A stretch of DNA of 35,577 nt from a virus: positions 1 through 35,577 of IMG/VR virus record IMGVR_UViG_3300034106_002642; one strand, written 5' to 3'. The position numbers were made by a program, and so were the translations under genes. The notes beneath the pieces were generated by a model. That model was not told the DNA's origin. It made no database searches and saw nothing but the letters and a program-made list of their open reading frames with translations. Below are positions 1-35,577 of this stretch, piece after piece. The stretch's first letter is position 1; the number at the start of each line of letters is the position of its first letter.

Positions 1-127
1 GATGAGTTAGCTACAGCGTCAATAATTGCGCCTAGCGTTGCATTATTAACCGTAAATGTGATTGACGAATCACCTGCAAGAGGTACGGCTGCTGCTAAGG
101 TTGCACTTAAACTGAATGAAATTGAAA
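1..127. repeat. Terminal direct repeat, left copy
   Basis: Bases 1-127 are identical to 35451-35577. A repeat of exactly 127 bases is the overlap expected when a de Bruijn assembler with k=127 closes a circular contig, so this is best read as circularity (a circularly permuted phage genome or a circular intermediate) and not as a biological terminal repeat. The repeat lies inside a gene that reads through it in frame, which supports circular closure. Confidence 0.93.
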
Positions 128-491
128 TGTTACCATCAGCAGAAACGATTAACTCCAATAGTGCGGCTGGTACATCAAATGTGATTGATGTACTTCCGAC
201 AGCAGGTCGTGCCATCGTACCAGAACCATTTACAGTAAATGTAACTGTTGCATTTCGGGATGATATCCGTCCTGCCTGTAACGCCATTAACCACGAAACA
301 GGATGCGTAGTTCCATCAGGAATAGCTGCTAATGTACCAAAAGCTGCCGTCTGATTGCGTTTTGCAGACCAGAGCGGCAGCATATCAGTTTGCTGCGCTA
401 TTCCACTGACAGCCCCTATTGTTCTACCAGGAAAGGCCGTATACGGCCCTACAGCAGCTATAGGGCTTTGTCCGTGGAATCTCAGTGCCAT
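1..491 (-). CDS. Minor structural/tail protein, N-terminal part (gene crosses the contig ends)
   Basis: The gene starts at ATG 489-491 (MALRFHGQSP) and runs off the left end. It continues in frame from position 35450 down to a TAA at 34946-34948. The joined protein is 331 aa. This half holds repeated beta-rich stretches with an SITFxV pattern (SITFDV, SITFTV), separated by Ala/Leu-rich segments, suggesting tandem beta domains. It follows the 423-aa structural protein by 6 bases and so belongs to the late structural operon. I cannot assign a precise role; a tail or head-surface component is likely from context. Confidence 0.8.
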   Translation of the reverse strand, partial: MALRFHGQSPIAAVGPYTAFPGRTIGAVSGIAQQTDMLPLWSAKRNQTAAFGTLAAIPDGTTHPVSWLMALQAGRISSRNATVTFTVNGSGTMARPAVGSTSITFDVPAALLELIVSADGNISISFSLSATLAAAVPLAGDSSITFTVNNATLGAIIDAVANS

Positions 492-497
492 CTACTA

Positions 498-1769
498 TTA
501 ACCTCCCCATGCGTAGCGTAGTACGCCAAAGAAGTTAGTGCTTGCCGGAGTCGCTGCACCTGCGTATGCAAGCCATGAAAGACAAGCGTTTGACGATGCC
601 GCTGCGGCTTGTATTTGTGGAAGCGATGGGAACTGGTTTAGGAGATCACGCTCTGACAAAAGGAATTGAGTCGTGAGCGGTATCTCCATAATTGGTCTAG
701 CAAGTACAAGATTTGTAAAAGTGCTTGCGGTACCATTAGCTGCACTTTGCTGCCATCTTTGCACACTTCGCACACCAGTATCTCCGCTTTGTAGCGGAAA
801 AAACGGACCAATGTTATTTGCTGCCGTTCCTGTGTGATAAACATGCGAGTTTACCGCCGAGGCTGTCGCTGCAACAGTTTGCGGGAGATTGCGCGTTCCT
901 GTACCGCTTTGATTTGTATATTCGAGCGTTATGTTATGAGCAGTAGCTCCTGTTGTTGCTGGTGCTACTACACTATACGCCATTACACCCGTTCCTGTCG
1001 TATTGCGAGGCAATGTTAAACTATTACTTAGCGTAAGTTGTGTTGCTGTATTTCCGTCGATTCGCGCATAGCAACCAAGGAGGTCTACAAGCAGCAAAGT
1101 TATTGGCACAGTCGTAGCACCAGCCGTTTGAGCTGACATCGTAAGCAAATGCTTTGTTGCAGTTCCACCGATTAAATCGCCTGGCCAAATACAACCCTGC
1201 ATATCTGCATTATACGGCATGAAACGAGGGGACTGTCCGTTAGTACCGCCTGCAATAACAATTAAGTTATCAACGGTCATGGTTTGTCCCGATGCCGCTG
1301 TAATAGCAATCGTCTGAGTAGGGCTTGCGCCAGTAGTTACGGCAAGGGTTGAGGTTGTAGCAGTAGTGATAGAAGATGAAGCCGTTCCACCAATATCAAT
1401 TGTAATTCCACCGCTACCGCTAGGAGATGATGTTGTTACAATAACTGTGTAAGTTGTGCTTGCCTCAATGGTAGCAACAGGTGTCTGAGAAAGAGCACCA
1501 GCCGTACCCGCAGTATGCACCATGGTACCGGCTACGTTCCAAGCCCATCCACCAGAACCAACGCCTGTCCAATTAGCAGCAGAATCAAAGCCCCAGTTCT
1601 TTACATAATTACCGTGATAACCCTGGCCTCTGTCACCACTGCCAAGAAACAAGTCGAACCATCGACCAGCGGTCATTACAGTAGGAGAAATTTTATTCCA
1701 TGGCTGCGTCCAAATTTTACCATTTGTTGTGACCTGTGTAATTAGATCGTCGTAACTATTAAAGCCCAT
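498..1769 (-). CDS. Structural protein with inserted carbohydrate-binding-like domain
   Basis: A 423-aa protein, paralogous to the 285-aa product of 1779-2636. Shared features are the N-terminal DL...W...NPTP/ISPT...G.W.DL segment, an EYTN/TYTD strand, GPFFPL/GPFVPL and LVLARPI/FVLVKPI. The extra length comes mostly from an insertion at about residues 57-175 that begins NWGFDSAANW, passes through TYTVIV and GITIDIGG, and ends in TVDNLIV. This is the pattern of a CBM4/9-like jelly-roll. The gene lies 9 bases after its paralogue, between portal and capsid genes. I infer a minor virion protein displaying a glycan-binding domain; the exact location in the particle is unknown. Confidence 0.72.
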   Translation of the reverse strand: MGFNSYDDLITQVTTNGKIWTQPWNKISPTVMTAGRWFDLFLGSGDRGQGYHGNYVKNWGFDSAANWTGVGSGGWAWNVAGTMVHTAGTAGALSQTPVATIEASTTYTVIVTTSSPSGSGGITIDIGGTASSSITTATTSTLAVTTGASPTQTIAITAASGQTMTVDNLIVIAGGTNGQSPRFMPYNADMQGCIWPGDLIGGTATKHLLTMSAQTAGATTVPITLLLVDLLGCYARIDGNTATQLTLSNSLTLPRNTTGTGVMAYSVVAPATTGATAHNITLEYTNQSGTGTRNLPQTVAATASAVNSHVYHTGTAANNIGPFFPLQSGDTGVRSVQRWQQSAANGTASTFTNLVLARPIMEIPLTTQFLLSERDLLNQFPSLPQIQAAAASSNACLSWLAYAGAATPASTNFFGVLRYAWGG

Positions 1770-1778
1770 ACAATTCTC

Positions 1779-2636
1779 CTATTCTCTTGCAAAACAAATT
1801 ACGCCTGTCGTTGATCCGCTTGTAGTCGTAGTTTGTACGGTTCCAACGATGTGATTTAAATAAGCCCCAGAAGGTACAAACGCTGGTACTTTATTTCTTG
1901 GAAACTCAAGTTCAACAGGGGTATTAGCACTGTAAACCGTAGTTTCGTATATTGGTTTTACAAGTACAAATGCACAAAAACCTCCAGCAGGTGAAAGCAT
2001 TGTAATACTATCTACTTGTTTTACATCAATAGTGCCTGGGCCAAGAGGAACAAATGGGCCTAATGTACGGTCAAAATATCCGTTGCTGGTAAGACAATTT
2101 ATGGTTCCAATTGAAGTAATTGCTGTTACCCAAAAACTTACACTTGTTTGAACATTATTACTGTCAGTGTAAGTAACATTTACTTCTGCCACACCCGAAA
2201 CGCTTTGAGGAATTGTGGTTACAACCATCAACCGTAAACCAGATGTGTATCTGCTGGCATAGTTCGTATTATCAAACACCTGCAAATCGGTGAAATCCAT
2301 ATCAACGAGCGGATAAAAACCAACATAATCCATGAGCATGAAGTTGCCTGGCGCAATGTGATTACTGGTATTACTTCCGCTTGCACGATACCGAACAAGA
2401 TAGCTATCGCCCCCAAGTCCTGCGTTTATACCGTTATTGCCAGAACCAACAAGCGGGGTAAACTCCAGAGCATTTCCTACATAAGGATTAAACTTTGGCG
2501 TACCGGCGGCCATAGACAAATCAAGCCAATGACCGTTGAAATTAGGCGTAGGGTTTGCAGTTTTGAACCAATTAGATTGGAAAACTTTATTGTTAGTCCA
2601 AGAGTTTGCTAGATCTCCAACGCTAGTTATTGCCAC
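1779..2636 (-). CDS. Structural protein, shorter paralogue
   Basis: A 285-aa protein that looks like the core fold of the neighbouring 423-aa protein without its inserted domain. Landmarks: MAITSVGDLANSW at the start, NGHWLDLSMAAGTPKFNPY near residue 40, VNVTYTD in the middle, GPFVPLGPGTIDVKQVDS and FVLVKPIYE in the C-terminal third. The ATG overlaps the end of the 60-aa gene upstream by 14 bases, indicating translational coupling. I do not recognise a named family. From context it is a minor structural protein of head or tail. Confidence 0.72.
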   Translation of the reverse strand: MAITSVGDLANSWTNNKVFQSNWFKTANPTPNFNGHWLDLSMAAGTPKFNPYVGNALEFTPLVGSGNNGINAGLGGDSYLVRYRASGSNTSNHIAPGNFMLMDYVGFYPLVDMDFTDLQVFDNTNYASRYTSGLRLMVVTTIPQSVSGVAEVNVTYTDSNNVQTSVSFWVTAITSIGTINCLTSNGYFDRTLGPFVPLGPGTIDVKQVDSITMLSPAGGFCAFVLVKPIYETTVYSANTPVELEFPRNKVPAFVPSGAYLNHIVGTVQTTTTSGSTTGVICFARE

Positions 2637-2805
2637 TTGTCACCGCCTTTGCTGCTTCAGATGTTGCAATAATTACAGCATTTGTATGTTCACAAGTACG
2701 AAAAAAGCGGCCACTGAAAACAATGATAATTTCATCGCAATCACCACATTTAAATAGTGGTTGCAATGTTTGCTCATCTATTGCTTGCTGGGCCGCAGTT
2801 TTCAT
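2623..2805 (-). CDS. Small zinc-ribbon-like protein
   Basis: A 60-aa protein whose ATG overlaps the upstream stop as TAATG, typical of coupled phage genes. It has CGDC followed by a C-x-H at about residues 20-40, a plausible small zinc-binding ribbon. The tight overlaps on both sides support a real gene despite its size. Function is unknown; small zinc-ribbon proteins inside phage structural operons are common and mostly uncharacterised. Confidence 0.6.
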   Translation of the reverse strand: MKTAAQQAIDEQTLQPLFKCGDCDEIIIVFSGRFFRTCEHTNAVIIATSEAAKAVTSGNN

Positions 2806-3245
2806 TAATCGACACTAGCAGTCATAGCACCAGCGGCAAACTGTGGCTGGATTCCGGTGGAAATTGAAAGCGATGATGTAAGAGCACCTTTGAGAAGTAA
2901 GTTTCCTGTACCAGTAGAATCAGTTCCAATACCAAAGTGTGTTACAATCGACGAACCACCAGTACATTGAGCAAACTGAACAAGTGCGGTGTTTGCAATA
3001 GTGCTGCTTGTGCGAGTCCATCCACCAGCAGTACGAGCTACAGCAACGCGAGCATATCCAGTATATGATGCTTCGCTGGTTGATTGATTGCCAGCTTCGC
3101 CTGGATCAGCAGTATGAAGCGAGATGAAGAAACTTCCAGCCGTAGCTGAGTTTTGCAATCCAGCAACATCGCCAATGTTAGCCCAATCTGTGTTTAAAAA
3201 AAGCAAATCAAGAAGTGCTGCTTCAGCAGCGTTAGTCATAGACAT
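2805..3245 (-). CDS. Phage tail-fibre-like structural protein (146 aa)
   Basis: The sequence has the SFFISLHTADPGEAG...YARVAV segment followed by a THFGIGTDSTGTG...LLKGAL segment. This matches a widespread family of small phage structural proteins (consensus around VSLHTADPG and VTHVGIW), often annotated as tail fibre or head-tail proteins. The ATG at 3245 has AAGGA about 8 bases upstream and lies 3 bases after the portal stop. It is co-transcribed with the portal. The exact place in the virion is not known. Confidence 0.7.
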   Translation of the reverse strand: MSMTNAAEAALLDLLFLNTDWANIGDVAGLQNSATAGSFFISLHTADPGEAGNQSTSEASYTGYARVAVARTAGGWTRTSSTIANTALVQFAQCTGGSSIVTHFGIGTDSTGTGNLLLKGALTSSLSISTGIQPQFAAGAMTASVD

Positions 3246-3248
3246 AAT

Positions 3249-5819
3249 CTAATCCTTATCATCATCAATGTTATCAATAGACAAAGTTGTGTTTCCAAAA
3301 ACATCAGTTCCAATCGTACCTAACTTCTTACTAGCTTTTGGAATAATATTATTTATTACTATTGGCTGCTGTTTTGCTGCGCTAGATTCAACCGCTGCGT
3401 TTGTAGTGTTTATACTTTCCATCCGCACTTTAAGTTGCTCTAAAGCGCTATCTGAAGCAAGTCTGCGTTCTTCCATGAGTTTTTCGGACTCAGATAACCG
3501 TATACGCATTTGCTCAAGTTCGAGTTTTTGAATTTCAAGGATGTGCTGCATTTGGCTTGATTCTTGCTTAATAAGTGTTTTATCAGCTTCAGATTGAGCT
3601 GATGATTGCACTTTAAGCATATCTACTTGCACACTTTGTGCTTTAATTTGCACTTCTTGTTGATCGATACCTAGCTTTTGCTGCTCAATAAACTCTTTAA
3701 ATTGCTGGTCTTGAACACGAAGTTGAGCCTCAAGTTGATCACGCTGCATCTTAAGCTGCTGATCTTGCATGGCAAGCTGATTCTTAACAGCTTTGTCTTG
3801 AGCCTCCATTTGAGCTTGTTGCAATCTAGCTTGAGATTCTATTTGCGCTATTTGCAATCGGCCTTGCACTTCTTGCATGACTGGGTCTGGCGGCGGCGGT
3901 TGTTTAGCTGCCTCTTCCTTCGCCGCAGCAATTTCACCAATCTGACTAAGGGCTTTAGTAAAGATACCATCAAGCTCTTTGCCTCCTTTCATCCGTTTAA
4001 TTGTGTTTTGAAACAAGGCAATACTGAATTCTACTAACGGCGGAAACTGCTCGATCAGTCCTCGCATTTGGTCAAAGAATTGTCCTGCTGTAGCAATTAA
4101 CGCTTGTCCTTCTTGTTGTTGCTGCTGTTGGTCTATAGCTACCATAGAATCTGACGCTATTTGAATACGGTAACTACGTTTAGTGTCGTCGCGTAGTATG
4201 TCAATAATTTGACGCTTCATATCCTCGATAAGCATTAGAGGATCTGGCTGTGGAGCTATAGGAGGTAGCTCAACTGGTAGCATACCTTCTTGCCCTGGTT
4301 CTGGCATTGGCGCGGGAGGTGGCGTTGGTATAAAGATAATAGGCTCAATAAGAGCTGTAGCATCTCCAATTTCTAAAATCCTAGCTTCATCAAATTGTTC
4401 GCAGATAATAGCGCCAAGTTTAGCGATAGCGTCCGACATAAACTTGGTAAACATGTTCTGTCGTACAATTAGCCCCATTGACGACCACTGGTTTTCTAGC
4501 CTGTTGGCCGTAGCAGATTTGTATTGTTCTGAGGTGCCACGTAATAGATCAGAAACTTTCAGCGTTTCGTAAAGCTGCTGTAAAGCATTTTGTCGAATTT
4601 CTTGAAGAACATTGAGTGCATTTGCAAATGGCTCAAATGGAGCAAATTCCATTGACCCTTGCAAGCCGCCTCTGCCGCGATTAGCAGGCCAATTATCGAC
4701 AGGGACACCCTTTAGGTCGTCTTCAAAGATTTGTTCAATGGTGCGGCCCATAGCGCTGTCATAAGCAAAGTTAGTGCGTATTGCTTGAGTGACAGCATGG
4801 ATACGAGTTGTAAGCCGCTCTACTTCTAGAATTTGGTCTTTAACATGGGCGTAATCAGATACTGGAATTACGCTATCTGGATCAATAGATTGTCGTATAA
4901 CCGAGCAGGGATAAAACCCTTCAAATTTGATGGGGGGCTCCATCTCTTCAATAATGGTTTTATCACCACCTTTTTGTATCCAATAAACTTTGTTTGTTGC
5001 TTGGCACCAAATTTCAAATACTTCTGCCTTACCTTCAAACTTATCTTCTTTTCGGGCTATGTCTTTTTTGATAACCTCTGGAAAACTGTCATAGTTTAGT
5101 TCTTCTGCAACAACGTCGCCAAACAGGTCTTTTGCTTGGTCCCTGTCTAAGAACGCACGTCTAGCCTGCCATTCTATTTCTTGCTCATTTCGAGCATCAG
5201 AGCAAAAGTAATCACTGTAAGAAATAACTTCTAAAACAGTTTTTTCATCTGTTTTTTGCTCTACTTCTACAGATTTGATTAAGATGCCACCTGTTGTTTC
5301 TGTAAAGCCTTCTAAATCGTCTTCGTAAGGCTGTCCATTCCCATCTAAATAAGCTCCGCTTGGGTCTTTGATAATAGCAATCTCTTGAAAAATTGTTTCA
5401 AACTTAGCTACGTACCTAGCCCATAAAACGGCTTGTCCAGTAAGCAAAAATTGCAGAGCTGCTTGATAGCCAATCTTGTCAAAATCAAAGTTGCAATCCA
5501 TTGCATACTGAGTGTTGCGTTCTATGATAATGCTGCCTAGTTCGTAGGGTATGCCACCTGCTCTTTTACGTAAGTTTACTTCGGCTTTAGGTGTTGAGCT
5601 GTAATAAGCAGGTAACAACGTATTAATGCAATACCACCAAACATTTAAACGTCGCTGTGCATCTCGTAGTGTGTCTATTTGTCTATGCGCGTTATAAACC
5701 CGAATTGACTCTTCAGCGTCTTGAATAAACTTTTTACGTCTTGTTTCTGCATCAGAAATCTGAGCTTTCCACCAGCGACCTGAATACTTTTTAATGAGTG
5801 ATACAGGTTGTTTTTTCAT
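3249..5819 (-). CDS. Portal protein with long coiled-coil C-terminus
   Basis: An 856-aa protein directly downstream of TerL (overlap 4 bases), the usual portal position. The first 500 residues or so have the P22-type podoviral portal character (RRKKFIQDAEESIRVYN near the start, a WWYCINTLLPAYYSSTPKAEV segment, DLLRGTSEQYKSATANR near the wing/stem region). A Pro-rich linker (PPPAPMPEPGQEG) follows. Residues roughly 640-800 are a Gln-rich heptad region, predicted to form an extended coiled coil or barrel like the P22 portal barrel. It would form the dodecameric vertex through which DNA is packaged and ejected. It is longer than the P22 portal (725 aa, from memory), mostly through the C-terminal part. 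Confidence 0.85.
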   Translation of the reverse strand: MKKQPVSLIKKYSGRWWKAQISDAETRRKKFIQDAEESIRVYNAHRQIDTLRDAQRRLNVWWYCINTLLPAYYSSTPKAEVNLRKRAGGIPYELGSIIIERNTQYAMDCNFDFDKIGYQAALQFLLTGQAVLWARYVAKFETIFQEIAIIKDPSGAYLDGNGQPYEDDLEGFTETTGGILIKSVEVEQKTDEKTVLEVISYSDYFCSDARNEQEIEWQARRAFLDRDQAKDLFGDVVAEELNYDSFPEVIKKDIARKEDKFEGKAEVFEIWCQATNKVYWIQKGGDKTIIEEMEPPIKFEGFYPCSVIRQSIDPDSVIPVSDYAHVKDQILEVERLTTRIHAVTQAIRTNFAYDSAMGRTIEQIFEDDLKGVPVDNWPANRGRGGLQGSMEFAPFEPFANALNVLQEIRQNALQQLYETLKVSDLLRGTSEQYKSATANRLENQWSSMGLIVRQNMFTKFMSDAIAKLGAIICEQFDEARILEIGDATALIEPIIFIPTPPPAPMPEPGQEGMLPVELPPIAPQPDPLMLIEDMKRQIIDILRDDTKRSYRIQIASDSMVAIDQQQQQQEGQALIATAGQFFDQMRGLIEQFPPLVEFSIALFQNTIKRMKGGKELDGIFTKALSQIGEIAAAKEEAAKQPPPPDPVMQEVQGRLQIAQIESQARLQQAQMEAQDKAVKNQLAMQDQQLKMQRDQLEAQLRVQDQQFKEFIEQQKLGIDQQEVQIKAQSVQVDMLKVQSSAQSEADKTLIKQESSQMQHILEIQKLELEQMRIRLSESEKLMEERRLASDSALEQLKVRMESINTTNAAVESSAAKQQPIVINNIIPKASKKLGTIGTDVFGNTTLSIDNIDDDKD

Positions 5820-7240
5820 ATTTTGCTCTTAGAGTTTCTAGCTCGTACTTTTGCAATATAACTTTGTAATTTAACCAAGCCTTTGTTGAATACTTCTGCT
5901 GGTTGCTCCCATTGAGAATCAATTAAACGTGCTTTGCAGAGGTATCGTAAAGCGTCACAAGCATGATCATTACCGCTTGTGTCCAAATCTTCTGGTCTTC
6001 GTTTGTCTATTGACATAGATGGTAAAGTTTCTAGCAAGTACGGGCAAGTAGCAAATATGTAAAGTAACGGAGGTTTAGCGACTAGCCTTTGTCTAATTTG
6101 GGACCACCCAGAGATACGATCATTATCAGCAGCTCTAAAGCCCATTTGCTTGTACTTACTAAAGACTGTTGTAAATTGGTCGTTTATACTTGGGCCACCC
6201 TCATGATTGAAGATACTAGGGTCAGCAACAGCTACTGCATTTTCTCCCACGGAAACTGATGCAATTCTGTTAGCCTGCTCGACGTTATCAACTCCTTTTC
6301 CCCACATTTCGCGATAGATGATAATAGCTCCTTTTGGATATGGTACTTCGTTACCTCTATCATCACGTCCAGAACTAACAGCACCCCAGATAGCAGCAAA
6401 AGGGCTACGATAACCCCAGTCATAGCCCAAATAACGAGGCCAGTGTTGAGGGACGTTAAAAGCAGCAATGATATGTTTAGAGCTAAACTCAGGAAAGTAA
6501 CTACCCTCATGGATTTCAAAGTCTCCTTCTAGCCAAGCCCGCACCAGCTCTGGACTACCAACCATGTGCAAGCGATTAATGTATTCAGGGTCACGAGCTA
6601 ACAATATCTGGTTATCATGCACCCTACTTGGAATGTAGATGTAGTCAAAACTAGCGCCGTTAGGCAGGTCTTTAGCAAGCACTTTCATGCCTTTTGGTGC
6701 TGGCTTGATAAACAATTCCTTTAGCCAACTGTGCCCTATACCACCGGGGTTGAATGTAAGGATGATTTGACCGCCTCCCTTGCCTCGCAGTGCTCCAAAT
6801 AGCTTCCAGATACAGCTTGGGTCGGCATAGTTACCAGCTTCTTCTATAGCGCAATCTGAGAGGTTCTGGCCTTGGTACTTTTCAGCGTCAGCGTCATTCG
6901 CTAAAGGTCTAAAACGTAAGCGACCACCCGACACGAAGGTAAACTGCTTTTTCTGGTCCTGCCAATGCGCTTTAAGGGGTAGGTAAATCTGCTTGGCGCG
7001 CTCAATAAGGTCATCAGCTTGAGGAAGTTCTTTACGAAAAAAGATAGCATTAAAATCAGCCCCTAATTGCTCTTGCTTAATAGCAAACTTACCTAGTACC
7101 CCGTCAGTCTTACCGCCACCTCTAGCACCACCATAACCCACTAGTGTTATAGGGCAGGCAATTAAAGCCTCTTGTGGGCCAGCTTGTGGTGCCCATACAA
7201 CATGCTCATCAGCCCTATGTTCAGCAAACCTATCGTCCAC
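5816..7240 (-). CDS. terL: Terminase large subunit (TerL)
   Basis: A 474-aa packaging motor ATPase and nuclease. The ATPase domain has Walker A GGARGGGKT at residues 37-45, a Walker B-like CAIEEAG around 130-136 with the paired acidic residues, and a coupling motif TFNPGG near 162-167. The nuclease domain has the acidic triad pattern: GYDWGY (D274), VAVADPS (D340) and GNDHACDALRYL (D425/D429). It starts at GTG 7240, overlapping the upstream zinc-ribbon gene by 11 bases, and overlaps the portal start by 4. It cuts concatemeric DNA and pumps it through the portal. Confidence 0.96.
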   Translation of the reverse strand: MDDRFAEHRADEHVVWAPQAGPQEALIACPITLVGYGGARGGGKTDGVLGKFAIKQEQLGADFNAIFFRKELPQADDLIERAKQIYLPLKAHWQDQKKQFTFVSGGRLRFRPLANDADAEKYQGQNLSDCAIEEAGNYADPSCIWKLFGALRGKGGGQIILTFNPGGIGHSWLKELFIKPAPKGMKVLAKDLPNGASFDYIYIPSRVHDNQILLARDPEYINRLHMVGSPELVRAWLEGDFEIHEGSYFPEFSSKHIIAAFNVPQHWPRYLGYDWGYRSPFAAIWGAVSSGRDDRGNEVPYPKGAIIIYREMWGKGVDNVEQANRIASVSVGENAVAVADPSIFNHEGGPSINDQFTTVFSKYKQMGFRAADNDRISGWSQIRQRLVAKPPLLYIFATCPYLLETLPSMSIDKRRPEDLDTSGNDHACDALRYLCKARLIDSQWEQPAEVFNKGLVKLQSYIAKVRARNSKSKI

Positions 7241-7439
7241 TTACCATTACCGTTTCAGGATTATAAATCCGCTCCACATTACACTTAGGATTCTGGCAAA
7301 CAAAATAAACCCCCATATCACCAGCAAAATGACTCACATAAGGAAACTCATCGCTAACCTTTACCGTAGATAGGTGTTCACAAGCAGGACAACGCATTAC
7401 TTGTTCATCTGATTCTTTAAAACTGTGCTCAATGCCCAT
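7230..7439 (-). CDS. Small zinc-ribbon protein between TerS and TerL
   Basis: A 69-aa protein with CPAC (about residues 17-20) and CQNPKC (about 48-53), a four-cysteine zinc ribbon. Its start lies within the preceding zinc-ribbon gene (43-base overlap) and its end overlaps terL by 11 bases, so it is translated in a tightly coupled series. The function is not known. The position suggests a part in packaging or in DNA-binding regulation of the late operon. Confidence 0.65.
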   Translation of the reverse strand: MGIEHSFKESDEQVMRCPACEHLSTVKVSDEFPYVSHFAGDMGVYFVCQNPKCNVERIYNPETVMVSGR

Positions 7440-7645
7440 ACTGTTTCATACTCCAATCGACTAACACGGTAAGTTTGTAACTTAAACCAAGCATTACACC
7501 TGTGCCCACCACAATTTATCCATTTACGACTCGTGATAACTAAACTAACACAAAAACAGCTAGGGCAACGATAATAGCTAATTGGTGCTATCGTCGTCGG
7601 TAAGGTACTTTTGGATAAACTCTTCCTTGGATAACGGCTTGGCAC
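7397..7645 (-). CDS. Small zinc-ribbon protein overlapping the TerS end
   Basis: I choose GTG at 7643-7645 because a strong Shine-Dalgarno (GGAGGTAAGGAG on the minus strand) lies 8 bases upstream, inside terS. This gives an 82-aa protein with CPSCFC near residue 27 and CGGHRC near 44, a Com/Ogr-like four-cysteine pattern. It overlaps terS by 68 bases in another frame. The pair of zinc-ribbon genes in a row is unusual. Function unknown; nucleic-acid binding is plausible. A later non-ATG start just before the zinc motif cannot be excluded. Confidence 0.6.
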   Translation of the reverse strand: MPSRYPRKSLSKSTLPTTIAPISYYRCPSCFCVSLVITSRKWINCGGHRCNAWFKLQTYRVSRLEYETVWALSTVLKNQMNK

Positions 7646-8057
7646 TGACAACGCTCCTTACCTCCCCGCTAATCTCAATCTGATGCTGCTCACTCCAACC
7701 TAGCTTAGTCTTTAACAGATGAAGCAAAATTGGCGTATTGCCATTCATAGCCTCAGATATAGCTACAGCAGCTAAACCTTTTTGCATCTCAGCTTGACCC
7801 TCTAAAAACTCTTCTAGGTAATACTTCTCTAAGATGTAAACACTAACCCTAGCAGTTAACGCTGTAGAACTCTTAGACAAGCCATGCCTAGCTAAATCCC
7901 GTATTTGTAACCCTAACTGCTCATCTTTCTGATGATCCCTAGTCTGAGGTACTACCCTAAGCACAGGAGGCTCCACCTCAATCGCTATTTTAGACTCCGA
8001 TATTTTAGCCAAGTCTTGAATAACTTCGACCTGTTTTAAATCGCTTTCATCTTCCAT
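7578..8057 (-). CDS. terS: Terminase small subunit (TerS)
   Basis: A 159-aa protein two small genes upstream of TerL. The middle (about residues 45-125) has the TerS-like run of helices: LGLQIRDLARHGLSKSSTALTAR (helix-turn-helix), YYLEEFLEGQAEMQKGLAAVA, then NGNTPILLHLLKTKLGWSEQHQ, the usual TerS ending before the oligomer/TerL-binding tail. It would recognise the packaging site and recruit TerL. It is the first gene of the late operon, with a 220-base leader upstream. Confidence 0.75.
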   Translation of the reverse strand: MEDESDLKQVEVIQDLAKISESKIAIEVEPPVLRVVPQTRDHQKDEQLGLQIRDLARHGLSKSSTALTARVSVYILEKYYLEEFLEGQAEMQKGLAAVAISEAMNGNTPILLHLLKTKLGWSEQHQIEISGEVRSVVSAKPLSKEEFIQKYLTDDDSTN

Positions 8058-8277
8058 TTTTTAGCCTCAGCTACGTAAAACAAGGTTTGAGATAACATTA
8101 GGGATTTTTATATGAGTGGTTGGGTATATATGTAACCGGTACCTCGCCGTTTTCAAATTTTTTTTGGAATTGGAATTCTCTAATAGGCTCTCCAGCTTGT
8201 AACCCCTTGGAATCATTTAGGAAAGTCATATAGGTAAGTAGTTTTCTGGTTCTCGTGAACTAACCGAGGCAGGGTAA
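8058..8277. promoter_or_regulatory. Leader of the late operon with candidate late promoter
   Basis: This 220-base stretch holds no convincing gene. Read on the minus strand, it has an A-rich run (8158-8168), TTGAAA (8152-8157) and, 16 bases further, TACATA (8130-8135) overlapping a TATATA run, a fair sigma70-type promoter followed by about 70 bases of leader before TerS. A GGTACC palindrome lies in the spacer. There are no CTGTANACAG operators here, so late control probably differs from early control. No tRNA fold is apparent. Confidence 0.35.
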
Positions 8278-8586
8278 CTACGCAATATCATTGAGTAATC
8301 TTAGGAAGTCGTCACTGCTCATACCGCTCAGCTCATGCAACATAGCTATCTCCAAAGGATAGTACATGACCTTGCCACGCTCACGATATTGCCACGCCTT
8401 TTGTGTAATACCTACGAGCGCTCCTGCTTCTGTCTGTGTGAGCCCTAGCCTACGTCTAAGCTCGTAGTAGATGTTGCCCTTAGGTCTGCCAATAGTGTGC
8501 TTAAACCTAGCCCTAAGCTTCTGCGAGTAAATAGACTTTAATCGCTCTGCTTTACTGTCCACTGAATATCTTAATCCCTCAAGCAT
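8278..8586 (-). CDS. XRE-like helix-turn-helix regulator
   Basis: A 102-aa protein with a helix-turn-helix at about residues 45-75: LRRRLGLTQTEAGALVGI with the recognition helix TQKAWQYRERGK, then an all-helical C-terminus (PLEIAMLHELSGM). The N-terminal 40 residues are basic. It is transcribed away from the early operon across a 185-base region with operator-like palindromes, the classical arrangement of a phage repressor or Cro-like switch. I infer that it binds CTGTANACAG. No obvious Shine-Dalgarno precedes ATG 8586, so translation may be weak. A stably lysogenic lifestyle is not supported because no integrase is present. Confidence 0.75.
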   Translation of the reverse strand: MLEGLRYSVDSKAERLKSIYSQKLRARFKHTIGRPKGNIYYELRRRLGLTQTEAGALVGITQKAWQYRERGKVMYYPLEIAMLHELSGMSSDDFLRLLNDIA

Positions 8587-8599
8587 ATTGATAAGAGTA

Positions 8600-8609
8600 A
8601 CTGTTTACC
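8600..8609. promoter_or_regulatory. Degenerate operator half-site before the regulator gene
   Basis: ACTGTTTACC, 14 bases upstream of the regulator start, matches the CTGTANACAG pattern in one arm and most of the spacing. It might serve autoregulation of the HTH gene. It is a weak match and could be chance. Confidence 0.25.
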
Positions 8610-8662
8610 TTATTACCCTGCAAGCAATATTCCTAACTACCTGATATCACGTGGCATAAAAA

Positions 8663-8738
8663 CCCCCTAAAGATTTTTAACCAAATACCGAAAATTACTG
8701 TAGACAGTGTGCATCTCATACGATAGACTGTATACAGT
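8663..8738 (+). promoter_or_regulatory. Early promoter region with two CTGTANACAG operators
   Basis: Two palindromes, ACTGTAGACAGT (8697-8708) and ACTGTATACAGT (8727-8738, perfect 12-bp dyad), are 30 bases apart and about 35 bases upstream of the first early gene. The preceding segment (CCCCCTAAAGATTTTTAACC ... ATACCGAAAATT) closely resembles the sequence before the operators at 10563-10607, indicating a duplicated promoter-operator module. The regulator encoded at 8278-8586 is the likely ligand. Confidence 0.6.
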
Positions 8739-8771
8739 GATACATAGTAATCACACTAACGAAAGGAATAT

Positions 8772-8981
8772 ATGAAACAATTTGATACACTTGAACAAAT
8801 AGCAGATTATGTCGATACGTGTGTTTGTGAAAATTTCGACATAAACAGCATTCCAGAATATTTTCCAAGTTTGCGCAATCTTGTTGCAGTCTATACTGAC
8901 GAGATTCTTTTGACTCGCAGTGAATTTGTTGAACTCGTACAGTTGTGCGACACACCCTCTATTCGCCGATTAGTTAAATAA
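8772..8981 (+). CDS. Small acidic early protein (69 aa)
   Basis: First gene of the plus-strand early region. A 69-aa, acidic protein (about twice as many Asp/Glu as Lys/Arg), probably helical, with no recognisable family. The start is preceded by AAAGGAATATATG, a leader shared by the next three genes. Its first position in the early operon and its small acidic nature fit host-takeover or anti-defence proteins, but no sequence feature proves this. Confidence 0.65.
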   Translation: MKQFDTLEQIADYVDTCVCENFDINSIPEYFPSLRNLVAVYTDEILLTRSEFVELVQLCDTPSIRRLVK

Positions 8982-9001
8982 CCCCAATTAACGGAGAATA
9001 T

Positions 9002-9199
9002 ATGAGCACACTTTACATTTACAGCATTGAGACTAACGAGCACGTTGCAACTATCACGGGTAGCAGTAACGACGATTGTGAGATTGTAGCGAACGAGCGT
9101 TATGGCTCCAACGATTATGCCTGGACCTACTCACCTGCGTTCGGCTCTGCTGACGGGCTTAGATATATCGGTGACGCTGTAGAGATTAAAGCTAACTAA
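9002..9199 (+). CDS. Small acidic early protein (65 aa)
   Basis: A 65-aa protein beginning MSTLYIYSIETNEHVATITG and containing ANERYGSNDYAWTYSPAFG. This resembles a type of small phage early protein in which a short beta hairpin leads into a YGSNDYxWTYxP segment, of unknown function. It is strongly acidic. The start has GGAGA 6 bases upstream within the shared ATATATG leader. Likely expressed with its neighbours under the 8.70-kb operators. Confidence 0.65.
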   Translation: MSTLYIYSIETNEHVATITGSSNDDCEIVANERYGSNDYAWTYSPAFGSADGLRYIGDAVEIKAN

Positions 9200-9213
9200 T
9201 CAACGGAGGATAT

Positions 9214-9462
9214 ATGAGCAACAACATTAGACACGCAGAGCATTGTGACGCAGAGGATAGAACGGTTCTAGTGCGTCAGAGTCAGGATAGCGAAACTTGG
9301 CATTGGGCTCACATTAGTAACGGTGACGTACACGGTAGTACTACGTCTGACTACGTTACGTTTGATAGTGCGACCTCTGCAGTAATGGCGGCAAAGCGTC
9401 ACGGTTATACGGTTACGTTTGATTACACTGACAATGAATTACTTGCACTATTATCTGAGTAA
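9214..9462 (+). CDS. Small acidic early protein (82 aa)
   Basis: An 82-aa protein with DRTVLVRQSQDSETWHWAHI near residue 15, a Ser/Thr/Asp-rich middle, and a C-terminal AVMAAKRHGYTVTFDY segment. No family is recognised. The start has GGAGG 5-6 bases upstream in the repeated leader (GGAGGATATATGAGC). It forms part of the early small-protein series. Confidence 0.65.
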   Translation: MSNNIRHAEHCDAEDRTVLVRQSQDSETWHWAHISNGDVHGSTTSDYVTFDSATSAVMAAKRHGYTVTFDYTDNELLALLSE

Positions 9463-9496
9463 TAACAGAAGGAATATTAGTAACGAGGTAGGATAT

Positions 9497-9709
9497 ATGA
9501 GCAAGAAACTAAAAAGTTTTCCTGTTGGTGTCGTATCTGCTCCAACGGTAGTTATGGACGAAGACGGAGAGTATCGAATTGGTAAAGTAGCAGTAAATGA
9601 GAATAACGATCTTTGCGTGAGGTACTATTTGCCGATAAACAGAACAGAACGGAAGCACATTAAGGCCTGCAAAAATGACTCTACGCCTCAAATAGTTGTT
9701 TACGAATAA
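9497..9709 (+). CDS. Small early protein (70 aa)
   Basis: The start at ATG 9497 (MSKKLKSFPVG) is chosen over an earlier in-frame ATG because of the leader GAGGTAGGATATATGAGC, which matches those of the preceding genes. The 70-aa product is predicted beta-rich, with VVMDEDGEYRIGKVAVNENNDLCVRYYLPI, and more basic than its neighbours. Function unknown. It is the last gene before a convergent hairpin region and the oppositely directed initiator gene. Confidence 0.65.
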   Translation: MSKKLKSFPVGVVSAPTVVMDEDGEYRIGKVAVNENNDLCVRYYLPINRTERKHIKACKNDSTPQIVVYE

Positions 9710-9718
9710 CCCTCTACA

Positions 9719-9795
9719 AGCCCCTAGGTTGCATTATCCTTCGTAGCCTAGGGGTAACCCTACCCCGCAGCATTATCTTTCAACCTTGGGGCTGC
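9719..9795. terminator. Tandem hairpins with a shared loop between convergent genes
   Basis: Two adjacent inverted-repeat elements carry nearly the same central sequence, GCATTATCCTTC (9731-9742) and GCATTATCTTTC (9770-9781). The first has perfect 8-bp arms, CCCCTAGG (9721-9728) and CCTAGGGG (9747-9754); the second has CCCC/GGGG or GCAGC/GCTGC arms. They sit between the ends of 9497-9709 (+) and 9813-10439 (-). A bidirectional terminator is the simplest reading, but the lack of U-tracts and the conserved loops leave room for a protein-binding RNA element. Confidence 0.45.
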
Positions 9796-9812
9796 TAGGC
9801 CGTTTAGCGGGC

Positions 9813-10439
9813 TTACTCAGGTATATCGTCATGGCTCCAACGCCTTTCTTGGTATATTGATTTGTTTTTCCGCAAAATTGTTCGAGTCTCAGCATCCCAT
9901 TTTTCCCAATGGGTACCCTTATCCTCCCAACCCTCAGACTCCGCTCTCAGTTGCGCTAATCGTGCTTCATGCTTTTCTTCATCTTCTTTTTTCATAGCAT
10001 CCTCATCTTGAACAGCATTTAAATTTACATGATCACTTAGTAATTCATTCTTAGTAATATCTTTATTAGTAATCTCTTTATTAGTAGTGAGTACGTCGTA
10101 CCCCCTCATCTGAGTATTTCTTACCCCCTCAGGGGGTATATTATGCCCCCTCTGGGAGTATTTCGTACCCCCTTTGCTGGTAAGTGAAATAACCCTTTTT
10201 CGACCATTATGTGAAACGGTCAAATAACCTGCATCGGCTAGTTTCTTGATTAGGTTTTGAATAGTCTTTTCAGAAAATCCGGTTTCTTCTGAAATATGTT
10301 TTCGTGACGCAAAACAAGGGAGATTCTTTGCTTCCCATTCTGCAACGTAAGCAAGAAGGATGGCTTCGTATGGGCCTAGTGTTCTTACTAAATGCTTCTT
10401 TGTGTTGAAAAAAGAGGTTTCTTGAGGTATTTTAGCCAT
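9813..10439 (-). CDS. Replication initiator-like protein, lambda O-type architecture
   Basis: A 208-aa protein. Residues about 20-90 form a winged helix-turn-helix (HTH_36-like): LGPYEAILLAYVAEWE, then SRKHISEETGFSEKTIQNLIKKLADAGYLTVSHNGR. A low-complexity linker (about 85-135) follows, then an acidic/basic helical stretch and a Trp-rich C-terminus (GWEDKGTHWEKWDAETR). The linker DNA contains iterons and AT-rich repeats, as in the lambda O gene. It is the only minus-strand gene in the early region, with its own upstream region. I infer that it binds the iterons in its own gene and recruits host replication proteins, as no phage helicase or polymerase is visible. A purely regulatory DNA-binding role is the alternative. 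Confidence 0.65.
   Translation of the reverse strand: MAKIPQETSFFNTKKHLVRTLGPYEAILLAYVAEWEAKNLPCFASRKHISEETGFSEKTIQNLIKKLADAGYLTVSHNGRKRVISLTSKGGTKYSQRGHNIPPEGVRNTQMRGYDVLTTNKEITNKDITKNELLSDHVNLNAVQDEDAMKKEDEEKHEARLAQLRAESEGWEDKGTHWEKWDAETRTILRKNKSIYQERRWSHDDIPE
10037..10087. repeat. Four AT-rich TTAGTAA repeats, candidate DNA-unwinding element
   Basis: TTAGTAA occurs at 10037, 10051 and 10066 and TTAGTAG at 10081, with 14, 15 and 15-base spacing, in an AT-rich block next to the iterons. On the minus strand they encode the TNKEITNKDITK part of the initiator. Position and composition match the AT-rich 13-mer-type unwinding elements of iteron origins. Confidence 0.6.
10098..10186. repeat. Four 22-bp palindromic iterons, candidate replication origin
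   Basis: Four tandem units start at 10098, 10121, 10143 and 10165 (spacing 23, 22, 22). Each has a RTACCCCCT-like left arm and units A and C share GAGTATTTC on the right. Unit B contains the perfect palindrome TACCCCCTCAGGGGGTA. The 22-base period is not a multiple of three, so the repetition is not explained by protein repeats and must be kept for a DNA-level function. With the adjacent AT-rich repeats inside an initiator-like gene, this is most likely the phage origin. Confidence 0.68.
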
Positions 10440-10452
10440 AGTATTTCCATTT

Positions 10453-10492
10453 AAAACGCCCTATTACTTTGACCGGTATGGGGCGTTTTTTT
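10453..10492 (+). terminator. Intrinsic terminator-like hairpin
   Basis: AAAACGCCC (10453-10461) pairs with GGGCGTTTT (10481-10489), followed by a T-run to 10492; the loop is 19 bases. On the plus strand it could stop transcripts coming from the first early operon before the next promoter. On the minus strand the same fold lies in the leader of the initiator gene and might attenuate it. Confidence 0.5.
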
Positions 10493-10526
10493 ATTGTTTC
10501 AGCCAGTTATAGCTTTCTGGCAAAAT

Positions 10527-10608
10527 TCCCTCAAGAAATTTTTATAATATCCGAAACTAATGCTGTACACAGCACATCGTATTGTGTAGGATTGATGCTG
10601 TAAACAGT
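10527..10608 (+). promoter_or_regulatory. Second early promoter region with two CTGTANACAG operators
   Basis: GCTGTACACAGC (10562-10573) and CTGTAAACAG (10598-10607) lie 35 bases apart, just before the RBS AAGGAG (10615-10620). A TATAAT (10543-10548) precedes the first. The segment CCCTCAAGAAATTTTTATAA ... ATCCGAAACTAA resembles that before the 8.70-kb operators. One or both operators would overlap the transcription start, so binding should repress. Confidence 0.6.
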
Positions 10609-10624
10609 GCTTATAAGGAGCGTT

Positions 10625-10948
10625 ATGAAATTGATACTTGCAACATTAGCTATTGTGCCGTGCGTAGCATTCGCACAGACAGAATTAACCGATCTCGATT
10701 GGGCTATCGCTAGGGGTACGTTTTATCGAGACAGCAATGTAACAGCATCCCCTGGATTGCCGATCCAGCCCGTATTACCCGTACCGCAAGATAACGGACC
10801 ATGGGGTACCGGGTATAGCATCGTGACTACTACTCGACCTCAGCGCAGTATTTACGACCAAGACGTAACGGGCTCTGAGACTGTACAGCGTGTAGTACCT
10901 AATGACGGGCTAGGACAACCCATGCGCGGGCTGGATCTAGGTTGGTAA
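10625..10948 (+). CDS. Secreted small protein (107 aa, signal peptide)
   Basis: The ATG at 10625 has AAGGAG 4 bases upstream; an earlier in-frame ATG lacks a good site. The N-terminus is a clear Sec signal peptide: MKLILATLAIVPCVAFA with likely cleavage before QTEL. The mature part (about 90 aa) is Pro- and Gly-rich and aromatic at its end (RGLDLGW), with no recognised family. It begins a four-gene unit whose products are all exported or membrane-bound. Function unknown. Confidence 0.7.
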   Translation: MKLILATLAIVPCVAFAQTELTDLDWAIARGTFYRDSNVTASPGLPIQPVLPVPQDNGPWGTGYSIVTTTRPQRSIYDQDVTGSETVQRVVPNDGLGQPMRGLDLGW

Positions 10949-10983
10949 AGCACAGTGGGCTTGATGACAAGTCCACGATGCTT
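10948..10983 (+). other. Strong intercistronic stem-loop
   Basis: Outer arms AAGCA (10948-10952) and TGCTT (10979-10983) enclose GTGGGCTTG (10955-10963) and CAAGTCCAC (10968-10976) with an ATGA loop; one G-U pair and a 2x2 internal loop. There is no T-run, so it is more likely an mRNA-stability or processing element between the secreted protein and the lipoprotein gene than a terminator. Confidence 0.5.
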
Positions 10984-11017
10984 CACCAGTAACGGTAAGC
11001 TAACTAAGGAGATAAAA

Positions 11018-11197
11018 ATGAAGAAAATACTTGCAATTCTATTGCTTTGCTGCACTGGTTGTACAGGCATTGAGGCTGGGGGTAAGCTGTGGATAACTCG
11101 CGTCGATGAGCGCCAGGAATCACAGAAAACACATAACGTGCCCTTGAAGTGTTACCTGTGGTCGAATTGTCAGTCTACCGACATTCAAGGGAGCTAA
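11018..11197 (+). CDS. Small lipoprotein-like protein (59 aa)
   Basis: The start ATG 11018 is preceded by AAGGAG about 6 bases upstream. The product begins MKKILAILLLCCTGCTG, a short positively charged N-region, Leu-rich core and Cys cluster in which C15 (CTGC) is the likely lipid-modified residue, though the -3 position is not the canonical Leu. The mature part is about 45 aa and has two more cysteines (KCYLWSNC). It might act as a small outer-membrane lipoprotein, possibly o-spanin-like. The adjacent transglycosylase supports a role at the envelope. Confidence 0.6.
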   Translation: MKKILAILLLCCTGCTGIEAGGKLWITRVDERQESQKTHNVPLKCYLWSNCQSTDIQGS

Positions 11198-11200
11198 GCC

Positions 11201-11365
11201 ATGATCGATAACATCAAACAACTATTGTTTACCCCAACTGGAATCATCGTTACGTTGCTTCACGTTGCGTTTTTTGTCGGCTTTGTGACCTGCACTATAG
11301 GGTTTAAAATCTATGTGCTTGGCGAAGACCCAGCAGCTATTACAGCGCCGGTAAAGCATAAATGA
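11201..11365 (+). CDS. Small single-pass membrane protein (54 aa)
   Basis: An ATG 3 bases after the preceding stop opens a 54-codon frame: MIDNIKQLLFTPTGIIVTLL, then HVAFFVGFVTCTIGFKIYVL, a hydrophobic segment at about residues 13-40, and a short charged tail. Its TGA overlaps the ATG of the transglycosylase gene (ATGA at 11362-11365), strong support for a real coupled gene. It could be a holin-like or anchor protein for the enzyme next door, but no family is recognised. Confidence 0.6.
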   Translation: MIDNIKQLLFTPTGIIVTLLHVAFFVGFVTCTIGFKIYVLGEDPAAITAPVKHK

Positions 11366-11835
11366 CGCAAGGTTGGATCGTAGCTTGCCTGGTTGCGCTT
11401 GCCTGGTACGTCTCAGTCCCCGAAACCGTGGTCTACCACGGGAGTAGGGTAGCTAGGCGACCAGTCGAGCCAACTAGGACTGTACTAGAGGCTGAGATAG
11501 ATAGGGCCGCCGATGCCTACGGGCTAAGGCGTGCCGTTCTAAGGGCTTTAGTGCGCGTGGAGAGCGCTTTTAATCCTAAAGCAGTGTCATCAGTAGGGGC
11601 GCGTGGTGTGGCTCAAATTATGCCGTTTAACGCGGCTAGGTGCGGTTTGCCGGATGCGGGTAAATTGTGGGACGCAACCTATAACGTAAGATGTGGAGCG
11701 CAAATACTACGCGAAGAGCTAGATCAGCACGGCGATCTACACAAAGCTTTAACCGTCTACAACTGCGGTAAGGTTAAATGCGCTGAAGGACAGCGATACG
11801 CTGCAAAAGTAATATCTCTGTCAAAACTGTATTAA
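11362..11835 (+). CDS. Membrane-anchored lytic transglycosylase (SLT family)
   Basis: A 157-aa protein. Residues about 4-20 form an N-terminal hydrophobic segment (signal anchor or uncleaved signal). The SLT/goose-lysozyme-like domain spans about 45-155: catalytic Glu67 in VRVESAFNP, GVAQIMP at 82-88, and VYNCG at about 132-136 in place of the usual AYNAG. It cleaves the glycan strand of peptidoglycan. Four cysteines in the domain (C94, C111, C135, C140) may form disulfides in the periplasm. It ends the exported operon. It may be an endolysin or a wall-remodelling enzyme; early expression is unusual for an endolysin. Confidence 0.85.
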   Translation: MTQGWIVACLVALAWYVSVPETVVYHGSRVARRPVEPTRTVLEAEIDRAADAYGLRRAVLRALVRVESAFNPKAVSSVGARGVAQIMPFNAARCGLPDAGKLWDATYNVRCGAQILREELDQHGDLHKALTVYNCGKVKCAEGQRYAAKVISLSKLY

Positions 11836-11836
11836 A

Positions 11837-11870
11837 CTGTAGACACGTACACAGTAGTAATGTATACAGT
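11837..11870 (+). promoter_or_regulatory. Third operator cluster (CTGTANACAG-like)
   Basis: CTGTAGACAC (11837-11846), a half-site in GTACACAGT (11847-11855), and ATGTATACAG (11860-11869) each miss the CTGTANACAG pattern by one or a few bases. They lie between the transglycosylase stop and the RBS of the recombination operon (AAGGA at 11890). The same regulator probably acts here with lower affinity. Confidence 0.5.
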
Positions 11871-11902
11871 CTGCAGTTATTAACTAACTAAGGAACAAAA
11901 TC

Positions 11903-12145
11903 ATGCAAATACTAGAAATAGATTTACCAGTCTACAAAGTCGAGCATAGAGGCGTCACTTTTTACGTGCGAACAAGTCATAGCGGCGACGGTAGAGTCAT
12001 ACTTGACGTAGCAGACACAGGCGACACGCTAATTAGAACGTGGGCCGAGCTAATCGACGCAGTAAGACAGGATTCGGAATCGCTCTACGACGCATTAGAC
12101 GAGGCAATCTATAACGCAACACCGGAGATTTACGATCATGAATAA
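11903..12145 (+). CDS. Small acidic protein upstream of Bet (80 aa)
   Basis: An 80-aa acidic protein with a beta-rich first half (LPVYKVEHRGVTFYVRTSHS, VILDVADTGDTLI) and a helical second half (TWAELIDAVRQDSESLYDALDEAIYN). AAGGA lies 8 bases before the ATG. It overlaps the next gene by 8 bases. No family recognised; the coupling suggests a function with recombination or DNA metabolism. Confidence 0.65.
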   Translation: MQILEIDLPVYKVEHRGVTFYVRTSHSGDGRVILDVADTGDTLIRTWAELIDAVRQDSESLYDALDEAIYNATPEIYDHE

Positions 12146-12965
12146 TCAATTAACAACAACAAACAATATGGAGATGCTTACAGCTCTCCGCAATACAGTA
12201 GCGCCAGGGCTTACTGAGCCTGAGTTCATGCTGTTTGCTGAGATGTGCAGGGCTACAGGACTAAACCCGGCTACGAAGGAAATTTGGGCTATTAAAGCCG
12301 GTGGCAGATTACAGCTAATGACCGGCATCAACGGCTTCCTAAAGATAGCCAATAGTCACCCTCAATTTGATGGCATGGAAGTCGAATTTGAGCGCGACGA
12401 CAAAGGCAATTTAATTGCTGCAACGGTTAAGGTCTACCGCAAGGATAGGCGCTTCCCAAGCATCGCCACAGCTTATATGGCTGAGTACGGCAAAAAAACC
12501 CCTGTATGGGCTCAGATGCCCAGTATAATGCTTTCGAAGTGTGCAAAAAGTTTGGCGATAAGAGAAGCGTTCATTCAGGAGCTAGGCGGTCTTTATACTG
12601 CTGAAGAAATGCCAGCAAGTTTTGCACAGCCGATCCCTCAAGCTGCGTTAGGCATGGAACCTGTTGTTAGTACAAAAACAGGCGAACTGATGGGCTACGC
12701 AAAAGAAGGTGTTTTTATAGAGGGAATAGAGCCCGTTAAAGCGCCTGAAAAGCTGGCTACTAGGCGAATCCCGACTTTTTACGACATTTCAAAACTGGAA
12801 GGGAAAGCAAAAGAAAAAGCGGCTGCTTATCTTAGGGATTGCGAAGCAAAACATATCATAAACGACGTATACAGAGCACCGATACGGCTAGAAAAATTAA
12901 CACAGTGTATCACGGAGGATTACACCGATGCAGATCAAGACAAAACGATTATGGTTGCAGAATAG
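12138..12965 (+). CDS. bet: Bet/RecT-type single-strand annealing protein
   Basis: A 275-aa protein with the RecT/Redbeta family core: PGLTEPEFMLFAEMCRATGLNPATKEIW, then GGRLQLMTGINGFLKIAN, FDGMEVEF, and WAQMPSIMLSKCAKSLAIREAF followed by GLYTAEEM. It anneals complementary single strands during recombination and replication-coupled concatemer formation. The C-terminal 90 residues are less conserved. The usual exonuclease partner is not obvious; a possible nuclease at 16789 and a Hjc-like resolvase at 17295 lie in the same direction. The start has CGGAGA 9 bases upstream. Confidence 0.88.
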   Translation: MNNQLTTTNNMEMLTALRNTVAPGLTEPEFMLFAEMCRATGLNPATKEIWAIKAGGRLQLMTGINGFLKIANSHPQFDGMEVEFERDDKGNLIAATVKVYRKDRRFPSIATAYMAEYGKKTPVWAQMPSIMLSKCAKSLAIREAFIQELGGLYTAEEMPASFAQPIPQAALGMEPVVSTKTGELMGYAKEGVFIEGIEPVKAPEKLATRRIPTFYDISKLEGKAKEKAAAYLRDCEAKHIINDVYRAPIRLEKLTQCITEDYTDADQDKTIMVAE

Positions 12966-12982
12966 AGCAAAGGCGTTAATCA

Positions 12983-13162
12983 ATGAAAAAGCTATGGGAA
13001 AAAGAACAAGAAAAGTGGGTCAGAGCGGGGTGGCAACGCTACACAACGTACTACCAAAAGGAGCTATTGGCATATTTGAAAAAGCGTTCGAGCGAGAGGC
13101 AAATGCATGTGATGGATTTACTAGCAGAGATACTCAATGAATATCGAAAGCAAAATAAATGA
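12983..13162 (+). CDS. Small helical basic protein (59 aa)
   Basis: The frame from ATG 12983 encodes MKKLWEKEQEKWVRAGWQRY, followed by TTYYQKELLAYLKKR and a helical end (MDLLAEILNEYRKQNK). The amphipathic, Trp/Lys/Glu-rich composition is far more protein-like than the overlapping frame at 12928-13140, which I reject. AAAGG lies about 10 bases upstream. Its end overlaps the next small gene by 26 bases. Function unknown. Confidence 0.5.
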   Translation: MKKLWEKEQEKWVRAGWQRYTTYYQKELLAYLKKRSSERQMHVMDLLAEILNEYRKQNK

Positions 13163-13304
13163 TCTTTTGGCTATTGTTAATTCGTTCGCATCGACCGAAA
13201 AACTATCCGATTTTGAGCGTGGACAGTTAGACGGATTGTTGTGGGCGATTGATGTACTAAACGAAAAAACCCCTGACTCATCGGACAATGAATCAGGGGA
13301 CTAA
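13137..13304 (+). CDS. Small acidic protein (55 aa)
   Basis: A short frame, MNIESKINDLLAIVNSFAST followed by EKLSDFERGQLDGLLWAIDVL, predicted as two helices with an acidic Ser/Asp tail. It overlaps the preceding gene out of frame. The last 12 codons double as a strong minus-strand terminator hairpin. No family recognised; the helix-turn-helix-like hairpin pattern resembles small phage regulatory proteins in general, without further evidence. Confidence 0.5.
   Translation: MNIESKINDLLAIVNSFASTEKLSDFERGQLDGLLWAIDVLNEKTPDSSDNESGD
13264..13299 (-). terminator. Minus-strand intrinsic terminator inside a plus-strand gene
   Basis: CCCCTGACTCA (13270-13280) pairs with TGAATCAGGGG (13289-13299), one mismatch, 8-base loop; six A at 13264-13269 become a U-run on the minus strand. 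Orientation is against the early operon, so it would stop antisense transcription entering from the late side. Confidence 0.6.
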
Positions 13305-13306
13305 CT

Positions 13307-13333
13307 AAGGAGGCTAATTGAATTAGCTTCCTT
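13307..13333 (+). other. Stem-loop containing a Shine-Dalgarno sequence
   Basis: AAGGAGGCTAATT (13307-13319) pairs with AATTAGCTTCCTT (13321-13333) with one mismatch, hiding an AAGGAGG. The next gene has its own AGGAGG at 13343-13348 just downstream. It may be an mRNA-processing or translation-control element, possibly guarding a second upstream ribosome site. Confidence 0.45.
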
Positions 13334-13357
13334 CAATACTACAGGAGGTAGAACAGC

Positions 13358-13666
13358 GTGGCAACAAGGATTGGAGCATTCAAGGCACACACATCACAAT
13401 TAGTGGTTTGGCAACAGCCCGAACGTATCACTTTTACGTTTCAAAAAAGCTATAAAGACAAAAGATCCGGGCAATATAAAGCTACTCAAACCATTTTCCC
13501 AGATGAGCTAGAAGCAATAGGACAGATGTTTTTGCGAGCCGCTGCTTGGGCAAGGCAGCATGATTGCGGTCCAACACTACCAAAAGGCGTTGTACAAATA
13601 GACGATGTTTTAACAACAGTGACTAAACAAATAAAGGACCGATATGAAACCAGTCAAAACGTATAA
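13358..13666 (+). CDS. Paralogue A of a tandem ssDNA-binding-like pair (102 aa)
   Basis: It starts at GTG 13358 with AGGAGG 9 bases upstream. The core ITFTFQKSYKDKRSGQYKATQ then DELEAIGQMFLRAAAWA aligns with the next gene's TYQISKRYKDKNTEEWKDSK and DLEKLVVLLQEAI. This beta-sheet-then-helix layout, with a YKDK hairpin, resembles small PC4/PUR-alpha-like single-strand binding folds found in mobile elements. This copy lacks the acidic DDIPF tail. Near Bet, a role in handling single strands is plausible but unproven. Confidence 0.65.
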   Translation: MATRIGAFKAHTSQLVVWQQPERITFTFQKSYKDKRSGQYKATQTIFPDELEAIGQMFLRAAAWARQHDCGPTLPKGVVQIDDVLTTVTKQIKDRYETSQNV

Positions 13667-13955
13667 AGATGGCGGAGTACAGATAACAATGTGGCCTGCT
13701 AACAACGGAGGTTATACTTATCAAATTAGCAAGCGCTACAAAGACAAAAATACAGAAGAATGGAAAGATTCGAAATATCTTTATAAGTCTGATTTAGAAA
13801 AGCTTGTGGTATTGTTGCAAGAAGCAATTAACAGTGAATCAGAGCGAGTAAATTACAACGCTGAACGTGTCACTAGTGGTCAACCTGCTACTACACCGCC
13901 AGCAAAATTTAAGTACGAATTAGCAGATGCAGACGTTGATGATATACCGTTTTAA
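13644..13955 (+). CDS. Paralogue B with SSB-like acidic tail DDIPF (103 aa)
   Basis: A 103-aa protein related to the preceding gene and overlapping it by 23 bases. The N-terminal two thirds carry GGVQITMWPANNGGYTYQIS, RYKDKNTEEWKDSKYLY and a helix. A Ser/Thr/Pro linker leads to ADADVDDIPF at the very C-terminus. Bacterial SSB proteins end in DDDIPF, which docks recombination and replication proteins, so this is probably a functional SSB analogue on an unrelated or divergent fold. No OB-fold signature is evident. Confidence 0.65.
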   Translation: MKPVKTYKDGGVQITMWPANNGGYTYQISKRYKDKNTEEWKDSKYLYKSDLEKLVVLLQEAINSESERVNYNAERVTSGQPATTPPAKFKYELADADVDDIPF

Positions 13956-13995
13956 TGTGGGATGGGTAGCGGCTAGGTTTTACCAGGTGACATTT

Positions 13996-14637
13996 ATGCG
14001 ACGCATGATGCTGAGTTTTGCGAGCTGGTTTTTAACTGCTGCTACCATCCCCCCCTGTTATGCTCGGCCAACTAATTTGTCAGTTGTACTAGCTAAAGGG
14101 CCATACTCACTGACATGTCAGCAAGGGCGGCAATTGATACGAGACGTGCAAGCGATTTACGCACGGGAAAATATTAAATTGAATTTACGTCGTTTCCGCT
14201 GCATTGCTAATCCTAAAAAATCTAGGGATAGATTAACAGGGCACGGCATAGACAACACACATTGGTGGTGGGATGAGGAGTATTTCGTGGGTAAAAATTA
14301 TCGCCCGCGGTGGATACATCACGCAATACTACCGCCAATTCAACACGATAACTCACTGTGGTTAGCAGGCCAAGCGTATCAAAGCTGCATTAGTGGGCAT
14401 AAAGTTAGTACTAGTAATGCAACGATCGTTAGCGCGTTAGGAGAACCACGCTACCGTCATTCAGTCATAGCAGCAGCGCACGAAATAGGTCATTCGCTCG
14501 GTGCAGACCATGATAATAGCTTGCCAGCAACGATCATGCATGGCGCCGCACTACAATACGTTAATCTTTGGAATAACTGGCTACCAATTTCACAAGCAAC
14601 ATTAACAACAATTCGACAATGTAACAGGGGACGCTAA
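13996..14637 (+). CDS. Secreted metzincin-type zinc metalloprotease
   Basis: I start at ATG 13996 (AGGTGA 5 bases upstream) because it gives a signal peptide, MRRMMLSFASWFLTAATIPPCYA, with likely cleavage before RPTN. The 213-aa product has HEIGHSLGADHD at residues 162-173 (zinc ligands H162, H166, H172; catalytic E163) and a Met-turn-like TIMHG with M181, the two hallmarks of the metzincin clan (M10/M12-like). Five cysteines could form disulfides outside the cytoplasm. It sits between the SSB-like gene and a predicted TIM-barrel gene. I infer an exported protease acting on envelope or extracellular protein; the substrate is unknown. Confidence 0.8.
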   Translation: MRRMMLSFASWFLTAATIPPCYARPTNLSVVLAKGPYSLTCQQGRQLIRDVQAIYARENIKLNLRRFRCIANPKKSRDRLTGHGIDNTHWWWDEEYFVGKNYRPRWIHHAILPPIQHDNSLWLAGQAYQSCISGHKVSTSNATIVSALGEPRYRHSVIAAAHEIGHSLGADHDNSLPATIMHGAALQYVNLWNNWLPISQATLTTIRQCNRGR

Positions 14638-15621
14638 ATGCTATACGGAATTGATTATCTAGGATTACCCAAATATACAGACCTTGCAGTGAGAGAGCAT
14701 CCAGAAGGTTGGGCAGCTGGGTGTTTTGCTAACACGTTTGGTAATGCTCTCTCCGCAGTAGATCGACTACTTGGTACTGGCAGGTGTCCACATTTTAGAG
14801 TGCATTTACTATGGAGTGATGCTCATCTCTTTGGCGACGCAGATATTCCCACAATAAGGCAATTAGCACGCAAATACGAACTGCTTAAACGGAAGTATAA
14901 TTCTGTTGTAATGGAGATTTCGCCGTTTTGTGAGCACAACGTAAGTAATCCAGACAAATACTTAGATATCGTAAAACAGGAAGCCCCTAGCTGTATCATC
15001 GTAAATACACCGTGGAAAGGTGCAGTATCACGACGCTATAAAAACGAAACTCACGGCACGCACAAGCCTTTGGCTGGCAACTATAATTACAGTTGGGATG
15101 GTACATCTTGTGTCGATGGAGATGTAGAAGCAAGCAAAGCGCTACATGCTAGGTCAGACGTATACTTCTGGTGGCACCCTGCAATGAATGGCAGGCTAAA
15201 CACCAACGATAAAACCCCCCGACCTGAGCGAAAGGCTTGGCCAACCTCAGACCTGATCGACTCAATGATTTATCTTCACAATTCAGCAGGCAGCGTAAAA
15301 CTACCTCGTAACTATTTGTGGAAATCTCATGCCGATAGACATAGTACACCACCAGAACCACGAGCATATAAGCCGGTACTTATCATGCCGCCTAAAGCAC
15401 GCCGTGTTGAATTAGTAGCAGATAATGGCCAAGTTGTAGCATTGGCAAGTGCAGCAGCACCGTTTAACGATGGTAGGTTTAGGTACTACTGGCCTGACTT
15501 TGGTTACAAACTTGCTGAAAAAGCGATACGTATACACAACAAGCCAACCTGCAAGTTAGTTGTTGATGGTAAGGAGATGGGCATTGTAAGCCCTGCTTTT
15601 AGAGGGGGATCGTTTCGATGA
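14638..15621 (+). CDS. Phage protein with predicted TIM-barrel (glycosidase-like) fold
   Basis: A 327-aa protein starting right after the protease stop (AGGGGA upstream). The N-terminal 210 residues alternate strand and helix: YGIDYLG, HFRVHLLWSDAH, SVVMEISPFCEHNVSN, PSCIIVNTPWKG, VYFWWHPAMNGR, as expected of a barrel with acidic residues (E in MEISPF, D in WSD) on strand ends. The C-terminal part (about 235-327) is beta-rich and may bind a ligand. No signal peptide. It is a phage-conserved type in my memory, without proven function. Glycoside hydrolase activity is inferred only from fold appearance. Confidence 0.55.
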   Translation: MLYGIDYLGLPKYTDLAVREHPEGWAAGCFANTFGNALSAVDRLLGTGRCPHFRVHLLWSDAHLFGDADIPTIRQLARKYELLKRKYNSVVMEISPFCEHNVSNPDKYLDIVKQEAPSCIIVNTPWKGAVSRRYKNETHGTHKPLAGNYNYSWDGTSCVDGDVEASKALHARSDVYFWWHPAMNGRLNTNDKTPRPERKAWPTSDLIDSMIYLHNSAGSVKLPRNYLWKSHADRHSTPPEPRAYKPVLIMPPKARRVELVADNGQVVALASAAAPFNDGRFRYYWPDFGYKLAEKAIRIHNKPTCKLVVDGKEMGIVSPAFRGGSFR

Positions 15622-16154
15622 CCAAGACACCTGAAGAGCGGTTCACCATTGCCGACATTCGCAGTTGGGTACCATGCTACGATCCCTCTCGTTATTTGTC
15701 TGAAGACTGGAGCGGAACGGTAACTGATATTTTGAAGCACAACGCAATTCCGTCCGAACATAAGTTATGGGTAGTTTGCAGAGATAAGCTAATTGACTCA
15801 AAGACGCTAAGGCTTTTTGCGGTGTGGTGTGCTAGGCAAGTTGAGCATTTAATGACCGATGAGTGTAGCAGAGCCGCGTTAGTAGTAGCGGAAAAGTTCG
15901 CACATGGAGAAGCAACAAAAATAGAACTAGCTGCTGCTTGGGCTGCTGCTTGGGATGCTGCTGCTAGGGATGCTGCTTGTGCTGCTGCTGGTGATGTTGC
16001 TTGGGATGCTGCTTGTGATGCTGCTTGGGCTGCTGCTGGGGCTGCTGCTTGTGATGCTGCTAGGAATGCTGCTAGGGCTGCTGCTAGGTATGCTGCTTGG
16101 GATGCTCAAGTGAAACAATTGCTGAAGATGATGGAGGGGATGACGCATGAATAA
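15618..16154 (+). CDS. Alanine-repeat protein (Imm-5-like helical repeats)
   Basis: A 178-aa protein. Residues 1-100 resemble the front part of Imm-5-like/phage helical proteins (LRLFAVWCARQVEHL, AALVVAEKFAHGEATKIELAA). Residues about 103-160 are degenerate AAWDAA/AARxAA repeats, which should form one long or several packed helices. The start overlaps the preceding stop (ATGA) with GGGGGAT 8 bases before it. Such proteins are frequent in phages and polymorphic-toxin loci; the role here is unknown. The repeat DNA may change length by slippage. Confidence 0.6.
   Translation: MTKTPEERFTIADIRSWVPCYDPSRYLSEDWSGTVTDILKHNAIPSEHKLWVVCRDKLIDSKTLRLFAVWCARQVEHLMTDECSRAALVVAEKFAHGEATKIELAAAWAAAWDAAARDAACAAAGDVAWDAACDAAWAAAGAAACDAARNAARAAARYAAWDAQVKQLLKMMEGMTHE
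15930..16105. repeat. Degenerate GCTGCT-based tandem repeat
   Basis: About 175 bases made of GCTGCTNGG and GATGCT units of mostly 9 or 12 bases, all multiples of three, coding for the Ala/Trp/Asp repeats of the gene above. In-frame expansion or contraction would change the helix length without disrupting the protein. Confidence 0.8.
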
Positions 16155-16181
16155 GAGACCTAAGCCGCCAAAGGAGGAGAA

Positions 16182-16739
16182 GTGAAAAACACCCTGGTCG
16201 GCGAACTACCTCGGCACCTCTATTGTTACGTTGACAGCAGATATACACACCAAGAGCCTACAGGCTTCATTCCTGCGGTTTGGTTTGGGCTAGTTTCCTA
16301 CCCCGGAAGAATGTGGGGATGTACAGTCATGCTAGAGTCAGGCGCAATATACCGAAACTTACCAGCGCATAGCTTGGCATTTGATGATGCACCGCAAACA
16401 CCCTGGGAACCAGAAGAAGCTCAGACGTGGGATTGTTACGGCGAAGATTTTACCTGCTTAGAATATCGCTACTTAGCAGGGTTAGAATGTAAGGTTCAAA
16501 CACAGCTTAGACCAGGACAGCACGAAGGGCAGTATCTGTTTACCGCAGCGCCCGTCGGTGATGGATTTTCTGCTGCTCCTGAACAGGCAAAGGAGTTCTG
16601 CTTTATCCAGCTATACAATGGCAGACTGACTATCCAGCCAACTAACCTTGTCGTATTTAAAGAGAAAAGTTTTACAAATCATGAGCTGCAATTTCCAACA
16701 GGTCTTAAACGACAAACAGACATCTTTACCGTTGAGTAA
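16182..16739 (+). CDS. Conserved phage protein of unknown function (185 aa)
   Basis: Starts at GTG 16182 with AAGGAGGA about 4 bases upstream. The sequence has FIPAVWFGLVSYPGRMWGCT, VMLESGAIYRNLPAHSLAF, WDCYGEDF, YLAGLECK and a C-terminal NGRLTIQPTN segment, beta-rich and aromatic. I recall this composition as a phage-restricted family without known activity. A 12-codon frame (ATG 16148) ends across this start codon and might be a leader peptide. Soluble, no signal peptide or membrane segment. Confidence 0.65.
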   Translation: MKNTLVGELPRHLYCYVDSRYTHQEPTGFIPAVWFGLVSYPGRMWGCTVMLESGAIYRNLPAHSLAFDDAPQTPWEPEEAQTWDCYGEDFTCLEYRYLAGLECKVQTQLRPGQHEGQYLFTAAPVGDGFSAAPEQAKEFCFIQLYNGRLTIQPTNLVVFKEKSFTNHELQFPTGLKRQTDIFTVE

Positions 16740-16788
16740 CATTTAATCTTAACTTGCAGTAGATAGCTTTCAGCCCGACAATAGGGCT

Positions 16789-17292
16789 ATGCGTGACCGT
16801 CGGACTTTACCAAGTATTCCCGACAGACCTATTACCTTTGCTAGTCACGCAGAATATGCAGCAGGCATGCTACTAGAACGCTATATTGGCGACTACGAGC
16901 TAAAGATGGGGGCTACTTTTCAAGTGCCTATCGGCCACAATAAGACCTGTGACTTTCTAATACACGGCGTATTCGTTGAGTTTCACCCGTCTAACCTAAA
17001 CCATGAGTTTGATGATAGGCAGGCTTTACGGCGATTCTGGGCCGCTATAAAGCATGTCAGACAGCCCTTTCGTGATCACATCGTATCAGCAGTATCAGAC
17101 GAGCTACACGAAAAGTACTACCGCCGTCGTAAGTTCTTGGTTAGTATGCATGGTGGTAAGGATTCTGAGCTAATAGTATGCCGTACACCTCACGATCTAT
17201 ACCGAGATGTCATCAAACGCTTTGCTGCTAGTCCACCAAGAGAAGCAGCGTTTGCGCATGAGTTTCAAAAGCTCGCTAATGAGAGGTTTTAA
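16789..17292 (+). CDS. Possible PD-(D/E)xK-like nuclease (167 aa)
   Basis: The middle contains an Ala/Glu helix (SHAEYAAGMLLERY), then CDFLIHGVFVEFHP, which has the D...ExH spacing of a restriction-endonuclease-like core with His in place of the usual Lys. A basic helical C-terminus follows (YYRRRKFLVSMHGG). It lies just before a Hjc-like resolvase, which fits a recombination function as exonuclease or nicking partner of Bet. There is only a weak ribosome site (ATAGGG) before the ATG. The assignment is tentative. Confidence 0.4.
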   Translation: MRDRRTLPSIPDRPITFASHAEYAAGMLLERYIGDYELKMGATFQVPIGHNKTCDFLIHGVFVEFHPSNLNHEFDDRQALRRFWAAIKHVRQPFRDHIVSAVSDELHEKYYRRRKFLVSMHGGKDSELIVCRTPHDLYRDVIKRFAASPPREAAFAHEFQKLANERF

Positions 17293-17294
17293 CT

Positions 17295-17603
17295 ATGGTA
17301 AATTCACGCGCTAAAGGTGCAGCAGGGGAGCGAGAGCTAGCAAACAAGCTAAAAGAACACGGCTTTACCGCTAGACGAACACAACAATTCTGTGGCAAGG
17401 CAGGTGACTCAGACGTAGTTTGCACCGAATTAACGTCATACCACATCGAAGTTAAACGAGTGCAGAATCTTAATGTGGATAAAGCTATAGACCAAGCAAC
17501 AAGAGATTGCGGGGATAAAACTCCAGTAGTTATTCACCGGAAAAACAATAGGCCCTGGCTAGTAACACTATACTTAGAAGATTGGCTAGAGATCGTGAAA
17601 TGA
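17295..17603 (+). CDS. Hjc-like Holliday-junction resolvase / PDDEXK nuclease
   Basis: A 102-aa protein with the Hjc-type pattern: SRAKGAAGERELANKLKEHG (basic start and catalytic Glu helix), RRTQQFCGKAGDSDVV (Asp of the PD motif) and YHIEVKRVQN (E-x-K), then a helix KAIDQATRDCG and VVIHRKN. It is a metal-dependent endonuclease likely to resolve branched DNA before packaging. The ATG is 2 bases after the preceding stop, and the end overlaps the next gene as ATGA. Confidence 0.78.
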   Translation: MVNSRAKGAAGERELANKLKEHGFTARRTQQFCGKAGDSDVVCTELTSYHIEVKRVQNLNVDKAIDQATRDCGDKTPVVIHRKNNRPWLVTLYLEDWLEIVK

Positions 17604-17911
17604 CATTGCAGGTTGAAGATTACCTAGACCATGACGTAGCCACGCCAGAACATATCCTATGGTTAGCAGTCATAGAACGAGCAATCATAGATTACATAGA
17701 TCCATGTTGCCGCATGACAAAACTAGAACTAGGGGCATTAGAATTGTTTTTCTTTTCTAAACGCCCTCAGCCTTGCAACTTAATCTATATTTGTCAAAAC
17801 GTGTTTGATTATCCAGATGCTTGCGAAGCAATACGAACAAGAGTTAAACATTTAAAAGCAGCAGGACCAAAATCGTTTAACAGAGCTAAACGATATAGAA
17901 TTAGTTCTTAA
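17600..17911 (+). CDS. Last early gene, unknown (103 aa)
   Basis: The ATG at 17600 overlaps the resolvase stop (ATGA) and is preferred over an upstream in-frame ATG at 17582. The helical 103-aa product has HILWLAVIERAIIDYI, ELGALELFFFSKRPQPCNLIYICQNVF and a basic C-terminus (FNRAKRYRISS). It might be a DNA-binding late regulator, since it is the last gene of the early array as lambda Q is, but I see no clear family signature. Its stop overlaps that of the convergent holin gene by 3-4 bases. Confidence 0.55.
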   Translation: MTLQVEDYLDHDVATPEHILWLAVIERAIIDYIDPCCRMTKLELGALELFFFSKRPQPCNLIYICQNVFDYPDACEAIRTRVKHLKAAGPKSFNRAKRYRISS

Positions 17912-18090
17912 CGCTTTTTCTTATCAACTAATGACCAAACCTGAGCAGTACCATACAGTATGGCACCGCCAATTACAGGTTCAGCAGCTTTGATAAACGT
18001 AGTAGCATCATTCTCACTAATACCAGCAGTAAGCAACCCACCAGCAGCAAGCGTTAGCAAATGTCGTACAATCGAAAGTATAATTGGCAT
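17908..18090 (-). CDS. Holin-like membrane protein (60 aa)
   Basis: I start at ATG 18090 with AAGGA 6 bases upstream; longer in-frame starts exist. The product begins MPIILSIVRHLLTLAAGGLL and has two hydrophobic segments (about residues 5-22 and 34-52), a short polar turn (SENDATTFIKAAEP), and a basic tail (VDKKKR). This is the size and topology of small phage holins with two membrane segments. It would permeabilise the inner membrane at lysis. It is the last gene of the late operon, together with a spanin-like and a DUF5675-like protein. Confidence 0.7.
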   Translation of the reverse strand: MPIILSIVRHLLTLAAGGLLTAGISENDATTFIKAAEPVIGGAILYGTAQVWSLVDKKKR

Positions 18091-18115
18091 ATACAGTCCT
18101 TCCATCTTTTTCATA

Positions 18116-18352
18116 TCATTTAACCCTATCAAGCTTATTATCGATCCGCTCAACTCTATCTTTAATAGCTAACAACTCAACGTGAATCACTTGAGCTTGA
18201 ACAAATAACTCGTACTTTTTCTGCTCTAACTCACGCAAGCTGTTTTTAACTGACCTGTAATCCATGCCGACTAAGGTAACTACAATGCCTATAAGCGCTT
18301 TAACCGTTAGGTCCACCCAATACTTAACAGAAATCAAATCATGTTCTGTCAT
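18116..18352 (-). CDS. Membrane-anchored coiled-coil protein, i-spanin-like
   Basis: A 78-aa protein with one N-terminal membrane segment (about residues 14-30, LTVKALIGIVVTLVGM) and then a heptad-rich helix (YRSVKNSLRELEQKKYELF ... IKDRVERIDNKLDRVK). The topology matches inner-membrane spanin subunits or membrane-tethered coiled coils near holins. The ATG overlaps the upstream stop (TAATG). No overlapping outer-membrane partner is seen here, so it may work with one of the distant lipoproteins, or not be a spanin. Confidence 0.55.
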   Translation of the reverse strand: MTEHDLISVKYWVDLTVKALIGIVVTLVGMDYRSVKNSLRELEQKKYELFVQAQVIHVELLAIKDRVERIDNKLDRVK

Positions 18353-18771
18353 TAGTGCACCCTCCCACCACCATAGGCATCAATAATCAATAGTTCTGCT
18401 TCACCTACTCCGTTCATTAGCCGCATAAAGTTGTTAAACGCAGACCTGCTAGCTAGTATGGCTTGATCTTCACCTATATCACCAAATTGCATACCTAACA
18501 GTATACACCCGTTAGTATCACGGTGCGTATTGCCAGCATGAAATAAGATATGGTTTCGCTGAGGTACGTCTATGACTTGCCAAGTATTGCCAAACTTAGG
18601 GCTAATCCGTGGCTTTATTTTATACCTGCCAACAGGAATACAACTTACTAACCTTTCGTTATCACGCCAGGCGTCCTCAAGCGTGACAAATTCTGGCGCG
18701 TCGTCTATGACAAGAACGCCGCAAGTTGCCCCATTACATTCTGATACTCTCACTAACCGAAGTTGCCGCAT
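18352..18771 (-). CDS. DUF5675-like protein (139 aa)
   Basis: The ATG at 18771 has AGGA 5 bases upstream. The sequence carries the DUF5675 hallmarks: IPVGRYKIKPRISPKFGNTW near residue 45, VPQRNHILFHAGNTHRDTNG near 75, and CILLG, then a helix. Members occur in many phages next to holins and lysis genes. The fold resembles L,D-transpeptidase-like domains, but without a proven reaction. The position after the fibre and before holin and spanin suggests a lysis or cell-wall function. Confidence 0.72.
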   Translation of the reverse strand: MRQLRLVRVSECNGATCGVLVIDDAPEFVTLEDAWRDNERLVSCIPVGRYKIKPRISPKFGNTWQVIDVPQRNHILFHAGNTHRDTNGCILLGMQFGDIGEDQAILASRSAFNNFMRLMNGVGEAELLIIDAYGGGRVH

Positions 18772-18773
18772 CA

Positions 18774-19889
18774 CTATCCTGCAAGCTGCGCCTCCAAAGC
18801 CTCAACTTTTGTATTAAGCTCTTTGATAGCGTTAATCAGCATTGGAATAAGCTCTGTTGCCGATAAGCTTAACTTGCCATCTTCAGAGGCAAATACCGCC
18901 TCTGGAACAATTGCCTGAACCTCTTGGGCAGAAAAACCAATTCTCTTTGAATCGTTTGATTCTTCAAAATCGTAATCAAATCTAATAGGACTAATTTCAA
19001 GAACCTCATCTAGCCCGTAAGACAACGGCTGAATATTCTTTTTATGCCGAATGTCTGAGTAGGCAGTCCAAGACGTTGCTCCAGAAGCTACCTCAACTCC
19101 GACGCTACTAGAGTTAATTATTCGGAATGGAGGAGTAGAACCAGACCCGTAAGTATCAAGAATCCAATGCACCGCATTATCGCTAGCCCTGGCAAGGCGA
19201 ATTTCTCCTCCTTCGCTGGCATTTTGCCTTCCAATTAAAATAGGCCCCTCAACATGCAGTATTTCTTGAGGATTGTTTGTCCCGATCCCAACATAACCAT
19301 TGCCATTAATTCTTACTCGCTCAAGGCTGTTAGTAGTTAACAAAATTGGATTGTTGCCCGTTTTTTGAATATCTAATGAGCTTGCTGACGTTTGAATTCT
19401 TCCTAACTGAGTTGTGTCGTTTTGAGTAAACAAAATGGCAGAAGTGTTATCAGATGCCCTACCACGAGACTCAATGGATATTGCAACAGAAGCATCAGCC
19501 TGAGAAGTTAGTGTATACGCGGGAGAAGTAGTCCCAACCCCAACCCGACCACTTGCGTCAACGCGAACTCTTTCTGCTCCATTAGAAGCTATGCCAATCT
19601 GATTAGCAGCAGGCGAAAAAATGCCAGTATCAATATCATTGCCAGCACAAATAGCAGGTGCAGCAGCAGTACCAGCACCTATGTTAGCAGGTAAAAACCC
19701 ACCAAGGTTAATGTTACCAGTACATGCATTACTGCCGTCTTTGTTAAGACACTGGTTAATTCCAGTAGCAAAATCGTTGTCCTGAGTGTCATGGCGACCA
19801 GCTTCTATGCCGATACTAAGCGCTGCATCACCAGCCCAACCACCAGTAGCGTTATTTCCTTTAGTGTAGGTTCCTGCTGCCCAAGCCAT
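18774..19889 (-). CDS. Tail fibre/spike with S74 intramolecular chaperone
   Basis: A 371-aa protein. The first 270 residues are low-complexity fibre shaft with repeats such as DIDTGIFSPAANQIGIASNG followed by AERVRV and GYVGIGTNNP. From residue 278 a Peptidase_S74 domain begins with SDIRHKKNIQP (self-cleavage Ser and following Lys), then IGFSAQEVQAIVPE and a C-terminal coiled coil (LINAIKELNTKVEALEAQL). The chaperone drives trimer folding and is released by autocleavage. AGGAGG precedes the start. It is the likely host-receptor-binding protein. Confidence 0.88.
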   Translation of the reverse strand: MAWAAGTYTKGNNATGGWAGDAALSIGIEAGRHDTQDNDFATGINQCLNKDGSNACTGNINLGGFLPANIGAGTAAAPAICAGNDIDTGIFSPAANQIGIASNGAERVRVDASGRVGVGTTSPAYTLTSQADASVAISIESRGRASDNTSAILFTQNDTTQLGRIQTSASSLDIQKTGNNPILLTTNSLERVRINGNGYVGIGTNNPQEILHVEGPILIGRQNASEGGEIRLARASDNAVHWILDTYGSGSTPPFRIINSSSVGVEVASGATSWTAYSDIRHKKNIQPLSYGLDEVLEISPIRFDYDFEESNDSKRIGFSAQEVQAIVPEAVFASEDGKLSLSATELIPMLINAIKELNTKVEALEAQLAG

Positions 19890-19897
19890 AATACCTC

Positions 19898-22867
19898 CTA
19901 TGCTTCTGTAACTTTGTTTAATACTTTATTTACGTACAACCGAGTTTCTTCAGGCACCTTTACTATTTCTTTAATGTTGGCCCAAGTTACACGCTTGCCT
20001 TCTGCTTTTAGCTTACTAATAGCTTTATCAATGTTAAGTGGTCCCCAGTTGTACGCCGCTAGTGCAATATCAGTTTCGCCGTACTTGCTAATCATCTGCT
20101 GCAAGTAACGGCTACCACCCTCTACATTCTGTTTAGGGTCAAACCTATCTGCAACCCCTAAATCCTTTGCAGTACCTGGCATAAGCTGCATCAAGCCAGT
20201 AGCTCCCTTAGGGCTTACTGCATTAGGGTTGCCAACAGACTCAACCTGAATCACAGCTTTAACTAGCGATGGAGGTGCATACTCCTCGCCTGTAGGGATG
20301 CTTATGTTTTGCTTCCCTACCTTCACAGTTTCCTGCTTTTGCGGGGCTTCTTTCATCATTCCCTCTAATGAAGCTAGCTCTGCCTCTAGTGCTGCAAGTT
20401 CTGGATCGCTACTCTGTGCTTCTGTTGTCACATCAGGCGATGCCATCTCCCCTCGCACAGCACGAGCGCTTATGTATCCCATGCGCTCGCCAAGTTGGAG
20501 CAGCTTATCAATATTGGATGCTGTAGGTGGCGCCGCTGCAAGTTTAATAAGCTTAGGATTAGCCAGCAACTCAGCAGCAAACTTATCAAGTTGTAATTCC
20601 CTTGCATTGGCAACGCGCTCTGCCCATACTGCGGCCGACGTGCCAAGCAATGTTCCAGCAACTGCGCCCGTTGGCCCGCCGCCTAAAACACCAGTAACAG
20701 CGCCAACAGCAGGGCCGGTAAGCTTTCCAGTTCTTAGCATGTTGATTGCAACACGCCCACTTCTAATTGCACCAAGGGCAGTTTGTGCTACAGCCGTAAT
20801 TGAGTTGTTGCCAACAGCAAGCTTTTCCAATACCCCTGGAGATTTTAAAATCTCAGAGTCTTTTATTATTGCTTCAACGGATGGGAAGCTGTCGCCAAAT
20901 AGCTTACTTGCTATGCTTCTATTTTGCCCTAAGTTCGCAAGCGCATTGCCACGAAGCAACTGCTCTTTGAGAAACTTGCCACGCGCATAATCTAAAATTG
21001 GAGTGTCTGCAAACTGCTTAGCAAACGCCTCCGCTGCCTGCTCATTAGCGTATACACGCCTAGGGATTGCAGCATCTGTAATGTCTGCAAACTCCTCTAA
21101 TGCCGCACTGCTAGTTTTTTTGTTGGCGTAATTTGATACTTGAGCAAAATCATCTTCAAATGCGCGTTTAAACAACTCCTTGTTGTCATCAATGTATTTG
21201 GTTGGCTTGCTATGCTTTTCAAGGCGGCTTAAAAGCTCCGCTCTAAGCACAACAGCAGAATCAGAGTTCTTGCCAAACTTGCTTATAATTTCCGTAACAT
21301 TTTCAGGAGTTCGCAATGCAAGGTTGATTGCTTGGCTTGCTTTTACTACCGGCTCCAGTCGCCTTATCTTGAGCAACTGTCCCGTAGCGCCTTGTTCGAA
21401 TTTCTCACCAAACTCTCTTCGTAGGGCAGTTGCTTCTTTCAGTTTTTCAATGGCTGTTTTTGGAGCATCAGCTTTTTTAGTAAGAATCTGTTCAACGCCA
21501 ATAAGGTCTAAATCCTCTCTTAGCGTTCGCATTAAGGCTACTTCACGTGGGTTTTTACCGCTCGCTTCTTTTATGGCTGCGCCAGCTGTAGAGCGCAGCG
21601 CCTGCAGCTTGCCAATCGTTATTCTACCATCCCTTGTATTCAAAAGGTCTGTAACGTTGTTAATAACTTTTTTGCCTGTTGAAGATAGCGTATCAACTTC
21701 AAGCGAATCGAAACTTCTAAAGTCTCGTTCTGCCTGTGTCAGGGCGTATGCAGCATCAACCTCACGCTTTTTAGGCAAAGCTTTATATGCTTTATCAACT
21801 AATGGTTTTGCTTCCTTCTTTTGTTCGCTCAATCCGGCTAGCAAACTAGCGCCCCGCTCCGTTGTGGTTTGTGCTCGCAATTCCGGAGAAATCCCCAGCT
21901 TCTCTAATATCGCAGCAGCTTGCTCGTCTTTTGATTTAATAGACTCCGCCGCTGCCTCTTGTAGTGCAGTTGATAATTGCCCTACTTCTGGAACGGTTCC
22001 TAATCTTTCCATTCCAGCCGCAATCTCTGTTTGCCTCAATTGCTGTGCTGTTGCTAGTGCATCCCCTCCGCCAGCAGTGCGACCAATACCAAGTTGATAC
22101 TTAGCTATTGACGGTTCTTGTAGAGCCTCAGCTAATGTTAATGGAGCGCCACCAGTGCCTTCTAGTAGCGCAGGCATTTGCTGCATAGTTGCAAGTTTTT
22201 CTACCGCTCCAGGCGATAAAGACTGAATCACCTCCTTTTGCGCTGCTGCTCTGAGCGCATCTTCATTTCCCAGTAGAACTTGTAAAGAAGGGGATATTGC
22301 TCTAGCGGCGCCTTTAGTTGTTGCGCTTGCAGCTTTAACGCCAGCAGGGGCAGCTAGTGCACCAACTAATCCAGCATATTCACTTTCTGGTGCGTATGCT
22401 TGTGCCGCCTCACTGCCAAAATATGAAGCTAACCCTAACCCTGCCTCTTTAACTGCTGGCATAATGCTAAAAAACGTTTTAGCTTTACCGCTTGGCGTTG
22501 GCGCCATAAATTCAAGCGCGGTATTCAATTCACCAAGCCCTGCGCTTTCTACAGCTTTCGATGAAATGTCTTTCATCATCTGTATCTTTGCTAGCTCATC
22601 AGCATAAGTATTCTGTGCTTCCTGGCCAGTAAGCATATTCTTAATATCAGTAGCTACGGCACTTCCTGCTGCAATGCCTTTTGACATTAATCCAAACGTA
22701 AGCAGGTCGCCAATATTAAGCGCACCACCACCAAGAGTAGTTGCAGCAGCAAGATTTGCAGTAGCTGGATCGATCCCAGAAGCTTGTGGTGCCACAGTTT
22801 GTGTGGCAGCTAATTGCGCATCGAGAGATGCTAGTTCTGCTTCTAGTGCTTGTAATTCTGGGTCCAT
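19898..22867 (-). CDS. Internal virion (ejection) protein with C-terminal lytic transglycosylase
   Basis: A 989-aa protein, comparable in design to T7 gp16. The N-terminus is DPELQALEAELASLDAQLA; a long Ala-rich helical body follows, with a glycine-rich hydrophobic stretch near residues 755-785. A second near-copy of the N-terminal motif, DPELAALEAELASLE, is at about residue 821, directly before an SLT domain: QVES (E876), GLMQLMP and AAYNWG. It would be ejected into the periplasm and open peptidoglycan for DNA entry. The start overlaps the upstream stop (TAATG). Confidence 0.87.
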   Translation of the reverse strand: MDPELQALEAELASLDAQLAATQTVAPQASGIDPATANLAAATTLGGGALNIGDLLTFGLMSKGIAAGSAVATDIKNMLTGQEAQNTYADELAKIQMMKDISSKAVESAGLGELNTALEFMAPTPSGKAKTFFSIMPAVKEAGLGLASYFGSEAAQAYAPESEYAGLVGALAAPAGVKAASATTKGAARAISPSLQVLLGNEDALRAAAQKEVIQSLSPGAVEKLATMQQMPALLEGTGGAPLTLAEALQEPSIAKYQLGIGRTAGGGDALATAQQLRQTEIAAGMERLGTVPEVGQLSTALQEAAAESIKSKDEQAAAILEKLGISPELRAQTTTERGASLLAGLSEQKKEAKPLVDKAYKALPKKREVDAAYALTQAERDFRSFDSLEVDTLSSTGKKVINNVTDLLNTRDGRITIGKLQALRSTAGAAIKEASGKNPREVALMRTLREDLDLIGVEQILTKKADAPKTAIEKLKEATALRREFGEKFEQGATGQLLKIRRLEPVVKASQAINLALRTPENVTEIISKFGKNSDSAVVLRAELLSRLEKHSKPTKYIDDNKELFKRAFEDDFAQVSNYANKKTSSAALEEFADITDAAIPRRVYANEQAAEAFAKQFADTPILDYARGKFLKEQLLRGNALANLGQNRSIASKLFGDSFPSVEAIIKDSEILKSPGVLEKLAVGNNSITAVAQTALGAIRSGRVAINMLRTGKLTGPAVGAVTGVLGGGPTGAVAGTLLGTSAAVWAERVANARELQLDKFAAELLANPKLIKLAAAPPTASNIDKLLQLGERMGYISARAVRGEMASPDVTTEAQSSDPELAALEAELASLEGMMKEAPQKQETVKVGKQNISIPTGEEYAPPSLVKAVIQVESVGNPNAVSPKGATGLMQLMPGTAKDLGVADRFDPKQNVEGGSRYLQQMISKYGETDIALAAYNWGPLNIDKAISKLKAEGKRVTWANIKEIVKVPEETRLYVNKVLNKVTEA
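20370..20407. repeat. Intragenic 38-base repeat, copy 2
   Basis: Encodes (minus strand) the DPELAALEAELAS motif before the transglycosylase domain. It is a near-copy of 22826-22863 at the start of the same gene, so the similarity extends to DNA. Confidence 0.7.
22826..22863. repeat. Intragenic 38-base repeat, copy 1
   Basis: Encodes the N-terminal DPELQALEAELAS motif of the 989-aa ejection protein; pairs with 20370-20407. Confidence 0.7.
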
Positions 22868-23967
22868 TATCTTCCCACGCCACCTGCTGCTTGTCTTTGT
22901 TTTTCTATTACCGCCTGTTTGCGCTGTTCAATTAGTTGCCGCAACTCTGCTTTGCGCTTATCAATATCTGGCTGCTCTAACTGCATAGGTTGATTTAACA
23001 TTTCAAATGGCTTTGCTATGCCAAATGAACTAATGCGCTTTGGATCGATTCCCGCGGTAGTGGCTTCATCTTCATAAAACTTACGTGTTTCTTCGTATGT
23101 TTGTGAAGCAACTTGATATGCACGCCTCCCCATATCAATGATACCTTTTCGCACTCCCTCATCAAGACCGCCCTCGCCCAAAAGCGCTCGTTTTAACTTA
23201 GCTTTTAAGCCGCCTGGAATTGACGCGCTGTTTTCAATTGCACTCACTTCGCCTTGCAATGCCGCTAATCCTGGCTCTATCAAATGCACAGCTCTTTTTG
23301 CCAATTCCATTGAAGATACTGCGCTTGGGTCTTGCTCCGCTAATTGAATGACTGCTGCGGCATCGCGAAGCTTGCTATATCCTTTAACTTCGGGACGAGT
23401 ATTAAACTCTCGCCTTAATCGTTGCGCTTCCTCGTCTAGTTTATTGCCTTGTTTTAATCGCTCTGACTCTAAAACTCTATCTGTAACGGCCTTCTGTATT
23501 GTTGCTTGTTTATCGATTTCACGTTGATATAGCTCCGTGCCTTTAGGTCCAAGTTCAAAATTAGCAGCAGTTTCTAGCCCTAGTAATGTATCAGCAGCTT
23601 TAGCTTTTCTAGCTACCTCTTGCTGATTAAGTGCAGTAGCCAAAGTAGACAACCTACTTTGATACATTGGATCTTCAACACCACCGATAAACTCCGTCCT
23701 AGCTTGTGGCGTAGTCATGCTCATCATCTGGTTGGCTAGGGTATTAGCCTGTAATGTGTCTTGTGCGGCCTGAGAACGCGCCTGGTAGCCTAATAACGAT
23801 TGAAGTAGGATAGACCCTAGCCCAATACCTACCGCTCGTCCTGTGCTCGTATATGGCGTTATAAGCTGTGGTGCAACCTGGCCTATAGACGTGGCAGCAA
23901 TGCCATAAGGATTTTCAGCAGGAGTAAAGTTTAATCCAGATAATGACTCAAATAACGTATCAGCCAT
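22867..23967 (-). CDS. Internal virion/ejection-type protein (366 aa)
   Basis: A 366-aa protein between the 396-aa and the 989-aa proteins. It begins with a short N-terminal region and a Gly/Ser hydrophobic segment (GRAVGIGLGSILLQSLLGY at about residues 44-63), then long Ala/Gln/Glu helices (QREIDKQATIQKAVTDRVLE, FNTRPEVKGYSKLRDAAAVI). Tight spacing (1 base upstream, TAATG downstream) places it with the ejection set, so it may be one of the proteins that form a channel across the envelope. No family named with certainty. Confidence 0.65.
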   Translation of the reverse strand: MADTLFESLSGLNFTPAENPYGIAATSIGQVAPQLITPYTSTGRAVGIGLGSILLQSLLGYQARSQAAQDTLQANTLANQMMSMTTPQARTEFIGGVEDPMYQSRLSTLATALNQQEVARKAKAADTLLGLETAANFELGPKGTELYQREIDKQATIQKAVTDRVLESERLKQGNKLDEEAQRLRREFNTRPEVKGYSKLRDAAAVIQLAEQDPSAVSSMELAKRAVHLIEPGLAALQGEVSAIENSASIPGGLKAKLKRALLGEGGLDEGVRKGIIDMGRRAYQVASQTYEETRKFYEDEATTAGIDPKRISSFGIAKPFEMLNQPMQLEQPDIDKRKAELRQLIEQRKQAVIEKQRQAAGGVGR

Positions 23968-23968
23968 T

Positions 23969-25159
23969 TTATCTCCTCAAATTTTGCGTAAGACCTGCCG
24001 TAGCTCCAGTAGTAATTCCTTGCACTACGCTAGCACCAACATTTGGTCTTGGTGCTGATGGTCCCTGATTCTGCATTATTTGTGCAGCAACATGTTGGTT
24101 AAATGCAGCAAAAGGATCAGGAGCTGCATTACCACCTCCACCACTTCGACCAATGCGAGCTGCTTGCAATTGCGCTTGCCTTGTCCGCTCGGCTTGTTGT
24201 GCTTCGAACGCCCTTTGTCGCTGCGCTTCTTCTTGAGTATACTGCGCTCCAACACCAGCCATAAATGGTGCATTGATAGCCTGGAATTGCTCGTATGGCA
24301 TCATTCCACTTTGATACGCTTGGCCAAAACCTTGCTGCTGTACACTATAGGCAGCTTGTTCAGCAGCACTTTGAGCTTCTTGTCTAGCTAAATCCTGTCG
24401 CTGCGTATTAGCTCGCATTAAAGCCTGCGCCGCTTCTGAATTAGGGTCTAGGCCACGCTCTACTATGCTTTGCTGGGTAGCTAGATTTTGTCTTGCAAAC
24501 TCTTCCTGATTACGTCTTTCAAATTGGCTTAAGACGTTCTGCCTAGCTCGGTCCATTTCTTGCGTAAATCCTGGCTCATAGCGTTGCTGTATTTGATATG
24601 GATCAGACGTCATGTAACGATTAACTAGGTTTTCGTAAGCTTGTCCACCAGATTCCATAGCTCGTTCTACTTGTTGCTCTCTTGGCAACTCAGCATATGG
24701 AGTTTCGGCTGCTGGTTGTGTTGGCTCATTAACACGTTTGCCGCCTGGCATTACTACAGGTGCACCTGATGCTTGCCCCAAAAACTTGTTTGCTGCAGCT
24801 TTGCCTTTGTTAGCAAGGATGTTTCTATACCTAGCTTGCTGAGCAGGGTTTAGTTTGTTAAAAGCAGCTTGGTTTTCTTCATGCTTAAAAGTAACCGCCG
24901 ATGGTTTTCTCTCATTTGGTTTAGGTTTTGTAGTTACCTTTGCACTAGGCCCTTTTGCTAGAGCGCCTTTTTTTGGCTTAGGCGTAGGTGTACTTGTCGG
25001 CTTAGGCGTAGGTGTAGCTGTAGCTCTAGTTGTAGGCGTAGCTGTCGGCTTAGCTGTTGGCTTAGGCGTAGGCTTAGCTGTCGGTTTAGGCGTAGGTGTA
25101 GGTGGAGGTGTAGTTGTCCGCTTAGGTGCTGATGCTGCTTTTTTTGTGTTCTTTGCCAT
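23969..25159 (-). CDS. Virion protein with Pro/Thr/Lys-repeat N-terminus (396 aa)
   Basis: Residues about 15-75 are a run of PTPKPTAKPTPKPT-type repeats, very basic and extended. The remainder is a Gln/Ala/Arg-rich helical protein (NLATQQSIVERGLDPNSEAAQ, AYSVQQQGFGQAYQSGMMPYEQF). It lies between the gp10-like tail hub and the ejection proteins, so I infer an internal or tail-associated virion component. The basic repeat could bind packaged DNA or negatively charged envelope. The repeat is mirrored in DNA as GGCTTAGGCGTAGGTGTA-like units at about 24975-25115. Confidence 0.62.
   Translation of the reverse strand: MAKNTKKAASAPKRTTTPPPTPTPKPTAKPTPKPTAKPTATPTTRATATPTPKPTSTPTPKPKKGALAKGPSAKVTTKPKPNERKPSAVTFKHEENQAAFNKLNPAQQARYRNILANKGKAAANKFLGQASGAPVVMPGGKRVNEPTQPAAETPYAELPREQQVERAMESGGQAYENLVNRYMTSDPYQIQQRYEPGFTQEMDRARQNVLSQFERRNQEEFARQNLATQQSIVERGLDPNSEAAQALMRANTQRQDLARQEAQSAAEQAAYSVQQQGFGQAYQSGMMPYEQFQAINAPFMAGVGAQYTQEEAQRQRAFEAQQAERTRQAQLQAARIGRSGGGGNAAPDPFAAFNQHVAAQIMQNQGPSAPRPNVGASVVQGITTGATAGLTQNLRR
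24975..25115. repeat. GTAGGCTTAGGC-type tandem repeat
   Basis: Alternating TTAGGCGTAGGTGTA and TTAGCTGTCGGC units in multiples of 6 bases, coding on the minus strand for the Pro-Thr-Lys repeats. It may vary in copy number through slippage. Confidence 0.75.
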
Positions 25160-25161
25160 AA

Positions 25162-26691
25162 TTATACCTGTCCGCCTAAATCGTATCGTACTTCAAATCC
25201 AAGTATTTGCATTGTTGTGTTTTTAATAGCGCCTTGAAAAACTACACTTGCACAATGTCCTTGTCCCTTTACTGCGTACCTGTCAAAAATGTAATCTTCT
25301 GCCGAAGACCATGGACTACCCCAAGGACTACCCCAAGGTGTAAATATACTAGGCGTAGATGTTATAGTTGAAACAACAGGAGCACGCCTAAAATCAAGAT
25401 CTAAGCCAATGTTAATTTGTATGCCTTTTTTAGCTTTTAATATTGGACGAATATCCTTAAACGCTTTGTAATTGCTGCGCGAACCATAAAAACTAAATGC
25501 TGTTTTACCAATGTAATTTATAGATTGAGAAGTAGCGCCAGATACAGCATCAGCATATCCAGTCTCACCTTTCCAAATTACCCCAGCAGACGATCCGTAA
25601 TAAGGTAATTTATTGAACAAGCAACTAGACAAGGCATGATTATTGCTAAAAAGAGTAAACTCAGTCCAAGCTTTTGTATCAATCGCGTAAACAAGAAAAT
25701 ATGTGCTAGTTCCATCAATAGGAATACTGATATAAACCCGCCGTCCTTGAGGCCAAAAAAATCCAAACCATTTGTAATCAAACGGAAACTGAGTAGCTGA
25801 TGCAGAAATTAGAGGGTTTATCTTTTGTGATACTATGTTAAGTGCTGCCTCTGGATCAGCTTGAAACAAGCCAGAAATGGGAACAATGCCTTGCTCAGTA
25901 ATAATCCAAATATCATTGTTAACCGAAACAAAAGCTCGCCTACCAAGCGGCTTGCCTATGTAAAACCTAGCAACAAGCCCCCAAGTTGTAGGATCTCCAG
26001 CATATGTACCGCTGTAAAAAACTATGTCTCCTTCCGAACTACATGCCCAAAAGTAATCTTGTGCCGCTACATTATTAGAATTGCTGTAGCTACCTATTCC
26101 AGCAAGGAAGCCACCGCGAGGAAATACATAGCTAAAATCAAAGCTAGTAAGGGCAGGGGTTCCACCAGTACCAGTAACTTGTAACCCTCCATACCACACC
26201 CTGCATGAATTAATTTCTACAAAGTACAACCGCTCTTTATGAGCATGGACATCAACCATGCTAGTTAAAGCTAGTCCGGTAAATGTGACATCAGAAGTGG
26301 CAGCAGCACTACCATCCCAATACCGAGCATTATTTAAACCATTACAAAGATAGATACGATTATTGTAGGTAGTGCTTTGCCATTCACCCGATGTTACAGC
26401 GCTTCCTGTAATTGTACTTACAGTCCCAGCAGTAGTAACACCACGAATTGTAGTATCATTACTTGTTATTAACCGAGTAGTACCGTCAGCTAAATTAACC
26501 GCATCAAGAAACTTTAATGGCGTAGTACCAGCATCAACAAACTTTTCATAACCTAGCCTAACTGTAGGAGCCCCGGCACCTGGAAATATATTGACCAGTT
26601 CCGTTGCAAAGAACGGCTCCGTATTGTCAATCGGACTAACTAAATCCAACCCTCCGTAGGGAGGTGGCATTGTAAATCCTTGAAATGGCAT
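25162..26691 (-). CDS. P22 gp10-like tail hub / DNA-stabilisation protein
   Basis: A 509-aa beta-rich protein. The start has PPYGGLDLVSPIDNTEPFFA then LVNIFPGAGAPTVRLGYEKF, followed by blades with NRIYLCNGLNNARYWDG, HAHKERLYFVEINSCRVWY and VNNDIWIITEQGIVPISG, as in the beta-propeller tail-nozzle proteins of the P22 gp10 type and related podovirus tubular proteins. The C-terminal 100 residues form another beta domain. It would close the tail beneath the adaptor and retain packaged DNA. Spacing to neighbours is short. Confidence 0.75.
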   Translation of the reverse strand: MPFQGFTMPPPYGGLDLVSPIDNTEPFFATELVNIFPGAGAPTVRLGYEKFVDAGTTPLKFLDAVNLADGTTRLITSNDTTIRGVTTAGTVSTITGSAVTSGEWQSTTYNNRIYLCNGLNNARYWDGSAAATSDVTFTGLALTSMVDVHAHKERLYFVEINSCRVWYGGLQVTGTGGTPALTSFDFSYVFPRGGFLAGIGSYSNSNNVAAQDYFWACSSEGDIVFYSGTYAGDPTTWGLVARFYIGKPLGRRAFVSVNNDIWIITEQGIVPISGLFQADPEAALNIVSQKINPLISASATQFPFDYKWFGFFWPQGRRVYISIPIDGTSTYFLVYAIDTKAWTEFTLFSNNHALSSCLFNKLPYYGSSAGVIWKGETGYADAVSGATSQSINYIGKTAFSFYGSRSNYKAFKDIRPILKAKKGIQINIGLDLDFRRAPVVSTITSTPSIFTPWGSPWGSPWSSAEDYIFDRYAVKGQGHCASVVFQGAIKNTTMQILGFEVRYDLGGQV

Positions 26692-26702
26692 TAAAAACCA
26701 CC

Positions 26703-27188
26703 CTACATTCTCATCATACGGTTACGCAGCTCTTGAGCTTGCTGCGGGGAAATTTGTTGTTTCTGTGGACTTGCCGGTTGTCGAAAATAAGGTTGATACA
26801 TCTGCTGCATAGCTTGTTCACCGCTACCATACATGCCAGGGCTTAACCGATACTGACCTCCCATGTTGGCTGATGGCTCAGGCATTTGAGGAAAGTTTTG
26901 TGGCGCTGGATAACGAAACATTTTATCCATTGGCATTTGCGCCTGATTCCCTATGTCAGTTGGTGCCGCAAATTGTAATTGCTGAGGTGGTTGTTCAACT
27001 TGTGGCATAGGTGGTTGACTAACCATTCTGCTCTGCATATCACCTTGCATTCCCTGAGCAATGCCTTGCCCCATACTCTGCTGTGGGCGATTACTAGGAG
27101 ATAGTTGCTGTAGCCTTTCCGATGGACCACGCTGTAAAGCTCCTGCTAGTCGCCTGCCAGTTTGTCCTTGCAATGGTTGCCGTCTCAT
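26703..27188 (-). CDS. Gln/Pro/Met-rich virion-associated protein (161 aa)
   Basis: A 161-aa disordered-looking protein rich in Gln, Pro and Met (RRQPLQGQTGRRLAGALQRG at the start, PQQSMGQGIAQGMQGDMQS, QQISPQQAQELRNRMMRM at the end). It overlaps the preceding gene by 4 bases (ATGA type) and precedes the gp10-like gene by 11. Composition fits a small internal or assembly protein. No family is recognised. Confidence 0.6.
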   Translation of the reverse strand: MRRQPLQGQTGRRLAGALQRGPSERLQQLSPSNRPQQSMGQGIAQGMQGDMQSRMVSQPPMPQVEQPPQQLQFAAPTDIGNQAQMPMDKMFRYPAPQNFPQMPEPSANMGGQYRLSPGMYGSGEQAMQQMYQPYFRQPASPQKQQISPQQAQELRNRMMRM

Positions 27189-28354
27189 TTTTTCTTTCCT
27201 TTAGATTTGTTGTAATTCATCTGTAAAGCAGCTCTTACTGTTTGAGCTGGTTTTACTTGACCCTTATCATTGACATACATACCAGGTGATACTCGCACTA
27301 CCTCTCCTTTTGCTGCCCTTGCTGGAGGTGGTGGTGTTACTCCCACTCCTGCTTGTTGAGCAAACTTAGACTTACCTAGCATAGTTTCTAAGTTAGCTAG
27401 TACATCTGCTTCTGATTTGGCGTTACTTGTAGCAGCGTTAACTAATATCCCTGTGTATTGGCCTGGGAAAAATTTTGCTTTTGGATCATCCGCGCCATAA
27501 ATGTTACGAATCATTGGGTCAATTTTTTCTGTAGCAAATTTAGCTAACGGATTAGAAAAATCCACATCCCAGGCATTGCGCGTAGTTTTATCGTCTATGT
27601 TTTTGCCAACATTCTGATATTTGGTTTTACCATCTAAGCCAATGTTAAATTTAGTCCCGTCAGCAAGGGTTACATTATACTTACTATCTGCTACGCCTGA
27701 TTCCTTTAAATCACCTCTAAAACTATCACGAAGTTGTTGTGCGCCAGACTTCCCAGTTGTCATCATCGCGCCAACAGAGCGCTTTCCAAGAAGCCTAAGC
27801 CCCATGTTTGCCATTTCAGACATGCCCATTGTGCCAGCAGCTAATCCGATATTAGTGTAATCAGCTTTATCACCTTTACCTCGCACGATATCTTTCATGC
27901 CAGATTCCCAAAGGCTATTAGCTGTTAATGCTGCTGCTGCTATTGGTCCTGCCACTGACCCAATAGAACCAAGTCCAGAACTTCCAATGCTCTGAGCACC
28001 TCCGAGGGTAGCTGGGTTTGCTGCTGTGGCACCTACAGTGCTTGCGCCAGTTGCTCCAGCACCAGCCGCACTTCCACCTCCAAACAAATTACCCACTTGA
28101 CTAGCTATGGTAGGGATTTGACTAGCTAGAACAGCTCCACCTACGACACCACCAGCTTGAGCTAGACCAGCAGTTTCTTGAGCAGACGCCGCTTCTCTTT
28201 CTCTTTGTTCGGGTGTTTTACCAGGGCCAAAGCGTTGCTGAACTTGCTGTGCAGCGGCCATTGGATCTAAACCAGTACCTCTAAGCCAAAGAAAATAGGC
28301 TTGTGGATCTCTTGTAGTGATCTCTGGCTCTGGTCTGCTTTGCATACCGTTCAT
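27185..28354 (-). CDS. Ejection-type protein with glycine-rich hydrophobic segment (389 aa)
   Basis: I start at ATG 28354, which overlaps the adaptor stop as ATGA; a GTG 6 bases earlier is possible. The N-terminus contains RDPQAYFLWLRGTGLDPMAA; residues about 65-150 are a Gly/Ala/Ser-rich, membrane-active-looking stretch (GGVVGGAVLASQIPTIASQV, GSIGSVAGPIAAAALTANS). A soluble domain with DGTKFNIGLDGKTKY follows. Such Gly/Ala hydrophobic regions are typical of pilot proteins inserted into the host membrane during DNA entry. The assignment is inferred from composition and context. Confidence 0.6.
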   Translation of the reverse strand: MNGMQSRPEPEITTRDPQAYFLWLRGTGLDPMAAAQQVQQRFGPGKTPEQREREAASAQETAGLAQAGGVVGGAVLASQIPTIASQVGNLFGGGSAAGAGATGASTVGATAANPATLGGAQSIGSSGLGSIGSVAGPIAAAALTANSLWESGMKDIVRGKGDKADYTNIGLAAGTMGMSEMANMGLRLLGKRSVGAMMTTGKSGAQQLRDSFRGDLKESGVADSKYNVTLADGTKFNIGLDGKTKYQNVGKNIDDKTTRNAWDVDFSNPLAKFATEKIDPMIRNIYGADDPKAKFFPGQYTGILVNAATSNAKSEADVLANLETMLGKSKFAQQAGVGVTPPPPARAAKGEVVRVSPGMYVNDKGQVKPAQTVRAALQMNYNKSKGKKK

Positions 28355-29214
28355 ATCCACGTTCCAAATACTGCTACACCGTTTCTGGCATATTGTAATG
28401 CGCGGGTTGCCCCGCCAGCATAAATGACTTTGCTTGAATACGTTCTGCCAAACTCTTCATGTAATTGCTGTTCAAATCGTGGCCTAATTGTGTCTAAGCC
28501 GTGAATTTCAGCAAAACGCTCTAGTACACCTTGCTCTAGCAGCATTTCATTGAAAACGCTTACATCGGTATCAGCTAGAAATTTGCTGTAAGCGCCGTTG
28601 TAATAGTCCCAAGTTACGCTACCGTCAGATGCTGAACCTGTTGTATGAGTTGGCGGAGTGGCTCCTGTAGTGCCACCAGCAGTAGTAAAGTAGTAATTGC
28701 CGTTGTTAAAACAGTAACTATTAATTCCAAATGCTGTGCTAGCTGACCAAGTTTTAGGCATTACACTACGATCAGCGATATACTCAAAAATAAGTACATT
28801 ACCGTTGTTAGTGGCACTCGGCGTAGGGCTAATCAGCAACTCATTGTTACTCATGCCACGAATTTGAAATCTTTGGTAAATCGTAGGCTCTACACCAAAA
28901 CCAACTATTTCAGCATATTCCTGTGGAGTCATTGGACCCAAAACACGCCATCTAGTGCTTTGATTCCAAAATGTTTCATATTGATAGTTAGAAAAAGCTG
29001 CTGGCAGGGCATAAGTTGCCTGACCCCCTACCAGCGTAATTGACCCGGAAGCGTAGCATTTTGGCCAGGGGTACGCTTCGAATATGTCACGGTTAATACG
29101 TTGTGCTATAGCCAGCAACTGCTTTGTAGTTGTTTCTGTCGAAGTAAAAATAGATGATTCAACAGTGTAACCAGCTTCGTTAGCAACATTTTGTATTACC
29201 GTAGCAATCGTCAT
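28351..29214 (-). CDS. Head-tail adaptor (P22 gp4-like) with inserted beta domain
   Basis: A 287-aa protein. The N-terminal part shows adaptor features: helix TTKQLLAIAQRINRDIFEAY, then PWPKCYASGSITLVGGQATY, PAAFSNYQYETFW, RFQIRGMSNNELLISPTPS and IFEYIADRSV. Residues about 156-206 (FNNGNYYFTTAGGTTGATPP to DGSVTWDYYNG) form a small fibre-type domain with the GN-Y-GGT-G-P-DG-W pattern, inserted before the conserved tail DTDVSVFNEMLLEQGVLERF. It would join the portal to the tail. It overlaps the upstream gene as ATGA. Confidence 0.7.
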   Translation of the reverse strand: MTIATVIQNVANEAGYTVESSIFTSTETTTKQLLAIAQRINRDIFEAYPWPKCYASGSITLVGGQATYALPAAFSNYQYETFWNQSTRWRVLGPMTPQEYAEIVGFGVEPTIYQRFQIRGMSNNELLISPTPSATNNGNVLIFEYIADRSVMPKTWSASTAFGINSYCFNNGNYYFTTAGGTTGATPPTHTTGSASDGSVTWDYYNGAYSKFLADTDVSVFNEMLLEQGVLERFAEIHGLDTIRPRFEQQLHEEFGRTYSSKVIYAGGATRALQYARNGVAVFGTWI

Positions 29215-29903
29215 GTCTTCTTTGGCCTACCTCTACGCTTAGGCTCTTCAAGAGCTTCGTCTTCAGCTTCAATGATTCCTTCTTCTAATGCTTCATCAGG
29301 AATATCTTGTGCTATGGTACGTCTAACACCACGCAGGTCAGTACCTTCACTTGCTTCGATGCGCTGCATAAAAAGCTCAAGCTTATGCTCTAACTGCTCT
29401 CTGCGCCTTGTTTCTCGCTCTAGCAACTGCTTCAGTTTTACTACTTCGCTTTGGTCAGACTTAGCTGCTGCTAGCCATTCCTTTGCAAGGGTAACAAACT
29501 TAGACAATGGTCCTAGTTTGCGCTTAGCTTCGTCAGTGGCAACGGAAAGCTGCTCTACAGTCTTAAAGCCAAGGTACTGTAGTTCTCGCATAGCAGAGCC
29601 ACTCATTAGCGGCCATTCTGCCAATGGGGTACCGTCTACTACAGTTTCAGACCCAGTTTTAAACTTTGCATAAGCCTCTGGATATTCCTGCATATCTTGA
29701 GGCTCAATCCTGCGTACTGTTTCATCATGCCCAGGCCATTGAATACTGATGGAAGGAATTTCATCAAATATTGGTCTACCCGCTTCTATGGATTTGCGTT
29801 CATTCTCATTGTAAGCATTAAAAAACTTTACGTTAGCACCAGCATAACGCTTCTTACGCTGGCCTCCATTGTTCATTATGCTGTTCCAATCTATTTCTGG
29901 CAT
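29211..29903 (-). CDS. Phage protein with coiled coil and C-terminal AT-hook (230 aa)
   Basis: The first half has QEYPEAYAKFKTGSETVVDG then GTPLAEWPLM and MRELQYLGFKTVEQLSVATD, a layout I recall from a conserved phage protein family of unknown function found near head genes. About 150-195 is a charged coiled coil (KLKQLLERETRRREQLEHKL). The end is acidic (EDEALEEP) followed by the AT-hook-like RRGRPKK at about 222-229, suggesting DNA contact. It overlaps the adaptor gene (ATGA) and starts a group of tail genes. Scaffold- or DNA-associated assembly role is conceivable. Confidence 0.6.
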   Translation of the reverse strand: MPEIDWNSIMNNGGQRKKRYAGANVKFFNAYNENERKSIEAGRPIFDEIPSISIQWPGHDETVRRIEPQDMQEYPEAYAKFKTGSETVVDGTPLAEWPLMSGSAMRELQYLGFKTVEQLSVATDEAKRKLGPLSKFVTLAKEWLAAAKSDQSEVVKLKQLLERETRRREQLEHKLELFMQRIEASEGTDLRGVRRTIAQDIPDEALEEGIIEAEDEALEEPKRRGRPKKT

Positions 29904-29938
29904 ATAATCTCCATGGTTATTTAGCCATAGGTACTATA

Positions 29939-30178
29939 TCACTTCTCCTTCTGGTCAACAGAGGGAATAACCGGAGGGTCTATCTGCACCTCTCCCTTAG
30001 CCAAAGCAGCGTTTATCTTCTCAGCCTTTTCTGGCTTGAGCATGGCCTCTAGCTCTAAGACCTTTGCTCCTACCATGAACAATGCTTGCTGCTGCGCTGC
30101 AATCTGCTGCTCTACTACCTTAGCCGCACATCCTGACAACGCTACTACTGCAACCAAACCAAAAACTATCTGCTTCAT
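29939..30178 (-). CDS. Small lipoprotein (79 aa)
   Basis: A classical lipobox: MKQIVFGLVAVVALSGCAAK with LSGC, so lipidated Cys17. The mature part is an Ala/Gln-rich helix (QQIAAQQQALFMVGAKVLEL) ending in a Pro-rich acidic tail. It is the third exported product in a row behind the capsid genes. It could be an outer-membrane spanin subunit or a superinfection-exclusion lipoprotein; the sequence does not decide. AAAGGAAAA precedes the start. Confidence 0.68.
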   Translation of the reverse strand: MKQIVFGLVAVVALSGCAAKVVEQQIAAQQQALFMVGAKVLELEAMLKPEKAEKINAALAKGEVQIDPPVIPSVDQKEK

Positions 30179-30188
30179 GTATTTTCCT

Positions 30189-31073
30189 TTAGTGTAAATC
30201 TACCCAAGCGCCGCCAGCGCGGACCCTTAGTTTATTTGTTGTGCTGTTGTAGTACACATCGCCGTCTTCTGCTCCTGCGGGGTCGGCGGCTAGGGGAATA
30301 AAGCGGACTTGGCCGTTTGTTTTGACTCGCATGCGCTCGGTTCCTCCATTGGTTTGAAAGATAACCGATGAGCTAGACCCGCGACCCGAAATAGTTACCG
30401 TTGAGCTTGAATTATCGCCGCTCTGAAGAACGGCACTGCCGTTATTGACATTCTCATTGCCTTGAAGGCGAAGGTGAGCACCACGCGCAAAGCCTCCCGG
30501 TGTCCCACCTCCCGATAGCCATAGCTCCTTGCTGTCTGAGCCGTCGGAGGTGTTGGAAGCAATTACTTGGGTTGTGCCAGCAAAAAGAAGATCGCCGTCA
30601 GAGTTGATCCTCATGCGCTCGGTAAGCGTGTTGGCGGTGCTGCCGCTGGAACCTGCTGCAGAAGTTTGAAAGGTTATTGCTCCACCCGCGCCAGTGCCGG
30701 TGCTTACTCCACCTACAAGGCTCAGCGCCCCGCCAGCAATGTTAGTGCCGGATGCCCGAGTGCCATATACTCCCCCATTTGCAGGAGTAGCACTAGAATA
30801 ACCATTTCCAAGATATAATTCGTTGCTGAGCATGTAGAGGCGAGTCGTTCCACCAAGCGAAACGGCAAATTGATTAGTACCCGGCCTATACGCTCCCGTA
30901 TCAGGGTCCGCACTAAAGCTTATCGAAGGAGCTGCGGCTGTGCCGTCCCCAAACAAAATGGTTCCAGCCGTAGCCGTAGGAGCAAGCCTCACAGGGGCGT
31001 ACATTGTCCTATCAGCAAAAGCTGGTGTAGCAACAAGCAGAGAGCTTAATACAAGCGCTAGAAGCTTTCTCAT
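30189..31073 (-). CDS. Exported fibre-shaft-like protein (294 aa)
   Basis: Begins with a strong Sec signal, MRKLLALVLSSLLVATPAFA, cleaved before DRTMY. The mature part resembles the tail fibre shaft of this phage: GTAAAPSISFSADPDTGAYR then PGTNQFAVSLGG and R-M-R-I/V-x-x-x-G repeats (ERMRINSDGDLLF, ERMRVKTNGQVRF), ending in DGDVYYNSTTNKLRVRAGG, a common phage-fibre tip. It lacks the S74 chaperone. A fibre-type protein with a signal peptide is unusual because virion proteins assemble in the cytoplasm. Its stop-start overlaps or abuts the neighbours. Confidence 0.72.
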   Translation of the reverse strand: MRKLLALVLSSLLVATPAFADRTMYAPVRLAPTATAGTILFGDGTAAAPSISFSADPDTGAYRPGTNQFAVSLGGTTRLYMLSNELYLGNGYSSATPANGGVYGTRASGTNIAGGALSLVGGVSTGTGAGGAITFQTSAAGSSGSTANTLTERMRINSDGDLLFAGTTQVIASNTSDGSDSKELWLSGGGTPGGFARGAHLRLQGNENVNNGSAVLQSGDNSSSTVTISGRGSSSSVIFQTNGGTERMRVKTNGQVRFIPLAADPAGAEDGDVYYNSTTNKLRVRAGGAWVDLH

Positions 31074-31426
31074 TAGTAGTACCCAAATATATCTACAGAC
31101 CCAACAGTAGGAGCAACGCCAGCATGCTTACACTTTAGGGCAGTGTAAATGTACTTCTTAGACTCACCAAGGTTAGGACGATACGAGCTATACGCAGGGA
31201 CTTCTACGCCATTAGTATCGTCCCACGTACAGAAAATGTCCTTGTCGGTGTTGTTTAAAACATCAATATCGACAAGCGCCTTGCCACCAACAAGAAACTG
31301 CGTGTAGGAACCAGTAACGCTACCAAAGGCTACAGAGGCCGATACATACGTTGGAGACGTCATGCCTTGGCCATGAGCTGCGCCAACATAAAAGAGGGAC
31401 ACTAGGAGGTAGAATAGGTTTTTCAT
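31073..31426 (-). CDS. Secreted small protein (117 aa)
   Basis: Signal peptide MKNLFYLLVSLFYVGAAHG with cleavage before QGMTSP. The mature beta-rich part has VGGKALVDIDVLNNTDKDIF, the two cysteines in FCTWDDTNG and KCKHAG, and ends FGYY. Unknown family; it may form a small Ig-like or jelly-roll fold. It shares base 31073 with the next gene's ATG/stop overlap. Exported products in the middle of a structural operon are discussed as a finding. Confidence 0.68.
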   Translation of the reverse strand: MKNLFYLLVSLFYVGAAHGQGMTSPTYVSASVAFGSVTGSYTQFLVGGKALVDIDVLNNTDKDIFCTWDDTNGVEVPAYSSYRPNLGESKKYIYTALKCKHAGVAPTVGSVDIFGYY

Positions 31427-31437
31427 AGCGGTATAGT

Positions 31438-31461
31438 AAAAAGGAGGGGATTGCTCCCCCC
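31438..31461 (-). terminator. Intrinsic terminator after the 106-aa structural gene
   Basis: On the minus strand GGGGA/TCCCC arms (31455-31459 with 31446-31450) around a 4-base loop, followed by TCC and five U (A at 31438-31442). The core GGGGAGCAATCCCC is the same as in the terminator at 31799-31821. Confidence 0.65.
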
Positions 31462-31467
31462 CGTTAG

Positions 31468-31788
31468 TTACGTGGCTTTAGTAAACTTCAGGAAGAAGAA
31501 AGATGTGCCGTTTGATATTACTGCAAAGCAGTTAGTATCAGTGTCATTGTCTTTCACAATTCCTACGAAACCAGTCCCTACAGTAGCAGGAGCACCAAAC
31601 GAAGTAGTAAGCTCCGCAGCCGTTGGGGTAGTATCGTTTACATTGTTAATTGCCATTTTAGTACGAACACCACCAGCCGTAGCATTGACTGCGTTAGTGC
31701 TAGTAACAGTTGTAAAGGTACCGTTGGACACCTCTTCAGCCTGCTCAGGCGGCATACCCAAACCAATTAAATTTACTGTACTTGGCAT
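31468..31788 (-). CDS. Small structural protein after the decoration gene (106 aa)
   Basis: The ATG at 31788 is preferred (GCGAGGA just upstream) over a TTG 12 bases earlier. The product begins MPSTVNLIGLGMPPEQAEEV and has GVRTKMAINNVNDTTPTAAE and a beta-rich C-terminus (FVGIVKDNDTDTNCFAVISN). It resembles small phage proteins that follow capsid genes and begin xxxLIGLGxP, of unknown function and possibly head-completion or decoration role. Confidence 0.62.
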   Translation of the reverse strand: MPSTVNLIGLGMPPEQAEEVSNGTFTTVTSTNAVNATAGGVRTKMAINNVNDTTPTAAELTTSFGAPATVGTGFVGIVKDNDTDTNCFAVISNGTSFFFLKFTKAT

Positions 31789-31798
31789 AAATCCTCGC

Positions 31799-31821
31799 AA
31801 AAAGGGGGGATTGCTCCCCCC
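31799..31821 (-). terminator. Intrinsic terminator after the decoration gene
   Basis: On the minus strand, TCCCCCC/GGGGGGA arms (31815-31821 with 31804-31810) with a 4-base loop, followed by five U (31799-31803). It lies directly before the RBS of the next gene, so readthrough must be partial. It would lower expression after the abundant capsid and decoration proteins. Confidence 0.7.
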
Positions 31822-31832
31822 CCTTAATTTAA

Positions 31833-32321
31833 TTAGTTGACCTTAAGATGTCCGATTGAAAACAACGTAACGGTGCCAGCACCAGTTAGTGTTTCTAGTC
31901 CAACAACGTAAGCAATCTTAGTTGTTGAAGCATCGTCAGCTACACCAGCAGTTGCAGTAGTGTTAAGGTTAGCTTTTGCAGCGTATGATGCAGCAGCCTT
32001 ACCCTTAATACCTGAACTAGCTCCACCACCATTCAAACCGCCAACCCATACCCAGAGGTACTCATCGTCAGCAGCAGCTACCTGAGCTACACCAACAAGA
32101 AGTCCCTGAGAACCAGCATTAGTAGTTGTCAGCATTGCAGCCTGACCATCGTTTTCGATTTTAACGAAAGCGTATTGGTCAATGGCTCCAGCAGCCTGAA
32201 CAAATACAAATTCCCCTACCGGCGAGCTTCCAACTGTCATAAGCGATGCAGGCAAGGCAAGGTTGTTTGTCTGAACGAAAGTTTTTTCGTAATCAACTCC
32301 GAAAGATCCACTCTGTGACAT
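31833..32321 (-). CDS. Capsid decoration/cement-like protein (162 aa)
   Basis: A 162-aa Ala/Gly-rich beta protein next to the major capsid gene. The middle has GAIDQYAFVKIENDGQAAML then GLLVGVAQVAAADDEYLWVWVGG, in the manner of DUF2190-type capsid decoration proteins (xxxQYxxVKI...GVAQ). The intergenic distance to the capsid gene is 17 bases and a terminator follows. It likely binds the outside of the expanded capsid. Confidence 0.7.
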   Translation of the reverse strand: MSQSGSFGVDYEKTFVQTNNLALPASLMTVGSSPVGEFVFVQAAGAIDQYAFVKIENDGQAAMLTTTNAGSQGLLVGVAQVAAADDEYLWVWVGGLNGGGASSGIKGKAAASYAAKANLNTTATAGVADDASTTKIAYVVGLETLTGAGTVTLFSIGHLKVN

Positions 32322-32338
32322 GTTCTATCCCTCCACTA

Positions 32339-33295
32339 TTACTGATAAATAACACCTTGGAGAGCCGGAGCAGAGCAACAGAGGTTTCCTTCAACGAGAA
32401 TTACGGTGAAGAAAGCATCCTGATCAACTGGCCTATCCATTGTTGGTGCAAGAGGTTTAAAGTCAGCGCCACGAACCATATCGAAAGTCCAATACTTAGT
32501 ATTGAGCAATCGGCATGAATTAGTTTCAAGCACCTGACCACCAAACCCACCATCAAATACGAAATCGCATCCGTCATAGTTAAGCACACGGAAACCAGCT
32601 ACAGCTTTCTTTGCAGGAAGCTGAATACGCTGAATTGCCGTTAGTGAACTATGGAGATACTTCCAAGCGGTACGGTCCATAAGACCGAGGTCTGGCTGCT
32701 CATCTCCTCTGGTTAGACGGCTGATAACGTCAGTGATATTTTCCTGTACGTTAGCTGCTGCCAAAGTTACGTTAACAGCGTAGTTACGTGCCCAAAGGTT
32801 AGTACCACGATCTATCGTTCCGTAGGTTCCAGACGATGGTGATGTAGAAACAGCTTTTTTAATGCCGTCAAACTCAAGTCCACCAAAAGCCGTTCCATCG
32901 CCTCGCAAAGAGGTAGAAACAGTATTCTTTAGACGAGAAATTGCAGCCTGCATTTTGGATTCAGCAAGATCCAAAAGCTGTGCTTCATCACGATTAGCCC
33001 TACGCTCACGTCCACTAATTGCAACAGGCTCATAAACCTGCTTAATAGCAAAACGAAAAGCCGTAAGGTCATCAATTGCGTTAAGGTTAAATGAATCAAA
33101 ACCCTGGTAGAACTCTCCTACAGCGTTGTCATTGTACATGACAGGCTTACGAAGCTCATAACCACCAGAAATTTTACGAATAAGACCCTGATCGTCCAAA
33201 GCAGACAATAGTGGATTATGCCGAAGCACAGTATCCGCGATTGAATCTGACTGGTCGAAAAGGGTTGCTACGATTGCCTCTTCCAAATTTGGCAT
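32339..33295 (-). CDS. Major capsid protein (HK97-fold family inferred)
   Basis: A 318-aa protein immediately after a scaffold-like gene and before a decoration gene. The start is helical (LEEAIVATLFDQSDSIADTV), followed by GGYELRKPVMYNDN and AVGEFYQGFDSFNLNAIDDL, AISGRERRANRDEAQLLDLA (spine helix region), SRLKNTVSTSLRGDG, ERNIT-like VQENITDVISRLTRGDEQPD, and KYWTFDMVRGADFKPLAPTM near the C-terminus. This order fits phage major capsid proteins of podoviruses. It would assemble the procapsid around the scaffold. Confidence 0.82.
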   Translation of the reverse strand: MPNLEEAIVATLFDQSDSIADTVLRHNPLLSALDDQGLIRKISGGYELRKPVMYNDNAVGEFYQGFDSFNLNAIDDLTAFRFAIKQVYEPVAISGRERRANRDEAQLLDLAESKMQAAISRLKNTVSTSLRGDGTAFGGLEFDGIKKAVSTSPSSGTYGTIDRGTNLWARNYAVNVTLAAANVQENITDVISRLTRGDEQPDLGLMDRTAWKYLHSSLTAIQRIQLPAKKAVAGFRVLNYDGCDFVFDGGFGGQVLETNSCRLLNTKYWTFDMVRGADFKPLAPTMDRPVDQDAFFTVILVEGNLCCSAPALQGVIYQ

Positions 33296-33299
33296 TTGT

Positions 33300-33326
33300 G
33301 TTATCCCTTAAAGTTTATGGGATAAC
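33300..33326 (-). promoter_or_regulatory. Hairpin in the capsid gene leader
   Basis: On the minus strand GTTATCCC and GGGATAAC (33319-33326 with 33300-33307) flank an 11-base loop. The 3' arm includes the AAGGGA that serves as ribosome site for the capsid ATG. Such 5' hairpins can stabilise mRNA or regulate initiation of a highly expressed gene. Confidence 0.45.
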
Positions 33327-33332
33327 CTTTGT

Positions 33333-34328
33333 TTAATCGCCAGCAAATCGCCGCTGTAGGTTATCCCGTATATTTTTTGCTTCTATTCTGGGAGAACCGC
33401 TACCTGCGGAGCCAGATATTGACCTTGCAGCAGCCTTAGCTTTTTGGACTGTGGCTTGCTGTTGTTGTATGGCCGGACCAGCAGCTATTTTAGAAACTAA
33501 GCTGGAAAAGGTCGGATTGCCATTTACTACGTAGTTGTAAGCAGTTTCTAGCACTTGCTCAGGGGAGGCGTACCGCCCTGTTGCGTTTAGTGCCTGTACT
33601 ACCGGAGCCATTTCAGCTTCTAACTGCGCTGCTGTTTCTGGATCTCTAAATAGCGGCTTACTACTTACAAATGAGTTTACAACTTGTTGGTTGATATACT
33701 CAAGAGCTTTTCTTTCCTGTTCCTCTTGGAAGGTTCTATAGCGCTCTTCAGCGATTGATTCTGCCTGCTCCCTAGTCAGATACTCAGCCTGCTGCTGGGG
33801 CGCGTATTGCTGATTTATGAGGTCTTCAGGGCGTATCCCGTAGGTTTCGAGCCATTCACGAGCAGCTTCTATAGGGTTAGCGCTCATAGCCTGATCCCAG
33901 GCTACGGCTTTGCTGGTTACATCAGCTATGGAAATACCGTCTTTGGCGTACTCGTTTTCGTATCGTTTAATAGTTTCGTAGAGCCCTGAAGTTTCTTTTC
34001 TTAGTTGCTCTACTTCTTGCATTTTACGGCCATAATCTGCACGAGTCTCATATGCTCGACGATTAAGGTAAGATTGCAAAATATGAGCATTAGCTGGATT
34101 AGGATTAAGAAACGCCTCTTTTTCTGAAGCGTTCATATCAGCAGGTGGCGCTAGGATGGGCTTATCTTCTACTGGCGCTACTTCTTCTTCAGAAGATAAA
34201 TTATCATTATCTTCTTCCTTTGTGTTTGTTTCATTCAACTGCTGTTTTAATGTCTCTCTAATTGAGAGGTCAGCTTGTTGCTTATCCGCAACCACTTCGG
34301 TTGATTCAATTTCGTTATCGTCGGCCAT
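33333..34328 (-). CDS. Scaffolding protein
   Basis: The ATG at 34328 is preferred (GAAAGG upstream) to an earlier TTG. The 331-aa product is acidic at the N-terminus (MADDNEIESTEVVADKQQAD), then has LAPPADMNASEKEAFLNPNP, and long charged helices (YETRADYGRKMQEVEQLRKE, EYLTREQAESIAEERYRTFQ). The end is basic with SARS-like Gly/Ser linker (ISGSAGSGSPRIEAKN). Acidic coiled-coil body plus basic C-terminus, directly before the capsid gene, is the usual pattern of phage scaffolds. Confidence 0.78.
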   Translation of the reverse strand: MADDNEIESTEVVADKQQADLSIRETLKQQLNETNTKEEDNDNLSSEEEVAPVEDKPILAPPADMNASEKEAFLNPNPANAHILQSYLNRRAYETRADYGRKMQEVEQLRKETSGLYETIKRYENEYAKDGISIADVTSKAVAWDQAMSANPIEAAREWLETYGIRPEDLINQQYAPQQQAEYLTREQAESIAEERYRTFQEEQERKALEYINQQVVNSFVSSKPLFRDPETAAQLEAEMAPVVQALNATGRYASPEQVLETAYNYVVNGNPTFSSLVSKIAAGPAIQQQQATVQKAKAAARSISGSAGSGSPRIEAKNIRDNLQRRFAGD

Positions 34329-34644
34329 GTTTATACCTTTCAATCATTTCTTGCTTTAGACTGTTGATTAGCTTTTGTTCGGATGCGCCAGACTCGCGAT
34401 CTGGGATGTACCCTTTTTCATAAGCATCACCAACCTCAATAGCTCCAGCAGCTTTGTAAGCAGCTCGTAGCTTTGATTTACTGGTATAGATTTCTTTAGG
34501 ATTGAGCGGATTGCGAGTTGGTTCCATCTCGTCTTGTATAAACAGGTCACGAGCATTGGATTGCACACGTCGTTCAACTTGTTCTATTGGAACTACTTTT
34601 TTTTTAATTGGACACCATTGAAACAATTTGTATTTTTGGCTCAT
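34315..34644 (-). CDS. Small basic protein upstream of the scaffold (109 aa)
   Basis: A 109-aa basic protein: FQWCPIKKKVVPIEQVERRV at the start, then TRNPLNPKEIYTSKSKLRAA, GAIEVGDAYEKGYI and a helical end. The combination resembles small phage proteins located by the scaffold or portal genes, without defined role. Its end overlaps the scaffold start by 14 bases, and its ATG abuts the stop of the preceding gene. Confidence 0.62.
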   Translation of the reverse strand: MSQKYKLFQWCPIKKKVVPIEQVERRVQSNARDLFIQDEMEPTRNPLNPKEIYTSKSKLRAAYKAAGAIEVGDAYEKGYIPDRESGASEQKLINSLKQEMIERYKHGRR

Positions 34645-34953
34645 TTAATCATCCATTAGCATAAACAACATTAAAAATCTTACTTGTTTTGCTTTTTCTT
34701 CTGTGCTTAAGTTTTTTTGTTCTAGCGCTTTTTCTGCCGCTCTCTTTGCTGCAAGTGCTTCTTCTCTTCTTCCAAGTAAAATTTGAGCAGCTAAATATTC
34801 TTCTAGCAACTCTTCTTCAGTCTTACGTTTACGCCGTTTTTTTAATCCCCTATTAAGAATATCAGATGTATCGACCTGCGTTTTGGCTTGAATAAAGCCG
34901 TTTGGCAAGCCGTACATTAAATGCAAATAGTTTTGAAAACCTCCATTAATCAC
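34645..34953 (-). CDS. Basic helical small protein (102 aa)
   Basis: Starts at GTG 34953, inside the end of the wrap-around structural gene. The product has a hydrophobic first third (NYLHLMYGLPNGFIQAK), a basic block LKKRRKRKTEEELLEEYLAA and Ala/Glu/Lys helices. No family is recognised. The tight overlaps on both sides support a coupled structural-operon gene, perhaps an assembly factor. Confidence 0.58.
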   Translation of the reverse strand: MINGGFQNYLHLMYGLPNGFIQAKTQVDTSDILNRGLKKRRKRKTEEELLEEYLAAQILLGRREEALAAKRAAEKALEQKNLSTEEKAKQVRFLMLFMLMDD

Positions 34954-35577
34954 TATCTATTCCAACAATAGGTTCAGCGCTTGGATCAGTAGTGACCGTT
35001 CTTGTACCTAAAACTGTTGTATCATCGCTTCTAGTAACTGTGAGGGACGAGCCTGAAACTTGCGTGTTGTGAACGCCTTGAGCAATCATTCCATAAAGTG
35101 ATTTTAGGCTTAAGGTGTCACCGTCACTTGATGCTTCTACATTGCTAGTTGCTCGACGTAGAACTATATCAGCTATGCGAACTAAATCCGCTTCCGTTAA
35201 AACTTGACTGCCTAAAATATAACCAGCCTCTCCTGCTGCGTAAGAGCCAGGCAAAGCAGTAGACCAAGGATCACCCGCTGACGCAGCCGAGTTAAGTTTG
35301 TTACCCATTGTGCCAGTTGCATTGTAATCAGCCGAAAGAGCCGCCCAAACAGCTCCGGCCAAAGATTGAGGGGATAATGGTGTAAACGGGGTAATATCAC
35401 CAGCTAAATTACCAATAGCAGTTTGGGTACCAGCCAATATAAATTGAAAGGATGAGTTAGCTACAGCGTCAATAATTGCGCCTAGCGTTGCATTATTAAC
35501 CGTAAATGTGATTGACGAATCACCTGCAAGAGGTACGGCTGCTGCTAAGGTTGCACTTAAACTGAATGAAATTGAAA
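34946..35577 (-). CDS. Minor structural/tail protein, C-terminal part (gene crosses the contig ends)
   Basis: Continuation of the gene that starts at position 491; bases 35451-35577 duplicate its first-end segment. The C-terminal half contains AVWAALSADYNATGTMGNKL, a pattern (AVWxA...TMGxxL) seen in many phage tail and fibre-associated proteins, then a region with VLTEADLVRIADIVLRRAT and a beta-rich end. Its stop overlaps the GTG start of the next gene by 8 bases. A virion role is likely from the operon; the exact function is unknown. Confidence 0.8.
   Translation of the reverse strand, partial: SISFSLSATLAAAVPLAGDSSITFTVNNATLGAIIDAVANSSFQFILAGTQTAIGNLAGDITPFTPLSPQSLAGAVWAALSADYNATGTMGNKLNSAASAGDPWSTALPGSYAAGEAGYILGSQVLTEADLVRIADIVLRRATSNVEASSDGDTLSLKSLYGMIAQGVHNTQVSGSSLTVTRSDDTTVLGTRTVTTDPSAEPIVGIDSD
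35451..35577. repeat. Terminal direct repeat, right copy
   Basis: Second copy of bases 1-127. Removing one copy gives a 35,450-bp unit genome. Circular permutation would agree with headful (pac) packaging, which is common in phages with P22-like terminase and portal, but the packaging mode is inferred. Confidence 0.93.

Follow-up and report, generated by a model that had tools for sequence, protein, structure and literature searches.

The window analysed here, 35,577 bases long, is the whole of IMG/VR virus record IMGVR_UViG_3300034106_002642. On its minus strand, positions 9813–10439, it carried a monocistronic gene for a 208-aa protein (P0001), recognised as a predicted initiator by its translation, profile matches and predicted structure. 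The protein was laid out as an N-terminal winged helix (residues ~15–90), a disordered linker (~92–149) and a C-terminal part (~150–208). An HTH_36 domain (PF13730) was found at residues 21–73 (33.5 bits, E 3.6e-8), above the curated cut-off of 25. The best PHROG matches were the replication-initiation families 270, 678, 391 and 428, with E-values of 3e-12 to 9e-10 for 270, 678 and 391 (2.7e-12 for PHROG 270). The predicted model was of low confidence (pLDDT 56) and comprised a winged helix at residues ~15–86, disorder at 92–149 and some C-terminal helices. A fold search with this low-confidence model (pLDDT 56) returned generic winged helices only, and a sequence search of the PDB found no initiator.

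The neighbours of the initiator gene were kept among its relatives: on one side lies a divergent operon that includes RecT and a transglycosylase-like protein, on the other are a regulator and the terminase. An inverted repeat at 9714–9798 (18-nt arms, 83% complementary, 49 nt apart) lay where the initiator gene and the small plus-strand genes converge, and is possibly a bidirectional terminator. Two neighbouring look-alike small proteins without a family match were encoded at 13358–13955; the last residues of the second, DDIPF, resemble the acidic tip at the C-terminus of single-stranded-DNA-binding proteins. The protein encoded at 16182–16739 matched PHROG 3704 (labelled ferredoxin, auxiliary metabolic gene; E 6e-22). 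GC skew along the window followed the gene strand and was of no help in locating an origin.

Within the linker-coding part of the initiator gene, four repeat copies were found at 10089–10182, spaced 23, 22 and 22 bp apart (22/22/23 bp when read along the coding, minus strand). Across relatives, the unit was a 19-bp hyphenated dyad of ~19 bits, GGGGGTA-N5-TACYCNN on the coding strand, in which all units of the matrix shared the five G of the left arm and a C at two positions of the right arm. A motif scan placed the iterons on the minus strand at 10154–10172 (iteron 1, GGGGGTACGAAATACTCCC, 28.2 bits), 10132–10150 (iteron 2, GGGGGCATAATATACCCCC, 23.2 bits), 10110–10128 (iteron 3, GGGGGTAAGAAATACTCAG, 26.6 bits) and 10087–10105 (iteron 4, GGGGGTACGACGTACTCAC, 27.7 bits). 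The initial annotation had described four palindromic units, one of them perfect. The four copies were recovered, but the perfect palindrome read from the sequence, TACCCCCTCAGGGGGTA at 10122–10138 (plus strand), is not a single unit, as it joins two neighbours, iteron 2 by its right arm and iteron 3 by its left. The placement of all repeats within the linker region of a winged-helix gene agreed with the predicted disorder of the residues that they encode (92–149, pLDDT below 50). Several iterons about two helical turns apart are thus present within the initiator gene, as in a lambda-type in-gene origin.

These repeats could be read as reflecting repetition at the protein level, in a linker of low complexity, and as having no function as DNA, since the linker is predicted to be disordered and its AT-rich part encodes an in-frame five-residue repeat (ITNKE/ITNKD). 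The iteron spacing of 22–23 bp is at odds with this, and the GGGGGTA core was translated in all three frames (KGGT, QRGH, PEGV and MRGY). Under synonymous recoding, the observed 66-nt lag score was reached in 0/5000 trials and the 44-nt score, a lag that is not a multiple of three, in 1/5000; under codon permutation, 0/300 reached the observed repeat score. Because the repeats exceeded these codon-aware nulls, protein repetition is excluded as their source. The permutation test was also applied to 22 other genes of the window and gave no comparable repeat (the gene at 7578–8057 was marginal at 24/44), and the iteron block was the sole tandem repeat in the window with a period other than a multiple of three at the cut-off used. 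GGGGGTA-N5-TAC with at most one mismatch was seen 8 times against 1.09 expected, and 6 of the 8 occurrences lay inside the iteron block. With the near-total synonymous identity and the extra inverted iteron of two relatives described below, we give a purely protein-level origin of the repeats hardly any credence. The earlier statement that the unit length is not a multiple of three held for the iterons, but failed for the adjoining AT-rich units, which recur every 15 bp and are mostly in-frame.

These AT-rich units form a tract at 10023–10086, a candidate DNA unwinding element by its nearest-neighbour energy and AT content (82% AT over 10037–10086). Four TTAGTAA repeats had been reported; three were exact (10037–10043, 10051–10057 and 10066–10072), and the fourth, at 10081–10087, reads TTAGTAG. 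Their period was 15 bp with one gap of 14, mostly in-frame and encoding ITNKE/ITNKD, so that only comparative and stability evidence counts for this tract. Ranked by nearest-neighbour energy over the entire window, the minima of stability for lengths of 40, 60 and 100 bp started at 10047, 10023 and 9987, respectively. The 40-bp and 60-bp minima lay inside the AT tract, 3.8 and 4.0 s.d. from the window mean, and the 100-bp minimum overlapped it. The AT tract was again the least stable 60 bp in each of the five related loci that were tested. By this measure, an AT-rich element suited to unwinding adjoins the iterons, as expected of an in-gene origin.

Eleven viral loci were found with related proteins, ranging from identical to 54% identical, while a profile search yielded no relatives in bacterial genomes and no additional viral loci. 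The iterons were kept in every relative fetched; relatives with the protein but lacking the repeats, which the initial annotation had named as a refutation, were sought and none was found. Three of the loci (L009, L011 and L012) shared ~60% amino-acid identity with the window in the N-domain, where 24/51, 19/52 and 22/50 synonymous codons matched, respectively (37–47%). Over the iterons the corresponding matches were 19/20, 20/20 and 17/18, and over the AT tract 12/12, 13/13 and 12/12; for both together, 29–33 of 30–33 synonymous codons agreed (94–100%). Third bases invariant in four lineages numbered 36/43 in the origin versus 16/88 before it (Fisher p 4e-13, a nominal value, given that the sites are linked and that recombination may make the region more uniform). 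The conservation beyond codon constraints that the initial annotation had proposed as a check was therefore found, and exactly over the iterons and the AT tract. Such a pattern points to selection on the origin DNA that is independent of the protein, although recent recombination in this stretch could account for part of the identity between relatives, given the sharp divergence of the window and L008 that sets in at iteron 4.

That divergence was common to L006, L007 and L008, whose N-domains were nearly the same as that of the window up to iteron 4. In these loci, the initiator ended after an AT tract of other sequence, and the C-terminal part was located on a separate downstream ORF, whereas it was fused to the initiator in the window and in L009. 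The corresponding region of the window is 9813–9960 on the minus strand (tblastn, 54% identity over residues 161–208, with the separate ORF of L007/L008 as homologue). The split was seen in L006 (4777–5121) and in L007/L008 3' of a 154-aa initiator ORF, with the C-terminal part as a separate 122-aa ORF; the ORF with the N-domain and origin ended in EEDDFCPFD in L006 and in DEDDFCPFD in L007/L008. A fifth, inverted iteron, GGGGGTATTTCGTACTCAG, was present beyond the AT tract of L007/L008 (L016 4633–4651 and L017 6407–6425) in another reading frame, and L006 had the same sequence. Between the window and L008, the stop of near-identity at iteron 4 means that the DNA-binding domain and the iterons were kept together, and that the AT tract and the C-terminal part were exchanged. 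The L008 version of the C-terminal part matched no known helicase-interacting domain or significant family, and its separate ORF had no relatives outside its own group. Initiator C-termini of differing length (window, L006–L009 and L011) ended in an acidic D/E-x-P motif, with the variants DDIPE, DNVPE, SDLPE, DELPD and DDFCPFD.

Upstream, a candidate initiator promoter, TTGAGG-17-TATAAC, was read by eye and from the upstream alignment at 10496–10535 (minus strand). Its TATAA was aligned in all relatives except L011, but we regard it as weak, since a consensus scan did not return it. Antisense to the initiator and directly 5' of its start codon, an intrinsic-terminator-like hairpin with a T tail was found at 10453–10497 on the plus strand (inverted repeat I7). 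Its folding z was -2.9 in the window and -3.5 to -4.4 in relatives; in every relative the antisense strand folded more strongly than the sense strand, and in L009, L011 and L012 the position was kept with a changed stem sequence. A strict terminator scan did not return this hairpin, and Rfam gave nothing above threshold near the origin. Directed at the hairpin from within the first codons of the initiator was a promoter-like TTGAAA-17-TATTTT (10405–10433, plus strand), one of 3 such sites found versus ~2.5 expected by chance in the region scanned; third bases of codons 10–13, which overlap the TTGAAA, were invariant in four lineages. The convergent pO promoter of lambda, close to the beginning of O, produces the short oop RNA and has an effect on replication (PMC3985674), and a ~58-nt oop-like antisense RNA may possibly be made at 10405–10497. 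Two operator-like palindromes, TGCTGTACACAGCA and GCTGTAAACAGT, were located at 10560–10615, in the gap that separates the initiator from the divergent operon, with similar sites upstream in L008, L009 and L012.

In structure comparison, the winged-helix fold resembled MarR/ArsR regulators, and GGGGGTA dyads resemble operator half-sites, so the protein might regulate its own gene through the repeats, the AT tract being incidental. We consider this improbable: the dyads lie ~270 bp inside the gene, away from its promoter, the upstream palindromes differ from them, and the best PHROG profiles are those of replication initiation. An operator function would also leave unexplained the low stability of the AT tract, in the window and five relatives, and the synonymous invariance. 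Structure matches further included the centromere-binding proteins AspA, pNOB8 and TubR, which would suit a partition centromere of a plasmid-like prophage, with a TubR/AspA-like winged helix bound to iterons. For this we see barely any likelihood, given that the profile matches are initiators, that a centromere does not need an AT tract, and that a search for ParA-type ATPases in the window and in six related records, some of them fragments, gave no match. Both the repressor and the partition reading were rejected on this evidence.

Taken together, the repeats, the selection on DNA, the stability of the AT tract and the initiation profiles support the original proposal that the gene encodes an initiator with an embedded origin, and a theta-type phage origin within its own initiator gene, with the mechanism outlined here, is very likely. 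Binding, melting, helicase recruitment and the direction of replication are what we infer from the sequence. The N-terminal winged helix would bind each 19-bp dyad, probably as a dimer. Since the period of 22–23 bp is close to two helical turns, the four dyads should lie on one face of the DNA, where they would give rise to a nucleoprotein complex able to strain and then melt the adjoining 80%-AT tract. The C-terminal part may then bring in the host helicase and replisome, directly or via a host factor. DnaB, DnaC/IstB and family-A polymerase had no matches in the window or the six related records (some fragments), and the phage therefore probably relies on the replication proteins of its host. 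Tyrosine integrase had no match in these records either. A more far-reaching and rather doubtful idea is that of a minimal 'solo' origin module, in which a 208-aa protein and its own origin would work without a phage loader, with an exchangeable C-terminal helicase recruiter and perhaps output control by the antisense RNA. The analysis places the origin of an uncultivated phage group known only from metagenomes from sequence alone, and the codon-aware repeat null, the freeze at synonymous sites and the rank of the least stable segment are usable on any HTH_36-type initiator in viral metagenomes.

An O dimer binds each iteron in lambda; O contacts DNA through its N-terminal region and P through its C-terminal region, and the AT region becomes destabilised (PMC6022878, PMC7466680). 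Both the lambda O gene and the window gene carry four hyphenated-dyad iterons and then an AT-rich tract between the regions for DNA binding and the C-terminus (PMC6022878), so the lambda-like order on the coding strand (winged-helix domain, four iterons, AT tract, C-terminal part) was borne out. As a positive control, lambda O gave 1/300 in the same permutation test, and the window repeats scored higher. Iteron spacing is 20–24 bp in the lambda ori by record annotation and 22–23 bp in the window, but the iteron sequences differ (GGGGGTA-N5-TACYC in the window, about TCCCTCAAAACGAGGGA in lambda), as do the lengths of the initiators (208 and 299 aa) and their families, lambda O belonging to Phage_rep_O (PF04492, E 5.7e-36) and the window protein to HTH_36. 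Phage_rep_O was absent among the 25 matches listed for the window protein, and hhalign of the window profile (A1), a shallow alignment, against lambda O was negative. PHROG 678 was matched by both proteins at overlapping positions, so distant kinship is conceivable. The label 'lambda O style' given by the initial annotation thus fits the way of working but not homology, and we file the protein as a predicted HTH_36-type initiator with a lambda-type in-gene origin, apart from the homologues of lambda O. Lambda also has P, whereas no P/DnaC-like gene was found for the window with its monocistronic initiator gene. The absence of a DnaC/IstB or DnaB match suggests that the locus is not an O/P-type module with an adjoining helicase-loader gene, though a diverged P-like loader is possible.

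Similar arrangements were found in other phages. Searched for in bacterial genomes, the motif pair GAGGGGGTA-N-GAGGGGGTA was uninformative, matching mostly simple tandem repeats. In viral contigs it matched the winged-helix initiator-like genes L049, L055, L076, L079 and L071/L081, in which a common GGGGGTA core is only suggestive, as they were selected by motif. The initiators of Skulduggery, GJ44, LspM-01 and HU1 were recovered by protein similarity and not by motif, with L076 as bait; since L076 was itself found by motif, this choice is not wholly independent. In the permutation test, Skulduggery, GJ44 and LspM-01 gave 0/300 and HU1 3/300, while the homologous initiators of phiSa2wa, SpT252 and SE-1 had no significant repeats, which means either that not every initiator gene of this type has iterons inside it or that those of these three are more degenerate. 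A GGGGGTA or GAGGGTA core occurred in iterons of the differing winged-helix initiators L049, L055, L076, L071/L081, LspM-01 (L223) and BK5-T (L219), several of them found by motif. Like the window, Pseudomonas phage Skulduggery, Oceanospirillum phage GJ44 and Lysinibacillus phage LspM-01 have winged-helix initiators with linker iterons of 21–23 bp. Those of LspM-01 share the GGGGGTA core, but the iterons of the three phages otherwise differ from those of the window, and their initiator is followed by a DnaC-like, AAA ATPase or DnaA-annotated gene, which the window lacks. Lactococcus phage BK5-T (P335-type) likewise encodes an HTH_36 and PHROG 270 initiator with an annotated in-gene repeat_region, which the ungapped permutation test missed, and then an AT tract. 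It differs from the window in repeat unit, spacing, host and neighbouring genes, and no similarity was seen between the C-terminal halves. In SPP1, oriL lies within gene 38, with direct repeats and an AT-rich unwinding element in the gene of the origin-binding protein (PMC6316719); unlike the window, SPP1 also has oriR as a second origin and encodes a helicase loader, gp39, and a DnaB-type helicase, gp40, of its own. The arrangement is already known from other phages, and the window adds another case.
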